From the NCBI RefSeq assembly GCF_900103535.1, contig NZ_FNHQ01000001.1, positions 62,001 to 126,000 on the forward strand: 64,000 nt of DNA, written 5' to 3'. The notes below the pieces were generated by a model that was not told where the DNA came from, ran no database searches, and saw nothing but the letters and a program-made list of their open reading frames with translations. Every line of letters begins with the position of its first letter. Within the stretch, counting starts at the first letter, position 1. Positions 1 through 64,000 of the stretch are shown piece after piece. Made by a program: the position numbers and the translations under genes. This DNA is from Megasphaera paucivorans. GTDB lineage: Bacteria; Bacillota; Negativicutes; Veillonellales; Megasphaeraceae.

Positions 1-1743
1 TTTATGCAGCGGTTTTCTTGGACGAAGTTTTTCAACAACAGCAGTATGACTGTTCTTTTCTTCTTCTTTTTGTATATCTTTTTTATGTAAATCCAACAGC
101 TTGATAAGTACCGTATTAACAGCAAATCCACCATATCCCACAGCTGCCAGCAAATCATCTTCCGAACCGGCATTCATTTGCTTTGCGACTCTGGCCAAGC
201 GTCCGGCTTTATTCAATACTTTCCAATCATGATTCAGTCGCTTGCATTCTCGTTCCAAGGATTCTGCACCCTTAGTAATATTTTCTTCACGATTTTCTTT
301 TTTAAACCAACTCCGTATTTTTGAACGGCTCTCCGAACTTCCCACAATATTAAGCCAGTCTAAACTAGGTTTTCCGTTTTTAGAAGTTATGATTTCAATA
401 ATATCACCATTCTTCAACGGTGTATTCAATGGTACAATTTTACTGTTAATTTTGGCTCCAACACAACGATGTCCTACATCCGTATGAATTCGATAGGCAA
501 AGTCAATTGGAATAGCTCCCTGCGGCATATCGATTACATCACCACGCGGAGTAAATACAAACACTTCATCAGAAAACGCATCCAGCTTCAATGAATTCAT
601 AAATTCCTTAGGATTGCTTGTGTCCTGCCATTCCAATAAATTTCGCAGCCATCCCATTTTTTCATCAAATTCATTTTTTCCGGCATTTGCATGTCCTTCT
701 TTATATCGCCAATGTGCCGCTACTCCATATTCAGCAACCCGGTGCATTTCCCATGTGCGGATTTGAATTTCTACGGGCTGTCCCCGTGTTCCAATAACAG
801 TTGTGTGCAGCGATTGGTAATTATTGGGTTTAGGCATGGCAATGTAATCCTTAAAGCGATATGGCAGCGGTTTCCACAAACTATGAACGATTCCCAGCAC
901 TCCATAACAATCCTGCACAGTATCTACAATAATACGAACAGCATACAAGTCATACACCTGACTAAGATCGCGATTATCCTTTTTCATTTTTTTATATATA
1001 CTGTAAAAATGTTTCGGTCTGCCGTTAATTTCAAATTTTATATTTGATTCTTCCAATGCTTTACGCATAACATTAATCGCTTCATTAACGATTTCTTCGC
1101 GGACATGCCGTTTTTGTTTCATCTGATCGACTAAATCATAATATTTATCAGGTTCAAGATAGCGAAAAGACAAATCCTCCAATTCCCATTTAATATTAAA
1201 AATTCCCAGCCGATGTGCTAAAGGAGCAAAAATTTCCAATGTTTCCTGAGCAATTCTTTTTTGCTTATCACTGCGCATATATTTCAACGTACGCATATTA
1301 TGAAGCCGATCAGCCAATTTAATAACAACAACACGTACATCTTTAGCCATAGCTAAAAACATTTTGCGCATACTATTTAATTGTTGATCTTCTTTCGTAC
1401 GATAATCAATACGGCTTAATTTAGTAACTCCATCAACCAGGAACGCTACCTGGGAACCAAACTCTTGGGTTAAGTCCTCCAATGTATAGGAAGTGTCCTC
1501 TACTACATCATGGAGCAAAGAGGCGGTAATCGTCGTTGTATCAATTTGCAATTCTGCCAGTATTTGTGCCACTGCCAGGGGATGTGTAATATATGGTTCG
1601 CCACTGACGCGCTGTTGTTGTTCATGCGCTTTATCTGCCAGCTCAAACGCTTTTTTTACATCAACACAGTCTGCATTAGGTTGATAGGTATGAATCGTCT
1701 TTATTAAATAATTAAGTGCTTCTTGTTTATCTTTAAATTCCAT
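1..1743 (-). CDS. relA: RelA/SpoT family (p)ppGpp synthetase/hydrolase, 3' end missing
   Basis: Bifunctional Rel enzyme making and degrading the alarmone (p)ppGpp in the cytoplasm. Translated by eye from the start ATG at 1743; 581 codons lie in the window and the C terminus runs off the left edge. Seen: an N-terminal HD hydrolase domain with the metal-binding HD pair in LLHDVVEDT (residues ~76-84), a central synthetase domain (~240-350), and the start of a TGS domain (~400-455, DEVFVFTPRGDVIDMPQGA). The helical and ACT domains of the family would lie outside. The gene starts 11 nt after the recJ stop with a G-rich ribosome binding site, so it is probably cotranscribed with recJ. The intact HD suggests hydrolase activity is kept. 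Confidence 0.95.
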   Translation of the reverse strand, partial: MEFKDKQEALNYLIKTIHTYQPNADCVDVKKAFELADKAHEQQQRVSGEPYITHPLAVAQILAELQIDTTTITASLLHDVVEDTSYTLEDLTQEFGSQVAFLVDGVTKLSRIDYRTKEDQQLNSMRKMFLAMAKDVRVVVIKLADRLHNMRTLKYMRSDKQKRIAQETLEIFAPLAHRLGIFNIKWELEDLSFRYLEPDKYYDLVDQMKQKRHVREEIVNEAINVMRKALEESNIKFEINGRPKHFYSIYKKMKKDNRDLSQVYDLYAVRIIVDTVQDCYGVLGIVHSLWKPLPYRFKDYIAMPKPNNYQSLHTTVIGTRGQPVEIQIRTWEMHRVAEYGVAAHWRYKEGHANAGKNEFDEKMGWLRNLLEWQDTSNPKEFMNSLKLDAFSDEVFVFTPRGDVIDMPQGAIPIDFAYRIHTDVGHRCVGAKINSKIVPLNTPLKNGDIIEIITSKNGKPSLDWLNIVGSSESRSKIRSWFKKENREENITKGAESLERECKRLNHDWKVLNKAGRLARVAKQMNAGSEDDLLAAVGYGGFAVNTVLIKLLDLHKKDIQKEEEKNSHTAVVEKLRPRKPLHK

Positions 1744-1754
1744 CCTGACGCCCC

Positions 1755-3749
1755 CTATCCCCGAGTATATTTGATAAAAGTCGGTGACTCTGCAAGACTC
1801 ATTTTATGTTGAAGTTTCGGTAAATAGCAAACTTGTCCTTTAGCAGTATCTTCTGTGAGCAAAACTCCTATTTCAAAAAATACATGTAATGCAAGACAAA
1901 CTATATGTCCATCCAAGACACCCTGAAAATCAGCTATCATTTTCTGACGCATTTGCCATACCGGCAAATGCCGTACTTCCAAATGCCGGCGCAACTCTAC
2001 AAAAACATCTACCATTACGTTCCTATCTAAATATATATTATCATCAGATTCACTGCGCATATCCTGCAATATCATCTGCGGTGAACTTATTCCATTGAAC
2101 GTATTTTTTTCCAATTGAAATACTATATCTACAGGATCTCCCACCAGCATTTCTTCACATAGAGATACCATAGACCATCCTACTCCGCTAAGGCGTTTAA
2201 CTGCGATATCCGTATCATTTGGTGAAACAGAAAAGCGTATATGCTGCTGGTTTTTGCCAATGGGTCGGATTTCTGTCAACTTCTGATCCATAAGAGAAAA
2301 ACAAGGCCGGCTGTTCCCCATCCCATATGGTTCTAAAAGACTCAGTTCATCGATAAGCTGCAACGATATAGACGCAGGAGACAGGGGCATATCAATAGCT
2401 ATTGCTGGTACATAATCATCAGCCTTCATATGCATCGCCGCATATTCATTCAGTCGATCACGGAACGCATTTATATTTTCCTCCTTGATAGAAAACCCAG
2501 CCGCCATTGGATGTCCGCCAAATTGGATAAGTAAATCTGCTGCATACTGCAGTGATTCATACATATTAAATCCGGCAATACTACGGCAAGATCCCTTGCC
2601 AATACCATCGTTTAGGCTAATAACCAAAGCCGGTCTATAATATTGTTCCACGAGACGAGAAGCTGCTATTCCAATAACACCAACATGCCAATGATTACCG
2701 GCAGCCACCAACACGCCATCTATCCCATATCCGTTCTTTTCTATTTGTTCCAGCGCTTGCGCAGTTATATCTTGTTCAATTTCCTGACGCTGACTGTTCA
2801 TCTCACTCAACTCATTAGCCGCTGCATAAGCTGCCGAACGATCCGTTTCCAGTAAAAGACGCACTCCTTTATCCGCGTGACTGATGCGTCCAGCGGCATT
2901 AAGCCGCGGTGCAATAGTAAATGCAATCCGCCCGGCATTTATTGTTTCTTTTTGCACTGATGCCGTATCCAATAAGGCCTGCAATCCAAGATTGCACCCT
3001 TTTTTCATGCATTTCAATCCTTGTTTTACAAGAATACGATTTTCTCCTATAAGGGGAACTAAATCAGCAACAGTTCCCAGCGCTGCAATCTCCACATATT
3101 TCTCCAGCTTTTCTTTATGCAAAATCTGCCACAAAGCCCGGCATAAGGTATAGGCTACACCAACTCCAGCAAGCTCTTTACAAGGATAGGTACATTCCCT
3201 CTGTTTAGGATTAAGCACAGCAAAAGCCGGCGGCACATCGTCCGGCGGTTCATGATGGTCTGTAATAATAATATCCATGTATCTTTGATATGCAGCTACA
3301 TCCCGAAAAGAAGAAATTCCACAGTCTACAGTAATTAGCAAATCTGTGCACCCCGTCCGCAATTCCTCCAGCGCATGCACATTCAGTCCATACCCTTCAC
3401 TTTGCCGAGCCGGAATATAATAGGCAGGACTTGCTCCCAAATCTCGAAGCACCATGCATAATAACGCGGTAGCTGTAATACCATCCACATCATAATCACC
3501 ATAAACAACGATACGTTCTTTATCAGCAATGGCTTTGGAAATTCGTGCTACAGCTTTATCCATGCCTTTCATGAGAAAAGGATCAGCTAAATCGTTCATT
3601 GTATCAAAAAGAAAATGGCGGGCATCCTCAACCGTACCTATATTTCGGTTAGCAAGGACACGCGCCAAAACAGTTGAAATGTGTAATCTTTGAGTTAGTT
3701 CTCGTATAGAATTATTATCTTTTTCCAACACATGCCAACGTTTACGCAT
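1755..3749 (-). CDS. recJ: Single-stranded-DNA-specific 5'-3' exonuclease RecJ
   Basis: DHH-superfamily nuclease of recombination and mismatch repair. Seen: motif I YGDYDVDGITA (~83-93), the DHH triad in IIITDHHEPP (~165), a DHHA1 domain with GGHPMAAGFS (~400), then an OB-fold-like C-terminal region. At 664 aa it is within the family range, with a C-terminal extension of about 100 residues like that of Bacillus RecJ. The ATG at 3749 has GGTGG about 7 nt upstream. It lies upstream of relA and the two likely form an operon, a common arrangement in Firmicutes. Confidence 0.95.
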   Translation of the reverse strand: MRKRWHVLEKDNNSIRELTQRLHISTVLARVLANRNIGTVEDARHFLFDTMNDLADPFLMKGMDKAVARISKAIADKERIVVYGDYDVDGITATALLCMVLRDLGASPAYYIPARQSEGYGLNVHALEELRTGCTDLLITVDCGISSFRDVAAYQRYMDIIITDHHEPPDDVPPAFAVLNPKQRECTYPCKELAGVGVAYTLCRALWQILHKEKLEKYVEIAALGTVADLVPLIGENRILVKQGLKCMKKGCNLGLQALLDTASVQKETINAGRIAFTIAPRLNAAGRISHADKGVRLLLETDRSAAYAAANELSEMNSQRQEIEQDITAQALEQIEKNGYGIDGVLVAAGNHWHVGVIGIAASRLVEQYYRPALVISLNDGIGKGSCRSIAGFNMYESLQYAADLLIQFGGHPMAAGFSIKEENINAFRDRLNEYAAMHMKADDYVPAIAIDMPLSPASISLQLIDELSLLEPYGMGNSRPCFSLMDQKLTEIRPIGKNQQHIRFSVSPNDTDIAVKRLSGVGWSMVSLCEEMLVGDPVDIVFQLEKNTFNGISSPQMILQDMRSESDDNIYLDRNVMVDVFVELRRHLEVRHLPVWQMRQKMIADFQGVLDGHIVCLALHVFFEIGVLLTEDTAKGQVCYLPKLQHKMSLAESPTFIKYTRG

Positions 3750-3963
3750 TATACCACCATTTTCTCACAAATAATCACTATCAATATCAATAACGTATTT
3801 CTATTCTACCACTTTTCATTCTCAATATCTAGTCAAAATACCATGGAAAACGCAAAATAAAAAATATATTCTACACATGAATTTGAGAATATATATGTAA
3901 AAACTCAAATGTTTTTTATAAAACATTCCACGCAGCAGCGACCCTATATTTATATAAACATAA

Positions 3964-4000
3964 AAGGAATGAGTTCGATAAAATGACGAACTCATTCCTT
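3964..4000 (-). terminator. Hairpin downstream of nifJ, probable terminator
   Basis: Perfect 14-bp inverted repeat (3964-3977 and 3987-4000, AAGGAATGAGTTCG arm) with a 9-nt loop, about 90 nt after the nifJ stop. On the minus strand it is followed by TTTTATG, a weak T tract. The rest of 3750-4092 is AT-rich; it should hold the recJ promoter (a TAGAAT -10-like hexamer is seen near 3808, but no well-spaced -35) and shows no gene. Confidence 0.6.
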
Positions 4001-4092
4001 CTTAGTAATTCAGTTTATTCACTTACAGATGCCGTGAATACACTTTTATTTTTGCAAAATAAACCTATTATGCAATTGTCTTAATATATAGC

Positions 4093-7000
4093 TTAGGCTT
4101 CCATAGATTTCTGGAAACGAACATAGGATTCACGGCGAGTCTTGGCATCAGCTTCAGTTTTAGCATACATTTCCTGTGCTGCATCAGGGAAGGATTTAGC
4201 CAAAGAAGCGTACCGAACTTCACCTTGTAAGAATTCCTGGAATTTACTGTAGTCCGGTTCTTTGGAATCAAGGCTGAACGGATTCTTGCCTGCTTCTTTA
4301 AGGGTCGGATTATAACGGTAAAGATCCCAATAACCACATGCAACTGCAATTTTTTCTTCATCCTGGCTCTTGCTCATGCCTTTGCGAATACCATGGTTAA
4401 TGCAAGGTGCATAGCAGATAACCAAAGACGGACCATTATAAGCTTCCGCTTCAGTCAGTGCTTTGATAAGCTGATTTTGATCAGCACCCATAGCAACTTG
4501 TGCTACATATACATAACCATAAGAAATTGCCATCATGCCAAGATCCTTTTTCTTTGTCTTCTTACCAGATGCAGCAAACTGCGCAATAGCGGAAGATGGT
4601 GTAGCTTTAGAGGACTGTCCGCCTGTATTCGAATAAACTTCTGTATCAAGTACAAGAATATTTACATCCTGGTTTTGTGCGAGTACGTGGTCAACACCGC
4701 CGTAACCGATATCATAGGACCAGCCATCACCACCAATAATCCAGTGGGAACGTTTAACGAGATATTTTTTCTTATCGAGGAATTCCTGAAGTGTTGCATT
4801 GCCGGCAGCTTCTTTTTCAAGAAGGGCAACTACTTTATCAGCACGTTCACGAGAACCTTCTCCTTCATACATGTTGGCAGCCCAATCACCAAGGGCAGCT
4901 TGAAGATCAGCCGAAGCTTCCGCTTTGGCTGCATCAACTTTAGCAGCCATATCTTTACGAATCTTGTCAACGCCCATGAACATGCCGAGACCAAATTCAG
5001 CAGCATCTTCAAACAAGCTGTTTGCCCAAGACGGTCCATGACCAGCTGCATTTGTTGTATACGGAGCAATCGGAGCAGAAGCACCCCAAATAGAGGAACA
5101 ACCTGTAGCATTCGCGATCATCATACGATCACCAAAAAGTTGGGTAACAAGTTTTACATACGGTGTTTCACCACAACCTGCGCATGCACCGGAGAATTCA
5201 AGCAGCGGAGTTTCCAATTGGCTGCCGATAACCGACTTCTTATTCTGCGGATTGGGTTTTGGAGCGACTTTATCCATCGCATAGTACCACTGATCCATCT
5301 TAGCAATTTGAGCATCGTCATTTTGAACCATAGTGAGAGCCTTAACCGGGCAAACATTTGCACAGCTGCCGCATTCGAGGCAATCGAGCTGGGATACGAC
5401 GATAGTTACACCATATTCTTTGCCGGATTTAGCTTTTGGAGCTACTTTAAAGCCTGCCGGAGCAGCTGCAGCTTCTTCAGCCGTAGTCAATACCGGACGA
5501 ATCGCAGCATGAGGACATACGAAAGAGCACTTGAAACAGCCAATACATTTTTCAAAATCCCAAGAAGGAACATGCATAGCCGGACCCGGTTTTTCAAATT
5601 TCGTAGTACCATTCGGCATTGTGCCATCTTCGCGTCCAACGAATGCCGCTACTGTCAAATCATCACCAACCTGATTCAACATCGGTGTAGCAACCTTCTG
5701 GAAGTATTCCGGTGCATTTGTTTCCGGAGCTGCTTCATCAACTGCATCTGCCCATGAAGCCGGATAAGCTACCTGATGGAATTCCGTAATGCCGGCATCA
5801 ACAGCCCCATTATTCATATCAACAACTTTCTGGCCTTTTTTGCCATAGCTCTTGACAATGGAATCTTTCAAATATTTAACTGCATCTTCAACAGGAATAA
5901 CCTTTGTAAGTGCAAAGAAAGCAGCCTGCATAACCATATTGATACGAGTGCCAAGGCCCAGTTTCTGACCAATAGCATCACCATTCAACGTATAGAATTT
6001 AACATGATGTTTTGCAATAGCACGTTTGATGAGAGCAGGCAATTCTTTATCAAGTTCTTCATCGGTCCATGTACAGTTCAACATGAACGTACCGCCATTT
6101 TTAATGCCTCGGAGCAAGTCAAAGCGTTTTACATACGACTGGCGATGGCAGGCAATGTAATCAGCAGCATCAATCAAATACGGCATTTCAATAGGTTTCG
6201 TCCCAAAACGAAGATGAGAAATTGTTACACCACCGGATTTTTTGGAGTCATAAGCAAAATATGCCTGCGCATACATATCGGTATGGTCACCAATAATCTT
6301 GATAGCAGATTTATTAGCACCAACAGTACCGTCAGAACCAAAGCCCCAGAATTTGCAAGCGGTAAGACCGGTTGTATCAAGCGGCATTTTTTCAGCACGC
6401 GACAGAGAAAGATTAGTAAGATCATCAACGATTCCCAGTGTAAATTCATTTTTAGGAGCTGCTGACTGCAAGTTATCGAATACAGCCATAATATCTTCAG
6501 GAAGAACATCCTTGGAACCCAGCCCAGCACGACCGCCAATTACGTCAATAGCAAGATTTTGTTCTTTTACGAAACCATTGATATCAAGGTACAAAGGTTC
6601 GCCAAGGGAGCCCGGTTCTTTTGTACGGTCAATAACAGCAATTTTCTTGACAGTCTTAGGAAGTACTGCGGACAAGTATTTTGCCGAGAACGGACGGAAA
6701 AGATGGACATTGATAGCGCCAACTTTTTCACCCTTGCCTGCCAAATATTCCACACAGCTCTTCACTGCTTCAAACATGGAACCCATAGCAACAACTACAT
6801 ATTCAGCATCAGCAGCACCTACATATGTAAAAGGCTTATATGTACGGCCGGTGATTTCAGAAATCTTATCCATATATCCTGCAACAATATCAGGCATAGC
6901 ATCATAAAGTTTATTATTAGCTTCACAATGTTGGAAATATACGTCCGGATTTTCTGCTGTGCCGCGAGTTTCCGGAGCATCCGGATTCAAGCCGCGGGCA

Positions 7001-7608
7001 CGGAAAGCCGCAACGGCATCCCAATCGATTAATTTACGGAAATTTTCAAAATCCATTACTTCAACTTTTTGGATTTCATGAGAAGTACGGAAACCATCAA
7101 AGAAGTTAATGAACGGCAAGGAGCCTTTCAAAGCAGCCAGATGAGCAACACCACCCAGATCCATTACTTCCTGAACACTGGATTCAGCCAACATACAGCA
7201 ACCAGTAGCACGAGCAGACATAACGTCCTGATGATCGCCAAAAATGCTCAATGCATGGTTAGCCAAAGCACGAGCAGCTACATGAAATACACCCGGAAGA
7301 AGTTCGCCGGCAACTTTATACATATTCGGAATCATGAGCAGGAAACCCTGGGATGCCGTATATGTAGTAGTTAAAGCACCTGCCTGCAGCGAACCGTGGA
7401 AAGCACCGGCAGCACCGGCTTCAGATTCCATTTCAACAACGTTGACAGTGTTACCAAAGAGGTTCTTCATCCCTTGGGAAGCCCATTCATCAACATGTTC
7501 AGCCATAGGCGAAGACGGAGTGATCGGGTAAATTGCGGCAACTTCAGTAAATGCATAGGAGACCCATGCAGCAGCTTCGTTACCATCCATGGTTTTGAAT
7601 TTGGTCAT
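4093..7608 (-). CDS. nifJ: Pyruvate:ferredoxin (flavodoxin) oxidoreductase, single-chain
   Basis: Oxidatively decarboxylates pyruvate to acetyl-CoA and CO2 and reduces ferredoxin: the central step of anaerobic pyruvate catabolism. The 1171 aa match the fused homodimeric enzyme (usually ~1170-1200). Seen in order: N-terminal pyruvate-binding domain (AAIYPITPSSPMAEH, ~25-40), gamma and beta-type domains, two 4Fe-4S motifs (CIGCFKCSFVCP ~690 and CLECGSCANVCP ~745), and the TPP-binding C-terminal domain with GCSSIWG and the GGDGWSYDIGYGG stretch. The start ATG at 7608 follows TAAGGAG. It is monocistronic by appearance, divergent from a LysR gene, and has a Rex-like palindrome in its upstream region. 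Confidence 0.97.
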   Translation of the reverse strand: MTKFKTMDGNEAAAWVSYAFTEVAAIYPITPSSPMAEHVDEWASQGMKNLFGNTVNVVEMESEAGAAGAFHGSLQAGALTTTYTASQGFLLMIPNMYKVAGELLPGVFHVAARALANHALSIFGDHQDVMSARATGCCMLAESSVQEVMDLGGVAHLAALKGSLPFINFFDGFRTSHEIQKVEVMDFENFRKLIDWDAVAAFRARGLNPDAPETRGTAENPDVYFQHCEANNKLYDAMPDIVAGYMDKISEITGRTYKPFTYVGAADAEYVVVAMGSMFEAVKSCVEYLAGKGEKVGAINVHLFRPFSAKYLSAVLPKTVKKIAVIDRTKEPGSLGEPLYLDINGFVKEQNLAIDVIGGRAGLGSKDVLPEDIMAVFDNLQSAAPKNEFTLGIVDDLTNLSLSRAEKMPLDTTGLTACKFWGFGSDGTVGANKSAIKIIGDHTDMYAQAYFAYDSKKSGGVTISHLRFGTKPIEMPYLIDAADYIACHRQSYVKRFDLLRGIKNGGTFMLNCTWTDEELDKELPALIKRAIAKHHVKFYTLNGDAIGQKLGLGTRINMVMQAAFFALTKVIPVEDAVKYLKDSIVKSYGKKGQKVVDMNNGAVDAGITEFHQVAYPASWADAVDEAAPETNAPEYFQKVATPMLNQVGDDLTVAAFVGREDGTMPNGTTKFEKPGPAMHVPSWDFEKCIGCFKCSFVCPHAAIRPVLTTAEEAAAAPAGFKVAPKAKSGKEYGVTIVVSQLDCLECGSCANVCPVKALTMVQNDDAQIAKMDQWYYAMDKVAPKPNPQNKKSVIGSQLETPLLEFSGACAGCGETPYVKLVTQLFGDRMMIANATGCSSIWGASAPIAPYTTNAAGHGPSWANSLFEDAAEFGLGMFMGVDKIRKDMAAKVDAAKAEASADLQAALGDWAANMYEGEGSRERADKVVALLEKEAAGNATLQEFLDKKKYLVKRSHWIIGGDGWSYDIGYGGVDHVLAQNQDVNILVLDTEVYSNTGGQSSKATPSSAIAQFAASGKKTKKKDLGMMAISYGYVYVAQVAMGADQNQLIKALTEAEAYNGPSLVICYAPCINHGIRKGMSKSQDEEKIAVACGYWDLYRYNPTLKEAGKNPFSLDSKEPDYSKFQEFLQGEVRYASLAKSFPDAAQEMYAKTEADAKTRRESYVRFQKSMEA

Positions 7609-7680
7609 AGATAAAACACGCTCCTTAGTTAAAATATATTAACAATAATAGGTTTAATACCTAACTTGTTGTTAGACAAA

Positions 7681-7694
7681 GTTAAAAAGTTAAC
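7681..7694. promoter_or_regulatory. Candidate Rex (redox repressor) operator upstream of nifJ
   Basis: GTTAA-AAAG-TTAAC fits the core and spacing of the Firmicutes/clostridial Rex site TTGTTAANNNNTTAACAA, with the outer two bases of each half not matching. Rex senses NADH/NAD+ and often controls fermentation genes. It lies 73 nt upstream of the nifJ start. No Rex gene is in the window, so the assignment is inference. Confidence 0.35.
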
Positions 7695-7747
7695 GAATAC
7701 CGACAATATACAATATATTCATAAATTCACAAAAAGCCGCACGCTAT

Positions 7748-7772
7748 CCGCTTCCACCCTGATTGGAAGCGG
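7748..7772. repeat. Inverted repeat in nifJ-lysR intergenic region
   Basis: CCGCTTCCA (7748-7756) and TGGAAGCGG (7764-7772) form a 9-bp stem with a 7-nt loop. On the minus strand the sequence then runs through GCGGCTTTTTG, giving a loosely terminator-like shape. It could end a short minus-strand transcript or be part of the nifJ leader or a LysR site; nothing decides between these. Confidence 0.4.
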
Positions 7773-8032
7773 TACATAATGAGTTCTATGCATATTGTAT
7801 ACGTTCCAAAATCTGCAACTATCCAGCTGAAAAGCCGTGAAACATATAAAAAAAGTATTGCCATTATTCCAAATCTGTAATAATATAATAGTAATATTAC
7901 TGATTTGCACAGGTAATATTTATACGTTCTTCCGACCACGGCAACCGAATGACTTTGTAACTTTTTTCTACAATTAAATTATATTCCTTCGGCATTTTAA
8001 ATTCAATAGCACTTTTATGCTAGTTTTAACAT

Positions 8033-8061
8033 TTGTATGTGAATATTTGTAAACATATACT
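8033..8061 (+). promoter_or_regulatory. Promoter of the LysR gene
   Basis: TTGTAT (8033-8038), 17-nt spacer, TATACT (8056-8061); 36 nt before the start codon. The ribosome binding site GGGAGG follows at about 8083. Confidence 0.6.
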
Positions 8062-8096
8062 TTTTGAGTGTCGTTTTACCCTAGGGAGGTGGCCAT

Positions 8097-9008
8097 ATGG
8101 ATTTTCATCATCTTAAGTATTTTGTAGAAGTTGCCGATAAGAAGTCATTCAGTAAAGCCGCAAGAACACTGCACATTTCGCAGTCTGCCATCAGTCGGAC
8201 CATTAAGGCTCTGGAAGAAGAATTAAGTGTCGTACTCTTCATGCGTAACGCCAAAGCGGTCGAATTAACAGACGCGGGAACTATTTTCCTTACCCACGCT
8301 AAACGTGTGGTATTCATGTTCGAGCATTTGAAAACAGACTTCGAAAATGAGTTCAAATTGGAACAAGGTACGGTTCTCATTGGCTTGCCACCAATTACAG
8401 ATGCTCCTATTTTCGCAAATCTTCTCGGAGCCTTCAAACAAGAATACCCTCAAATTGAGCTTGATCTCTATGAACATGGTTCAAAAAAAGTTGAAATCAG
8501 TGTTCAGGAAGGGTTAATTGATTTGGGGATCATCTGCACACAGCCTAAGGAAAAAGATTTTGAATCATTTTTCCTGACACAAGATCCAATGAATGTTATC
8601 ATTCACCGTGACAATCTTTTGAGCAAAGAAAAAACTATATCCCTCAAAAAATTGGCTAATGAATCCCTTGTTTTATATCGTGATGATTTTAATTTGCATG
8701 ATGAAATCATTCAAGATTGTAAAAAAATCGGATTCCAGCCTAAGATTGTTTTTGAAACAAGCCAGCGGGATCTCATGATCCAGACAGTAGTTGCTAATCT
8801 AGGTGTCGCACTTCTTCCCAGTCGTTTGTGCCCGACAAAAGATGCAAATCCCCGCACAGCAGAATCCGTCGTCGTCCGTCCGCTCGTAGAACCAGAAATC
8901 ATGCATACCCTTTACGTTATCTGGAAGCGCGGACATTATTTATCACATGCGGCGCAGCTATGGCTCGATTTTGTACGCAATCGAATTCGAATCATTAATA
9001 ATCTGTAA
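8097..9008 (+). CDS. LysR family transcriptional regulator
   Basis: 303 aa, typical length for LysR-type regulators, which bind DNA as tetramers and respond to a small-molecule ligand. Seen: N-terminal winged helix-turn-helix (MDFHHLKYFVEVADKKSFS, SQSAISRTIKALEEEL, ~1-60), linker helix, then a periplasmic-binding-protein-like effector domain (~90-295). Start ATG at 8097 with a strong AGGGAGGT site. It is divergent from nifJ, and LysR proteins often control the divergent neighbour, so nifJ is a candidate target; it also sits next to a small membrane-protein gene 17 nt downstream. Ligand unknown. Confidence 0.9.
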   Translation: MDFHHLKYFVEVADKKSFSKAARTLHISQSAISRTIKALEEELSVVLFMRNAKAVELTDAGTIFLTHAKRVVFMFEHLKTDFENEFKLEQGTVLIGLPPITDAPIFANLLGAFKQEYPQIELDLYEHGSKKVEISVQEGLIDLGIICTQPKEKDFESFFLTQDPMNVIIHRDNLLSKEKTISLKKLANESLVLYRDDFNLHDEIIQDCKKIGFQPKIVFETSQRDLMIQTVVANLGVALLPSRLCPTKDANPRTAESVVVRPLVEPEIMHTLYVIWKRGHYLSHAAQLWLDFVRNRIRIINNL

Positions 9009-9025
9009 TATGTAAGGGAAAGGTA

Positions 9026-9445
9026 GTGCCAACTTTGCAATTCGGTAATAATGTAAAAAGAATCATGCAATGTGCCGCAGACAAAAAGCGATATATCAAT
9101 AAAACTTGGTTTGCATGGACAAAAAAATGGTCCTACCACATAATGAGGATAAAACAATATTGGCACTCCTTACAGGGGACAGAAAAAATATTGGCAAATA
9201 TTCTGCTTTCCATGACAATTTTGATTGTAGTGCAGTTTGTTTGGATTCTAGCCTTGCAATATCAAATTAATCAACTGACGGCGGCTGCAGAAATCAGAGA
9301 AATCCGTATTACTAATTTAGAACAGTCAGAAAAAAAGCAAAACAGTATACTATACTCTACCTACTCTACTATTTGGGATTTACAAAAACAATGGAATGAT
9401 TTAAATTTCCGTGTATTAGAAAATTCTTGGAAATTAGGCAATTAA
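9026..9445 (+). CDS. Small membrane protein with coiled coil, unknown function
   Basis: 139 aa from a GTG at 9026 preceded by GGGAAAGG. Not recognised. Seen: a basic N-terminal ~50 residues rich in Lys/Arg/Trp, one strongly hydrophobic segment (~56-78, ANILLSMTILIVVQFVWILA), then a Gln/Glu-rich probable coiled coil (~80-139). The positive-inside rule suggests a cytoplasmic N terminus. It lies 17 nt after lysR and ends just before a long hairpin, so it is probably cotranscribed with the regulator. Confidence 0.6.
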   Translation: MPTLQFGNNVKRIMQCAADKKRYINKTWFAWTKKWSYHIMRIKQYWHSLQGTEKILANILLSMTILIVVQFVWILALQYQINQLTAAAEIREIRITNLEQSEKKQNSILYSTYSTIWDLQKQWNDLNFRVLENSWKLGN

Positions 9446-9463
9446 CAAGTATATGTTACAACC

Positions 9464-9528
9464 AGTAAAAGCAGAGGCTGCAGTGAAATGGAGAATTTCT
9501 TCATTTCACTGCAGCCTCTGCTTTTACT
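9464..9528. terminator. Bidirectional terminator, perfect 27-bp stem
   Basis: Arms 9464-9490 and 9502-9528 are perfectly complementary over 27 bp with an 11-nt loop. The outer arms contain AAAA/TTTT and the centre is GC-rich (GCAGAGGCTGCAG), so it can serve both the plus-strand gene ending at 9445 and the minus-strand HAD gene ending at 9547. Confidence 0.85.
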
Positions 9529-9546
9529 ATATCCGAAAGACGGATG

Positions 9547-10227
9547 TCAGCTGTTGAATTTTTTAAGCATTTCTTCTGGACACGGCAAATGTTCTACCAG
9601 CCACCATGGCGTATGCTGTTTTAATTGTGCTGCTGTGTAATGGCCTGTACTGACTGCTACAGTTTTGGCATAAATGGCTTTGCCACATTGGATATCATAC
9701 GGAGTATCACCAATGACAAATATATTTTCTATAGCATCCCCCCATGCTTGCTGCACCAGTTTGTACGCATGGCGTGCCATATCATCACGATAATAAAAAT
9801 CGCAAGCAAAACCAGAGTGTGCAAAATCAAAATACGAGGATAATTCGTAGGCATCAAGCTTCAAACGAGCACCGTACTCACTGTTCCCGGTTAATAATAC
9901 TTGTTTGAAATCTGAACGTTCTGCAAAAAACGGCAGTATCTCACGAACTAGCGGAAATACCTGTCCATCTGTTTTAGAAATCCATTTCAGAAGCAGTTTT
10001 TCATAACGACGGCAAAAAGCAGATACATCTGCATGAGCAGGCATTTTCCCCGTCGCCTTGAACAAAAGCTGCTGGCAAATATAATTATCCGTCCGTCCTC
10101 CAGCAGCAATTGGCGGTACTGTAACTTTTTTTCCCTGCAGTTCGGAAAAAGCCTCTTCTATAGCATATAATCCTGCTCTTCCCGTGTTAAGTAGTGTTCC
10201 ATCTATATCCCAGAATAAAATATTCAA
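9547..10227 (-). CDS. HAD-family hydrolase, phosphoglycolate phosphatase-like
   Basis: 226 aa haloacid dehalogenase-type phosphatase. Seen: motif I WDIDGTLLNT at the N terminus with the nucleophile and acid Asp residues, motif II LLTGNS, and motif III/IV FVIGDTPYDIQCGKA (~180). A TTG at 10227 is chosen as start because GGAGG lies 7 nt upstream and motif I then begins at residue ~6, as usual for the family; the open frame extends to an ATG at 10323, but that extension would be read through the hairpin at 10277-10319. Substrate not determinable. Confidence 0.85.
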   Translation of the reverse strand: MNILFWDIDGTLLNTGRAGLYAIEEAFSELQGKKVTVPPIAAGGRTDNYICQQLLFKATGKMPAHADVSAFCRRYEKLLLKWISKTDGQVFPLVREILPFFAERSDFKQVLLTGNSEYGARLKLDAYELSSYFDFAHSGFACDFYYRDDMARHAYKLVQQAWGDAIENIFVIGDTPYDIQCGKAIYAKTVAVSTGHYTAAQLKQHTPWWLVEHLPCPEEMLKKFNS

Positions 10228-10276
10228 TGTGGTTCCTCCAAGATTCAGCGGGCAAAACGATAGTTTATCCGCATTC

Positions 10277-10319
10277 TTAATATAGGACACCCGCTGAATA
10301 AGCAGGTGTCCTATATTAA
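10277..10319 (-). terminator. Hairpin after ackA
   Basis: 15-bp perfect inverted repeat (10277-10291 and 10305-10319) with a 13-nt loop, 10 nt after the ackA stop. The following minus-strand sequence is only weakly T-rich, so termination may be partial and the HAD gene may receive read-through. Confidence 0.6.
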
Positions 10320-10328
10320 ACAAATAAA

Positions 10329-11522
10329 TTATTCAGCTACAATTTCTTTTGTATCGCGGGCAATCATAATTTCTTCATTGGTCGGAATAACATACATCTT
10401 AACAGTAGAATCATCCGTACTGATAAGAGCATCTTTGCCGCGGACATTATTACGTTCCGGACAAAGTTTTGCACCTAAATATTCAAGTCCGTCACAAATA
10501 GCTGCGCGGTCTTCAATACCGTTTTCGCCAACACCGGCAGTGAAGGTAATGACATCTACGCCGCCCATGGCAGCCGCAAAGGCTCCAATGAATTTACGTA
10601 CTTGATAATGGAACATATCAAGCGCCAGCTGAGCACGTTCATTGCCTTCGGCCGCAGCAGCACCTAAATCACGAAAATCACTAGATACTCCGGAAATACC
10701 AAGTACGCCGGATTTCTTATTCATAAGTGTGTCCATTTCAGAAGTGCTTAACCCTTTTTTATCCATAACATTCAATACAATAGCCGGATCCAGGTCACCG
10801 CAGCGAGTCCCCATCAGCACACCTGCAAGAGGTGTAAAACCCATCGTTGTATCAACGCATTTGCCATTTTTAATAGCAGCCAGCGAAGATCCATTTCCTA
10901 AATGACAATTGATGATGCGCAATTCTTCCACAGGTTTTCCCATAACTTTTGCAACTTGACCTGCCACATAGCGATGGCTGGTCCCGTGGAAACCATATCG
11001 GCGAATACCATTTTCTTTATATAATTCATAAGGAAGGCCGTACATATAAGCCTTAGCCGGCATGGTCTGATGGAAAGCCGTATCAAATACAGCTACCTGA
11101 GGAACATTCGGCATAATAGCTTTGCAAGCATTGATCCCGATGATATTCGGCGGGTTATGAAGTGGAGCCATATCAGAACATCTTTCCAACGCTTTCATCA
11201 CTTCATCTGTAATCAATGTGGAAGCAGCAAATTCTTCACCACCGTGTACAACACGATGTCCAATAGCATCAATAGCATCCATAGAAGCTATAACACCGCA
11301 TTCTTTATCGGTCAGTGCATTCAGAAGCAATTGTACAGCTACTTTATGGTCAGGAATAGATTGTGTAACTTCCTTTTTCTGTCCATTCCATTTATGCGTG
11401 AATACAGCATCTTCCATTCCTATACGTTCCACTAAGCCCTTTGCCATTACTTCTTCATTGTCCATGTTCACCAATTGGTATTTCAAGGACGAACTGCCGC
11501 AATTTAAAACCAATACGATCAT
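10329..11522 (-). CDS. ackA: Acetate kinase
   Basis: Transfers phosphate from acetyl phosphate to ADP, giving acetate and ATP: the substrate-level phosphorylation step after PFOR. 397 aa, standard length. Seen: N-terminal [23 protein letters not shown], the FHGTSHRYV motif around residue 180, [14 protein letters not shown] (~210) and C-terminal TAGVGENG (~325). Start ATG at 11522 follows AGAAGG. No phosphotransacetylase gene is adjacent. A lipoprotein gene ends 22 nt upstream and may share the transcript. Confidence 0.97.
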
Positions 11523-11544
11523 GCAATTTACCTTCTTTCATAGT

Positions 11545-12087
11545 CTAGTAAGATTTGATTTTGCCAAAAATGTAATCCGTCACTTCTTTCCCCATGGCGT
11601 CACCGTCACGGTACATATACATGACATGCCAAATTTGGCCGTTATCTTCAAAGAAGAGACTCCGTACGTCCAGTTTGGTATTTTTACCATGCAGCGGTTC
11701 TTCATATGTGTACTCCGTTTCCACAGCAGGTTTACCATTGACAGTCGTCTCGTTGACCTTCGTTTGTAGATTCGATATATCCGGTGTTTGTTCCAACATA
11801 GTACGTGAAGTCTCCGCCAGTTTTTGTACTGTAATTTCTTTTGCTGGTTCGGAAATAGCCATCAAATTAATATGAGTATCATTTCCTACATACATCACGC
11901 CATCACCATTTTGCCTGTTAGCTTTACCAAGCTGGAACGGGGTCATAAGAAATACTTCAGAATGTTCCGACTTCAATTGCGTGTAGCCGAAACTGTATTC
12001 TTCAAGCATAGTTGTATTGCCGCAACCGGACAGCAATCCCCCCATTACAATTATAAGGCACATAGCCCACACTCTAAAAAATTTCAT
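11545..12087 (-). CDS. Predicted lipoprotein, unknown function
   Basis: 180 aa. The N terminus (MKFFRVWAMCLIIVMGG) is a type II signal peptide followed by the lipobox LLSGC, so the mature protein is probably anchored outside the membrane through Cys ~22. The rest is a soluble domain resembling small lipoproteins of the PsbP/DcrB-like type in general feel (hydrophobic strands, EYTYEE, IWHVMYMYRDGD), but no family is claimed. The start at 12087 is preferred over an ATG 15 nt upstream because AGGTG lies just before it. Confidence 0.7.
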   Translation of the reverse strand: MKFFRVWAMCLIIVMGGLLSGCGNTTMLEEYSFGYTQLKSEHSEVFLMTPFQLGKANRQNGDGVMYVGNDTHINLMAISEPAKEITVQKLAETSRTMLEQTPDISNLQTKVNETTVNGKPAVETEYTYEEPLHGKNTKLDVRSLFFEDNGQIWHVMYMYRDGDAMGKEVTDYIFGKIKSY

Positions 12088-12304
12088 ACTATCACCTATC
12101 ATACTTTCTAACAGATATTATCTATTATATCATGTTTTTTCTTATAGAAAAGCAAATAAACTAACTTTTTATAAATTTACCTGCAGAAATTATAAAAACG
12201 TATTAATAATTTACACTGAAGATTTTTCAGAACTTGAAAACTTAATTTTTTTTACAGAAAGGTACATCATTATGCCTCTGCAATTTACTTGTTTACGCAA
12301 ATGC

Positions 12305-12310
12305 TATAAT
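12305..12310 (+). promoter_or_regulatory. -10 element upstream of tmcAL
   Basis: TATAAT 65 nt before the tmcAL start. A -35 is less clear (ATTTAC at a 16-nt spacing). The rest of 12103-12304 is AT-rich with no gene seen. Confidence 0.4.
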
Positions 12311-12375
12311 ATAGTATATATAAGAATATATGCCTATGCCATTACAAGCTAGCTATATGATAGGAGGTCCTGCAA

Positions 12376-13596
12376 TTGGATAGCATTGCTATCATCGCCG
12401 AATACAATCCATTTCATAAGGGTCACAAAAAAATGATCGATATACTGCGAAAAACATATGGCACCCATACAATCATTATTGTACTGATGAGTGGTTCTTT
12501 CGTTCAGCGGGGAGAACCGGCTTTATTCGATAAATGGAAACGCGCCGCTTGGGCCGTATCCTGCGGTGCTGATTGTGTATTCGAACTTCCTTGTGCTTTT
12601 GTTCTTAATGGCGCAGAAGCGTTTGCTGCCGGCGGGATCCGTCTTGCTGCTCAATTAGGTTGTACGGCTATATCCTGCGGCATGGAACATGGTTCTGCTT
12701 CAGATATAACCGCGCTGGCAGAAGCAGCTTTATCACTTGATGTAAAACCATATTTAGCCGCAGGCCGACTGCAAGGTACTAGTTATGGCACGGCTTTGAC
12801 ACAAGCATTAACGGATGCCCTACCACAAAAATCAAGTCTGCTGCAATATCCCAATACATTACTTGCTTTGGAATATGTTAAAGCCATAAAACGTTATGCA
12901 AAAAATCTTCAGTTCCTTCCTGTAAAACGAACAGGGACACACAACGCGCAAGATCTTACAACCTACGCAAGTGCATCCCTATTACGGCAAGCGGTCATCA
13001 CTGCACGTTCCGAAACCGACTATATGCAGTATATTCCCGAAAAAAATCGCAAGAGCTTTCAAAAAATTCTGGCTAACCAAGCATACTGTAATTACTTCCG
13101 CTATCAAGATTTGATTTTATATGAAAGCCGCCGCCGCTCTCCTGAAGAATTAGGCCTGCTGCCAGCTTTTCAAGACGGCATTGAAAACCGTTGGAAAAAT
13201 ATAATGGGACAATCGGTTACATGGCAATCGGGAATAGAACAACTAAAAACACGCCGCTACCCTTTCTCCCGGCTTTGCCGTATGGGAGCCTATACAGTAT
13301 TAGGAATCACCAAAAATTCAATGCTGCAATGGCAGAAACAAGGCCCTCAATACGCCCGTCTTTTGGCTTTAAGTTCGCAAGGGCGTCAATTTATTCATGA
13401 AACAAAAAAGAATGCTACTCTCCCTATTGTCAATAAAATAACGCAATCTGCCGACATGTTAACATCATGCGGCCGCACTATGCTCGCCTTAGATATATTG
13501 GCATCAGATATACAACAGTATTGTTTTACTAACCCAGCTTTACGTTTTTCTCATACGGACTACCATTATTCTCCAGCTGTACTGCCTGTTTTATAA
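12376..13596 (+). CDS. tmcAL: tRNA(Met) cytidine acetate ligase TmcAL
   Basis: Nucleotidyltransferase-fold enzyme (former YlbM/DUF795) that, in Bacillus, uses acetate and ATP to form N4-acetylcytidine at the wobble base of elongator tRNA-Met. 406 aa, close to the ~415 aa Bacillus protein. Seen: AIIAEYNPFHKGHKK with the HxGH nucleotidyl-transfer signature (~6-20), MSGSFVQRGEP (~40-50), and the conserved KWKRAAWAV region. Start is a TTG at 12376 with AGGAGGT 7 nt upstream. It uses acetate, the product of the AckA pathway encoded just upstream on the other strand; this is suggestive only. Confidence 0.9.
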   Translation: MDSIAIIAEYNPFHKGHKKMIDILRKTYGTHTIIIVLMSGSFVQRGEPALFDKWKRAAWAVSCGADCVFELPCAFVLNGAEAFAAGGIRLAAQLGCTAISCGMEHGSASDITALAEAALSLDVKPYLAAGRLQGTSYGTALTQALTDALPQKSSLLQYPNTLLALEYVKAIKRYAKNLQFLPVKRTGTHNAQDLTTYASASLLRQAVITARSETDYMQYIPEKNRKSFQKILANQAYCNYFRYQDLILYESRRRSPEELGLLPAFQDGIENRWKNIMGQSVTWQSGIEQLKTRRYPFSRLCRMGAYTVLGITKNSMLQWQKQGPQYARLLALSSQGRQFIHETKKNATLPIVNKITQSADMLTSCGRTMLALDILASDIQQYCFTNPALRFSHTDYHYSPAVLPVL

Positions 13597-13616
13597 CACG
13601 TTTTTCATATATTAAA

Positions 13617-13662
13617 AATTAACTTTTTGACTTATTGACTTTTTGACCTTTGCGTGTATAAT
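13617..13662 (+). promoter_or_regulatory. clpB promoter with four 8-bp direct repeats
   Basis: -35 TTGACT (13635-13640), 16-nt spacer, -10 TATAAT (13657-13662). On the minus strand the region reads as four tandem octamers, GGTCAAAA, AGTCAATA, AGTCAAAA, AGTTAATT, at exact 8-bp steps, overlapping the -35. The unit resembles the CtsR heptamer RGTCAAA, but CtsR boxes repeat every 10 bp, so this is either a variant heat-shock operator or another repressor site. Confidence 0.6.
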
Positions 13663-13718
13663 AATACTTGAAATCACAGTAGACAAATTATATTGCCTAT
13701 AATGAAGGAGGTCTTATT

Positions 13719-16316
13719 ATGGGAACTGAAAAATATACACAAAAAGTTATTGAAGCATTGCAAGCTGCACAACAAATCGCCGCCTTAAATTATCATCAGG
13801 AAATCACTTCAACACATATGCTTATGGGTCTTGTAAAAGAACCGGAGGGCCTTTTATCCACCATCTTCACAGAATGCAAAACAGATCTGCCGATGCTGCA
13901 GGCACGATTAGACCAATTACTGAAAAAAATCCCGTCGGTTAAAGGACAAAGTCAATTGACAATGTCCACCGAAATGGTTCGCGTTATTGGCAAAGCGCAG
14001 CAATTAGCCGCTTCCATGCATGATGAATATATCAGCACAGAACATCTCCTGCTGGGAATTGTTGAAGAAAGTGATGATAATGTAAAATCATTATGCCGAG
14101 AATTCGGATTGCATAAAGACAAAATCATGTCCACGATTAAATCAAATCGCAAGCAACATGTTAATAGCGACAATCCGGAAGACAATTACAAAGCCTTGGA
14201 AAAATATGGCCGTGACCTTACAGAAGCAGCACGTAAAGGAAAACTTGATCCAGTTATCGGCCGTGACGACGAAATCCGCCGTACCATCGAAATTTTGTCA
14301 CGCCGCACAAAAAATAATCCTGTACTTATTGGTGAACCAGGCGTAGGCAAAACAGCTATTGTAGAAGGTTTAGCCCGCCGCATTATTGCCGGTGATGTAC
14401 CTGAATCATTAAAAAACAAAACTCTTTATTCTCTTGATATGGGTTCTCTTATAGCCGGCGCTAAATACCGTGGAGAGTTTGAAGAACGATTGAAGTCAGT
14501 ATTGAACGAAATCTCAAAATCAGATGGCCAAATTCTTCTTTTTATTGATGAAATCCATACTGTCGTGGGTGCCGGTGCATCAGAAGGTTCTATGGATGCC
14601 GGCAATATTTTAAAACCCATGCTGGCCCGAGGCGAATTGCGTTGTATCGGTGCTACCACGCTGAATGAATATCAAAAATATATTGAAAAAGATGCTGCTT
14701 TAGAACGTCGCTTTCAACCTGTCATGGTTGGGCAACCTTCGGTAGAGGATACCATCACGATTCTCCGTGGCCTAAAAGAACGTTATGAAGTACATCACGG
14801 CGTACGGATCCGGGATAAAGCCTTAGTAGCAGCCGCCGTTTTGTCAGATCGATATATTTCCGATCGCTTTTTACCAGACAAAGCCATTGATTTAGTCGAT
14901 GAAGCTGCCGCCAAATTACGTACAGAAATAGAATCTATGCCACAACCCATTGACGAAATCAGCCATAAAATTATGCAGTTGGAAATAGAAGAACAGTCCT
15001 TGAACAAAGAAACCGATGAGGCTTCCAAAGAACGTTTAGAAAAAATCATAGAAAAAAAATCAGAATTGAAAACAGAAGAAAGTAAGCTTAAATCCAAATG
15101 GGAAGAAGAAAAACAATCCATATTGCGTACACAGGCCATAAAAAAAGAAATAGATTCCGTAAAGAGTCAAATGGAAAAAGCAGAACGAGAATATGACCTA
15201 GCCAGAGCGTCCGAATTAAAATACGGTAAACTCCCTGAATTAGAAAAACAAATGGCAGAACAAGAAAATTTACTCACTACACATCAAGATTCCCAGCTTT
15301 TAAAAGAAGAAGTCGGTGAAGAAGACATTGCACAAGTCGTCAGCCGGTGGACAGGAATTCCTGTCACAAAAATGATGACGGGAGAACGGGAAAAGCTTCT
15401 CCATTTAGAAGATATCCTGCACACACGTGTCGTAGGTCAGGACGAAGCTGTCCGCGTCGTCAGTGAAGCTATTATTCGTGCACGAGCCGGCATTAAAGAT
15501 CCTAACCGCCCAATTGGTTCATTTATATTCCTTGGTCCTACAGGCGTAGGAAAAACGGAATTGGCAAAAACACTGGCTGAATGTCTTTTCGATGATGAAC
15601 GTAATATCATCCGCATTGATATGAGTGAATATATGGAAAAACATACTGTATCACGTCTTATCGGTGCTCCTCCGGGATATGTCGGCTATGATGAAGGAGG
15701 GCAGCTTACGGAAGCTGTACGCCGTCACCCTTACAGCGTTATTCTCCTTGACGAAATAGAAAAAGCGCATCCGGATATCTTTAACGTGCTCCTGCAAATT
15801 CTGGACGATGGTCGTTTAACAGATGGGAAGGGCCGTGTCGTTAACTTTAAAAATACAGTCATTATCATGACCAGCAATCTAGGCTCTCATGAAATACTGG
15901 AAAAACAAGATTTCACCGAAGCAGAAACAGCCGTACGTGAATTATTAAAAACCTATTTCCGCCCAGAATTTTTAAACCGCATTGACGACATTATCGTCTT
16001 CAAAGCACTCCAAAAAGATCAAGTCCGCAACATCGCTGCTATTTTGCTTAAACGCTTAAGCGAACGCTTAGAACGGCAAGTGAAAATAGAATTAACTTGG
16101 ACGAAAGATGCACTGCAGGCACTTGCTGATCAGGGATTTGATCCTCAGTTCGGTGCCCGTCCTTTACGCCGTCTTATTGTCCATACTGTAGAAACAGCAT
16201 TGAGCAAAGATATTATCAGCGGTACTATTCGTGAAGGAGATACGGTTTCCATTGATTTTGCCGAAAGTCATTTCAAATTTACACCGTCTCATACGCATGA
16301 AGAAGAAGAGCAGTGA
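13719..16316 (+). CDS. clpB: ATP-dependent disaggregase chaperone ClpB
   Basis: Hsp100 AAA+ hexamer that pulls apart protein aggregates together with DnaK. 865 aa, as expected. Seen: Clp_N domain (~1-145), first AAA domain with Walker [10 protein letters not shown] (~207) and Walker B FIDEIH, a long charged middle coiled coil (~400-525), which separates ClpB from ClpC or ClpA, second AAA domain with GPTGVGKTE (~610) and LLDEIEKAH, and the small C-terminal domain. No ClpP-binding loop was recognised. AAGGAGG precedes the ATG. Transcribed alone: promoter before, terminator after. Confidence 0.95.
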
Positions 16317-16367
16317 ACAAGATTTTAATTTCCTATGCATAAACAAACTATCTGCATGTTATGGCTC

Positions 16368-16398
16368 AAGAGTTCCAGAATAATTTTCTGGAACTCTT
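16368..16398 (+). terminator. Rho-independent terminator of clpB
   Basis: 13-bp perfect stem (16368-16380 with 16386-16398), 5-nt loop, followed by TT; 52 nt after the clpB stop. Confidence 0.8.
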
Positions 16399-16423
16399 TT
16401 GGCAAATAATCATCGTATTCCTC

Positions 16424-16457
16424 TTGACTTATAGTGCACTTTAAATGGTACACTATA
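16424..16457 (+). promoter_or_regulatory. Promoter with overlapping palindromic operator for the DUF362 gene
   Basis: TTGACT (16424-16429) is followed by an inverted repeat: TATAGTGCAC (16430-16439), 8-nt spacer, GTACACTATA (16448-16457), 9 of 10 positions complementary. The likely -10 (TACACT, 16449-16454, 19-nt spacing) lies inside the right arm, so a dimeric repressor here would block transcription. The regulator is not identified. Confidence 0.5.
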
Positions 16458-16489
16458 AAAGTATCAATTAATTACAAGGAGGGAAAAAA

Positions 16490-17614
16490 ATGGAAAAATC
16501 CAAAGTATATTTTACAGATTTCCGTGTCGGCTTAGGTACCAATCTTTTAAAGAAATTACAAAATATCTGTATCAAAGCTGATTTCAAAACAATTGACATG
16601 GATGGCAAATTCGTTGCTATTAAAATGCATTTCGGTGAATTGGGAAATTTATCTTATCTTCGTCCCAATTATGCAAAAGCTGTCGTCGATTTAGTCAAAG
16701 ACCAAGGTGGTATTCCTTTCCTTACAGATTGCAATACTCTTTATCCAGGCAGTCGCAAACATGCATTGGAACATCTGGATTGCGCCAATTTAAATGGCTT
16801 TAATCCAATAACAACAGGCTGTCAAATTATCATTGGTGATGGATTGCGCGGTACCGATGATATTGACGTACCTGTCAAAAACGGGGAATATATAAAAGAA
16901 GCCCATATCGGCCGCGCTATTATGGATGCTGATATATTTATCAGCCTGACTCACTTCAAAGGTCATGAAATGACCGGTTTTGGCGGTGCTATAAAAAACA
17001 TCGGCATGGGATGTGGCAGCCGGGCAGGTAAAATGGACCAACATTCCTCAGGAAAACCCACGGTAAAAGAAAAACGATGCCGCGGATGCAAGCGCTGCGC
17101 TAAAGAATGTGGTTCTAATGCTATAACATATGAAAACAACAAGGCCTATATACATGAAGATTTGTGCAAAGGCTGTGGACGCTGCATCGGCGCCTGCTCC
17201 TTTGATGCTATTACGGTAATCCAGCGAGATGCTTCTGATCAACTAGATCGTAAAATGGCTGAATATGCTATGGCTGTTTGTCAAGATCGTCCCACATTCC
17301 ATATCAGTCTAGCCATGGATATTTCACCAAATTGTGACTGTCATGCTGAAAATGATGCACCTATCCTGCCGAATATCGGAATGTTTGCTTCTTTTGATCC
17401 TGTCGCAATTGATCAAGCGTGTGTAGATGCCTGTCAAAAACAACCGCCTTTATCCAACAGCCAATTGGGAGACCATCTTGCTGATCCTAACTGGCATCAT
17501 CATCATGACCATTTTCTCGACAGCAATCCCAACGTTCATTGGAAAGAAACACTGGAGCATGCTGAAAAAATCGGCTTAGGTACACGCGATTATGAATTAA
17601 TTACTATAAAATAG
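16490..17614 (+). CDS. DUF362 domain protein with two 4Fe-4S clusters
   Basis: 374 aa. The first ~190 residues match the DUF362 family by look (IKMHFGELGN ~43, FLTDCNTLYPGSRKHA ~83, FISLTHFKGHEMTGFGGAIKN ~145). Two ferredoxin motifs follow: CRGCKRCAKECG (~196) and CKGCGRCIGACS (~225). Then a C-terminal part with ISPNCDCHAEND and a His-rich stretch (HHHHDHF, ~340), which could bind metal. A cytoplasmic iron-sulfur redox protein; reaction unknown. AAGGAGGG precedes the ATG. It is a single-gene unit between a regulated promoter and a terminator. Confidence 0.85.
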   Translation: MEKSKVYFTDFRVGLGTNLLKKLQNICIKADFKTIDMDGKFVAIKMHFGELGNLSYLRPNYAKAVVDLVKDQGGIPFLTDCNTLYPGSRKHALEHLDCANLNGFNPITTGCQIIIGDGLRGTDDIDVPVKNGEYIKEAHIGRAIMDADIFISLTHFKGHEMTGFGGAIKNIGMGCGSRAGKMDQHSSGKPTVKEKRCRGCKRCAKECGSNAITYENNKAYIHEDLCKGCGRCIGACSFDAITVIQRDASDQLDRKMAEYAMAVCQDRPTFHISLAMDISPNCDCHAENDAPILPNIGMFASFDPVAIDQACVDACQKQPPLSNSQLGDHLADPNWHHHHDHFLDSNPNVHWKETLEHAEKIGLGTRDYELITIK

Positions 17615-17649
17615 TTTTTCCCTTCTGTTCAAACTTTTATATTTTACAA

Positions 17650-17679
17650 ACCGGCGAAGCTTTAAAAATGCTCGCCGGT
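17650..17679 (+). terminator. Terminator of the DUF362 gene
   Basis: ACCGGCGA (17650-17657) pairs with TCGCCGGT (17672-17679); a GC/GC pair extends it inside. Followed by G and TTTTATTTTTT. Confidence 0.85.
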
Positions 17680-17828
17680 GTTTTATTTTTTAACAGAAAT
17701 ATCTTAAAGTTATGAATTTTTTACATATAAAAAATTTACTTTTATTCTCAAAAACATCATTTTTCCACATTCCTTCTGTATTTTTAAATAATAGCAAAAT
17801 TTTGCTTATTTACATTTGTCAATTTACG

Positions 17829-17857
17829 TTTACAAGGCGCAGAAAAAATTATATAAT
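17829..17857 (+). promoter_or_regulatory. Promoter of the SpeD-like gene
   Basis: TTTACA (17829-17834), 17-nt spacer, TATAAT (17852-17857), 30 nt before the start codon. Confidence 0.65.
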
Positions 17858-17887
17858 AAGTCGTAACTAAACGTTAGGTGGGGAAAC

Positions 17888-18409
17888 ATGAAAAATACAT
17901 TAGGAACACATTTAATAATTGATTTTTACAATTGCAAGACAACATTTCAAGAACCGGAAGAGCTCGAGCCTTTAGTAGAACGGGCTTTTGAATTAGCTGA
18001 GGCGCCGCTGGATGGTATTAATTTTTATCATGTTGATGATGAGCTCACCTGTATAGCCGTATCAGAAAATTCACATATCTGCATCCATTTTTATCCACAG
18101 CTTTTATACGCTGCCGTGGATATATACAGTTTCAACATTAATCTTAAGGCAAGTTCCATTATGAGTGCCTTAAAGGTCAATCTCCATTCAGATCGTATCA
18201 AAGCTACCAGTGTACGCCGTGGTGATTTCGGTTCTATCCGCGATATGCGGCCAAAACATAAATCGAAAATTACAACTATTCGCCGGGTAAAAAACACAGG
18301 TGCAAAAATAAAGCGAACAAGCAGTAAGATGTTTACTATTATTCGTCATCCCAAGCAGTCTACGCGGGCACGCCGTATAAAAAGCTCCCAAAAAGACACT
18401 ATCCAATAA
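17888..18409 (+). CDS. Diverged S-adenosylmethionine decarboxylase (SpeD/SpeH)-like protein
   Basis: 173 aa. Residues ~1-112 align by eye with class 1B AdoMet decarboxylase, the pyruvoyl enzyme of spermidine synthesis: GTHLIIDFYNC, then SENSHICIHFYP (~58-69), AAVDIYSFN (~74-82) and a terminal KATSVRRGDFG. The expected pyruvoyl-forming Ser and the following His are present (SH), and the second catalytic His is present. However, the residue before the Ser is Asn rather than Glu, and the position of the catalytic Cys (VFTCG in Thermotoga) is Phe. A strongly basic tail of ~55 residues (Lys/Arg-rich) is extra. It may be inactive, have a new substrate or bind nucleic acid. Good AGGTGGGG site; 29 nt upstream of the HD-GYP gene. 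Confidence 0.65.
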   Translation: MKNTLGTHLIIDFYNCKTTFQEPEELEPLVERAFELAEAPLDGINFYHVDDELTCIAVSENSHICIHFYPQLLYAAVDIYSFNINLKASSIMSALKVNLHSDRIKATSVRRGDFGSIRDMRPKHKSKITTIRRVKNTGAKIKRTSSKMFTIIRHPKQSTRARRIKSSQKDTIQ

Positions 18410-18438
18410 GCCATTATAATATTGAAAGGTTTGTTTCT

Positions 18439-19041
18439 ATGTTTATGCTATCATTAATGCAGTCTGCCGAAGTCGGATCTAAAGAACGGGAATCTCTTGA
18501 TACCGTTACCGCACAATTTCTTCGCCTGCTGCAATACAAAAATCAACGACTTTATCTCCATTCGCTGCAGGTTGCTAACTATAGCGTCAGTATTGCCGCC
18601 AAACTGGGACTGCCCAACAATGAAATAGAAACAATTCAGCACGCCGCACTGCTTCATGATATTGGCTTATTATCTATATCCAATACCTTGCTGGCCAAGC
18701 TTCCCTATCTAAATACCAGAGAAAGAGCACAATATAAGCGCCATTCTGCAGCTGGCAGCAATATGTTAGAAAACATCCCCTTCTGCCAGGATATTATCCC
18801 TTATATCCATTATCATCATGAACGCTGGGATGGTTCAGGATATCCAAAACATCTGCGGGCATCAAACATTCCTTTTGGAGCACGCATTATTGCCGTTGCT
18901 GATTATTATGATATTATCATAAATCCGTCTACTGAATTCTGGGCTAAAACAAAGCAGCAAGCCGTTCGGGAATTATTTAGCGCATCGGGAATCCTTTTCG
19001 ATCCTGAAATCGTAAAAGCATTTATTGAAACACTGGGCTGA
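18439..19041 (+). CDS. Stand-alone HD-GYP domain phosphodiesterase
   Basis: 200 aa, essentially one HD-GYP domain, the family that hydrolyses cyclic di-GMP or other cyclic dinucleotides. Seen: an N-terminal helical lead, HDIG (~72-75), H..AG, the signature HHERWDGSGYP (~116-126) and GARIIAVADYYD (~138-149). No receiver or membrane segment. AAAGG lies before the ATG at 18439. It follows the SpeD-like gene by 29 nt and the two probably share a transcript that ends at the hairpin inside the 3' end of comF. Confidence 0.85.
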   Translation: MFMLSLMQSAEVGSKERESLDTVTAQFLRLLQYKNQRLYLHSLQVANYSVSIAAKLGLPNNEIETIQHAALLHDIGLLSISNTLLAKLPYLNTRERAQYKRHSAAGSNMLENIPFCQDIIPYIHYHHERWDGSGYPKHLRASNIPFGARIIAVADYYDIIINPSTEFWAKTKQQAVRELFSASGILFDPEIVKAFIETLG

Positions 19042-19698
19042 CTACACAGCGCCGCTGGAAATGACCAAACCGGTCACCGATGCGGCGCCTTTTTGTTTTA
19101 ATATATATGCACATTCTTGAAGAGTAGCTCCCGTTGTATAAATATCATCAACTAACAGTAAGTGTGTCCCGATAACACAAAAAGAGTCTTTGCGTATTTC
19201 AAAGGCTCTTTTTAAATTCTCTTCTCTCTGCTGCTTATTAAGATGCCATTGTGCCTCTGTAGAACGAACCCGCGCAAGCAGGTCTTCCCAACATCCATAC
19301 CGTTCCACCCAGGGACGAAAAATAACTTCGGTTTGATTATATCCTCTTTTATGCATACGCCGTGCCGATAAAGGTACCGGAACGACAGCATCTATTGTGG
19401 CTAATCTATCCTGCCAGGGAAATGCCTCCAATATATACTGACACCCCTTTTCATACTTCAAAGCACGATTATATTTCAAAGTACGCAATATTTTTTTCAT
19501 ATCCCCGCTATACGAGGTCAACGCATAGCATCCATCCAATTTTCCCGCTTTGTGACTGCCGCTGATCATACGCGGTTGCCAGATTTTGGCAAAACAAGGG
19601 CGACACCATTTTCCGTGCACATCAACAGAACCGCCACATCCAGGACACCGAGGTGGATACACTAAATCAAGAAGAATACATCCCATACGTTTTAACAT
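19042..19698 (-). CDS. comF: ComF family amidophosphoribosyltransferase-like protein
   Basis: 218 aa, usual size. Seen: an N-terminal four-Cys zinc ribbon (CPGCGG ... CRPC, ~18-36), VPVPLSARRMHKRGYNQTE (~105-125) and the PRPP-binding loop LLVDDIYTTGATL (~180-192). In naturally transformable Firmicutes ComF is part of DNA uptake; elsewhere the role is unclear. The ATG overlaps the end of recD2 by 7 nt, so translation is coupled. Its stop codon directly abuts the stop of the convergent HD-GYP gene. Confidence 0.9.
   Translation of the reverse strand: MLKRMGCILLDLVYPPRCPGCGGSVDVHGKWCRPCFAKIWQPRMISGSHKAGKLDGCYALTSYSGDMKKILRTLKYNRALKYEKGCQYILEAFPWQDRLATIDAVVPVPLSARRMHKRGYNQTEVIFRPWVERYGCWEDLLARVRSTEAQWHLNKQQREENLKRAFEIRKDSFCVIGTHLLLVDDIYTTGATLQECAYILKQKGAASVTGLVISSGAV
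19049..19088 (+). terminator. Terminator for the HD-GYP gene, inside the comF 3' end
   Basis: GCGCCGC (19049-19055) pairs with GCGGCGC (19082-19088), with an inner TGACC/GGTCA helix (19062-19066 and 19072-19076), followed by CTTTTTGTTTT on the plus strand. It therefore also encodes the ComF C terminus on the other strand. Confidence 0.75.
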
Positions 19699-21857
19699 AA
19701 CTCTTCCTCTCGTAAACGCTGTGCCAGCAAAGTGAACCTACGACTTGTCCGTACATTTTCTACAGCCAGCCGCAAGGCCTTTTTAGTACCAACAAGAATA
19801 ACCTTGCGCTTAGCCCGCGTTACGGCCGTATAGAATAAATTACGCTGCAGCATGATAGCATGACTATTTACCAATGCCATTATAACCGTATGATATTCGC
19901 TGCCTTGACTTTTATGGACCGTCACCGCATAGGCCAATGTAATTTCCTCTACTTCCCGCCCTTCGTATTTTACATCCTGTTCGGGATAACGCACATGGAT
20001 CATGTCTTGCTGAATAGCGTATATTTCCCCTATATCGCCATTAAAGACTCCTTTATCATAATCATTTTTTTTCTGCATTACTTTATCTCCTACACGAAAA
20101 AAAATGATGCCGTTTTTATATTCCTGTTTTTCCGGAGCTGCTCCGTTCGTTTGTTCTTGAATCAATTGGTTTAAATGATCGACTCCGCACTCCTGCCGGT
20201 ACATAGGAGACAAAACCTGCACGGAAAACTTATCTCCCGTTTGCTTGATTTCTTGTGCATAAAGCTTGCTAATCAAAACGGCTCCCGATTCTTCATCTGT
20301 AATTTCCAAAAACTGAAATTCTCCACCTATATCTACCACAGGCAACCGTCCACGATTAATTAAATGAGCATTCGTCACAATACGACCACCATCTTTTTGA
20401 CGAAAAACCGTCTGTAATCGCACAACAGGAACAACCTCAGATCGTATAATATCATGCAGTACAGCTCCCGCTCCAACTGAAGGCAGCTGATCCGCATCCC
20501 CAACAAGTATACAGCGGCATTCAGGGCGCAAGGCATTCATCAAATGATACATCAGTTCCAAATCAAGCATGGACACCTCATCAACAATAACTAAATCTGC
20601 CGGAAGGGGATTCGCCTCATTATGATCAAATATCTGCTTCGTTCCAACATATCCACCAGGCCCCAGCAAACGATGAATGGTCAAAGCTTCCCGATTCGTC
20701 GTCTCTGTAAGCCGCTTAGCCGCTCTTCCCGTAGGTGCGCATAACATAATCCGCAATCCTTCCTGTTCAGCCAATCGAATGATAGTCTGTATGATAGTTG
20801 TTTTCCCGGTTCCCGGGCCACCTGTAATGACCATAATTCCTGTTTCTAACGATTGCTCGACTGCTTGTATTTGTTCATCTGCCAGCTTAAATTTGCAATC
20901 CTGCTGCCAACGCTCTAAAAATAATGCCACATGGGATGTTGTCTGTAATGGCGTCATCTCCGTCATCTCTATGATATGACGGGCTGCTTCTACTTCTTCT
21001 GTATAAGCTTCCTCTGTATAGACATACGTAACGCCACCATAATAGGCCGTAATAAGTTGTCCCGTTTGGATTGAATTATTAAGTATTTCCCGCAGTACTA
21101 CTTCCTCAGCCCTCAAAATCGCAGCGGATCGATGGACCAGCTCATTATCCGGCACGCATACGTGTCCACTCTGTGTCATATCATATAAAACATAAATGAG
21201 GCCTGCTGCCAGCCGCTCCTCCGATAATGGATTTATCCCGAAAGCCAAGGCGATCTGATCTGCCGTTTTAAATCCAATACCCTCCACTTCACGAACCATG
21301 CGATATGGCTCATGAATCAGAACATAATTCGCCTCTTCACCATATACTTGCAATAACCGCCCGGCAAAACGGCCGGACACACCGTGTGTTTCCAAGGCAA
21401 GAGCCAGCTCATTTACTTTCTTTTCCTCATAAAAAGATTCTGTAAGCATTGCTAATTTTTTATTGCCGATTCCTTCTATTTGAAGTAATTTCTGTGGTTC
21501 TTGCTCAATGATGCGAATCGTCTCTTTGCCAAAAACGTCAACAATGCGCTGGGCCAATGCCGGCCCTATTCCATTTACAGTGCGCGAAGACAAAAAACGT
21601 ATAATGCCTTCTTCTGTATCAGGTAAAATGCGCTGCCAAAAAGATGCCGAAAATTGACGGCCATATCTTTTATGCATCACATAGCAGCCTTTGACTTCCA
21701 AGCGCTCTCCAACCAGCGGTTTAAGTCCTTTTCCCATAATAGTCAGATTGGAATCATTTTCATCTATGCGTATCCGAAAAATAAGAAAATCAGAATCCGG
21801 TGCCTGAAATATAATGGATTCCACACTTCCTCTTATTATTTCCTCATTCTCCATCAT
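19692..21857 (-). CDS. recD2: RecD2-type ATP-dependent DNA helicase
   Basis: Superfamily 1B 5'-3' helicase found without RecBC; involved in DNA repair and fork stability. About 721 aa. Seen: an N-terminal OB-like and helix-hairpin-helix region (GIGPALAQRIVDVFG ~95, IEGIGNKKL ~120, VEGIGFKTADQIA ~185), Walker A ITGGPGTGKTT (~335), Walker B VIVDEVSMLD (~410), GDADQLPSVGAGAVL and the C-terminal HKSQGSEY motif. The start at 21857 (ATGATG, 1 nt after the upstream stop) is preferred; an in-frame ATG at 21899 would overlap the upstream gene by 41 nt. Downstream comF overlaps. Confidence 0.9.
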   Translation of the reverse strand: MMENEEIIRGSVESIIFQAPDSDFLIFRIRIDENDSNLTIMGKGLKPLVGERLEVKGCYVMHKRYGRQFSASFWQRILPDTEEGIIRFLSSRTVNGIGPALAQRIVDVFGKETIRIIEQEPQKLLQIEGIGNKKLAMLTESFYEEKKVNELALALETHGVSGRFAGRLLQVYGEEANYVLIHEPYRMVREVEGIGFKTADQIALAFGINPLSEERLAAGLIYVLYDMTQSGHVCVPDNELVHRSAAILRAEEVVLREILNNSIQTGQLITAYYGGVTYVYTEEAYTEEVEAARHIIEMTEMTPLQTTSHVALFLERWQQDCKFKLADEQIQAVEQSLETGIMVITGGPGTGKTTIIQTIIRLAEQEGLRIMLCAPTGRAAKRLTETTNREALTIHRLLGPGGYVGTKQIFDHNEANPLPADLVIVDEVSMLDLELMYHLMNALRPECRCILVGDADQLPSVGAGAVLHDIIRSEVVPVVRLQTVFRQKDGGRIVTNAHLINRGRLPVVDIGGEFQFLEITDEESGAVLISKLYAQEIKQTGDKFSVQVLSPMYRQECGVDHLNQLIQEQTNGAAPEKQEYKNGIIFFRVGDKVMQKKNDYDKGVFNGDIGEIYAIQQDMIHVRYPEQDVKYEGREVEEITLAYAVTVHKSQGSEYHTVIMALVNSHAIMLQRNLFYTAVTRAKRKVILVGTKKALRLAVENVRTSRRFTLLAQRLREEELC

Positions 21858-21858
21858 A

Positions 21859-22128
21859 TCACCGTTCCATTCGCTTCCGTTCATACTTTTTACTTTCATC
21901 CATAATACAGGTATATATCTGCTTAATATGGGGTATCAACTTTTCATTTTTTGTAAGTATTGCAATTTTATCCAACACGGCAATTTCCCGTTTAGGATCA
22001 TATACATCCATATGGTGCATTTCTTTATATTCCGCCACACGTGCTACTATCGCCATACGCTGCTCCAATAACTGCGTCATTTTTTTATCGATGACGTCGA
22101 TTTGTTCACGACATTCCTCCAATTCCAT
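21859..22128 (-). CDS. Chorismate mutase (AroQ-type) domain protein
   Basis: 89 aa all-helical AroQ-like domain. Seen: IDVIDKKMTQLLEQRMAIV with the conserved Arg (~10-28), then VYDPKREIAVLDKI (~42-55), matching the EXXR/K...D pattern of stand-alone chorismate mutases that turn chorismate into prephenate. AGGAGG before the ATG. It lies in an operon with recD2 and comF, which gives no metabolic link. Confidence 0.8.
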   Translation of the reverse strand: MELEECREQIDVIDKKMTQLLEQRMAIVARVAEYKEMHHMDVYDPKREIAVLDKIAILTKNEKLIPHIKQIYTCIMDESKKYERKRMER

Positions 22129-22143
22129 AACAATCCTCCTGAA

Positions 22144-22704
22144 TTACACTAATTTACCCGCCTGAGGCGGCTGTACAGCAATATTATTATATATAAACCA
22201 AACTAATGCAGCAATAAGCAAAACCGTTCCCAATATACGCGTATATGAAGAACGAGAAACATAATCATACCACGTTCTATTCTTTTTTTCAGTTATTCGA
22301 TATTGAATTTCCATCCCTTTATTAAGAAAGCGGAAATGCTCTTCTAATCTATTTCTAAAAAAAATACCATTGAAATTAATTGTCACAACCGTTTTAGGAT
22401 CAGAGGTCAATATACTGGCAGTTTGGATCAGCCATTCCTGCAGATGATCTAAAAATGCTTCATCTGACAATGCACTGCCAAATGCAAAAAAATTAATTTC
22501 TGCTTCATTGATTCCATTTTTAATTTTCACTTTCAAAAATGGATATTGTTTCTGCAGTGTATCTATCATTTTCTCCACATCCCGGCGTTGTTCACCAACA
22601 AGTTCATACAAAACCGCCGGATTTACCGATGCAATCGATATATCGCCAGATACAGTCAATCGATATTTACCATAATATTCATATATTCTTCTGCTTATAT
22701 TCAA
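22144..22704 (-). CDS. Unknown protein with one C-terminal membrane segment
   Basis: 186 aa, not recognised. A soluble N-terminal ~150 residues with alternating hydrophobic strands (KYRLTVSGDISIASV, VKIKNGINEAEINFFAFG, VVTINFNGIFF) is followed by a hydrophobic helix (~158-174, ILGTVLLIAALVWFIY) and a short tail, so it is probably tail-anchored in the membrane. 16 nt upstream of the chorismate mutase gene and 16 nt downstream of the zinc-ribbon gene. Confidence 0.6.
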   Translation of the reverse strand: MNISRRIYEYYGKYRLTVSGDISIASVNPAVLYELVGEQRRDVEKMIDTLQKQYPFLKVKIKNGINEAEINFFAFGSALSDEAFLDHLQEWLIQTASILTSDPKTVVTINFNGIFFRNRLEEHFRFLNKGMEIQYRITEKKNRTWYDYVSRSSYTRILGTVLLIAALVWFIYNNIAVQPPQAGKLV

Positions 22705-22720
22705 TACAGACTGCCTCCTC

Positions 22721-23230
22721 TTAACTTAAAAGCTGATGACAATACGGACAATTTACCGCATCAGAACGAACGTCGTTATGACAATACGGACATTCAACCA
22801 TATCGATTTTTGGCAGTTTCGTCCCACAGTTAGGACAATACGATGCAGAAATATCTATTTTAGCCCCACATTGCCGACAATATATCCAACCATTTGCGCT
22901 ATGGAGCAATGTTTTTTCTTCCCCAGGATTCAGTATTGCAGTTCCGCCATCTAATCGATCCATACGATGTTCCATGTGATCCATACGGGCATTCATAGCC
23001 GTCTCAGATACAGCAATACGTTCTTTTATGCGATCCTTTTCCATACTGTTGCGTCGTATGGCCTGATCCACCGTCAAATCACGCATTATCGCTAAAATAA
23101 TAGCAGAAATAATAGGACTGATAAGCAACGCAATAATAAACCAAGCAACAGCACTGCGTCCGCGACGACTGGCATAATATCCTACTAATATACAAAGTCC
23201 CAAATATAACAATGCAGACATAATTTTCAC
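22721..23230 (-). CDS. Membrane protein with two C-terminal zinc ribbons
   Basis: 169 aa. Two hydrophobic segments at the N terminus (~4-18 and ~28-47), a charged helical linker (~55-95), then CRQCGAKIDISASYCPNCG (~118-136) and CPYCHNDVRSDAVNCPYCH (~147-165), each a CxxC-CxxC zinc ribbon. Function unknown. First gene behind the promoter at 23254-23282. Confidence 0.65.
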   Translation of the reverse strand: MKIMSALLYLGLCILVGYYASRRGRSAVAWFIIALLISPIISAIILAIMRDLTVDQAIRRNSMEKDRIKERIAVSETAMNARMDHMEHRMDRLDGGTAILNPGEEKTLLHSANGWIYCRQCGAKIDISASYCPNCGTKLPKIDMVECPYCHNDVRSDAVNCPYCHQLLS

Positions 23231-23253
23231 CTCATTACTATAAACATAATCTC

Positions 23254-23282
23254 ATTATACGGCACTTCTATGCATTTTTCAA
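23254..23282 (-). promoter_or_regulatory. Promoter of the zinc-ribbon/recD2/comF operon
   Basis: Minus strand: TTGAAA (23277-23282), 17-nt spacer, TATAAT (23254-23259), 24 nt before the start of the zinc-ribbon gene. All five genes downstream are spaced 16 nt or less or overlap. Confidence 0.65.
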
Positions 23283-23332
23283 TTTAAGACACTTGTATTT
23301 AATACGGCACAAGATAAATACATTATTATTCA

Positions 23333-23361
23333 TTGTAATCATTTCATAATTTCGTTATAAT
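23333..23361 (+). promoter_or_regulatory. Promoter of the LysP-like gene
   Basis: TTGTAA (23333-23338), 17-nt spacer, TATAAT (23356-23361). The leader is only ~45 nt, too short for a lysine riboswitch. Confidence 0.65.
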
Positions 23362-23413
23362 ATACAAGTAAGACTATCGTGTTCTTAACATTAACAAAAG
23401 GTTGTGGTTTGAT

Positions 23414-24862
23414 ATGAACGAAGAAAAGCAAGGATTACGCCGTAGTCTCAAAGCGCGTCACATGAATATGATTGCCATCGGCGGCGCTATTGGGACCGGA
23501 CTTTTTGTTGCCGGTGGGGAAACCGTCAGTAAAGCGGGACCTGGTGGTGCGTTGGTAGCCTATATTTTTATCGGTGTCATGGTATATTTTCTTATGACCA
23601 GCTTAGGCGAAATGGCCTCCTATTTACCCGTCAGCGGCTCTTTTGAAACCTATGCGAATCGCTATGTAGATAAGTCCCTGGGATTTGCTTTAGGATGGAA
23701 TTACTGGTTTAACTGGGCTATCACAGTAGCAGCCGAGCTAGTAGCCGGTGCACTTATCATGAAATACTGGTTCCCTGATGTGCCAGCTGCCGTTTGGAGC
23801 GGAATGTTTTTGGCTATTTTATTTATTCTGAATTATTTATCTACCCGCTCATACGGTGAAAGTGAATTTATCTTCGCTGGTATAAAGGTACTTACAGTTC
23901 TTGTCTTTCTTGCTGTCGGAACGTTACTTATTTTAGGATTCGGTCCTACTCCGTCACCTGGTTTTACAAACTGGACTATCGATGATGCCCCATTTGTCGG
24001 TGGTTTTACTTCCATGTTAGGAATTTTTATGGTTGCCGGTTTTTCCTTTCAAGGAACAGAAATGATTGGTATTGCCGCCGGAGAAAGTGAAGACCCTGAA
24101 AAAAACGTTCCTCGTGCCGTTCATTCTATATTTTGGCGTATTCTTATTTTTTATTTAGGTGCTTTTATCGTTATAGGTTTTCTTATTCCTTATACAGATC
24201 CCAATCTACTGAATACAGAAATAGAAAACATATCCATCAGCCCTTTCACCCTTGTTTTCCAACGATTTGGGTTTGCTGCCGCAGCTTCTATCATGAATGC
24301 AGTTATATTAACCGCTGTCCTTTCTGCCGGCAACTCCGGTCTATATGTATCTACCCGTATGCTTTATGCTATGGCCGAAACAGGACAAGCGCCCAAATGC
24401 TTTCTTACACTGAATAAACGAGGGGTACCCACAAATGCGCTTTTTGCTACAGTCATCTTTGGATTTGCTGCCTTTCTTACCTCTCTGATCGGCGAAGGCA
24501 CTGCTTACAACTGGTTGGTCAATATCAGCGGCATGGCTGGTTTTATTACTTGGATCGGCATTGCTATTTGCCATTATCGCTTCCGCAGGGCATTTAAAGC
24601 ACAAGGAAAAGACTTAAGCGTATTGCCTTATAAAGCTTCCCTTTTCCCGTTTGGTCCTATTCTAGCTCTTATCTTGTGCATCATTGTTACTGCCGGCCAA
24701 AACTATTCCGCCTTCACAGGTTCTTCTATCGATTGGTACGGTGCCAGTGTAGCTTACATTGGAATTCCTGTATTTCTAGCTGTTTTTATCTGGCATAAGT
24801 TAAAACATCATACCCAATTAATTCCTTTAAAAGAAGTTGATTTATCAAAACATACCGACTAA
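23414..24862 (+). CDS. lysP: Amino acid permease, LysP-like (APC superfamily)
   Basis: Proton-coupled inner-membrane transporter with about 12 membrane segments; 482 aa. By eye it tracks the E. coli lysine permease LysP closely: GLRRSLKARHMNMIAIGGAIGTGLFV near the N terminus (quoted in two parts: LRRSLKARH and IGGAIGTGLFV), PVSGSFETYANRYV, GFSFQGTEMIGIAAGESEDP (~210) and NAVILTAVLSAGNSG (~290). Lysine is the likely substrate, although related permeases carry other amino acids. The ATG at 23414 is taken as start; a TTG at 23402 sits directly against AAAGG and is less likely. Confidence 0.85.
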   Translation: MNEEKQGLRRSLKARHMNMIAIGGAIGTGLFVAGGETVSKAGPGGALVAYIFIGVMVYFLMTSLGEMASYLPVSGSFETYANRYVDKSLGFALGWNYWFNWAITVAAELVAGALIMKYWFPDVPAAVWSGMFLAILFILNYLSTRSYGESEFIFAGIKVLTVLVFLAVGTLLILGFGPTPSPGFTNWTIDDAPFVGGFTSMLGIFMVAGFSFQGTEMIGIAAGESEDPEKNVPRAVHSIFWRILIFYLGAFIVIGFLIPYTDPNLLNTEIENISISPFTLVFQRFGFAAAASIMNAVILTAVLSAGNSGLYVSTRMLYAMAETGQAPKCFLTLNKRGVPTNALFATVIFGFAAFLTSLIGEGTAYNWLVNISGMAGFITWIGIAICHYRFRRAFKAQGKDLSVLPYKASLFPFGPILALILCIIVTAGQNYSAFTGSSIDWYGASVAYIGIPVFLAVFIWHKLKHHTQLIPLKEVDLSKHTD

Positions 24863-24909
24863 ACTCATAAGAACAGCAGAAACATTCGCTCATTTAAATA
24901 GGAAAATAC

Positions 24910-24956
24910 AAAACCAGTACTAAAAATGATTTTATTTCATTTTTGGCACTGGTTTT
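24910..24956. terminator. Bidirectional terminator lysP / ohrR
   Basis: Arms 24910-24929 and 24937-24956 are complementary over 20 nt with two mismatches, 7-nt loop, with AAAA/TTTT at the outer ends. It lies between two convergent genes. Confidence 0.65.
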
Positions 24957-24990
24957 ATCTTATTACATTTTCTTACTACCCTGATATGAA

Positions 24991-25446
24991 CTACAGTGTT
25001 TCTAACAGCTTATGCAAGAGGTTGCGAAGCTTTTGTATTTCATCCTGCGAAAGTTTGACACAAGTACCCATTTTTCCCGGAATATCTCTCGCCTCCCGAC
25101 GCAAATCATTTCCGGCTTGTGTCAAGGTTACCATAACATTTCGCTCATCCTCTGGAAGACGAGATCGTTTTAAATATCCCTTTGATTCTAATTTTTTAAG
25201 CAGCGGTGTCAAGGTTCCCGAATCCAAATACAAGGAATCTCCTAATTCTTTAATATTGATTTCTTGCTTTTCCCATAAAACCATCATTGTAATATACTGG
25301 GTATATGTCAAGTCTAATTTTTTCAGATAGGGTCTATAGTGTTTAACAACTTCCTTAGATGCCGCATATAAGGGGAAACAAAGTTGATTGCAAAGTCTCA
25401 ATTGCTCATATGTCTGTGGAGTTTGCTGTTTTTCATGCTGTGTCAC
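24991..25446 (-). CDS. ohrR: MarR/OhrR family redox-sensing regulator
   Basis: 151 aa. OhrR repressors sense organic peroxides through an N-terminal Cys. Seen: LRLCNQLCFPLYAASKE near the N terminus, with the Cys in the position of the reactive Cys of OhrR, then the winged helix (LTYTQYITMMVLWE, SGTLTPLLKKLESKGYL, RLPEDERNVMVTLT) and a second Cys near KMGTCVKLS (two-Cys type possible). A GTG at 25446 with AAGG is chosen; a TTG at 25461 overlapping the trxA stop is the alternative. Last gene of the trxB-like/trxA/ohrR operon, whose promoter carries OhrR-like boxes. Confidence 0.85.
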   Translation of the reverse strand: MTQHEKQQTPQTYEQLRLCNQLCFPLYAASKEVVKHYRPYLKKLDLTYTQYITMMVLWEKQEINIKELGDSLYLDSGTLTPLLKKLESKGYLKRSRLPEDERNVMVTLTQAGNDLRREARDIPGKMGTCVKLSQDEIQKLRNLLHKLLETL

Positions 25447-25457
25447 ATGCGTTACCT

Positions 25458-25775
25458 TCAATCCAATTTTTCCTTGATAAATTGGATAAGCTGTTCTTTA
25501 GGAGCAAATCCAACCTGCATCCCAACGGATTTTCCTTCTTTAAAAACAAACAACGCCGGTACACTTTGAATTTCTAACTGTGCTGCTAAGGCAGGTGCTT
25601 CATCTACATCCACATTGAAAAAGCTTACGTTTCCCTTCATATCTTCGGCAACCTCTTCTAATACAGGAGCCAGCCGCTTGCAATGTCCACACCAAGTCGC
25701 TGAAAAATCGACTACAGCCGCTTTGCTATTCAGTACTTCATTAAATTCATTTTGAGAAATTTTTTTAATCATCAT
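25458..25775 (-). CDS. trxA: Thioredoxin with CGHC active site
   Basis: 105 aa thioredoxin fold, the standard size. Seen: VVDFSATWCGHCKRLAPVLEE (quoted parts: DFSATW, CGHC, KRLAPVL; ~22-40), the cis-Pro loop IQSVPALFVF (~70-79) and GFAPKEQL. The active site is CGHC, as in protein disulfide isomerase, rather than the usual CGPC, which should raise the redox potential. Encoded 22 nt after the thioredoxin reductase-like gene, so probably its partner. ATG with GGAGGG. Confidence 0.92.
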   Translation of the reverse strand: MMIKKISQNEFNEVLNSKAAVVDFSATWCGHCKRLAPVLEEVAEDMKGNVSFFNVDVDEAPALAAQLEIQSVPALFVFKEGKSVGMQVGFAPKEQLIQFIKEKLD

Positions 25776-25797
25776 AATTCCCTCCTAAAATAATTAT

Positions 25798-26664
25798 CTA
25801 TTTATGTCGATTTCGATCTAGATAAGATACCGCCGAAAGAGCCGCTACATTTCCCTCCCCAGCCGCTTTACTATATTGATAAGGGCGTCCCGTAATATCA
25901 CCGCAAGCAAAACAGCCTTTCATAACTGTCTCCATTTGACGGTTCACAGCGACATACCCGCCCTCCGTTGTTAATCCTGGAACCAATTGATCAGGTGCAA
26001 CACTTTCCCGTAAAATAAAGATTCCATCGACATCATACGTAGTATTCTCAGTTTGAAGCTGAGAAACCTTAGGTGTCCCAATAATACCCACAGGCTTTTC
26101 ATGAACAACTATAACGGAAGAGGATACATGAATATTTCCCTGATATAAAGGAAAATAATATACTTTGGCAGCTATTTCAGCCATAAAATCAACTTCACTT
26201 TCTTCAGCCGCATTATCCGCAATAATTGCAACCACTTTTCCTTTGTATAATGGAGCATCACAAGTAGCACAATAGCTTACTCCCCGCCCCAAAAACTGTT
26301 TTTCTCCTGCAAAAAAATGTGTTACCGTCATACCTGCAGCCAATATAATGCTTGTCGTTTCATACATAGCATTCGCCGCCGTTTGTATTTCAAAATAGTC
26401 TCCCATATTGTATATAGCGGTCGCCTTATCTTCTGTAATCACAATATTCATTATGTTCAACTGCTGCTGAAAAACCTTCACCATCTCAGCCCCGCTGTAA
26501 TTAGGCAGACCTAAGTAATTCTGGACAGTATGTGCTTTTTCCACCTTTTCACTTAAATTCTTTCTTCCTAAAAGCAGTATGTTTTTATTGCGTATCTTAG
26601 CAGTGAGTGCCGCCGAAAGTCCTGCCGGACCGGTTCCAATAATGCCTATGTCGTAACGTTCCAT
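25798..26664 (-). CDS. Thioredoxin reductase-like flavoprotein lacking NADPH motifs
   Basis: 288 aa, shorter than NADPH thioredoxin reductase (~310-320). Seen: FAD-binding GIIGTGPAGLSAAL (~6-20), the redox-active CATC (~132-135, VSYCATCDAPLYKG), and the C-terminal FAD motif CFACGDITG (~253-261). The middle domain that in NADPH-dependent enzymes carries GGGxSA and HRRxxxR instead reads VVAIIADNAAEESEVDFMAE and KVYYFPLYQG, so the NADPH-binding residues are not seen. This is the pattern described for the ferredoxin-dependent flavin thioredoxin reductases (FFTR) of clostridia, or related pyridine-nucleotide-independent forms. First gene of the operon, AGGAGG before the ATG. Confidence 0.8.
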   Translation of the reverse strand: MERYDIGIIGTGPAGLSAALTAKIRNKNILLLGRKNLSEKVEKAHTVQNYLGLPNYSGAEMVKVFQQQLNIMNIVITEDKATAIYNMGDYFEIQTAANAMYETTSIILAAGMTVTHFFAGEKQFLGRGVSYCATCDAPLYKGKVVAIIADNAAEESEVDFMAEIAAKVYYFPLYQGNIHVSSSVIVVHEKPVGIIGTPKVSQLQTENTTYDVDGIFILRESVAPDQLVPGLTTEGGYVAVNRQMETVMKGCFACGDITGRPYQYSKAAGEGNVAALSAVSYLDRNRHK

Positions 26665-26714
26665 ATATCATCCTCCTTCCATTAATAATGACATTGTTAA
26701 AAACTAATGCAAAA

Positions 26715-26773
26715 TTAAATTGTGTGCAACTTAATTTCATATTCATTGTACACAATTTAATTCTCTTTGTCAA
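26715..26773 (-). promoter_or_regulatory. Promoter of the trxB-like operon with two OhrR-like boxes
   Basis: Minus strand: TTGACA (26768-26773), 17-nt spacer, TACAAT (26745-26750). Two inverted copies of a TTAAATTGTGTRCAA element lie at 26715-26729 (plus orientation, extending as a palindrome to 26734) and 26746-26760 (minus orientation). The second covers the -10. They resemble the Bacillus OhrR operator (TACAATTAAATTGTA-type), and an ohrR gene ends the operon, so autoregulation is likely. Confidence 0.65.
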
Positions 26774-26828
26774 CATAATACACCTCCGAACGTCACAAAA
26801 ATATGCAGCGTTGGGAGGTGTATTATGT
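26773..26828 (-). terminator. Long hairpin between the carbamoyltransferase gene and the trxB-like promoter
   Basis: 15-bp perfect outer stem (26773-26787 with 26814-26828) and an inner AACG/CGTT helix. It lies 24 nt downstream of the carbamoyltransferase stop, and its last base reaches the -35 of the next promoter. The T tract is weak. Confidence 0.55.
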
Positions 26829-26852
26829 CATATAAAGAAATTTTTTCATTCT

Positions 26853-27795
26853 TCACCAATCAAATTTTCCCGTAATTAAATATACAAGAAGTCCTTTTTC
26901 AGCATGCCTGCGGTTTTCTGCTTCATCAAGAATAGTATCTAAATGCAAGTCTATAATTTCCTGAGAAATCTCATATCCCGGATGCATCGGCATATCGTGC
27001 ATGACCATAGCTGAACTGTCTTCCATTAATTCTTTATCGATTTGATAGGGTTCCATCAAATCAACAATCGCATTTTTCTTTTCTGTATAGTCTGGATTTG
27101 TAAAAAATTCCATATCCACCCATGTATCTGTATATACCGCATCCATACCTGCTATAACTTGCTTCAATTCATTTTTATTAATATTAGCTGGAAGTTCATG
27201 ATAATGACCTGTCCTTTTTAAAGATGCATAAAATTCATCGTCTACATCCATATCTTGACTGAACGGGGTCAAACCATACATGTTCCCCCCCCATTTTCAC
27301 AACAATTTCACAAAGAGAATTATAGCTGTTATTTTTAGCTCCGATATAGAGAACATTCACATCAAAATGACCTGTTTTTTCATAAAGAGTCAGCATATCC
27401 GCCAATGCCTGCGTCGGATGAAAGGTATTATCACAGCCATTAATAACAGGTACTGTAGAATAGCGCATAAAACAATGCGTCATTTCCGCTTTCTTAAAAC
27501 GTCCCATAATGCAGTCTACATTGCGGCCTACATATTTAATTTCACTCATAAGATCTCCAATTGTAAAATTACTGTCTTTCCACAATTGATTATACGCTTT
27601 GCCACCCAATTCTTCCATGCCGATTACAAACGATAAATATGTACGATTCGATGTTTTTTCGAATAATGTATATAATTTTTTCCCATCAAGTATATGTGCA
27701 TAAGCATCCTGATTTTTCTTGATTTTCTCAGCTAGCAATAAAATCCCCTTAAGTTCATCTACCGTGTAATCTGCAAAGCTATTCAAGTGTTTCAT
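26853..27795 (-). pseudogene. Aspartate/ornithine carbamoyltransferase-family gene, frameshifted at a G8 run
   Basis: Two overlapping frames together make one carbamoyltransferase. The first part (start ATG 27795, GGAGGG before it; in-frame stop at 27235) has FEKTSNRTYLSFVIG at the carbamoyl-phosphate site and GCDNTFHPTQALAD (HPTQ motif). The second part (stop at 26853) has AVYTDTWVD, VMHDMPMHPGYEI and AENRRHAEKGLLVYL. The break falls at eight consecutive C (27285-27292; G8 on the coding strand). Removing one G joins the frames (KMGGNMYGLTPF) and gives 313 aa, the normal family size. The STRTR motif is altered to SNRTY and HCLP to HDMP, so the substrate is not assigned. Sequencing error, phase variation, slippage or decay are all possible. 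Confidence 0.75.
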
Positions 27796-27964
27796 AATTC
27801 CCTCCATATATTAAATACATACGTCAAATGAAAATCACTCTTGTATCATATCATATATCTGCATTATTTTCAAGTTTTTATGCACATTTTTTGTAAGTAT
27901 TTACATATATGTTGAATATTTATCACAAATTACACTTTTAAAGTAGACAATGTAATTAAAGAAA

Positions 27965-27989
27965 AACCGGCAATCTAAGATTGCCGGTT
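27965..27989 (-). terminator. Terminator of the cold shock gene
   Basis: AACCGGCAATC (27965-27975) pairs with GATTGCCGGTT (27979-27989); on the minus strand it runs into TTTTTC. 30 nt after the csp stop. Confidence 0.85.
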
Positions 27990-28019
27990 AAAAGGTCAAT
28001 ATTGATCAACCCAAACAAC

Positions 28020-28217
28020 TTACGCTTTTGTTACGTTAGCTGCCTGCGGTCCACGAGCGCCATCAACGATGTCAAAGTCAACTTCCTGACCTTCTGCCAA
28101 GGATTTGAAGCCATCTTCCTGAATAGCGGAAAAATGTACAAATACGTCGCCGCCGTCTTCTCTTTCAATGAAACCATAACCTTTTTCTGCGCTAAACCAT
28201 TTTACTTTACCGTGCAT
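28020..28217 (-). CDS. Cold shock protein, CspA family
   Basis: 65 aa single cold-shock domain that binds RNA and single-stranded DNA. Seen: [17 protein letters not shown] with RNP-1 (KGYGFI) and DVFVHFSAI with RNP-2 (VFVHF). The TAGGAGGA site precedes the ATG. It has its own promoter and terminator, and a ~55-nt leader containing a small hairpin (GCTATcg..., around 28240-28263), as is usual for csp genes. Confidence 0.95.
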
Positions 28218-28270
28218 TACAAATTCCTCCTAAAAAAAAACAAATCCAGCTATCGAGTAGCTATAGGCTT

Positions 28271-28299
28271 ATATTATCATATTAACTAAGTAATGTCAA
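28271..28299 (-). promoter_or_regulatory. Promoter of the cold shock gene
   Basis: Minus strand: TTGACA (28294-28299), 17-nt spacer, TAATAT (28271-28276). Confidence 0.7.
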
Positions 28300-28312
28300 C
28301 CAAATTCAATAT

Positions 28313-28837
28313 TTATAAATTACTTGTCATTTCATTTAAATTGTACATTTCTCTTCTCACATAACGTGCAAAACGATATGCATATTTATTATGTTCATCT
28401 GCCGCAAACTCCTGTAATTCTGCAATATACCAATCTTTTCTTAAAAATTTCGGAAAAAAAGTATCTGCCGTAAATACCGCATCTATCTCTGTAATATACT
28501 GGCTGTATGCAAACGGCATAAAAGACTCATACATAGATGCTCCGCCAATAACAAAATAATCTTTGTTCGGCAGTAATGCCGCCACCACATCTTCTACTGA
28601 ATGATATACGGTAATATGAGAATCATTCCTTTTATACTGTTTCTGTCTTGTCACGATAATATGATGACGCTGAGGCAAAATACCAGGTAAACTTTCAAAA
28701 GTTTTACGTCCCATAATAATAGTATGCCCGCTGGTAAGCGCCTTAAATCGTTTCAAATCCTCCGAAATATGGCAAAGAAGATGTCCATTAATTCCTATCC
28801 CCTGATTTTTATCTACTGCGGCAATAAGATGAATCAT
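28313..28837 (-). CDS. folA: Dihydrofolate reductase
   Basis: Reduces dihydrofolate to tetrahydrofolate with NADPH, regenerating the cofactor oxidised by ThyA. 174 aa. Seen: [20 protein letters not shown] at the N terminus, with the substrate-site acid in SEDLKRFKALT (~25), IIMGRKTFESLPG (~40-53), FVIGGASMYESF (~97). The ATG overlaps the thyA stop (TAATG), so the two are translationally coupled, as is common. Confidence 0.96.
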   Translation of the reverse strand: MIHLIAAVDKNQGIGINGHLLCHISEDLKRFKALTSGHTIIMGRKTFESLPGILPQRHHIIVTRQKQYKRNDSHITVYHSVEDVVAALLPNKDYFVIGGASMYESFMPFAYSQYITEIDAVFTADTFFPKFLRKDWYIAELQEFAADEHNKYAYRFARYVRREMYNLNEMTSNL

Positions 28838-29628
28838 TATACAGCTACCTCCATGGATAATTTTCCTAAGTGCTGATAATTATCGAGTCTAATATCATCT
28901 ATTGTAAACTTGTAAAAATCGTGAATGTTAGGATCAATAAGAAGTTTCGGCGCCTGCAATGCTTTATCACGGCGCTTTAACTGCTGTTTGAGTATGTCTA
29001 TATGATTTTCATACACATGGGCATTATTAATAACATGTGTAAACAATCCTGGTTTCAATCCTACCGATTGGGCAACTAAATGAACAAGCACGGCATATTG
29101 TGCCATATTAAACGGAACACCTAATCCCATGTCACCGCTGCGCTGAATAAGCATACAATTCAATCGATCATCGGTAACATCCCATAATGTCTGAAAAGCA
29201 CACGGCTGCAAGCTCATATCGGGAAGATCTTCTATATTCCATAAAGATACAATCATACGTCGATTTTGATTATCGGATTTCAACATATCTAATAGGCGGT
29301 CTACTTGCTTAAATTTACGAATTTGATATCCGTACGCTTTGCCAATCGTACCATCAGGACGCATCCACTCATCCCAAACGTGGCATCCCATTTTTTGTAA
29401 CTCCCTGACATCATTACTTTGAAGTTGCCATATCCAAAGAAGCTCCTTAACGGCAGTTTTAAAAGCAACAAATTTTGTTGTCAAAATAGGAAATTCTTGA
29501 TTTAAATCAAATTGCATAATTTGGTGAGGCAGTTTGTAGGTAGGAATACCCGTTCGGTTGTTAGAATAATACCCTTCTTTAATTATTTTTTCAACAATAT
29601 CCAAATACTTCTCATCTGCTTTACTCAA
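28837..29628 (-). CDS. thyA: Thymidylate synthase, ThyA (Bacillus TS-A/phi3T-like type)
   Basis: Makes dTMP from dUMP with methylenetetrahydrofolate. About 263 aa. Seen: [10 protein letters not shown] (phosphate-binding Arg pair), the catalytic Cys in [10 protein letters not shown] (~145), [19 protein letters not shown] and [12 protein letters not shown]. The Cys is followed by Ala-Phe rather than the His of the PPCH motif, and [14 protein letters not shown] ends the protein, the pattern of the Bacillus subtilis ThyA/phage phi3T branch. A TTG at 29628 with GAGGTGAT is favoured; a GTG three codons upstream is possible. Confidence 0.93.
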
Positions 29629-29639
29629 GAAAATCACCT

Positions 29640-31463
29640 CTATATATTTTTAAGTTCTTCTATCGTCATCAAAAACGGTTTGCCATATTTATGCAATTTA
29701 AAAGTTCCAACTCCTTTTATGCGTTCCATTTCTTCCAGCGTAACCGGCAAGGTGCGCGCCATTTCCCATAAAGTAGCATCTGTAAAAATAACAAAAGGTG
29801 GAATATGTTCTTCTTTTGCAAGATTATATCGCAAATTGCGAAGTTGTTCAAATACAGGCCGCAATTTTTCTTCATCTATCGATATACTTTCTTCACTATG
29901 TTTATCCTTCTTTTTCGTTTCTAATATTTCCGAAGAAGAAGGAATCGCGATTTTTTGCAATACTTTAGCAGTACCCGCCAACACATTCTGCCCGGCAGCA
30001 GTAAGAGAAATAATAGGATATTGCCCTTCAGTTTGCTCTAAATACTGATCTTCAATACATTGTCGCACAAAATCACGTATTTCATTAAGAGAAAATCGAC
30101 TTAACATGCCATATGCCACGGCATGATCAAATCCATATCGCTTGACCTTTGCGTTGGCACTTCCTTTCAAAATATCGCATATCATTGTCATTCCAAAGCG
30201 TCCTTTAAGTTCGTCGACACATATGAATACACTTTTCGCCGGAAGTGTCATATCTTCCTCTACTACTTTTCTATCGCAATTGCCGCAATGACCACATTGC
30301 TCCCATTGGGAATGTTCGCCGAAATATTCCAAAATATATCGGCGCAGACAAGTATGGCATTCACAGTAATCAATCATACGCCGCAGCATATGTTCTTCCT
30401 TCAGTTTTTGCTGCATATCATGGCAGGACATTTTTATCAAATACCGCTGTACCATAATATCCTGCCGGCTAAACAATAAAATGCATTCGCCGGGAGCACC
30501 GTCCCGACCAGCTCTTCCGGCTTCTTGATAATAACTTTCCAAATTTTTAGGCATCTGATAGTGAATGACAAAACGGACGTTGCTCTTATCAATTCCCATT
30601 CCAAATGCATTCGTTGCTACCATCACTTGTATTTCATCATAAGAAAATCTTTCTTGCATAGTACGCCGTGTTTCATCACTCATCCCAGCATGGTACCGGC
30701 CAGCCTTGATGTGATATTTATGAAGCTCTGTATATAAACGATCGACTTCTTTGCGTGTTGCCGCATAAATAATGCCGCTATCGTTTTTATGTTTAGTCAA
30801 ATAGTTCAAAATAAAAGGTGTTTTATCAATACCCTTCACAACGCTGAAATACAAATTAGGTCGATCAAAGCCACCAATAAATATTTTTTCTTCCTGCAGC
30901 CCCAGCAAACTCATCATATCCGTTTTCACTTTTTCCGTCGCCGTCGCCGTGAAAGCACCGACAACAGGCCGAGGCTGCAAAGATTGCAGCCAATCTTTAA
31001 TATGGCAATAACTCGTACGAAAATCATGTCCCCATTGGGAAACGCAATGAGCTTCGTCAATCACAACCAATGATATGTGCATATTGCTCATAAACGACAT
31101 AAAAAATTCATTTTCCAATCGTTCCGGAGACACATATACTAATTTTATTTTGCCGCTGCGGATCAATGAAAATTTCTCTTTCATTTCCGGAAAAGTACAT
31201 TGGCTGTTAATATAGGCCGCAGGTATTTGTTGATTAACTAAAGAGTCTACCTGGTCCTTCATAAGTGAAATAAGCGGAGAAATAACTATCGTTATTCCAT
31301 CTAATATAAGGCCCGGTATTTGAAAACAAATTGATTTTCCCGCTCCTGTCGGCATAATCGCCAAACAATCGCGACCAGAAAGCAGTGCATTGATAATCTC
31401 CTCTTGCCCCGGTCGAAAGGTTGTATAACCAAAATATTTTTTTAATATAGTAATAGGCTGCAA
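29640..31463 (-). CDS. recQ: ATP-dependent DNA helicase RecQ
   Basis: 3'-5' helicase of recombination and fork repair. 607 aa with the full domain set: helicase domain with [14 protein letters not shown] (~37) and [17 protein letters not shown] (~130), [10 protein letters not shown] (~320), a zinc-binding four-Cys cluster (CECHTC ... CGHCGNC, ~365-395), winged-helix RQC, and a C-terminal HRDC domain (~530-600, [20 protein letters not shown]). The start is a TTG at 31463 with GGGAGG. Ends 11 nt before thyA, so a recQ-thyA-folA operon. Confidence 0.95.
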
Positions 31464-31486
31464 CGATGTTCCTCCCTTTCACAAAG

Positions 31487-31514
31487 AAAGGACATGCCCA
31501 TAAGCATGTCCTTT
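31487..31514 (-). terminator. Hairpin between the aminotransferase gene and recQ
   Basis: AAAGGACATGC (31487-31497) pairs with GCATGTCCTTT (31504-31514), 6-nt loop. On the minus strand it is followed by CTTTG; it ends the aminotransferase transcript 19 nt after its stop. Confidence 0.7.
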
Positions 31515-31532
31515 TTTCCAGCATCAACGTAA

Positions 31533-32717
31533 TTATCTCAATTCTTCCTTTAATACTTCTCCTAAACGCTGGATACCTTCGACAATACGATCTTCCGGCA
31601 TATTGGAATAGTTCAAACGAAAATGGTTCGCATTGCCGCCATTCGGATAAAAAATACCGCCGGGTACATACGCAACTTGCTTTGCAATTACCTTAGGCAT
31701 CATTTCTTTAGCATCCATATATGCTGGCAAGGTTACCCACGTGAATAAACCGCCTTCAGGATAAGTAAAAGTAATTCCTTCCGGAAAGTATTTTTGCATG
31801 GATTCATACATCAAAGTACGGCGTTTTGCATAAAGGGCTTTAATTTTCGTAACATGTGCATCTAAATCAAACATATTAATAAAATAAGCAGCTTGACGCT
31901 GACCAAACGTGGAAGTTCCTAAATCAACAGCTTGCTTAAATTTAACAAATTTATCGATGATTTCCGGGTTTGCAACAGTCCAGCCTAACCGCAGGCCTGG
32001 CATAAATATTTTGGAAAAGGAGCCAAGAAATACAACCTTCCCCTGTGTATCCATCGATTTTAATGACGGTAATTTTTCTCCGTCATACCGCAATTCACCA
32101 TATGGATCATCTTCTACAACAACTACATCGTATTTATTGATGATATCCATAAAGGCTTTTCTGCGTTCCATCGGCCAGGTAATACCCGTTGGATTCTGAA
32201 AATCAGGAATAACATAAATCATTTTTACCTTTGCGTCAGATGCAAGAATTTTTTCCAATTCTTCTGGAATCATTCCCTTATCATCGGTAGGTACTTCTGT
32301 GTATTTCGGACAAACCGGATCAAATGCCATGATAGCCCCCATATAAGAAGGACTTTCCATTAAAACAGTATCATCTTTGTTGACCAAAATCTGAGATAAG
32401 ATAAACAATGCCTGCTGAGAACCTGTCGTTACAACAATATTTTCAGCTTTGCAGTCTACGAAAAAGGCTTGTTTCATTCTTTTAGCGATTTCTTCGCGTA
32501 AGGGAACATAACCTTCAGTAGTGCCATACTGTACGGCCTGACGACCTTCTTTTTCCAGTATTGCTACATCGACCTTTTTCATTTCTTCAATAGGAAACAA
32601 TTCCGGGGCAGGGAGCCCGCCAGCAAAAGAAATTACTTCCGGCTGTTCCGTTAATTTTAATAAGGCTGCGATGTCTGACGACTGTAACGTCTGCGCAAAA
32701 TCTGAAAACTTTACCAT
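31533..32717 (-). CDS. PLP-dependent class I/II aminotransferase (LysN/2-aminoadipate type)
   Basis: 394 aa. Seen: ISFAGGLPAPELFP (~30), YGTTEGYVPLREEIA (~65), TTGSQQALFI (~97), PDFQNPTGITW (~170), the PLP lysine in GSFSKIFMPGLRLGW (~232) and a C-terminal Arg in HFRLNYS (~375). This is the Ia/MocR-like aminotransferase subgroup that includes 2-aminoadipate and broad amino-acid transaminases; substrate uncertain. The ATG at 32717 has GGAGTGG before it; a GTG three codons upstream lies on the ribosome binding site. Own promoter inside the ribF end. Confidence 0.88.
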   Translation of the reverse strand: MVKFSDFAQTLQSSDIAALLKLTEQPEVISFAGGLPAPELFPIEEMKKVDVAILEKEGRQAVQYGTTEGYVPLREEIAKRMKQAFFVDCKAENIVVTTGSQQALFILSQILVNKDDTVLMESPSYMGAIMAFDPVCPKYTEVPTDDKGMIPEELEKILASDAKVKMIYVIPDFQNPTGITWPMERRKAFMDIINKYDVVVVEDDPYGELRYDGEKLPSLKSMDTQGKVVFLGSFSKIFMPGLRLGWTVANPEIIDKFVKFKQAVDLGTSTFGQRQAAYFINMFDLDAHVTKIKALYAKRRTLMYESMQKYFPEGITFTYPEGGLFTWVTLPAYMDAKEMMPKVIAKQVAYVPGGIFYPNGGNANHFRLNYSNMPEDRIVEGIQRLGEVLKEELR

Positions 32718-32774
32718 TCTTACCACTCCTTCTAAGCACTACGTGCAGATAAGTAAATCCTTCCCAGTGGAACA

Positions 32775-32803
32775 ATTATAACACACATAATCAGGCTTTG
32801 CAA
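32775..32803 (-). promoter_or_regulatory. Promoter of the aminotransferase gene
   Basis: Minus strand: TTGCAA (32798-32803), 17-nt spacer, TATAAT (32775-32780); the -35 lies within the last codons of ribF. Confidence 0.65.
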
Positions 32804-33735
32804 TTTTCCATTTTTGAAAAGTAAGATAGCGTCTGGCTTCTGTCCAATTCCATTTGATGAATCAAATCTTCCGCATTGGTAAACTTCACTTCTTTTCGAA
32901 GTCGTTTATAAAAACGGACACATACCTTCTCTCCGTATAATTTCCCCTGCCAATCTAAAATATGTGTTTCTATCCGTCTATATTGATTAGTAAAAGTTGG
33001 ATTAGCTCCAATATTGGTCATAGCCGGAAGCCAATACTCCCCAGCCTTCATTTCTGTAACATATACGCCATCCGGTGGTATAGCCATTTGCAGCGGAATC
33101 AACATATTGGCCGTGGGGAATCCGATAGTATGTCCTCTCTTATCACCTTCCACAACCATGCCTTCTAATTCATATGTTCTTCCCAGCAATGCTGCCGCCA
33201 TCTCCATATGTCCCAGCTGAACAGCCTTGCGTATGACGGTACTGCTGATGGGAGCTGTTCGTCCGGGAGTTTCCAACAGAGGAAGTACGTAAACAGGTAT
33301 ATCCTGCTGCATTAAAGCCGCCTTAAGAGTCGCTGTATTCCCAGCAGCTTTCGCTCCATATGTAAAGTTATCTCCTACCACAACACCACGCGGTTTTAAG
33401 TATTTTAATAACTGATTTGTAAAGTCAACATGCGTTTCGCTAATCAATGTGCGATTCATTGGTAATAGTACCAGTGCATCTATACCTAAATCGGAAATAT
33501 ATCGAATCTTTTGTTCTGCTGTCGCCAGTCGTACTGGTTCTCTCTGCGGACAAAGCACGGAAAACGGATGGGCTGAAAAAGTAACAACAACCGCCGTCCC
33601 ATTGATACTCTTTGCCTTCTTCATAGCTTCCTGCATAACTTTTTGATGTCCCAGATGTATTCCGTCAAAAGTACCTAACGCAATAACTGCATTGGGACAC
33701 CCTGCGACTTCTTCAAATGAATGAAACACTTGCAT
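32791..33735 (-). CDS. ribF: Bifunctional riboflavin kinase / FAD synthetase
   Basis: Converts riboflavin to FMN and FMN to FAD. 314 aa. Seen: N-terminal nucleotidyltransferase with ALGTFDGIHLGHQKV (~19-33), GDNFTYGAKAAGN (~118), and C-terminal riboflavin kinase domain with GDKRGHTIGFPTANM (~197) and PDGVYVTE. Last gene of the rimP-nusA-infB operon, 11 nt after truB; GAGGT before the ATG. Confidence 0.96.
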   Translation of the reverse strand: MQVFHSFEEVAGCPNAVIALGTFDGIHLGHQKVMQEAMKKAKSINGTAVVVTFSAHPFSVLCPQREPVRLATAEQKIRYISDLGIDALVLLPMNRTLISETHVDFTNQLLKYLKPRGVVVGDNFTYGAKAAGNTATLKAALMQQDIPVYVLPLLETPGRTAPISSTVIRKAVQLGHMEMAAALLGRTYELEGMVVEGDKRGHTIGFPTANMLIPLQMAIPPDGVYVTEMKAGEYWLPAMTNIGANPTFTNQYRRIETHILDWQGKLYGEKVCVRFYKRLRKEVKFTNAEDLIHQMELDRSQTLSYFSKMENCKA

Positions 33736-33746
33736 GTACAGTTACC

Positions 33747-34631
33747 TCACAATACCCCCGTAAACATTTTATGGGGTCGTATAATATGATGCTCTTTATT
33801 AAAACAGCCAATTCCCACTAATATCTCCCCAGGGCCATATATGCGCAAAGGAACACCCTCTTCAAAATTTCGTCCGGCAAAAGGCACTGCCCGCCCTTGC
33901 AGAAGAAATTGACATTCTTCCAATGGCAAGTTAATCCGTGTCATGTGTTGTATTCCCATATCACTAGGTAATATATATCGTAAAGGATCTTTCTCCAGCG
34001 TTTCCAAGGTTATCGCATCGTCAATATCAAACAATCCGGCCTTGACCCTGACTAAATAGGACATGACCGCACACGTTCCCAGCGATTCGCCTATATCGCG
34101 AACCAACGAACGCATATACGTACCTTTAGAGCAAGTAACAGCTATACATCCGCGGCCACGATGGTATTGCAAAAGACGGATCTCAAAAATAGTGACCCGC
34201 CTGCTTGGCAATGTGAATTCCTGATGCTGTCTGGCCAGTTTATACGCCTTAACTCCGTTAATATTAACTGCAGAGTACTGCGACGGCCTTTGCTCCATAT
34301 CCCCGACAAACCGTTCCTGTAGCCATGTCATCAACATAGGTGCATCCATATTGGGAATTTTTCCCTGAGCAACAACAGTTCCTGTAATATCTTCCGTATC
34401 TGTTGCCAAACCAAATAAAAACTCAACATGATATGTTTTTATTTCATTGCCGCCATATTCAATAAGCCGCGTTGCTTGACCTAAATACACAGGCAAAACA
34501 CCTGCTGCCAGCGGATCAAGCGTTCCCGCATGCCCTACTTTTTTCATAGAATAAATACGACGGATTTGACCGATAATATCATGACTGGACATTCCTGTAG
34601 GTTTTAATACATTCAAAATTCCATTTTTCAT
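33747..34631 (-). CDS. truB: tRNA pseudouridine(55) synthase TruB
   Basis: Makes pseudouridine 55 in the T loop of tRNAs. 294 aa. Seen: GILNVLKPTGMSSHD, VGHAGTLDPLAAGVLPV with the catalytic Asp (~33-49), KGTYMRSLVRDIGE (~170). ATG overlaps the nrnA stop (ATGA). Confidence 0.96.
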   Translation of the reverse strand: MKNGILNVLKPTGMSSHDIIGQIRRIYSMKKVGHAGTLDPLAAGVLPVYLGQATRLIEYGGNEIKTYHVEFLFGLATDTEDITGTVVAQGKIPNMDAPMLMTWLQERFVGDMEQRPSQYSAVNINGVKAYKLARQHQEFTLPSRRVTIFEIRLLQYHRGRGCIAVTCSKGTYMRSLVRDIGESLGTCAVMSYLVRVKAGLFDIDDAITLETLEKDPLRYILPSDMGIQHMTRINLPLEECQFLLQGRAVPFAGRNFEEGVPLRIYGPGEILVGIGCFNKEHHIIRPHKMFTGVL

Positions 34632-35572
34632 AGAGCTTTTAAAATTTCCTTTACAAGATGTTTTTTCGCATCCAATAAATTCATATTAATTGTACAGCCG
34701 GCAGCTCGTATATGTCCACCGCCGCCAAATACTGCGGCAATGGAATTTACATCCACACTTTTCGAACGCAGGCTGACCCGGGATTCTTTATCTTTAATAT
34801 ATTTAATCGTAAAAGCTACTTCTGATCCCTTAACTGAGCGGGCATAATCAATGTATCCTCCCGTGTGTTCCCCTGTAAACTTTAACAATTCCGTATCGAA
34901 AGTAATCCCGGAAATACGATTATTCGCAAATAATTCAATATGCTTCAACACTTCAGAAATTGCCCGCAATTTAACTAACGAACGTTCTTCTAACTGTTCC
35001 GAAATATGATTAGGTTTTGCTCCGGCATCCAGAAGGTCAGCTGCCATCCGTAGTGTATGTCCCGTTGTATTGCTGAATTTAAAGAAGCCACAATCCGTAG
35101 CAATTGCTAAATATAGAGCATTAGCCATAGAAGACGTAATCAAAATATCCCAGCGTTGAAACAAATCTGTCAATATTTCCCCTGTTGCAGCAAAATCAGC
35201 ACGAATATATTCATAATCAGCAAAATGCTCATTGGAAATATGATGATCGATATTCAATACTTTTCCCTTGATGCATTGCACAGCAGAACCCGTTCTTTCC
35301 GCTGCAGTAGCATCAAGAATAACGGTCAGCCATGAATCGTCGGTTACAACGGTTTCCGGTCTAACGATTTGATCCACACCCTGCAAAAAGAGAAATTTAT
35401 CTTCTATAGTATCATCAATGGCAATAATGACTTTTTTTCCTAAAAGTGCCAGCCATTCACGCAAAGCAACCAACGATCCAATAGCATCGCCATCAGGATT
35501 GACGTGTGCCGTTAACATGATATTATCATAGTGCTCCAGAAGAGATTTAATTTCTTCAGATGAAATTTCCAT
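34628..35572 (-). CDS. nrnA: DHH-DHHA1 phosphoesterase, NrnA-type
   Basis: Degrades short RNA oligonucleotides and, in Bacillus, dephosphorylates pAp. 314 aa. Seen: LTAHVNPDGDAIGSL (~22-36), the DHH motif LNIDHHISNEHF (~98-109) and the DHHA1 glycine motif FGGGGHIRAAG (~285). The ATG at 35572 has AAGGA 10 nt upstream; a TTG at 35584 lies on that site. Between rbfA and truB, as in many Firmicutes. Confidence 0.93.
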   Translation of the reverse strand: MEISSEEIKSLLEHYDNIMLTAHVNPDGDAIGSLVALREWLALLGKKVIIAIDDTIEDKFLFLQGVDQIVRPETVVTDDSWLTVILDATAAERTGSAVQCIKGKVLNIDHHISNEHFADYEYIRADFAATGEILTDLFQRWDILITSSMANALYLAIATDCGFFKFSNTTGHTLRMAADLLDAGAKPNHISEQLEERSLVKLRAISEVLKHIELFANNRISGITFDTELLKFTGEHTGGYIDYARSVKGSEVAFTIKYIKDKESRVSLRSKSVDVNSIAAVFGGGGHIRAAGCTINMNLLDAKKHLVKEILKAL

Positions 35573-35580
35573 ATAATATG

Positions 35581-35928
35581 TCAATCCTTCTTTTCTATAT
35601 CTTTCAAGATTTTATCGATTTTCATGCCATAATCCAAAGATTGATCTTCTTTAAATTGAATTTCCGGCGAATAACGGATTTTTAACCGCTTTCCTACTTC
35701 GGAACGAATATATCCATTAGCACTTTTCAATGCCGTTAACGTATCTTTTTTCTTCTTTTCATCACCAAACAAACTTACATAAACTGTAGCTTCCCGTAAA
35801 TCCCCTGTGATTTTGGCATCTGTAACAGTAACAAACCCAATTCGAGGATCCTTTAATTCCTTAAGGAGTATATTAGAGACTTCTTGTTTGATGAATTCTT
35901 GGATTTTTCGTACTCGCATTTCTCCCAT
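35581..35928 (-). CDS. rbfA: 30S ribosome-binding factor RbfA
   Basis: 115 aa KH-like factor for late 30S subunit maturation and cold adaptation. Seen: RVRKIQEFIKQEVSNILLKE and DPRIGFVTVTDAKITGDLREA. GAGGAAAA lies before the ATG; 17 nt after infB. Confidence 0.95.
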   Translation of the reverse strand: MGEMRVRKIQEFIKQEVSNILLKELKDPRIGFVTVTDAKITGDLREATVYVSLFGDEKKKKDTLTALKSANGYIRSEVGKRLKIRYSPEIQFKEDQSLDYGMKIDKILKDIEKKD

Positions 35929-35945
35929 AATTGCTTTTCCTCACT

Positions 35946-38771
35946 TTATTCAGTCTCGACTTCAACCATAATATACGCTTCCATTTCATCGCCTTCTTTA
36001 ACATCGCGATATCCTTCGAGCGTTATACCACATTCATAGCCTTCCTGAACTTCTTTAACATCGTCCTTAAAACGGCGAAGAGAATCTACTTCCCCTTCAT
36101 GTACTACAATTCCATTACGAATCAAACGTATTTTCGCACTGCTGGACATCTTACCTTCTGTTACGTAAGAACCAGCAACAATAACTTTAGGTGTGGTAAT
36201 AACCTTTCTTACTTGGGCACGTCCCAGCACCTTTTCTTCCATCTTCTTTTCGAGCATCCCTTTCATAGCTGCTTCTACATCATTAATAGCATCATAGATA
36301 ACTCGATAAGTACGCAAATCTACATGTTCATGTTCAGCCATCTTACGTGCTGCTGCATCCGGTCGAACATTAAATCCTATAATGAGTGCATTAGAAGCCG
36401 AAGCCAGCATAACATCCGATTCAGTAACCGCTCCTACACCGGCATGAACAATCGCAATCCGTACTTCTTCACTCTTAATGCTTTCCAGCGATTGGCTTAA
36501 TGCTTCCACCGATCCTTGCACGTCCCCTTTAACAATAAGGGAAAGTTCTTTTAATTCCCCTTGCTGTATTTGATTAAATAAATCATCCAGCGTAACTTTC
36601 TGATTCTGATGCAGTTCAGACGTACGTTTCTTTTCCATACGTTTTTCTGCTACAGAACGGGCTGTTTTTTCATCAACTACGTTTAAGATATCCCCTGCTT
36701 CAGGAACATCATTAAGGCCCAGAATTTCAACGGGTATAGAGGGTTCTGCTTTCTTCATGCGTTCTCCCCGTTCATTGGTCATGGCACGGACATTCCCGTA
36801 ACATGTACCAACGATAACCGTATCTCCAACATGAAGTGTTCCTTTTTGAATCAGGACAGATGCTACAGAACCGCGGCCTTTATCCAATTTGGCTTCAATA
36901 ACAACACCCCGTGCCGGTCGATCTGGATTTGCCTTTAAATCGGATACTTCAGCAAGAACAAGAATATTTTCCAGCAGTTCATCAAGTCCTATTTTTTTAT
37001 GTGCAGAAACGGGTACCATGATGGTATCCCCGCCCCAATCTTCTCCCACCAGACCATATTCAGTCAATTGCTGCATAACCTGTGAAGGATTAGCACCTTC
37101 CTTATCAATTTTGTTGATAGCTACAATAACAGGAACACCCGCCGACTTGGCATGATTAATAGATTCAATCGTCTGCGGCATAACGCCATCATCCGCTGCA
37201 ACAACGAGAACAGCTATATCTGTGACCTGCGCCCCACGGGCACGCATGGCGGTAAACGCTTCATGCCCCGGCGTATCCATAAATACAATCTTCTTACCGT
37301 TATAGCGGACCTGATATGCACCGATATGCTGTGTAATGCCGCCAGCTTCATGACTGGTTACATTGGTTTGGCGGATGGCGTCGAGAAGACTGGTCTTGCC
37401 GTGATCGACATGTCCCATAATAGTAACAACAGGAGGCCGAAACTTCAATGATTCAGGCGGATCAATAATTTCTTCGATTTCCGTAGGATCTTCAGGTGGT
37501 GCCGCTTTCGTTACGGAAACATTAAATTCATCGGCAATAAGGCTGGCCGTATCATAATCAATTTCTTGATTAATTGTCGCCATAATGCCGCCCAGCAACA
37601 GTCTTTTAATAACTTCACCGACTTCACGATCTAGCTTTTCCGCAAAATCTTTAACAGTAATACTGTCACCTATTTCAATAGCTGTTGGATATTTCTTTTT
37701 TCTCATTGCTTCTGCGTTCATAGTAAACCCTTCGCGCTGGCCATGCTGCATGCTTCTATGGCCTTTATTCTTATTTTTGTTTTTATTTAAAACGTTGGAT
37801 AACAATGTATGGGGTCTATTGACGTTTTTAGAGTTTGGTGTATTTTTTTTATTGTCATGGCCTGCAGTCGGCGTGTGTTTATTGTTTTTATCGTGGTGAT
37901 TATTATGTGCATCGCTATTTTGCTGAGGGCGGGCAAAATATTTTGTGCGCTTATTATTTCCCTGCTTAGCGGCCTGACCATTGCCTTGCGGTCTGGACGG
38001 TTGACCATTGCCTTGCGGTCTGGACGGTTGACCATTGCCTTGCGGTCTGGACGGTTGACCATTACCTTGCGGTCTGGACGGTTGACCATTACCTTGCGGT
38101 CTGGACGCTTGGCCACTGCCTTGCGGTCTGGACGGTTGACCACTGCCTTGCGGTCTGGAATGCTGATTGCTGCCTTGCGGTCTGGAATACGAGTTGCTGC
38201 CTTCCCGACGCTGGCTGTTTTGACTGTTCGTAGTCTGCCCGGTACGAGTATCGGAGTGCTGATTTCCTCTATTATCATTTTTTTGAGTGCTCTGGCCATT
38301 TTGGCGCTGGCCACCCGAATTCGCAAATTTTCCATCACGGTGCTGCAGATTTTGTGCATTGGAAAATTTCTTTTTATTATCCCGGTTGTCATGATCCCGT
38401 GTCGGCCCGGCAGATGTTCTGGACTGTTTCTGCTGCGTACCGGTTTTAGCGGTTGTGTCTAAATACGGAGAATGGCTGGAATGCTGCCGTTCACCTTGAC
38501 CGTTTCCTTCCTGGCGCGGCCCGTTTCCTTTATTCGCAGTCTGTTGGGCCGTATTATTATATGTGCCTTTAGCCCGTTTGGGAACTACCGCCCGTACCGG
38601 TTCCCTTTGTTCCTGCTTTTTAGGCGCAAAAATCCTATTCAATATAGATTTTGCATGATCATCCACACCACTGAAATTACCAACCTTAATATTATTATCC
38701 TGCAGTGTTTTGATGACGGTTTTGGTTTCTACACCTAATTCCCGTGCTACTTCAAATACTCGTTTCGTCAT
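35946..38771 (-). CDS. infB: Translation initiation factor IF-2
   Basis: GTPase that brings initiator tRNA to the ribosome. 941 aa. Seen: N-terminal IF2_N segment ([19 protein letters not shown]), a long low-complexity basic/Gln/Asn/Gly-rich linker (~55-350) that includes eight 9-residue repeats (residues 196-267), then the G domain with [13 protein letters not shown] (~454), [18 protein letters not shown], and the C-terminal beta-barrel and IF2 domains. The linker is longer and more repetitive than in most relatives. Classical place between ylxQ and rbfA. Confidence 0.97.
37971..38186 (-). repeat. Eight tandem 27-bp repeats in infB
   Basis: 216 nt made of eight 27-bp units, each encoding SRPQGNGQP or a close variant (SRPQGSNQH and SRPQGSGQP at the N-terminal end). 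The five C-terminal units are nearly identical at the DNA level, suggesting recent duplication; the N-terminal three have drifted. The repeat keeps frame, so copy-number change would only alter linker length. Confidence 0.9.
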
Positions 38772-38788
38772 CTAGTTACCCCCTTATG

Positions 38789-39103
38789 TTACTCCATCGT
38801 TTTTAACACTTTATCTATGGTCTCGGCAAATCCCGCATCAGTTAAAAGGATAACTACATGCCGTTCCTTTCCTATCGATCTGCCCAATTGTTCCTTCGTA
38901 AATATATCAACAACAGTTATTTTCTTTTGTTCCGACAAATACCGGTACTTTTTAACATTATCTGAACCCCCGTCTGATGCCAAAAACAAAAGAGGAACTG
39001 TATGATGCTTTAAATGCTTTTGTGCAGCAAAATCTCCGCAAACCAATTTACGGGATCGATATGCCAACCCTAAAAGACTTAAAATCTGTTCTTCCTTCGT
39101 CAT
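38789..39103 (-). CDS. ylxQ: L7Ae family ribosomal-protein-like YlxQ
   Basis: 104 aa protein of the L7Ae/L30e RNA-binding (kink-turn) family. Seen: ILSLLGLAYRSRKLVCGDFA and VPLLFLASDGGSDNVKK. It usually sits between rnpM and infB, as here. ATG overlaps the rnpM stop (ATGA). Precise role unclear. Confidence 0.9.
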   Translation of the reverse strand: MTKEEQILSLLGLAYRSRKLVCGDFAAQKHLKHHTVPLLFLASDGGSDNVKKYRYLSEQKKITVVDIFTKEQLGRSIGKERHVVILLTDAGFAETIDKVLKTME

Positions 39104-39360
39104 AATAATTCCTGTTTCAAAGTCTCATAAATCTCATCAGAAACCTTTGTCTTGAGAGAACGTTCCAAGCGATGTTCCTTATACGCTTTTTCCAAACACT
39201 CATTTGTTGCGCAGATATATGCACCACGGCCAGATTTTTTTCCTGTTTTGTCAATTTCCACATTGCCCTCCGGTGTAAGAACAATACGGATCATTTCCTT
39301 TTTATTTTTAGGTTCCTGACAGCCCACACAAATACGCAAAGGTACCTTTTTTTTCTTCAT
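39100..39360 (-). CDS. rnpM: RNase P modulator RnpM (YlxR)
   Basis: 86 aa. Seen: LRICVGCQEPKNKKEMIRIV and KKSGRGAYICATNECLEKA, the two conserved signatures of the YlxR family, recently shown in Bacillus to bind RNase P RNA and modulate its activity. AGGAGAAG before the ATG. Confidence 0.92.
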   Translation of the reverse strand: MKKKKVPLRICVGCQEPKNKKEMIRIVLTPEGNVEIDKTGKKSGRGAYICATNECLEKAYKEHRLERSLKTKVSDEIYETLKQELL

Positions 39361-39370
39361 GGCTCTTCTC

Positions 39371-40507
39371 CTATGATTTCATATTTTCTTCAGCCAATTC
39401 TGCTGAAACCACAGCGTCTCCCATTATATCCAAATCATCAATTACATCCTTGGTGCCTGTTTCATTATTTGCAGATGCCGCCTGTGTCTCACTTTTGATA
39501 TCTATTTTCCAATTAGTCAGCTTTGCTGCCAGACGGGCATTCTGTCCCGCCTTCCCGATAGCAAGGGATAGTTGATAATCTGGAACAACAACACTGGAAG
39601 ATTTATCATTTTCATCCACTGTCACAGAAATAACCTGTGCCGGACTCAGCGCATTCGCAATATAAACAGCGGGATCTTCATCCCATTTAACAATATCTAT
39701 TTTTTCATTTTGCAATTCCGTTACAATGTTTTGTACGCGCATCCCTTTTTGGCCTACGCAAGCACCTACCGAATCAACGTTTTCATCACGGGAATACACA
39801 GCGATTTTCGACCGGCGTCCCGGTTCACGGGCAACCGATTTCAATTCCACGACCCCATCATATATTTCAGGTACTTCTAATTCAAACAGCCGTTTTAAAA
39901 GTCCAGGATGAGTACGGGACAAAAGGATTTGTGCTCCCTTAGTCGTTTTGCGTACTTCTACAACATAGCATTTAATCCGTTGTCCTACCGTATACGTCTC
40001 TGTCGGAATTTGTTCAGAAACAGGAAGCACGGCTTCTGCCTTTCCCAAATCAATATAGATGTTTTTCTGTTCAATCCGTTGAATGATACCGGTTATGATA
40101 TCATCCGTACGATTGGAAAATTCGTCATACACAATACTGCGTTCTGCTTCACGCAAGCGCTGGATCATAACCTGTTTAGCTGCTTGTGCAGCGATTCGAC
40201 CAAAATTTTTCGGTGTTACATCGACATTGACAACATCATCTATGTCATATCCATTATCAATATTACGGGCTAATTGCAATGAAATCTGGGTTTCCTTATC
40301 TTCTACAGTTTCCACGACTGTCTTAGGTGCCATGATACGATAATCACCGGTATTGCGATTTAATGCAACAACAGCATTGCTGTTAGCTCCGGGTTCCTTT
40401 TTATAAGCTGTAATTAAGACAGCTTCCAGCGAATCATAAATAACATCCGGAGATACATTTTTTTCTTTTGACAAATATTCAATGGCACTTAGTAACTCTT
40501 TATTCAC
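39371..40507 (-). CDS. nusA: Transcription termination/antitermination factor NusA
   Basis: Binds RNA polymerase and RNA to control pausing, termination and antitermination. 378 aa, the short Firmicutes form without the C-terminal acidic repeats. Seen: N-terminal polymerase-binding domain, S1 domain (GIIQRIEQKNIYIDLGKAEA split across ~135-155), KH1 and KH2 (VGACVGQKGMRVQNIV ~230, LAIGKAGQNARLAAKLT ~315). GTG at 40507 with TTGGAGG is chosen over a TTG at 40522 that lies on the ribosome binding site. C-terminal tail of ~35 acidic residues. Confidence 0.95.
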   Translation of the reverse strand: MNKELLSAIEYLSKEKNVSPDVIYDSLEAVLITAYKKEPGANSNAVVALNRNTGDYRIMAPKTVVETVEDKETQISLQLARNIDNGYDIDDVVNVDVTPKNFGRIAAQAAKQVMIQRLREAERSIVYDEFSNRTDDIITGIIQRIEQKNIYIDLGKAEAVLPVSEQIPTETYTVGQRIKCYVVEVRKTTKGAQILLSRTHPGLLKRLFELEVPEIYDGVVELKSVAREPGRRSKIAVYSRDENVDSVGACVGQKGMRVQNIVTELQNEKIDIVKWDEDPAVYIANALSPAQVISVTVDENDKSSSVVVPDYQLSLAIGKAGQNARLAAKLTNWKIDIKSETQAASANNETGTKDVIDDLDIMGDAVVSAELAEENMKS

Positions 40508-40522
40508 GTTTATAACCTCCAA

Positions 40523-40984
40523 CTAAAAATCAATATGCAGCCGTATTTGAGATATCTCTTTACTATTCAATATTTCTTCCATTCCGTCCACACGTACTAT
40601 AAGGGTTCCATCATCCTGCTTTTTACCAAGTTCCGCAACAAGAAGCTTAGTATTCTTATGCGCCTTAAAAAAATGAATGTCTACCATGCGTCCTTCATAA
40701 CGAATAAAATCCGAATCTTTTTTAAGGATGCGATCCAATCCCGGAGAAGATACTTCCAACAGATAATTGTCAATGATAGGATCTTTTATATCAAGTATTT
40801 TACTAAGTTTTTCGCTGACAGACTGGCAGTCTTCCAAATCAATTCCGCCTTTTTTATCCAAAAACACCCGCAAATACCAGTTTTTCTCACGCACATACTC
40901 AACATCAACCAGTTCCAATGGCGTGCCTGCAATAATCGTTTCTACTTCTTCCGTTATAATTCTTTCGATTTCTTCCCGTTTCAT
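40523..40984 (-). CDS. rimP: Ribosome maturation factor RimP
   Basis: 153 aa factor for 30S subunit assembly. Seen: LELVDVEYVREKNWYLRVFLDKKGG and YLLEVSSPGLDRIL (~78-91). First gene of the rimP-nusA-rnpM-ylxQ-infB-rbfA-nrnA-truB-ribF operon, with a promoter at 41071-41099 and a leader hairpin. Confidence 0.95.
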   Translation of the reverse strand: MKREEIERIITEEVETIIAGTPLELVDVEYVREKNWYLRVFLDKKGGIDLEDCQSVSEKLSKILDIKDPIIDNYLLEVSSPGLDRILKKDSDFIRYEGRMVDIHFFKAHKNTKLLVAELGKKQDDGTLIVRVDGMEEILNSKEISQIRLHIDF

Positions 40985-41021
40985 TTTATCACCCTGTACT
41001 TTCTAAATAGTGTGGGTAAAA

Positions 41022-41049
41022 GTTGAGAGTGGGTTCACACCCACTCTCA
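41022..41049 (-). promoter_or_regulatory. Leader hairpin upstream of rimP (attenuator or upstream terminator)
   Basis: 12-bp perfect stem (41022-41033 with 41038-41049), 4-nt loop. On the minus strand it follows a T7 run and is itself followed by CTTTTACC. It lies between the rimP promoter and the rimP start, so it may terminate transcripts from the 41119-41799 gene or work as an attenuator of the nusA operon. Confidence 0.55.
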
Positions 41050-41070
41050 AAAAAACAACTTAATTACATT

Positions 41071-41099
41071 TAGTATATCACTATCATACCCATCTGACA
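41071..41099 (-). promoter_or_regulatory. Promoter of the rimP-nusA-infB operon
   Basis: Minus strand: TTGTCA (41094-41099), 17-nt spacer, TATACT (41071-41076); 87 nt before rimP. Confidence 0.65.
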
Positions 41100-41118
41100 A
41101 CAGTGAAACACCCTTAAG

Positions 41119-41799
41119 TCAGCTCAGTTCTGCTAATATGCCGTCTAAAACAGCCATGAGATGTTGCCCCAAAGAAACTTCCAATTTTTTTAAATCATGC
41201 CCATCAAAATCATGAACCAGATTAGGAAAATTATGAATTCGCCGTTCCGCAAAGAAATCATCTCGCAAAACGTTATACATAACAGATAATCCACTGCGTG
41301 TTTCTTTTTGATAGTACGAAATAATCATGTACGAACCATTAATAATCCGTACTGCCTGTGAAGGTTCTATTAATCGTTTAAAGCCTTTATATTCTTTCGG
41401 AAGGATTCCTTCCCAATTAACTTCAGCTATTCCCTTATTTTTAAAAATAACGGTAAAATTAGCCGGTCGATCCACATAATAACATTGAATTAACCGGGGA
41501 AGACGTTTTTCCACCATATATGTAAATACGTCAAAATCTCCCGTAATAAATTCAATAAGAGCAAATTCCAACATGCAAATATCAGTGCGCACTGCATATT
41601 CCTCCGAAACCGGATTGAAAGTTGCACGCACAGACCATCCATTGCAGGAATCTTGATAAGAAAAAATAACAAATTCCTTATCGTGGCCATCTTCCGTTAT
41701 CATTTTAAATTCTTCTGTCAATTTAAAAGCTCCCACATGAAGTGGGAGAACGGAAGTTATATTCCATTGTCGTATACGTTCAGTCAAGGCATTATCCAT
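41119..41799 (-). CDS. Conserved-looking hypothetical protein after tRNA-Leu
   Basis: 226 aa, not recognised. A soluble protein with many aromatic residues, YSDQ..CNGWSVRATFNP, TGDFDVFTYMVEKRLPRLIQCYY and a C-terminal helix; no membrane segment, no known catalytic motif. The ATG at 41799 is used because the frame upstream of it runs through the tRNA-Leu gene (41810-41895). There is no Shine-Dalgarno sequence: the 3' CCA of the tRNA ends 10 nt before the ATG. After tRNA processing the mRNA would be almost leaderless. A hairpin followed by TTTT lies within the first 25 codons (41730-41748). Confidence 0.65.
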   Translation of the reverse strand: MDNALTERIRQWNITSVLPLHVGAFKLTEEFKMITEDGHDKEFVIFSYQDSCNGWSVRATFNPVSEEYAVRTDICMLEFALIEFITGDFDVFTYMVEKRLPRLIQCYYVDRPANFTVIFKNKGIAEVNWEGILPKEYKGFKRLIEPSQAVRIINGSYMIISYYQKETRSGLSVMYNVLRDDFFAERRIHNFPNLVHDFDGHDLKKLEVSLGQHLMAVLDGILAELS

Positions 41800-41809
41800 A
41801 GTAAAATAG

Positions 41810-41895
41810 TGGTGCGGTTGGTGGGACTTGAACCCACACGATCGAAAGATCACTGCCACCTGAAGACAGCGCGTCTGCCATTCCGCCACAACCGC
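41810..41895 (-). tRNA. tRNA-Leu (anticodon CAG)
   Basis: 86 nt including an encoded CCA. Acceptor GCGGTTG pairs with CAACCGC; anticodon stem CTGTC/GGCAG with loop TTCAGGT, anticodon CAG; a long variable arm (TGATC...GATCG) typical of class II tRNA-Leu; T arm GTGGG-TTCAAGT-CCCAC. It lies 8 nt after the lytic transglycosylase stop and 10 nt before the next start codon, in the same direction. Confidence 0.95.
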
Positions 41896-41903
41896 ATAGT
41901 GAA

Positions 41904-42482
41904 CTAAAAATCATATAATTTCTTATACTGCTCTTCGTTTTGCAATACCACTTTAACATATTCTCTAGTTTCTGAAAAGGGTATTTTTTCAATTTCTGAA
42001 AAATCTTTTTTCCAGCCATATTTGCTTATCCAGCTGTCGACATGACCTCGCCCAGCATTATACGCTGCCAATGCTAATACTTGATTACCGTCAAATTCCT
42101 TAAGTAAATAAGCCAGATACCATGTACCCATTTTAACATTAGTCCGTACATCTCTGAGTTTATCCGGGGTAAAATCTTTCATCCCCATCTGTTCTGCAAT
42201 CCATGTACCGGTTTCGGGCATAATCTGCATCAAACCGTTAGCTCCTCGCTTAGAAGAAGCATCTTCTCTGAACTTGCTTTCTGCCAGAATAACTGCTGCC
42301 ACTAAAGCAGGATGTACATGGTTTTCATAGGAATAATACCGAACCATATAATCATATTGCAAAGGATATGCTATTTCTCTCATCAACGCATCTTTCCATG
42401 TGTAAAAGTATCCGCAGGAGAAACAAACCAACAGTATCGCTATGACAATTGTTCGTTTATTATTCCGTTTCTGCCTCAACAT
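41904..42482 (-). CDS. Membrane-anchored lytic transglycosylase (SLT domain)
   Basis: Cleaves peptidoglycan glycan strands. 192 aa. Seen: a basic N terminus and one membrane segment (~12-27, IVIAILLVCFSCGYFY), then the Slt70-like catalytic domain with the catalytic Glu in VAAVILAESKFR (~70), SKRGANGLMQIMPETG (~83-98) and ALAAYNAGRGHVDSWI (~140). Starts inside the coaE end (35-nt overlap or less) with GGGGGAGG; an upstream TTG at 42494 is possible. Confidence 0.9.
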   Translation of the reverse strand: MLRQKRNNKRTIVIAILLVCFSCGYFYTWKDALMREIAYPLQYDYMVRYYSYENHVHPALVAAVILAESKFREDASSKRGANGLMQIMPETGTWIAEQMGMKDFTPDKLRDVRTNVKMGTWYLAYLLKEFDGNQVLALAAYNAGRGHVDSWISKYGWKKDFSEIEKIPFSETREYVKVVLQNEEQYKKLYDF

Positions 42483-43098
42483 TCCCTCCCCCAAGGTTGC
42501 CCTTGGATAACAGTAAATTCCATTGTATCCGCACTTGTTCCTCTGTATATTCCAGTGAACCCGTGTTGTCGATGATAACTTGCGCCAATGACTTTTTTTC
42601 GTCTATAGGAAGTTGAGCATGGATGCGCGCTGATGCTTCATCTGCAGTATAATTATTCCGGTTCATCAAGCGTTGCAACTGTGTTGCCGGATCTACATAT
42701 ACCAGCCAGGTCTCATCAACGTACAGATAGTATTTTAACTCAAAAAGAAGTGGCATGTCAAGGAAAACTATCTTGGCTTTTTTATTTTTTTGCAATCTTT
42801 TTATTTCTATATCGATTTTTTCATGAATTAACGGGTGCAAAATAGATTCCAATTTTTTTTTCTGTTCTACATCATTAAAAACTATATTTCCTATATATGC
42901 CCGATTCATCGTACCATCAGACAAAACGGATTGCGGGCCAAAAGCTGATATCACCGCTCGCAGTCCGGAAGAATTAGGAGTTACAACAGCTTTAGCCAAT
43001 TCGTCGCAATCAATAATATACGCACCATAACTTTTTAATATATTAATAACTGTGCTTTTCCCTGAAGCAATACCACCAGATACACCTATAATATACAT
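42460..43098 (-). CDS. coaE: Dephospho-CoA kinase
   Basis: Last step of coenzyme A synthesis, phosphorylating dephospho-CoA. 212 aa. Seen: IIGVSGGIASGKSTV with the Walker A loop at the N terminus, IIDCDELAKAV (~30), FLDMPLLFE (~110). The ATG at 43098 has AGGAGAAG and lies 8 nt after the mutM stop; the frame upstream is not used. Confidence 0.95.
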   Translation of the reverse strand: MYIIGVSGGIASGKSTVINILKSYGAYIIDCDELAKAVVTPNSSGLRAVISAFGPQSVLSDGTMNRAYIGNIVFNDVEQKKKLESILHPLIHEKIDIEIKRLQKNKKAKIVFLDMPLLFELKYYLYVDETWLVYVDPATQLQRLMNRNNYTADEASARIHAQLPIDEKKSLAQVIIDNTGSLEYTEEQVRIQWNLLLSKGNLGGGNVEAETE

Positions 43099-43106
43099 TT
43101 CTTCTC

Positions 43107-43931
43107 CTATTTTTGACAATGCGGACAATAATGAGTTCCCCTGCCGGCTAATTTTATATACACAATTTTCGTTCCACAAACAGGACACGGACGTCCCTCT
43201 CTGCCATAAACACAGAGATTCTGCTGATTTTGTCCTTCCTTTCCGCTTCCGTTAATAAAATCGCGAATCGTCGTACCCCCATGCACAATGCCTTCTTCTA
43301 AAACGCGAACAACAGCATCATGTAATCGTACAGCTGTTTCTTTGCCAATGCGGTTACAACGGCGCAGTGGAGTTATCCGCGCTGCAAACAAGGCTTCATC
43401 AACATAAATATTCCCCAATCCGGCAACATTTGTTTGATCGAGCAAAAAACTTTTGATAGTCCGCGTTGTGTCTTTCAGTTTCTGCCTTAAATACGCTGCA
43501 GTAAAATCGGGGCTCGTTCCGTCTGGTCCCAATGTGTCATAGCCTTTGACACCTGTCAATCCGACAGAAGGAATCAGCCACAAACAGCCTAACGTCCGTA
43601 CATCGCCATATAGCATTCGTCCTTGTGTCAATTGAAATACAATACGGTTGAAACGCGGCAGTACAGAAAAAGGTTCCTCTTCATATACAAGACGACCGGT
43701 CATGCGAAGATGAATCAGCAAAGATTGCGGTCCATCTATATGCAGAAAAAGATATTTTCCCCGCCGTTCTACCTTTTTTATTTTTTTGTTTTTAAGTGCT
43801 GCCGCAAATTGCTGCGACGTCGCATTCTTAATAAGCCTCGGTAAAAAAATTTCTATTTGCTGTATTGATTTTCCTGGCAAATGGTTTTGCAAATATCGTC
43901 GTACCGTTTCTACTTCCGGCAGTTCCGGCAT
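43107..43931 (-). CDS. mutM: Formamidopyrimidine-DNA glycosylase (Fpg/MutM)
   Basis: Removes 8-oxoguanine and other oxidised purines and nicks the abasic site. 274 aa. Seen: N-terminal PELPEVETVRR with catalytic Pro2 and Glu3, the helix-two-turn-helix region (DQTNVAGLGNIYVDEALF, ~165), and the C-terminal zinc finger CPVCGT ... CPHCQK. Follows polA by 9 nt. Confidence 0.96.
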   Translation of the reverse strand: MPELPEVETVRRYLQNHLPGKSIQQIEIFLPRLIKNATSQQFAAALKNKKIKKVERRGKYLFLHIDGPQSLLIHLRMTGRLVYEEEPFSVLPRFNRIVFQLTQGRMLYGDVRTLGCLWLIPSVGLTGVKGYDTLGPDGTSPDFTAAYLRQKLKDTTRTIKSFLLDQTNVAGLGNIYVDEALFAARITPLRRCNRIGKETAVRLHDAVVRVLEEGIVHGGTTIRDFINGSGKEGQNQQNLCVYGREGRPCPVCGTKIVYIKLAGRGTHYCPHCQK

Positions 43932-43940
43932 TTCATCCTC

Positions 43941-46568
43941 CTACTTTGCTTCTTCCCAATTTATTCCATAATTGATGTCTACCGTCAGTGGTACAGAAAG
44001 CGCCACGACATGTTCCATGTTATCTTTTAATATTTTCGCTACTTCTTCCCGTTCTTCTTCAGGTACTTCCAACACCAATTCATCATGAACTTGTACTAAC
44101 AGACAGGATTTCAGCTTACGCTGTTCCAGCTCTTTCTGAACCGCATTCATGGCCATTTTTATAATATCGGCAGCACTGCCTTGAATTGGAGTGTTCATAG
44201 CAGTCCGTTCGGCAAAAGATCTCCTATTAAAATTTTTGCTGTTAATTTCCGGGAGCATGCGTATGCGTCCAAACATGGTCTTAGCCATACCGGTCTCACG
44301 GGCATTTTCAATCAGACTATCCATATATCCGCGCACGTGATCATACCGATTAAAATATGCCTGTATATATTCTTTAGCCTGGCTACGCAAAATATTGATA
44401 TTGCGTGCCAATCCAAAATCACTGATCCCATAAATAATGCCAAAATTAACGGCTTTGGCATGAGATCTCTGTTCCGCAGTAACTTGTTCAAGAGGTATAC
44501 CAAATACTTCTGAAGCTGTGCGCCGATGAATATCCTGTTTTTTAAGAAAGCCGTCTATCATCGTAGGATCTTGAGAGAGGTGTGCTAAAAGCCGCAATTC
44601 TATTTGCGAATAATCCGCCGACATAATATATGTATACCCTTTTCCCGGTATAAAAAGCGAACGGATATGACGTCCTTGTTCTGTACGAATAGGGATATTC
44701 TGTAAATTGGGATCCGAGCTGCTAAGACGTCCCGTTGCCGTCACCATTTGATTAAAAGAAGTATAAATCCGGCCTGTAGATGGTAAAATAAGGGGTTCCA
44801 ACCCTTCCAGATACGTAGAAATCAGTTTTTTCAAAGCCCGAAATTGCAGGATTTTAGGGATAACAACATGCCTGTCCTTTAATTCTTCTAAAACTTCAGA
44901 ATCTGTAGAATACCCTGTTTTGGTTTTCTTGACTACAGGCAAACCCATTTTTTCAAACAAAACAACCCCCAGTTGTTTTGTGGAATTAATATTAAACACT
45001 TCACCTACATCATCATAAATTGCTTCTTCCAAACGATCCGCCGCCAATGATAACTCCTGTTCCATCGTACCCAGTTTTTGTACATCCACGGTAAATCCAT
45101 TCATTTCCATGATTGCCAGAGTATGAATCAACGGAATTTCTATCGTATCATATAGGGAAACAAGGCCAATGTTTTTCAAAGATTCCTGTACCTGCGGCCA
45201 GACTTGCAGTGCAAATTGCGCAGCACTGGCAGCCTTATGTGCATCATCCGTCATATCTTCATCAAACGGCACGCCAAATCGTTCCGACAAATAAGATAAT
45301 CCATAAGTCGTGCGTGTCGGATCGAGCAAATACGCGGCCAGCGTTAAATCTGCAAGAGGAAATTGTTCCACTTTTACATTGGCACTGCTGTAGTCAAACA
45401 AAGAGCCTTTCTCGGTTATTGCATAAGCAGCCGTAACTTTAGTCAGCATTTTACCATCAGAAGTGACCACCAGCAAAGCGTTTGGCAGCATCTTCAAATA
45501 GGCTTCTTCTTTATCGTGGGGAACCATAAGCACCCCTTCCGCCACAGCCACAGCTAAAGTCGTTACGTGTGGTACAGGCAGATTGTTCGTATACAAGGCT
45601 TCAACAGCCACTATCTGATTTGCCATTTTTTCGGGCGGCAATTCCTGTACTGTCAATAGTTGCAATTCTGGTTTATTCAATGATGTATTTACTGCAGCAA
45701 AACGATCAAACGCAGAAAAACGGTTCAGCAAATTTTTAAATCCCAAGCTGCGAAATAACGCAGTCACTTCCTCCATCCGCGGCTGCGGCAAAAACATATC
45801 AAGCGTATATTCAATAGGTACATTGCACCGTATTGTTGCAAGTTCTTTAGATAAAAAAGCTTTATCTCTGCCGTCAAAAAGTTTTTCTTTTAATTTTTTT
45901 CCGGATATTTCTTCTAAATGGTCATACACTCCTTCCAGCGTTCCATATGCCGTAATAAGCTTCAGTGCAGTCTTCTCGCCGACTCCGGGAACTCCCGGTA
46001 TGTTATCGGCCGAATCGCCCATAAGTGCCTTCATATCAATAACCTGCAACGCCGTAAAACCATATTCAGTTTTCATTACTTCCGGAGTTACGGCCAGCAT
46101 AGTCGTAATTCCTTTTTTCGTCAAATGAACCGTAATATCCTGATCCACCAATTGCAATGCATCACGGTCTCCTGTAACAACAGCCACTTCTACATGTTGC
46201 TTTTCCATATTCTTGGCCACAGTACCAATGATATCATCGCCCTCATACCCTTGCAATTCCAGTACAGAGATTCCCAAACAGGATAAAACTTCCCTGATAA
46301 GGGAAAATTGCGGACTTAACTCATCAGGGGCCGGCTTGCGTGTAGCTTTATAGTCATCATAGATATCATTTCGAAACGTATGTTTATCTTTGTCAAAAGC
46401 TACAGCTACATATTGCGGATTTAATTCTTCATATAACTTTAACAGCATATTTAAAAAACCATATACGGCATTCGTATATCGTCCCTGGCTGTCCGTCAAT
46501 AACGGCATAGCATAAAATGCCCGATACAACAGGCTGCTGCCGTCAATAATTGCTAGTTTTTCTTTCAT
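43941..46568 (-). CDS. polA: DNA polymerase I
   Basis: Repair and Okazaki-fragment polymerase. 875 aa. Seen: N-terminal 5'-3' exonuclease (FDKDKHTFRND, GYEGDDIIGT, GDSADNIPGVPGVGEKTA ~165), a central region in place of the 3'-5' exonuclease, and the polymerase domain with DPNLQNIPIRTEQGR (~575), SADYSQIELRLLAHLS (~610), RSHAKAVNFGIIYG and LLVQVHDELVLEVP (~825). The central domain lacks the DxE proofreading motif (VAVEAL in its place), as in Bacillus and Thermus. ATG at 46568 with GGGGAT. Confidence 0.95.
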   Translation of the reverse strand: MKEKLAIIDGSSLLYRAFYAMPLLTDSQGRYTNAVYGFLNMLLKLYEELNPQYVAVAFDKDKHTFRNDIYDDYKATRKPAPDELSPQFSLIREVLSCLGISVLELQGYEGDDIIGTVAKNMEKQHVEVAVVTGDRDALQLVDQDITVHLTKKGITTMLAVTPEVMKTEYGFTALQVIDMKALMGDSADNIPGVPGVGEKTALKLITAYGTLEGVYDHLEEISGKKLKEKLFDGRDKAFLSKELATIRCNVPIEYTLDMFLPQPRMEEVTALFRSLGFKNLLNRFSAFDRFAAVNTSLNKPELQLLTVQELPPEKMANQIVAVEALYTNNLPVPHVTTLAVAVAEGVLMVPHDKEEAYLKMLPNALLVVTSDGKMLTKVTAAYAITEKGSLFDYSSANVKVEQFPLADLTLAAYLLDPTRTTYGLSYLSERFGVPFDEDMTDDAHKAASAAQFALQVWPQVQESLKNIGLVSLYDTIEIPLIHTLAIMEMNGFTVDVQKLGTMEQELSLAADRLEEAIYDDVGEVFNINSTKQLGVVLFEKMGLPVVKKTKTGYSTDSEVLEELKDRHVVIPKILQFRALKKLISTYLEGLEPLILPSTGRIYTSFNQMVTATGRLSSSDPNLQNIPIRTEQGRHIRSLFIPGKGYTYIMSADYSQIELRLLAHLSQDPTMIDGFLKKQDIHRRTASEVFGIPLEQVTAEQRSHAKAVNFGIIYGISDFGLARNINILRSQAKEYIQAYFNRYDHVRGYMDSLIENARETGMAKTMFGRIRMLPEINSKNFNRRSFAERTAMNTPIQGSAADIIKMAMNAVQKELEQRKLKSCLLVQVHDELVLEVPEEEREEVAKILKDNMEHVVALSVPLTVDINYGINWEEAK

Positions 46569-46604
46569 ATAAACATCCCCGTCTATCATCGATTTTTACT
46601 ACAG

Positions 46605-47027
46605 TTAATGCATTAAAGATTTGATAATGCTGTAACCAAAATAAATAACAGCACAGCCAATAATAAAAGGAGCCGCATATACGAGCAAACTCAACGCAGC
46701 AAAAATCACAGCTACAATACATAATAAAATAAAACCAATAGCAAACTTTATACGTAAAGGAAGTCTATTTGTTGCATAGATATGCACATGTGGATTTTGA
46801 CTGTCTTCTTGTTTTCCATGTGATCGAAAAACAGTATCAAAAATAGTTTGCTTATCCTCAGCCGAATCATGCACTGAACCATCTGCATCAATAGTTTTAC
46901 CACGAAAATTGTTTTTCTCTTCTCTTGAAAGAACTTGGACCCGTTCATTTTCTACAGCCGCTCGATGGCAGCTTTCACATAAACCGTCATCATATACGGC
47001 GTCTCTATCACAGTTTTTACACTTCAT
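46605..47027 (-). CDS. Small zinc-ribbon membrane protein, unknown function
   Basis: 140 aa. The N-terminal CKNCDRDAVYDDGLCESCH (~3-21) is a CxxC...CxxC zinc ribbon; a polar stretch follows, then two hydrophobic segments (~95-115 and ~117-135, FAIGFILLCIVAVIFAALSL and beyond). ATG at 47027 has AGGGAGG. Upstream of polA by 36 nt. Confidence 0.65.
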   Translation of the reverse strand: MKCKNCDRDAVYDDGLCESCHRAAVENERVQVLSREEKNNFRGKTIDADGSVHDSAEDKQTIFDTVFRSHGKQEDSQNPHVHIYATNRLPLRIKFAIGFILLCIVAVIFAALSLLVYAAPFIIGCAVIYFGYSIIKSLMH

Positions 47028-47130
47028 GATTATCCTCCCTATCATAAAAATCACAAGCGTTATCATTTTATTCACACTATCTTTTATTATAACGTAAAAT
47101 TCGTTATACAAAAAGAGCAAAAAAAGAAAA

Positions 47131-47151
47131 AGCCACACGTATTAGGTGTGG
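47131..47151 (-). terminator. Terminator of the phosphate transporter gene
   Basis: GCCACAC (47131-47137) pairs with GTGTGGC (47145-47151); on the minus strand it is followed by TTTTTCTTTTTTTG. Confidence 0.85.
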
Positions 47152-47182
47152 CCTTCTTACGGTAAAATAAAATATTTCTATC

Positions 47183-48199
47183 TTACAATAAATTAGGCAA
47201 AAAGTTTGTAAAAACGTGACTAATAAAATAGTATGCAGCAGCCCCCATAAGAGCTGTGCAGGGAATTGTCAAAACCCATGCAAACACCATTTGTCTGGCA
47301 ACATTCCAGTGTACCGCTTTTACTCGTTCTGCCGCGCCAACCCCCATAATCGAACCTGATACAACATGTGTAGTCGATACAGGAAGATGCAGCAAGGTAG
47401 CCGTCAGAATAACAAATGCCGAATTCAAGTCTGCCGCAAAACCATGAATCGGATACATTTTAAAAATTTTACCGCCTACTGTCCGAATAATTTTCCAGCC
47501 GCCCACACTGGTACCTGCCGCCATAGCTGCTGCACAAAGAAGTTTGACTACCATGGGGACTTCTAATGTACCGATAAAGCCTCCAGATAACAACGCTAAT
47601 GTAATAATCCCCATAGATTTTTGCGCATCGTTGGAACCATGAGAAAATGCCATAAGTGCTGCAGACATTACCTGCAGGCGATTAGCAGATAGATTCACTT
47701 TGGCAGGCTTAAATCCCTTGCATACATGGAACACGATATGCATGATCAGATAGCCGACAATAATTGCAACTACAGGAGAAAGAACTAATGATAAAATAAT
47801 TTTAAGTATTCCCAGCCCGTTTAACGCCGATATACCAACGGAAAAACAAACGGCCCCAATAAGACCGCCAATTAATGCATGGGATGAACTGGAAGGCATG
47901 CCAAACCACCATGTAACGAGATTCCAAATAATAGCACCTATCAGTCCGGCAATAATAATAACCTCGTTAATCAAATTAGCCGATATAACAATATCTCCGC
48001 CAATAGTTTTAGCAACTCCCGTAGATATCATGGCACCAACAAAATTCAATACAGCCGTACCCAGAATAGCAATTCCCGGGCGGATAGCCCGTGTTGATAC
48101 ACATGTTGCAATGGCATTGGCCGTATCATGAAATCCATTAATAAAATCAAAAAACAAAGCTAAGACAACAACGGCAATCATCAGATATGTATCAAGCAT
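47183..48199 (-). CDS. pit: Inorganic phosphate transporter, Pit family
   Basis: Low-affinity, ion-coupled phosphate permease in the inner membrane; about 338 aa with ~10 hydrophobic segments. Seen: the repeated family signature DFINGFHDTANAIAT (N-terminal half) and FSHGSNDAQKSMGI (second half), plus SSSSHALIGGLIG and HLPVSTTHVVSGSIMG. The ATG at 48199 has AGGTGG 8 nt upstream. A short upstream frame overlaps its start, and a nested palindrome lies in the leader. Confidence 0.95.
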   Translation of the reverse strand: MLDTYLMIAVVVLALFFDFINGFHDTANAIATCVSTRAIRPGIAILGTAVLNFVGAMISTGVAKTIGGDIVISANLINEVIIIAGLIGAIIWNLVTWWFGMPSSSSHALIGGLIGAVCFSVGISALNGLGILKIILSLVLSPVVAIIVGYLIMHIVFHVCKGFKPAKVNLSANRLQVMSAALMAFSHGSNDAQKSMGIITLALLSGGFIGTLEVPMVVKLLCAAAMAAGTSVGGWKIIRTVGGKIFKMYPIHGFAADLNSAFVILTATLLHLPVSTTHVVSGSIMGVGAAERVKAVHWNVARQMVFAWVLTIPCTALMGAAAYYFISHVFTNFLPNLL

Positions 48200-48242
48200 A
48201 GTTGTATCCACCTCTTTTTACTGCCATCTTGCATTTTTTCAT
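48192..48242 (-). CDS. Possible 16-codon upstream reading frame overlapping the pit start
   Basis: ATG at 48242, GGTGG 5 nt before it, 16 codons (MKKCKMAVKRGGYNYA), stop TGA at 48192-48194, overlapping the pit start codon at 48197-48199. The overlap would allow coupled translation. Short and unproven. Confidence 0.3.
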   Translation of the reverse strand: MKKCKMAVKRGGYNYA

Positions 48243-48271
48243 AAAAACCACCATTCCCTCGATACTATTTC

Positions 48272-48309
48272 AATATCTCTCTTCTGGTAATACCAACGAT
48301 AGAGATATT
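48272..48309. repeat. Nested palindrome in the pit leader
   Basis: Outer arms AATATCTCT (48272-48280) and AGAGATATT (48301-48309) share a centre with an inner palindrome TGGT-AAT-ACCA (48285-48295). Either an operator pair or an RNA hairpin. The rest of 48310-48551 is AT-rich; no gene and no clear promoter were seen. Confidence 0.5.
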
Positions 48310-48551
48310 CATAACCATTTTATATTTTTTCTCATAAATAAACAGCCTATTCAATTTTTCCTATCATTCGTATATTGGCTCATACTATAGCATTCCCGCC
48401 ATATGTATATATTATATTAAATATTTCTAAAAAACGGCACATACAGATACAACTTCCCTGCAATACTACTCCCCAAAAAATAACTGCCGAAAACTGTTCT
48501 CCATGTGCCGCCACAAACAGATTGTGTCATACTTGTCTCTATAGTATTTCT

Positions 48552-48758
48552 TTATTCTTCCTTATCGCATTTTTCTTTGTTTTTACATAGTACGAGAAAC
48601 TTTTCTCCATTGATTTTTGAAAAATATTTGCGGGCCTGCATATATTTCGCCAATACATCTTTACAAACGTTTTCAACTTCAGTCATACTGTCTGCCTTTT
48701 CCACTGCCAGGTAAGATAATCGTTCTATCTCCTTGTCTGTCAATTTAATTTTACTCAT
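48552..48758 (-). CDS. Small acidic/charged protein, unknown function
   Basis: 68 aa, not recognised. Helical and charged (KLTDKEIERLSYLAVEKAD), ending in a Cys/Lys/Glu tail (CKNKEKCDKEE). The ATG at 48758 has GAAGGAGGG; the upstream extension of the frame lacks support. Between smpB and pit, same strand. Confidence 0.55.
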   Translation of the reverse strand: MSKIKLTDKEIERLSYLAVEKADSMTEVENVCKDVLAKYMQARKYFSKINGEKFLVLCKNKEKCDKEE

Positions 48759-48901
48759 AAATGACTCCCTCCTTCGATCTGATAAAATATACAAAGTTTA
48801 CCATTACATCATACGAGGTACCTACCAGGAATTCAACATAAAAGCTTCATATAACCGCATAATTTACACGTTTTTTACATACCGCGCAAACTAACGCAGC
48901 A

Positions 48902-49378
48902 TCAGTAATTCCGTTCCTTCAGTTTACGTTCAATGTCGCGTTTAGCTTCTTTCTCTGCCAAGGCTTGCCGTTTATCATACAGTTTTTTTCCCGTTGCCAG
49001 CCCTACCGTCACTTTAACTTTTCCCTTCTTAAAATAAAGGTTAAGCGGAATAAGAGTATATCCTTTTTCCTTTGTTATTCCCAATAGTTTCATAATTTCA
49101 TATTTATGAAGAAGGAGCTTACGTGTCCGCAGCGGTTCATGATTAAAGCGGTTTCCCTGCTCGTATGGACTGATATGCATGCCAACAAGCAATACTTCCC
49201 CATTTTCAATACGACAAAAACTATCTTTTAAATTTACCTTTCCTTGACGCAGTGATTTTACTTCTGTTCCCGTCAATGCAATCCCTGCTTCATATGTATC
49301 ATGAATAAAATAATCGTGACGAGCCTTTCGATTATCAGTTATATATTTTTGTCCTATGGTTTTCGCCACAATAGTCAC
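48902..49378 (-). CDS. smpB: SsrA-binding protein SmpB
   Basis: Carries tmRNA to stalled ribosomes for trans-translation. 158 aa. Seen: [38 protein letters not shown], and the basic tail [22 protein letters not shown] start with GGTAAG. No tmRNA gene was found next to it. 6 nt after rnr. Confidence 0.95.
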
Positions 49379-49384
49379 CTTACC

Positions 49385-51703
49385 TTACCTTTTCTTTTTA
49401 CTATCTTTCTTATTCTTTATTTTTTTGATTTTTTTATTCTTTTTTATTTTCTTCTTTTTCATTATATTCTTGCCTTTACGGTTTTTCTTTGCGTCCGTCA
49501 TCCAATTCCGTTTGTTATCCGTATGACTGCCGCTGCGCTTTTGTCGACTCTTCGTACGATTCATCATCATTTGCTGTAAATCTGCCAACGATTCAATCGT
49601 ACCCGGGACAAAATCGATTTCACATTTTTCCACATTGACTTGTGCCAATGTCACCCGAATAGGATCCCCTAAATGATATATTTTCCCACCCTGCTGCCCT
49701 ACCATCGTATACGTGGCTTCATTAAATTCGTACGTATCGTCGGTAAGAAATGAAATGTGAATTAACCCCTCAATTCCGTTTTCCAAACTGACAAACAATC
49801 CAAACGGAGTAATACCGCTTACATGAGCATCGAACGGTTCACCAATAAACGGCACCATATATTCTGCTTTTTTCAAATCATCTGTTTCTCGTTCCGCTTC
49901 TACTGCCACTCGTTCTCTCGTACTGGCCTGGTTTGCCGCCATGGTATGATAGGACAGAGATTGTTCCGCTTCTTTTTGTATTAATCTTCCCCGTTCCTGG
50001 AATTTCCGAATCAATCGATGTACCATTAAATCGGGATAGCGGCGGATTGGTGAAGTGAAATGAGTATAACATTCCGATGCCAAGCCAAAATGTCCGCAAT
50101 TGGCCGTGGAATAGCAAGCTTGCTGCATAGACCGCAAGGTAATCGTTTGTACCACCAATTCTGCGTCTGTCCCCTTTGCCGCATCAAGTAATTTCTGAAA
50201 ATCGCGGGGAACGATATCATCTGTTTGCGGTATGGGCAAATCAAAACTGGTAAGGACCGTCCGTAAAGTTTCTATCCGTTCCTGCTCGGGAACTGCATGA
50301 ATTCTATAGACAGAAGGATTTTCACTATTTCTCAAATATGCCGCTACTGTCTCATTGGCAATGAGCATACTTTCTTCTACCATTTGTTCTGCGATAGATC
50401 GTTCTCGTTTTTCCAAACGCAGCGGGTTTCCTTCTGTATCTAATATAATTTTGTATTCCGGAAAATCAAAATCAATGGCTCCGCGGCGAATCCGCATATC
50501 TTTAAGTATTTGTGATAAATCCCGCAAATCCCGAAGCATTGGCATAAACGAACATAAATCATCGGGAACAATCCCTTCTGTCAATGCTTTCCGCACTTCC
50601 GTATAATTGCAGCGGCGTTTTACCTGAATAACAGCCGGTCCTATATCAGCATGAATAACTTTTCCGTTTTTATCTATTTCCATGACACACGTCATAGAAT
50701 ACCTATCTTTGCCTGCATTAAGACTGCAAATACCATTCGAGAGAACGGCGGGCAGCATAGGAATGACACGATCTACAAGATAGACACTCGTACCACGGGC
50801 ATAAGCTTCTTCATCAATAGCCGTTCCCGGCTTTACATAGTGGCTGACATCGGCAATATATACACCCAGTCTGAAATTCCCATTAGCCAATCGAACAACA
50901 TCAATGGCATCATCTAAATCTTTTGCATCTTCCCCATCTATGGTAATGAGCTGCCGATCTCTATAATCAAATCGTCCCGCTTCCATAGCAACTAACTGAT
51001 CAATATGTTCCACTTCTTCCCGAACTTCTTTAGGGAAATCAAAAGGCAGACCATGTTTAGCCATAATAACCTTGACATCCAGATCCTTATCGCCTGTATA
51101 TCCTAATATTTCTGTAATTTCGCCTTCCGCTTTTCTGTTCTTGTCCGGCCATGATGTTATCGTTACAAGGACACGAGCTCCGCTGCGGGCATCTTTGGTT
51201 TTGTCAAGAGGTATAAATACATCTTCTCGGATTCGTTCATCATCAGGAGTGACAAACCCAAAGCTTTTTTGTCTATCATATGTGCCCACGATATTCTTAT
51301 TAGCCCGTTCTACAACAGTTACAATCTCTCCTTCTTGCTTATGCCTGCCATTGCCATTCTGAATAACGCGAACGATGACCTTGTCATTGTTCATTGCAGT
51401 GTAACGATTCTGTTCCGCCACATACACATCATCCTGTAAATCTTCACTAATAACAAAACCAAACGAACTTGTATAGCCTTTATAAATACCCGTAACTTGA
51501 GTTTGCCCTTTATTGGGTAAATAACGACCTTCTTCAACTCTCATGAGCACTCCACTCCTTATCATTTGATCAAAGGTCTCAAATAAAACAGAAAGCTCTG
51601 AACCGGTCACATGTAATATTTCCGCACAATCTTCCACTGTTGCACCTAAAGGTGACTTATCTATACATACTTGTATTATATCATGAATACGGTTTAAATT
51701 CAT
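49385..51703 (-). CDS. rnr: Ribonuclease R
   Basis: 3'-5' exoribonuclease that degrades structured RNA and works with SmpB-tmRNA. 772 aa. Seen: an N-terminal winged helix, two cold-shock domains (SFGFVTPDDERIREDVFIP), the RNB catalytic core with IDGEDAKDLDDAIDV (Asp cluster, ~270) and SPIRRYPDLMVHRLI (~560), an S1 domain (HVSGITPFGLFVSLENGIEG), and a very Lys-rich C-terminal tail of ~30 residues. Order secG-rnr-smpB is the common one. Confidence 0.96.
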   Translation of the reverse strand: MNLNRIHDIIQVCIDKSPLGATVEDCAEILHVTGSELSVLFETFDQMIRSGVLMRVEEGRYLPNKGQTQVTGIYKGYTSSFGFVISEDLQDDVYVAEQNRYTAMNNDKVIVRVIQNGNGRHKQEGEIVTVVERANKNIVGTYDRQKSFGFVTPDDERIREDVFIPLDKTKDARSGARVLVTITSWPDKNRKAEGEITEILGYTGDKDLDVKVIMAKHGLPFDFPKEVREEVEHIDQLVAMEAGRFDYRDRQLITIDGEDAKDLDDAIDVVRLANGNFRLGVYIADVSHYVKPGTAIDEEAYARGTSVYLVDRVIPMLPAVLSNGICSLNAGKDRYSMTCVMEIDKNGKVIHADIGPAVIQVKRRCNYTEVRKALTEGIVPDDLCSFMPMLRDLRDLSQILKDMRIRRGAIDFDFPEYKIILDTEGNPLRLEKRERSIAEQMVEESMLIANETVAAYLRNSENPSVYRIHAVPEQERIETLRTVLTSFDLPIPQTDDIVPRDFQKLLDAAKGTDAELVVQTITLRSMQQACYSTANCGHFGLASECYTHFTSPIRRYPDLMVHRLIRKFQERGRLIQKEAEQSLSYHTMAANQASTRERVAVEAERETDDLKKAEYMVPFIGEPFDAHVSGITPFGLFVSLENGIEGLIHISFLTDDTYEFNEATYTMVGQQGGKIYHLGDPIRVTLAQVNVEKCEIDFVPGTIESLADLQQMMMNRTKSRQKRSGSHTDNKRNWMTDAKKNRKGKNIMKKKKIKKNKKIKKIKNKKDSKKKR

Positions 51704-51736
51704 ATATACCTCATACTCAACAAAAAAAACAATCCG

Positions 51737-51787
51737 CAGGCAGCTTGCTGCCTGTTTATAAAAAAAACCTGCGGCAATTGCCGCAGG
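51737..51787 (-). terminator. Two hairpins between secG and rnr
   Basis: On the minus strand: a perfect 20-nt palindrome CCTGCGGCAA/TTGCCGCAGG (51768-51787) followed by T8, then CAGGCAGC-TT-GCTGCCTG (51737-51754) followed 8 nt later by another T8. The first is a strong terminator for secG; the second may back it up or belong to the rnr leader. Confidence 0.8.
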
Positions 51788-51797
51788 CTGTTAGCCA

Positions 51798-52034
51798 TCA
51801 ATATGTATTCATCAATCTGCCCAAAATCAATGTTAAGACAGCAAATAAAATCGATAATATGATGGTCAATTTTGATAAAAAAGCATCCATACCACGTGCT
51901 CTGCTTCCGAACAAATCTTCCGCTCCGCCGCCGAATCCTGCTCCCATTCCCTGAGTTTTACTCTTTTGAGCAACGACGACTCCAATCAGAACCAATGATA
52001 AGATGACTACTAAAATTTCCAATACGGTAATCAC
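51798..52034 (-). CDS. secG: Preprotein translocase subunit SecG
   Basis: 78 aa membrane protein that assists SecYEA. Seen: two hydrophobic helices (~3-24 and ~55-75) separated by a Gly-rich loop with GMGAGFGGGAEDLFGSRARG, the SecG signature. The GTG at 52034 has GAGGAGG; the frame upstream is not used. Confidence 0.93.
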   Translation of the reverse strand: MITVLEILVVILSLVLIGVVVAQKSKTQGMGAGFGGGAEDLFGSRARGMDAFLSKLTIILSILFAVLTLILGRLMNTY

Positions 52035-52081
52035 GCTAATCCTCCTCACACACAATCACACTTAACGATATTATTGTACAC

Positions 52082-52795
52082 TCATTTTTCGTTTCTATCA
52101 ATAGGCTGTCCCGTTTTATTTTCATCATTGCGAGATTCCAAATATCGCTCCAATTTACGCTTGACCCGCTGCAGTGCATTATCAATAGATTTAACATGGC
52201 GGTGCAAATCACGGGACATTTCATTATACGACTTACCATCTAAATATGCATTAAGAACCTGCCATTCCAAATCACTGAGGATTTCATTCATTTTCAGCTC
52301 AATATCAGCAAATTCTTCTTTGCTGATGACCAGTTCCTCCGGATCAGTTATTTTGATTCCGGCAATAACATCCATCAGCGTACGATCTGATTCCTCCGCA
52401 TAAATAGGTTTATTAAGAGATACATACGAGTTAAGCGGAATATGTTTTTGCCGCGTTGCCGTTTTAATAGCTGTAATAATCTGCCGTGTCACACATAATT
52501 CAGCAAACGCCCGGAATGAAGATAACTTATCGCCGCGGAAATCACGAGTAGCCTTATATAGCCCAATCATGCCTTCCTGTATAATATCCTCTTTATCAGC
52601 TCCTATGAGAAAATAGGTCCGAGCTTTAGCTTTAACAAAATTACGATATTTATTAACAATATAATCCACAGCTTCCGTATCTTGTTTTTGCTGTGCGCAG
52701 CAAACAATTTCTTCATCTGTCATATCACTGAATCTGTTGCGTATATTTTGCTGTTCTGTATTTGCATTTATATGCATTGCCTCATCACTCTCCAT
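52082..52795 (-). CDS. sigH: RNA polymerase sigma-H factor-like (sigma70 family)
   Basis: 237 aa, similar to SigH (Spo0H) of Firmicutes, which controls competence and early stationary-phase or sporulation genes. Seen: region 2 with DKEDIIQEGMIGLYKATRDFRG (split: DIIQEGMIGLYKATRDF, ~70-86) and FRAFAELCVTRQIITAIKTA, and region 4 with YLDGKSYNEMSRDLHRHVKSI (HTH). Starts at 52795 or at an ATG six codons later; neither has an ideal ribosome binding site. Same cluster as in Bacillus (cysS-mrnC-rlmB-yacP-sigH). Confidence 0.92.
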   Translation of the reverse strand: MESDEAMHINANTEQQNIRNRFSDMTDEEIVCCAQQKQDTEAVDYIVNKYRNFVKAKARTYFLIGADKEDIIQEGMIGLYKATRDFRGDKLSSFRAFAELCVTRQIITAIKTATRQKHIPLNSYVSLNKPIYAEESDRTLMDVIAGIKITDPEELVISKEEFADIELKMNEILSDLEWQVLNAYLDGKSYNEMSRDLHRHVKSIDNALQRVKRKLERYLESRNDENKTGQPIDRNEK

Positions 52796-52816
52796 ATATC
52801 TGGTATATGACAGATA

Positions 52817-53335
52817 TTATTTTTTTCGGCGAATCCGCTCTAACTTTTCAAGAACATCTTCTTTTACATGACCTCGCATTTCATTGCGTACTCCGGTTAA
52901 TACATTATGACTATCGTAATGATAATGCTCTTTTTTTACCAGTGCCACATCTTCTTCCAATTCTCGTGCCGGTATTCTAAAGGCACCGGCTCCCAATATC
53001 TGATTTTGTTCCGGTCCATCAGACGTTGCCACATAAATAATTCTCCGTTCACTGCGATGCTCATAAACCATTTTTTCGATACAGCTATCGGCCGTTTCTT
53101 CTTTATCCGTAAACAAAACGAGACAATCAGTACCAACCGTCTGGCTTTTAACGCTTTCTTCCGTATACATGGCATCAAATACCAGCACCACTTTAAATCC
53201 CTTAGTCTTGCCGTAATCGGCTGCAATATCGATCAAACGTTCACGGGCATGTTCCAAGGATTTTTCAGCAAGTCCTTTCAGGAATTTCCATGAAAATATG
53301 ACATTATATCCATCTATAATCAGTAACGGTTGCAT
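52817..53335 (-). CDS. rae1: NYN-domain ribosome-dependent mRNA endonuclease Rae1 (YacP)
   Basis: 172 aa PIN/NYN-fold nuclease; in Bacillus it cuts mRNA in the ribosomal A site. Seen: LLIIDGYNVIFSW at the N terminus, VVLVFDAMYT and YVATSDGPEQNQILGAGAFR, with the conserved Asp residues. Overlaps the rlmB stop by 1 nt (TAATG). Confidence 0.9.
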   Translation of the reverse strand: MQPLLIIDGYNVIFSWKFLKGLAEKSLEHARERLIDIAADYGKTKGFKVVLVFDAMYTEESVKSQTVGTDCLVLFTDKEETADSCIEKMVYEHRSERRIIYVATSDGPEQNQILGAGAFRIPARELEEDVALVKKEHYHYDSHNVLTGVRNEMRGHVKEDVLEKLERIRRKK

Positions 53336-54081
53336 TATTTCATCTCCTGCCGCTGCCGTACCACTTCATACATGAGAAGCGCAGCTGCAACAGAAGCATT
53401 GAGCGAGTTTATCTGGCCAAACATAGGGATCTGCACGAGAACATCACACTTTTCTTTGACCAGACGGGATATTCCTTTGCCTTCACTGCCGATAACAAGT
53501 ACGACCGGTTCTGTTAAAGAGCTGTGAAAATAATCAGTTTCCCCCATCATATCTGCCCCGATAACCCAAAAGCCGCGTTTTTTTAAAGACTGTAAGGTTT
53601 GTACAATGTTGCCAATCTGTACAATAGGTATATATTCAATTGCCCCTGCTGAAGTTTTTCCCACCGTCTCATTAATAGGTGCACTATGCCTTTTCGGTAT
53701 AAGCACAGCATCCACACCAGCACACTCGGCGGTACGTATAATAGCCCCTAAATTATGAACATCTTCCACTCCATCTGTAAGTACAAGAAAAGGTACCTTC
53801 TCCCTTTCTGACACAGCTGCCAAAACATCCGTCAAATCGGAAAAATTAACGGCAGCAGCAAAAGCAACCACTCCTTGATGACGATTCCCCGGAACTAACT
53901 GATTAAGAACCTTAGCAGGAACATTTTCCACTACTATTTTTTTGTCTCTGGCCATTTCCTTAATATGTTGTAAAGATGTTGACTCATTGCCTGCCGCCAT
54001 ATATATTTTTGTTATGGATCGTCCTGCCTTCAACGCCTCTGTCACACTATTGCGGCCAATAATCATGCCTTCGTCACTCAC
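53335..54081 (-). CDS. rlmB: 23S rRNA (guanosine-2251-2'-O)-methyltransferase RlmB
   Basis: SpoU/TrmH-family knotted methyltransferase. 248 aa. Seen: an N-terminal substrate-binding domain (IIGRNSVTEALKAG), then motifs LTDGVEDVHNLGAIIRTAE (motif 1, ~105), VVLVIGSEGKGISRLV (motif 2, ~195) and PMFGQINSLNASVAAALLMYE (motif 3). GTG start with AAGGAG. Confidence 0.94.
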   Translation of the reverse strand: MSDEGMIIGRNSVTEALKAGRSITKIYMAAGNESTSLQHIKEMARDKKIVVENVPAKVLNQLVPGNRHQGVVAFAAAVNFSDLTDVLAAVSEREKVPFLVLTDGVEDVHNLGAIIRTAECAGVDAVLIPKRHSAPINETVGKTSAGAIEYIPIVQIGNIVQTLQSLKKRGFWVIGADMMGETDYFHSSLTEPVVLVIGSEGKGISRLVKEKCDVLVQIPMFGQINSLNASVAAALLMYEVVRQRQEMK

Positions 54082-54084
54082 TTT

Positions 54085-54579
54085 TTACTCCTTCATTCCA
54101 TGCACAATCCGGCAATATTCCTTCGTATATGCATAAACCTGTAACATAACATTATCTAATTTTTTTTGCTGCCTCGATAACACTAAATAGCCCACAAGCG
54201 CTTCCAAAGCAGTGCTATCATGGTATTCAGCAACCGTGGCACTTTTAGGCACCTGTGAATAGGCATTGCGCGCGCGATGGCAAATAGCTTTTTCCATTTC
54301 GTCGAGTGTTTCCTTTAGCTTGCGATATACATACGCCTGCGCTTTGGCAGAAACAAACTCAGCTGCCAGCAAATGTAATACTTGTACATTGGGGATTCCC
54401 GTATCTACTAAACGCTGCCGCATATGAAGAGCATAATATGCATCTCCCACGAAAGCCAGGGAAATAGGATCCATCATAGTAATATCCTGTTGAGGAACAT
54501 CTAATGTAGTTCCTTCTGCAAATGCCATATATGCTTTATGTTTTAAGGCTTGTATTTGTTTAAATTTCACTTCTTCCAA
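54085..54579 (-). CDS. mrnC: Mini-ribonuclease III
   Basis: RNase III catalytic domain without the RNA-binding domain; in Bacillus it matures 23S rRNA. 164 aa. Seen: PISLAFVGDAYYALHMRQRL (~39-58) with the acidic active-site residues and STALEALVGYLVL (~125). Overlaps the cysS end; TTG at 54579 or GTG at 54570 are both possible. Confidence 0.92.
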   Translation of the reverse strand: MEEVKFKQIQALKHKAYMAFAEGTTLDVPQQDITMMDPISLAFVGDAYYALHMRQRLVDTGIPNVQVLHLLAAEFVSAKAQAYVYRKLKETLDEMEKAICHRARNAYSQVPKSATVAEYHDSTALEALVGYLVLSRQQKKLDNVMLQVYAYTKEYCRIVHGMKE

Positions 54580-56012
54580 CGCGCTCCCTGCGGTGAATCT
54601 TCAATCGTAATGTCTAATTTAGTTAATTCCTCGCGAATCATATCGGCAATAGCATATTGCTTCTGGCTCCGGCATTCCTGCCGTATTTTCAAAATAACTT
54701 CCATAAGATTTTCATAATCTTTAGAACTCGCATCGGTCTTTATTTTTTCCCAGCGTTCTTCTAAAATCCCCAAAACATCTGTCATCGTATGGAAAATCCG
54801 CTTTACCTCTGCCATAACCGAAGGATCGACAGGAACACCTGCATTAACAACTGCATCTTTATAAATATTGATTTTCTTAGCTAATTCAAACATAGCCGCA
54901 CTAGCCAGAGCTGTATTAAAATCATCGCTCATTGCTTCTTCAAAATCTTCTTCCACTTTCTGCGCATCACACAAAAGTTGCTTGGATTCGTCTGATCCAG
55001 CACCTCCCGGCTGATCTAAAAGAAACATAACATTATCAATTCCTGTACCTAACCGTTCTAAACTGCGAGTTGTTTCTTCAAGCCGTTCATCACTAAAATC
55101 AAGCGGACTGCGATAATGTGTGGAAATAAGGAAAAACCGCAAAGCATCCGGACTATATAGTGCCAAAATGTCTTTAACAAGGAAAAAGTTATTAAGGGAT
55201 TTACTCATTTTTTCCTGATTAATAGTAATAAATCCATTATGAAGCCAATATTTAACCATAGGAGACTTACCAGTATACGCTTCAGACTGTGCAATTTCAT
55301 TTTCATGATGCGGGAATATAAGATCACTGCCGCCGCCATGAAAATCAAATGTATCTCCCAGATATTTATTGCTCATGGTTGAGCATTCGATATGCCATCC
55401 AGGCCGTCCTAGTCCCCAGGGGCTTTCCCACGAAGGTTCTCCCGGTTTTGCTCCCTTCCAAAGTGCAAAATCCATCGGATTATGTTTGCGGTCATCGACT
55501 TCAATCCGGGCACCGGCCATCATGTCATCAAGCGAACGTCCGCTCAGCTTGCCGTACCCCGGAAAACTTTCCACACTGTAATACACATCATGATCTAATA
55601 CATACGCAAATCCTTTTTCCACCAGAACTTCCACCATATGAATGATATCCGGAATGTGTGTCGAAACACGAGGATATATATCAGCACGACGGACATGTAA
55701 AGTATCCATCACTTCAAAATAAGATGCAATATAACGATTAGCAATAGTATCCCAGGAAACATGTTCCCCATTAGAGGCATTGATAATTTTATCATCAACA
55801 TCCGTAAAATTTTGTATTAATTCTACTTCGTAGCCAATATGCTGTAAGTAGCGGCGAATGACATCCCATGTAACAAAAGGACGGGCATTGCCGATATGTG
55901 TATGATTATAGGGTGTTATACCGCAGACATACATTCTTATCTGACCCGGGGTAACGGGAATAAATACTTCTTTTTGTTTCGTGAGGTCATTATAAACTTT
56001 AATTTCTCTCAT
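54567..56012 (-). CDS. cysS: Cysteinyl-tRNA synthetase
   Basis: Class I synthetase charging tRNA-Cys. 481 aa. Seen: zinc and ATP motifs YVCGITPYNHTHIGNARP (Cys and the HIGH-type site, ~29-46), GRPGWHIECSTMS (~205-217), FPHHENEIAQSEA and KMSKSLNN (~265). TAAGGAGG before the ATG. Controlled by the T-box leader directly upstream. First gene of the cysS-mrnC-rlmB-rae1-sigH run. Confidence 0.97.
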   Translation of the reverse strand: MREIKVYNDLTKQKEVFIPVTPGQIRMYVCGITPYNHTHIGNARPFVTWDVIRRYLQHIGYEVELIQNFTDVDDKIINASNGEHVSWDTIANRYIASYFEVMDTLHVRRADIYPRVSTHIPDIIHMVEVLVEKGFAYVLDHDVYYSVESFPGYGKLSGRSLDDMMAGARIEVDDRKHNPMDFALWKGAKPGEPSWESPWGLGRPGWHIECSTMSNKYLGDTFDFHGGGSDLIFPHHENEIAQSEAYTGKSPMVKYWLHNGFITINQEKMSKSLNNFFLVKDILALYSPDALRFFLISTHYRSPLDFSDERLEETTRSLERLGTGIDNVMFLLDQPGGAGSDESKQLLCDAQKVEEDFEEAMSDDFNTALASAAMFELAKKINIYKDAVVNAGVPVDPSVMAEVKRIFHTMTDVLGILEERWEKIKTDASSKDYENLMEVILKIRQECRSQKQYAIADMIREELTKLDITIEDSPQGARWKK

Positions 56013-56040
56013 CTAATATTCCTCCTTAGCATTATAACGC

Positions 56041-56290
56041 AAAAAGGCCACCATCCCTGACAGAGACGGTGGCCCGTGGTTCCACTCTGTTTTATTGCAG
56101 CTTCGCCGCAATCTTGATCGCACATAACGGGTGCCACCGAACCGGCTTACTGACTTCACCCGGTCTACTCGCAAAGGCAACTCCGCAACTCCGCAATCTA
56201 ATCAGGTTTTCAGCCAAGGCCCGACTTCTCTGTAAGTGCTCGTTTGCAGATAATTTTGGTCATCATATTTAATAAAATTATTCTATGTGT
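56041..56290 (-). promoter_or_regulatory. T-box riboswitch (tRNA-Cys sensing) leader of cysS
   Basis: Minus-strand leader with the T-box core AGAGTGGAACCACGGG (56073-56088; consensus AGGGTGGNACCGCG) followed by a terminator hairpin GGCCACCGTC...GATGGTGGCC (56046-56074) and TTTTT (56041-56045). The variable base of the TGGN bulge is A, which pairs with U73 of the tRNA-Cys acceptor end (UCCA). UGC triplets are present upstream for the specifier, but the exact specifier loop was not resolved. Uncharged tRNA-Cys should promote the antiterminator and read-through into cysS. Confidence 0.9.
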
Positions 56291-56297
56291 ATCATAT

Positions 56298-56326
56298 ATC
56301 ATATCGAAATAATTCATTCCTGTCAA
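56298..56326 (-). promoter_or_regulatory. Promoter of the cysS leader
   Basis: Minus strand: TTGACA (56321-56326), 17-nt spacer, TATGAT (56298-56303). It begins 4 nt after the stop of the AEC transporter gene. Confidence 0.75.
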
Positions 56327-56329
56327 GCA

Positions 56330-57271
56330 TTAAAAATTAGTCAAATACGCTACCAATGGTAATGTTGCCAAACAAGACACCGTTGTAATCATGATCGCAC
56401 CCAACGCACATTCTTCATCCGACTGATTCACGCGGGCAAACATGGCGACCGCAGCCATACTAGGCATCCCCGTAAGAATAGTTATAAATACGGCAATCTC
56501 TTTTGAAACATGGAAGTATTCCAATATATAATAAAAGAGCACCGGAATGGCGATCATCTTGATAAGCACAATAGCATAATACTCGATTTTTGTAATAAAC
56601 CGCTTAACATCATATAAACAAAAACTTCCGCCAATATAAATTAATGACAGCGGCGTCGTTGCATCTCCTACAGCAGTGAGCGCTTGATTTATAGTTAAGG
56701 GTAATTTCCACTCCATGTAAGTACATAGTATCGCCAAAAAAATTGCCAGCATTGCCGGATTCAAAAGGTTTTTCATATTTTCCTTTACCGAATTATGGAC
56801 TACCTTTTCTTTAGGCAGCGTCAAATAAAATCCGATGCTCCATAACATAATCTGATCAATGATGCTAAACAGCGCCATGTATAACATACCACGTTCCGGC
56901 AACATTCCCAGAAGCAGGGGAATACCAATAAATCCAACGTTTCCAAACATAGTCGCCGCCCAAAAAACCCGTCCGTAATTGCCTTTGAGAGAAAACACGC
57001 GGGTCAACACCCAGCCTGATACAAAAAGAATTGCGTACATGGCCAAGGTTGTCACGATGACTTCGCCCCCGCAAGACAACATATCTTCCCGGGTTGCTCC
57101 ATTTATAACTTTTGTAAAAATCATGATTGGCAAAATAAGCCGCATAATCAGTTTTGATAAATTGCTTAAGTAATTTTCATCCAACGCATTAGTCTTTATA
57201 CCGATAATGCCAACAAAAATTAAAACAGCAAAAATTTCCAGCTGATGCAGTAGAAGATCAACGGAACCCAT
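56330..57271 (-). CDS. AEC family transporter (auxin efflux carrier-like permease)
   Basis: 313 aa, about ten hydrophobic helices. Seen: LEIFAVLIFVGIIGIKTNAL, LSNLSKLIMRLILPIMIF, FGNVGFIGIPLLLG (~110) and LTGMPSMAAVAMFARV (~270), the signature of the AEC family, whose bacterial members carry malate, malonate or other small organic acids. Substrate unknown. GAGAGGAG before the ATG. Confidence 0.88.
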   Translation of the reverse strand: MGSVDLLLHQLEIFAVLIFVGIIGIKTNALDENYLSNLSKLIMRLILPIMIFTKVINGATREDMLSCGGEVIVTTLAMYAILFVSGWVLTRVFSLKGNYGRVFWAATMFGNVGFIGIPLLLGMLPERGMLYMALFSIIDQIMLWSIGFYLTLPKEKVVHNSVKENMKNLLNPAMLAIFLAILCTYMEWKLPLTINQALTAVGDATTPLSLIYIGGSFCLYDVKRFITKIEYYAIVLIKMIAIPVLFYYILEYFHVSKEIAVFITILTGMPSMAAVAMFARVNQSDEECALGAIMITTVSCLATLPLVAYLTNF

Positions 57272-57313
57272 GTATAACTCCTCTCTATCTATACAATTCT
57301 TCTCATCAAATAA

Positions 57314-57577
57314 TTAATAAAAACCTCCTCGTTTCACGCTGCGTACAAACACAGCCAGCCAAACAATGGTTACGATTACATTAAATCCAAAAATGGATAC
57401 ATTCCATTCTTGGAATACTTGATAATACGAATAACAAAGAGCAACAAATCCCATGCTGAAAAAAAGAATAGTCATTTTATCTAGCCCAGCTAAAGACTGT
57501 TTCCAAGTCTTCTTGCTTTTATTTCGTTTTAAATCATTTCGTTTTAAATCATTTCGCTTTTTACGTTTACGACTCAT
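57314..57577 (-). CDS. Small basic membrane protein, unknown function
   Basis: 87 aa. A strongly basic N terminus (~1-25), including a duplicated DLKRN pair encoded by a 15-bp direct repeat, then two hydrophobic segments (~34-50 and ~58-78). Function unknown. AGAGGT before the ATG; 42 nt upstream of the AEC transporter, probably cotranscribed. Confidence 0.6.
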   Translation of the reverse strand: MSRKRKKRNDLKRNDLKRNKSKKTWKQSLAGLDKMTILFFSMGFVALCYSYYQVFQEWNVSIFGFNVIVTIVWLAVFVRSVKRGGFY

Positions 57578-57632
57578 TAAACGATACCTCTGCTTCTATT
57601 ATATTTTATAGATAAAACCCATCATAAGTTCT

Positions 57633-57661
57633 ATTGTATAAGAATAAACGCAACTTGACAA
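57633..57661 (-). promoter_or_regulatory. Promoter of the small membrane protein / AEC transporter pair
   Basis: Minus strand: TTGTCA (57656-57661), 17-nt spacer, TACAAT (57633-57638). Confidence 0.65.
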
Positions 57662-57691
57662 GAAAACTACATTTAATTATACTCATTAATT

Positions 57692-59176
57692 TTATTCTTT
57701 AAATAAAAATTCCATTAAAAAATGATATTTTTCATATAATTCCGCTAATTGTTCGACAGAGTATTCCTTGTAATGTTTCGACTGTGTCTGACTATCAAAA
57801 AAATTCTGTAAACAGCGCAAAAGAATCACACTATTGACAAAATAAATGGGTAATGTATTTTCATGAATACAATGCACATTTTTCTTTAAAAATCCAGTAG
57901 AATAATTCGTATTAAATGACAAATTCGTAAAATTAGTCCCACTATATTTTTCTGTCGTCGGGAGCAGCACGCCGAAAACAATAGCCGGATTAGATTTCAT
58001 CTCATCCAAAATATGTTTCATATGCAATCGCCGTTCTTCCGTCGACAATTGATAAGAAAAATCAGTTAAATGAATATACCCCGTTTCCAAATACCGAATA
58101 ATGGAATTTGTAGGAAGCATAAAACGTAACGATACGCGGTTAACAACAGTTTCCCATATCGCATGAACTCGCTGTACCCATTCCTCCGTTGCCGGTTCAA
58201 GATTACCCATTTTTGCAGCTTTTAGTAAAGACTGAAAAACTTCATCCGGCAAAAGAAACTCGAATCCATTCGCACAAAAGAAAAAAAACTTATCCGATGC
58301 GTAAAATGTATCTCTAAATCCAAACCGATCCATCCCCAGCGTCTTCTTCGGCTGCAGTACAATAGGCTGCGTCATAATAAAAGATTTGCACTTATTATAA
58401 ATATCTTTTACCTGATGTGAGTCATAAACAACCATACTCATATCAATGTAGCCCTCCGCATTGACATAATACAAAATAACCGCTTTATTTTCTATGGCAA
58501 TGATATTATCATATAGCTTTGAGGATTTTTCATAAATAGTAAAATCAAAATCTAAAAAATCATTTAAACATTGAAATATACTTCCTGTTGCATTAATAGA
58601 GTCTTTCTGCAATTCATTTAAATTTAACGCAACATGAATATTACACGGAAATTCTTTCATTTTTATATCATAAAATATTTGCCAAAAATGATTTTTAACT
58701 AAATTTAAAAAATCACCGGTAATAACAATATTCGCCGGTTCTGCCAACTCTTCAAGCTTTGATCTTACTATATGCTGTATTAACGTCTGACATTCTGACA
58801 TTCCTATGGAAAGACTGGAATGTTCAACAGTAACTGTATTATTGCAATCTTGCTTCTCTTTCAAAGAAGCGCGGTAGGCATTCCCTAAATATTGATAAAT
58901 CGTAAAGGATAAATCTTCTTCTCCCCATTCATCGGAATGTAAAAATACTCTTGAAAATTCTTTTCGCTGCTTTTGTTTAAGTATGATGGAAGCAAGAAAA
59001 TCAGCAATTTTTTGATTAATGCAATCTACATTTTTAGCTGCCGGCAGCCGTGCTCCGGTCGTCCATTTACTTACATAGGATAAATCATATTCTATTGCCT
59101 GCGATAACACATTATATCGAACATGTGCAAAATCTAATAATTTTTTTAAGGCCTCCGCATATTTTTTTATTTCCAT
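57692..59176 (-). CDS. Large unrecognised protein with N-terminal HTH-like segment
   Basis: 494 aa, not recognised. The first ~50 residues (KLLDFAHVRYNVLSQAIEYD, then LSYVSKWTTGARLP) look like an XRE-type helix-turn-helix with the sequence S-x-V-S-K-W-T-x-G-x-R-x-P. The other ~440 residues have no known motif seen: mixed alpha/beta, Phe/Tyr-rich, no membrane segment, and a stretch KFFFFCANGFEFLLPDE. It is probably a transcriptional regulator with a large sensing or oligomerisation domain. GAAGGTGAG precedes the ATG. Upstream lies a perfect palindrome (59283-59299), and the next gene upstream is the GntP permease. Confidence 0.65.
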   Translation of the reverse strand: MEIKKYAEALKKLLDFAHVRYNVLSQAIEYDLSYVSKWTTGARLPAAKNVDCINQKIADFLASIILKQKQRKEFSRVFLHSDEWGEEDLSFTIYQYLGNAYRASLKEKQDCNNTVTVEHSSLSIGMSECQTLIQHIVRSKLEELAEPANIVITGDFLNLVKNHFWQIFYDIKMKEFPCNIHVALNLNELQKDSINATGSIFQCLNDFLDFDFTIYEKSSKLYDNIIAIENKAVILYYVNAEGYIDMSMVVYDSHQVKDIYNKCKSFIMTQPIVLQPKKTLGMDRFGFRDTFYASDKFFFFCANGFEFLLPDEVFQSLLKAAKMGNLEPATEEWVQRVHAIWETVVNRVSLRFMLPTNSIIRYLETGYIHLTDFSYQLSTEERRLHMKHILDEMKSNPAIVFGVLLPTTEKYSGTNFTNLSFNTNYSTGFLKKNVHCIHENTLPIYFVNSVILLRCLQNFFDSQTQSKHYKEYSVEQLAELYEKYHFLMEFLFKE

Positions 59177-59282
59177 TACATCTCACCTTCTTTTATGTAG
59201 TAACCAACCCCTTGATTTACCTCAACCTCGTCCCCTCTGTTCAATGTGTTCATTATATCATTAAATAACAAATTAATTATAG

Positions 59283-59299
59283 TTTTGTATCATACAAAA
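59283..59299. promoter_or_regulatory. Perfect palindrome TTTTGTAT-C-ATACAAAA, candidate operator
   Basis: 8-bp perfect inverted repeat about a single central base, directly upstream of a TATAAT (59276-59281 on the minus strand) and 25 nt upstream of another (59252-59257). It also forms the T tract of the gntP terminator. Likely an operator for the 57692-59176 gene. Confidence 0.45.
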
Positions 59300-59332
59300 A
59301 AGGCAAAACAGAAATAAATCTGCTCCGCCCTT
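59300..59332 (-). terminator. Terminator of the GntP-family permease gene
   Basis: On the minus strand AAGGGCGGAGCAG (59320-59332) pairs, with one bulged G and several G-U pairs, with CTGTTTTGCCTT (59300-59311), followed by TTTT. Confidence 0.6.
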
Positions 59333-59361
59333 GTATTTAAACAAGCTGTCATTTTAAAATA

Positions 59362-60759
59362 TTACACAATCCCTGTAACCATATACAAGAAAACAGCAAA
59401 AAATGCCATTGCAAATTTTAATAACGTAATACCAAAGATATCCATATATGATTCTCTATGGGTTAACCCGCAAATAGCCAGTGTCGTAATAATTGCACCA
59501 TTATGAGGCAGTGTATCCATTCCTCCGGCCGCCATGGATGCAACGCGATGCAGTACTTCCGGAGGAATACCTGCGGCGGTAACCGCTTGCAGCCAATGCG
59601 CGCTGAATATTTCAAGAGCAATTCCCAGTCCGCCTGTCGCAGACCCGGTAATGGCTGCCAAAACATTAACCATAATAGCTGCATTTAATAACGGCATGCC
59701 TTCCCCTATGCTGTATAAAGAATTGGCAATTTCCGTAAAGCCTGGCAAAGAGGAAATAACACTGCCATACCCTACTTCAGATGCTGTATTCATAATAGCC
59801 AGCAAAGATCCAATAGCACCTGCATTTAATGCCGTTTTCAGACTAACTGACTTCGGCATAAATCGATACCCCAGCGAACAGGACATAATAATAGCAATTA
59901 GCAAACCTATAATTAATGACCAAATAGAAATGACGCTTTTTACAGTTTTTGCCGTAAGCGGCAGGCCTGCTTTTTGAAAAGGTGCTACTAAAGCTTGATC
60001 CCAAGTAAAAACAAAGGAAAGATAGAAACTGACCGCCAGAACAGCAATAAGCGGTAACACAGACAGATACCAGGGCGGCGTTAATTGATCCGGATCAATC
60101 GTTGCTTCGTTCAACGTATGATTTCCATATCCTTCCCCTTTTTTAACTGCAACTTTCCTTCTCCAATTCAAATACACATAGCAAATAACTAACGTTATAA
60201 CCCCGCAGATAGTTCCTAATTTAGGTGCAGCATAAATAGTCGTTCCCAAATAAACCGTAGGAATAATATTTTGCAATTGAGGCGTTCCTGGCGCCGAATC
60301 CATGACCATGGTCAAAAGTCCCGCCGTTAATACTGCCGGTATTAATCGTTTAGGTATTTCTGCTTCTTTAAATACGGCAGCCGCAAAGGGATAGATAGCA
60401 AATACAGCTACATATACACTGACTCCGCCATACGCTAAAATAATACAAACAGCCATTACCGACAAAATGGCTTTATCTTTTCCAAGTTTACGGATAACCT
60501 CTTCCGCTATGCTTCTCGCCATACCGGTTACTTCCATCACCTTTCCAAAGACAGCACCTAATAAAAATATAGGAAAAAATGATTTAACAAATACGACAGA
60601 CTTTCCCATAAATAATTCGGTATACGCCGGCAATACATGGTAATCCGCCATACTAGCGGCAACTAAAGCACATACTGGAGCAAATAAGATGACCGAAAAC
60701 CCGCGATATGCAATCGTCACCAACAAACATAAACTAATGATGATCATAATAACATCCAT
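59362..60759 (-). CDS. GntP family permease
   Basis: 465 aa with ~12 hydrophobic segments; the GntP family carries gluconate, 3-hydroxybutyrate and related hydroxy or keto acids with protons. Seen: FFPIFLLGAVFGKVMEVTG (~60-78), ILAYGGVSVYVAVFAIYPFA (~108-127), MDSAPGTPQLQNIIPT (~158) and LPHNGAIITTLAICGLTH (~425). AGGAGGT before the ATG. It lies 94 nt downstream of the crotonase gene across a hairpin, which suggests it supplies the acid handled by the CoA-transferase, crotonase and acyl-CoA dehydrogenase upstream. Confidence 0.88.
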   Translation of the reverse strand: MDVIMIIISLCLLVTIAYRGFSVILFAPVCALVAASMADYHVLPAYTELFMGKSVVFVKSFFPIFLLGAVFGKVMEVTGMARSIAEEVIRKLGKDKAILSVMAVCIILAYGGVSVYVAVFAIYPFAAAVFKEAEIPKRLIPAVLTAGLLTMVMDSAPGTPQLQNIIPTVYLGTTIYAAPKLGTICGVITLVICYVYLNWRRKVAVKKGEGYGNHTLNEATIDPDQLTPPWYLSVLPLIAVLAVSFYLSFVFTWDQALVAPFQKAGLPLTAKTVKSVISIWSLIIGLLIAIIMSCSLGYRFMPKSVSLKTALNAGAIGSLLAIMNTASEVGYGSVISSLPGFTEIANSLYSIGEGMPLLNAAIMVNVLAAITGSATGGLGIALEIFSAHWLQAVTAAGIPPEVLHRVASMAAGGMDTLPHNGAIITTLAICGLTHRESYMDIFGITLLKFAMAFFAVFLYMVTGIV

Positions 60760-60792
60760 ACTACATTACCTCCTCGGTTCTTCTATTGCGAA

Positions 60793-60837
60793 AAAGCTGT
60801 GAATTAAGTTGTTCCATATTATGTAATTCACAGCTTT
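60793..60837 (-). terminator. Hairpin between the crotonase gene and the permease gene
   Basis: 14-bp perfect stem (60793-60806 with 60824-60837), 17-nt loop, followed on the minus strand by TT and C; it lies 16 nt after the crotonase stop and may lower permease expression. Confidence 0.7.
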
Positions 60838-60852
60838 CTGTCCATTTAAAAT

Positions 60853-61635
60853 TTATTGTCCTGTAAACTTGGGTTTTCTTTTTTCAACAAATGCACCCAT
60901 TCCTTCTTTTTGGTCCGCAGTTGCAAAACAAATCGCAAACACTTCATCTTCATAAGCAATTCCGGTTACGATATCACAATTTAATCCGCGATTAATTGCC
61001 GCTTTTGAAAGCTGGACTGCAATAGATCCTTTAGATGCAATCAACTTCGCTGTTTTCATTACTTCTTCCATCAAACACGCCTGCGGGAAGACTTCATTTA
61101 CCAAGCCTATATCAAGCGCTTTTTGTGCATCAATGATTTTCGCTGTATAAATCATTTCTTTCCCCTGTCCGCGGCCTACTACTCTCGGCAACCGCTGCGT
61201 TCCGCCAAATCCAGGAGTAACTCCCAATCCAACCTCAGGCTGACCAAATTTTGCATTATCTGAAGCATATCGAAAATCGCAAGCACAGGCAAGTTCACAC
61301 CCACCGCCTAAAGCATATCCGTTGACAGCGGCAATAACTGGTTGTGGAAGATTTTCTATGCGCGTAAAGGTGTCCTGTGCCATTTTTCCGAATAAACGCC
61401 CTTCTATCGGAGTCATATTCGACATGGCAACAATATCCGCACCTGCCACAAAAGACGTATTGCCGCTACCCGTAACAATAACAACTTGTATATCTTTCGA
61501 CTTTTCAATTAGTCCTATGCATGCATTTAATTCTTCTACGGTCTCCGGATTCAGTGCATTCAAGGCTTTCGGCCGATTGATCATTACAGTAGCAATACCT
61601 TCTTCTTCTTTATATATTACGTTATTAAATTCCAT
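60853..61635 (-). CDS. Enoyl-CoA hydratase/isomerase (crotonase)
   Basis: 260 aa crotonase. Seen: the oxyanion-hole glycines in VAGADIVAMS (~68) and NGYALGGGCELACACD (~107-122), both catalytic glutamates of hydratases (GGGCELA and FGQPEVGLG), and GGTQRLPRVVG. It would add or remove water between a 2-enoyl-CoA and a 3-hydroxyacyl-CoA; the substrate is not determined (carnitinyl-CoA dehydratase CaiD and 3-hydroxybutyryl-CoA dehydratase are relatives). ATG at 61635 with GAGGTGG; a GTG three codons earlier overlaps that site. 20 nt after the CoA-transferase. Confidence 0.92.
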   Translation of the reverse strand: MEFNNVIYKEEEGIATVMINRPKALNALNPETVEELNACIGLIEKSKDIQVVIVTGSGNTSFVAGADIVAMSNMTPIEGRLFGKMAQDTFTRIENLPQPVIAAVNGYALGGGCELACACDFRYASDNAKFGQPEVGLGVTPGFGGTQRLPRVVGRGQGKEMIYTAKIIDAQKALDIGLVNEVFPQACLMEEVMKTAKLIASKGSIAVQLSKAAINRGLNCDIVTGIAYEDEVFAICFATADQKEGMGAFVEKRKPKFTGQ

Positions 61636-61655
61636 ATAAGCCACCTCATATACTG

Positions 61656-62894
61656 TTATTTACTTCTTGTTATGATTCCCTTGTCGAGATACTGTTGAAT
61701 CACTTCCTCTGTATAGCCATATTCTTTTAATATGGCTATACTGTCTTGACCAATTTTCGGCGCCGGACAATTTACTGTCGGTTTAATCTCATCTGCTGCT
61801 GCCGGTTCCGACAAACAAAACCGCACGGGTGTCATAGCTTGTTTTGTCTTTGTCCCATCAAAATTCATAACGGGCACGATATACTCGTTCTCCAGTGCTT
61901 GCGGATCTGTTAAGGTATCCTTTACATGACGGATACAATCATATGCAATATCCGCTTTCTTCAAACGCTCTTCCATTTCTTCTCTTGTATGTCCGGCAAA
62001 AGCTTGTCCAATAATTTCCACCAATTCCGGTGCATTTTTTTTCGCATCAACAAATTTATAAAACCGGGGGTCATCAACCAAATCCGGTCGCCCTGCAACA
62101 TCTTTCATCAGAGTATTATAGTATCTCTCATGCTCCAATATGCTGATATATATCCAGTTGCCATCGGCACATTTAAAACTATCCATAACCGGAGACATGG
62201 GATTTTTCCTTGTTTTAGGATATTCATCACCATATTGAGTTGCTACGACCAGCGCGCTGCTGTTCCAAATTGCTTGGGCAAATAACGACACCATAATCTT
62301 ACAGCCTTTTCCCGTTTGTACCTTATTGAATAACGCTGCTGCAATTCCTCCTGCCAAAGAGCAAGAAGTCGTAGCATCTCCAAATCCATAGGGTGCGTTA
62401 ATGGGTGAAGTATCTTTTTCCGCAAAATCCATCATAGCACCGGACCTCGCCCAAAAAGCAACTACATCAAACCCCGGATTGTCCTTGGCCGGTCCAAAAT
62501 CACCATATCCATTCAGCTGTGCCCAGATAATATGCGGATATTTTTTATTTATTGTTTCATAATCAAGACCTAAACGTTTTAATGCTCCCGTTCTATAGCT
62601 TGATACAAACACATCGGCGGTTTCCAATAATGTATCCAATATGGATTGACCTTCTTCTGTTTTCAAGTTAAGGGACAATCCTCTTTTATTTGCATTATAT
62701 GTATCATATAAGGGATTGCAATTCTCATCAACAGGCGCTTTTAACGAGGTTCCCGAACTGCGGATCGGATCGCCAAACGGCGGCTCCACTTTAATAACAT
62801 CAGCTCCCCAGTCAGCCAATATTTTTGCAGCACCCGGTCCTGCCACAAAATAGGTTAAATCAATTACTTTTACTCCTTTTAAAGGATGAAACAT
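61656..62894 (-). CDS. Class III (CaiB/BaiF family) CoA-transferase
   Basis: 412 aa. Moves CoA between carboxylic acids through a mixed-anhydride and aspartyl-CoA mechanism. Seen: LKGVKVIDLTYFVAGPGAAK (~4-23), LADWGADVIKVEPP (~25-38), NKRGLSLNLKTEEGQ (~69), and the catalytic Asp in NPGFDVVAFWARSG (~150). Family members act on carnitine, bile acids, oxalate, mesaconate and others, so the acid cannot be named. AAGGAG precedes two near ATGs; the second (62894) has better spacing. Confidence 0.92.
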   Translation of the reverse strand: MFHPLKGVKVIDLTYFVAGPGAAKILADWGADVIKVEPPFGDPIRSSGTSLKAPVDENCNPLYDTYNANKRGLSLNLKTEEGQSILDTLLETADVFVSSYRTGALKRLGLDYETINKKYPHIIWAQLNGYGDFGPAKDNPGFDVVAFWARSGAMMDFAEKDTSPINAPYGFGDATTSCSLAGGIAAALFNKVQTGKGCKIMVSLFAQAIWNSSALVVATQYGDEYPKTRKNPMSPVMDSFKCADGNWIYISILEHERYYNTLMKDVAGRPDLVDDPRFYKFVDAKKNAPELVEIIGQAFAGHTREEMEERLKKADIAYDCIRHVKDTLTDPQALENEYIVPVMNFDGTKTKQAMTPVRFCLSEPAAADEIKPTVNCPAPKIGQDSIAILKEYGYTEEVIQQYLDKGIITRSK

Positions 62895-62928
62895 AGCATA
62901 CACTCCTTTTTATAATATATTCAATGTA

Positions 62929-64000
62929 TTATTTTAATATTTCACGGCTGATAACAACTCGTTGAATTTGATTCGTCCCTTCATAAATTTGTGTGATTTT
63001 AGCATCGCGCATCATTCTTTCAACAGGATACTCTCTGGAATACCCATATCCCCCCATAATTTGTATAGCATTTAAAGCTACTTGTACCGCCATATCAGAA
63101 GCAAATGTCTTTGCCATTGCCGCCTCTGTTCCAAACTTCACATTTGCATCCTTTAATTCGGCTGCATGATAGGTCAGTTGTCTAGCTGCTTCAATTTGAA
63201 TTGCCATATCTGCCAACATAAATCCAATAGATTGATTTACACAGATGGGTTTACCAAACTGTTCTCTCACCTTAGCATAATTTCGAGCCTCTTCATAAGC
63301 TCCTGCAGCAATTCCCGTCGCCAATGCAGCAATTCCAATCCGCGCAACATCCAATGTCATCATAGCAATCTTAAAACCTTCCCCATCCTTACCTAACTGA
63401 TTTTCTAAAGGGATTCTGCATTTATCAAAAATAAGCTCTGTTGTCGAAGAAGCCCGAATACCCATTTTAGATTCATGTTTACCAATAGAAAAACCGGGAG
63501 TTTCCTTTTCTATAATAAAAGCGGCCAATCCTTTAACCCCTTTAGCCCTATCTTTCGTAGCAAATACAACAAACGTATCCGCAGCTCCGCCATTGCTAAT
63601 GAAGCATTTACTGCCATGTATAACATACTCTTTTCCATCCTGTACTGCTGTCGTTGCCACTTTAGCCGCATCAGAACCTGCCCCCGCCTCAGTCAAAGCA
63701 AACGCTCCAATGGAGTTTCCCGCAGCTAACGAAGGAATATATTTTTCTTTTTGTGCATCTGTTCCAAACATAAGAATAGGCAATATTCCCGCTGCATTAT
63801 GGACAGCCACAATAGTAGCTGTAGATGCACAACCTTTGGCAATTTCTTCCAGAGCCGCCACACTCGACACCATATCCATGTCAGCTCCATCATATTTTTC
63901 AGGAACTGACATTCCCATAAACCCTAACTTTCCTAACTGTTTTATGTTTTCCCAAGGAAATTCTTCCGTCTCGTCATATTGTTTCGCCATAGGAGCAATT
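62929..64000 (-). CDS. Acyl-CoA dehydrogenase, 5' end missing
   Basis: FAD enzyme that interconverts acyl-CoA and 2-enoyl-CoA. The frame continues to the right edge (reading IAPMAKQYDETEEFPWENI), so ~25 N-terminal residues are outside. Seen: FALTEAGAGSDAAKVATTA (~91), CFISNGGAADTFVVFA (~128), KMGIRASSTTELIFD, and the catalytic Glu in AKITQIYEGTNQIQRVVI near the C terminus, as in short-chain (butyryl-type) enzymes and CaiA. No etfAB is visible, but they could lie just outside. First visible gene of the acd-CoA-transferase-crotonase run. Confidence 0.95.
   Translation of the reverse strand, partial: IAPMAKQYDETEEFPWENIKQLGKLGFMGMSVPEKYDGADMDMVSSVAALEEIAKGCASTATIVAVHNAAGILPILMFGTDAQKEKYIPSLAAGNSIGAFALTEAGAGSDAAKVATTAVQDGKEYVIHGSKCFISNGGAADTFVVFATKDRAKGVKGLAAFIIEKETPGFSIGKHESKMGIRASSTTELIFDKCRIPLENQLGKDGEGFKIAMMTLDVARIGIAALATGIAAGAYEEARNYAKVREQFGKPICVNQSIGFMLADMAIQIEAARQLTYHAAELKDANVKFGTEAAMAKTFASDMAVQVALNAIQIMGGYGYSREYPVERMMRDAKITQIYEGTNQIQRVVISREILK

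Follow-up and report, generated by a model that had tools for sequence, protein, structure and literature searches.

An FFTR-type thioredoxin reductase, a CGHC thioredoxin and an OhrR-type regulator in a putative self-controlled operon of Megasphaera paucivorans

We analysed a 64,000-nucleotide stretch (the window) from the genome (2.9 Mb, 99.97% complete) of Megasphaera paucivorans, an anaerobe of gut type, focusing on a flavoprotein gene and its neighbours on the minus strand. The initial annotation had described adjoining flavoprotein and thioredoxin reading frames at 25458-26664, and both were found there. Directly downstream and outside these coordinates, a third gene on the same strand, ohrR, overlaps the thioredoxin gene (trx) by 4 nt. 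The three genes are:

25798-26664, minus strand: FFTR-type thioredoxin reductase, 288 aa, first gene of the operon (ORF, PDB sequence matches, trees, alignment and fold)
25458-25775, minus strand: thioredoxin, 105 aa, second gene of the operon (TIGR01068, 106 bits, cut-off 96.8)
24991-25461, minus strand: OhrR-type MarR regulator, 156 aa from a TTG whose use as the start is uncertain, third gene of the operon (PDB and NCBIfam matches)

Compared with the sister genome, dN/dS was 0.13 for the FFTR, 0.025 for the thioredoxin and 0.09 for OhrR. These low values indicate purifying selection on all three, as expected of functional genes. At 26853-27807 (minus strand), an ornithine/putrescine-carbamoyltransferase-like gene is broken up into two frames that overlap, 27235-27807 and 26853-27281. 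In the sister genome (L127:6521-7474) it forms one 318-aa frame, and the split may be a real frameshift or an assembly error.

The flavoprotein was aligned with NADPH-dependent enzymes and with its FFTR relatives, and the following motifs were located:

26620-26637, minus strand: FAD-binding GTGPAG, residues 10-15 (alignment)
26260-26271, minus strand: redox-active CATC, C132 and C135 (alignment; cysteines invariant in 38 relatives)
26203-26220, minus strand: ADNAAE, residues 149-154, where NADPH enzymes have GGGxSA (alignment)
26137-26160, minus strand: YYFPLYQG, residues 169-176, where NADPH enzymes have HRRxxxR (alignment)

The alignment to NADPH enzymes showed that GTGPAG and CATC are intact, and that the HRRxxxR stretch has become PLYQG with the remaining loop deleted. 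This bears out the earlier description of a flavoprotein that keeps the FAD motifs and CATC and lacks both NADPH motifs. Y170, P172 and Y174 are nearly invariant among the aligned FFTRs, and neither GGGxSA nor HRRxxxR is retained in any of the 96 aligned FFTR rows, which indicates that the absence of the NADPH motifs is a family trait and not decay. Chance or decayed NADPH motifs were ruled out by this family-wide loss together with the low dN/dS.

The family of the flavoprotein was then judged by sequence score, phylogeny and predicted fold. Its best PDB sequence matches were the clostridial FFTR structures 6gnc (309 bits), 6gna (305 bits) and 6gnd (300 bits); the next match, an NADPH enzyme, scored 121 bits. 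Identity was about 49% to the solved clostridial FFTRs and about 30% to NADPH enzymes. The score against the canonical NTR model TIGR01292 was 160 bits, below the curated cut-off of 343.45. The initial annotation had proposed a phylogeny against NADPH-dependent thioredoxin reductases; in our tree the NTRs separated from the FFTRs with 100% support, and the window enzyme grouped with characterised FFTRs, in a clade (95/93) holding 6gnc, 6gna and many Clostridia-side sequences. The AlphaFold2 model (mean pLDDT 89, pTM 0.73) showed an open domain arrangement, as in FFTRs. In Foldseek it matched 6gnc and 6gna over the entire chain with TM 0.90-0.91, values that known FFTR structures may have shaped through the predictor. 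For NADPH reductases the TM was about 0.56, owing to the different rotation of their two domains. All three lines of evidence support membership in the FFTR family, and the earlier reading of an FFTR-like, pyridine-nucleotide-independent reductase agrees with this. A reductase that uses NADPH through a diverged nucleotide site would share the fold and the roughly 30% identity with NADPH enzymes, but we regard it as very improbable: the flavoprotein and all 96 relatives lack both nucleotide motifs and have lost the loop, the protein groups with characterised FFTRs, and its score falls far below the NTR equivalog cut-off.

The window enzyme has the same length, FAD and CATC motifs, absent NADPH motifs, open fold and thioredoxin in the operon as the clostridial FFTRs of 6gnc, 6gna and 6gnd, structures reportedly described by Buey et al. 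in 2018, whereas their partner thioredoxin carries CGPC and that of the window CGHC. Most Negativicutes and Clostridia carry an NTR plus a non-NTR that is probably an FFTR (Anjou et al. 2024, PMC10880999); since that survey had already covered such enzymes of Negativicutes, the window enzyme is a further member of a known family. Judging from this family, ferredoxin would be its electron donor, and ferredoxin specificity itself is not readable from sequence. The genome contains six full-length PFOR-type genes, one of them inside the window, in agreement with the PFOR-bearing cell assumed earlier. The PFOR-type gene of the window lies at 4114-7599 (minus strand).

Another NAD(P)H-independent thioredoxin reductase, of the Gloeobacter DTR type, of the Desulfovibrio TRi type or using flavodoxin or some other donor, would fit the motif loss as well, since the motifs do not specify the donor and the DTR and TRi types likewise dispense with NADPH. 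The open fold is also partly common to Gloeobacter FFTR 5j60 (TM 0.79 to the AlphaFold2 model) and TRi 5nii (TM 0.72). In sequence, however, 5j60 scores 80 bits and 5nii 85, while the clostridial FFTR reaches 309. The Gloeobacter FFTR/DTR (5j60, 6xtf; PMC12796991) resembles the window enzyme in its NADPH independence, its open domain arrangement and, presumably, its ferredoxin feeding, but the two are 24% identical. The cyanobacterial FFTR has a C-terminal tail whose Trp stacks on the FAD; this tail has no counterpart in the window protein, which ends in SYLDRNRHK and contains no Trp. PFOR, hence ferredoxin reduction, is moreover abundant in the genome, and we consider a reductase of another type or donor unlikely.

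The presumed partner thioredoxin differs from its relatives at the active site:

25680-25691, minus strand: thioredoxin active site CGHC, C29-C32 (ORF translation and comparison with relatives)

CGHC in place of CGPC, already pointed out in the initial annotation, was present in both the window genome and the sister genome, which rules out a sequencing error. Thioredoxins adjoining FFTR genes in closer relatives carry CGPC, or CNPC in two cases. CGHC was confined to this genus among the loci compared and was therefore rejected as a hallmark of FFTR partners; the Pro-to-His change appears genus-specific, having arisen within this genus. Because the Pro-to-His variant of E. coli thioredoxin has raised PDI-like activity (PMC3375227), the CGHC thioredoxin, a natural analogue of that laboratory variant, may by analogy be a weaker reductant. 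The second thioredoxin of the genome (L013:1477-1800) has the active site WCEPC, so that neither thioredoxin has the standard CGPC.

The initial annotation had named a canonical NTR elsewhere in the genome as a possible true partner of this thioredoxin. No protein in the genome exceeded the TIGR01292 cut-off, the best reaching 326 against 343 bits, and this candidate was rejected. The C. difficile TrxA1/TrxB1 system (PMC10880999) likewise combines an FFTR and a thioredoxin in one stress-linked operon, but there the operon has no OhrR, the thioredoxin is WCGPC and the cell has two NTRs, unlike the window genome with no canonical NTR over the cut-off. As no NTR reaches the cut-off and the nearest protein is of the AhpF_homolog type, the strongest candidate in the genome for reducing the CGHC thioredoxin is the FFTR. 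This AhpF-type reductase, encoded beside ahpC, is the sole other close relative of thioredoxin reductases in the genome and keeps GGGFAA, with VRKNSFS replacing HRRxxxR; it could be the true reductase of the CGHC thioredoxin, with the FFTR passing its electrons directly to something else, for instance OhrR or a peroxidase. Such an arrangement is improbable, however, because the protein is a TIGR03143 AhpF_homolog that lies next to AhpC and carries a redoxin part of its own at the C terminus, and because its reading frame falls into two in this genome, whereas thioredoxin adjoins FFTR in nearly all closest relatives and an FFTR-thioredoxin pair has been crystallised (6gnd). The split AhpF_homolog gene (L004:797-2427, contig C66) consists of two overlapping frames of 346 and 205 aa; in the sister genome it is a single 555-aa frame.

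The regulator gave B. subtilis OhrR 1z91 as its best PDB match and the OhrR model NF052638 as its best NCBIfam match (179 bits, below the cut-off of 200). C28, in NQLCF, aligns with the peroxidatic Cys and is kept in 19/19 cassette OhrRs. A second Cys occurs near the resolving position in 18 of these 19, one column from C127 of X. campestris OhrR; in the window OhrR it is C134, one residue off the resolving Cys of that two-Cys protein. The window OhrR thus shares with the OhrRs of B. subtilis, X. campestris and C. violaceum the peroxidatic Cys, and its second Cys, close to the resolving position, may correspond to the resolving Cys of two-Cys OhrRs. It differs from these known systems in its target, which would be the FFTR-thioredoxin pair. 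A search for Ohr/OsmC proteins that matches 12/14 control genomes gave no match in this genome.

An FFTR gene and a trx gene with a same-strand downstream ohrR were found in the sister genome and at 17 further loci, all Clostridia-side. The order was FFTR-trx-ohrR in 15 of the 17 and trx-FFTR-ohrR in the other two (L100 and L101). The initial annotation had placed the pair under an OhrR regulator; the adjacency and the recurring linkage were found, and the control itself is putative. Neither OhrR nor thioredoxin adjoined the FFTR at any of 28 Negativicutes FFTR loci (L041-L068), and most Clostridiaceae-side (f169) FFTR loci examined have trx first and no OhrR, in contrast to the FFTR-trx-ohrR order of the window. 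Some Clostridia-side genomes carry two FFTR genes (G354, G392 (L070, L071), G745, G1316 and G1329), and at L070 and L071 the FFTR examined has neither thioredoxin nor OhrR adjoining. No report of an FFTR-Trx-OhrR cassette with an OhrR-type promoter was found in the literature searched, whose coverage was partial; the self-controlled three-gene arrangement thus seems to be undescribed, whereas the enzyme type is already known.

The origin of the cassette was examined by identity, phylogeny and synteny. A 90%-identical copy occurs in a Megasphaera sp. MAG, which confirms the earlier placement of the host in Negativicutes. Within the family, FFTR was found only in the two members of this genus, and none was detected at E 1e-50 in 15 other genomes of the family (all genus code g2). 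The closest relatives outside the genus were Clostridia-side, with up to 59% identity, and full-length Negativicutes FFTR matches showed at most 48% identity to the window enzyme. The best trees placed the window enzyme apart from the main Negativicutes FFTR clade (100/99). By sequence comparison, the window FFTR looks not to be of the lineage usual in Negativicutes and resembles the Clostridia-type cassette. The best tree, identity and synteny suggest that the cassette was probably gained laterally from a Clostridia-type donor, and the same evidence disfavours vertical inheritance from a Negativicutes FFTR. AU tests, with p 0.23 and 0.38, did not reject joining the window enzyme with the Negativicutes FFTRs, which makes lateral gain a likely rather than a certain origin. 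The GC content of the cassette equals that of its surroundings and is uninformative on transfer.

Upstream of the FFTR gene, a promoter and two box-like sites were recognised:

26745-26773, minus strand: sigma-70-type promoter TTGACA-17-TACAAT, 11/12 matches (sequence match)
26751-26765, minus strand: predicted OhrR-box-like site 1, GAGAATTAAATTGTG, within the -35/-10 spacer
26710-26724, minus strand: predicted OhrR-box-like site 2, CACAATTTAATTTTG, downstream of the -10
26713-26762, no strand assigned: inverted repeat with 17-nt arms at 26713-26729 and 26746-26762, 94% complementary and 16 nt apart

The inverted repeat spans the promoter spacer and the stretch downstream of the -10, and across the 64 kb window its 13-mer core ACACAATTTAATT is confined to these two positions, with up to one mismatch allowed. 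The B. subtilis OhrR operator has the consensus TACAATT-N-AATTGTA, which the window boxes resemble. Taken alone, the window box gave p 0.09 against the B. subtilis-type consensus, and p 0.0025 against the CACAATTNAATTGTG form, a form picked after the box had been seen. With a threshold of p < 0.1 against dinucleotide shuffles, box-like sites were enriched at OhrR-linked FFTR promoters (10/17) compared with unlinked ones (6/70; Fisher p 2e-5), the linked loci being related to each other. The arrangement of promoter and boxes seen in the window recurs at one Clostridia-side locus (L098). Because the linked loci are interrelated and seven of the 17 promoters lack a convincing box, we regard this enrichment as moderate support for OhrR control. 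Genome-wide, the short box ACAATTNAATTK was found 11 times against 12 in the reversed control, showing no excess, and no OhrR box was found at ahpC or the second thioredoxin gene. OhrR might be a mere neighbour that does not control the FFTR-trx promoter, and the seven loci with a weak or missing box and the different gene order of L100 and L101 would fit this. We think it fairly unlikely, since ohrR overlaps trx by 4 nt on the same strand, the linkage is kept across distant genomes, paired palindromes lie over the promoter, and the genome offers no Ohr for OhrR to regulate.

Taken as a whole, we consider it probable that the locus is a ferredoxin-fed FFTR-trx-ohrR operon that is OhrR-repressed, peroxide-induced and self-resetting, and was probably acquired laterally. 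Reduced ferredoxin, probably from PFOR, would pass electrons to the FAD of the FFTR, and from there they would reach the CATC disulfide and the CGHC thioredoxin without NADPH. OhrR would sit on the two palindromes overlapping the promoter and repress its own operon. Organic peroxides would oxidise Cys28, probably forming a Cys28-Cys134' disulfide, and OhrR would be released; the induced thioredoxin would then repair oxidised proteins and probably re-reduce OhrR, so that the circuit would reset itself from ferredoxin. The reset by thioredoxin is proposed by analogy with the two-Cys OhrR of C. violaceum, which thioredoxin re-reduced in vitro, whereas the glutaredoxin and lipoamide systems did not (PMC3469484).

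More tentatively, OhrR could act as a ferredoxin-referenced peroxide switch that both controls its own FFTR-thioredoxin pair and is reset by it, whereby the redox state of ferredoxin might set the peroxide response in anaerobes without Ohr; the genus-specific CGHC thioredoxin, presumably of higher potential, might tune the set point or add disulfide-isomerase-like activity. The FFTR family was defined recently, and little is known of how its members are regulated in anaerobes; the cassette provides OhrR with a probable target that is not Ohr. Recurring as it does, the FFTR-Trx-OhrR cassette would link ferredoxin, a reporter of carbon oxidation in fermenters, directly with the sensing of peroxide.
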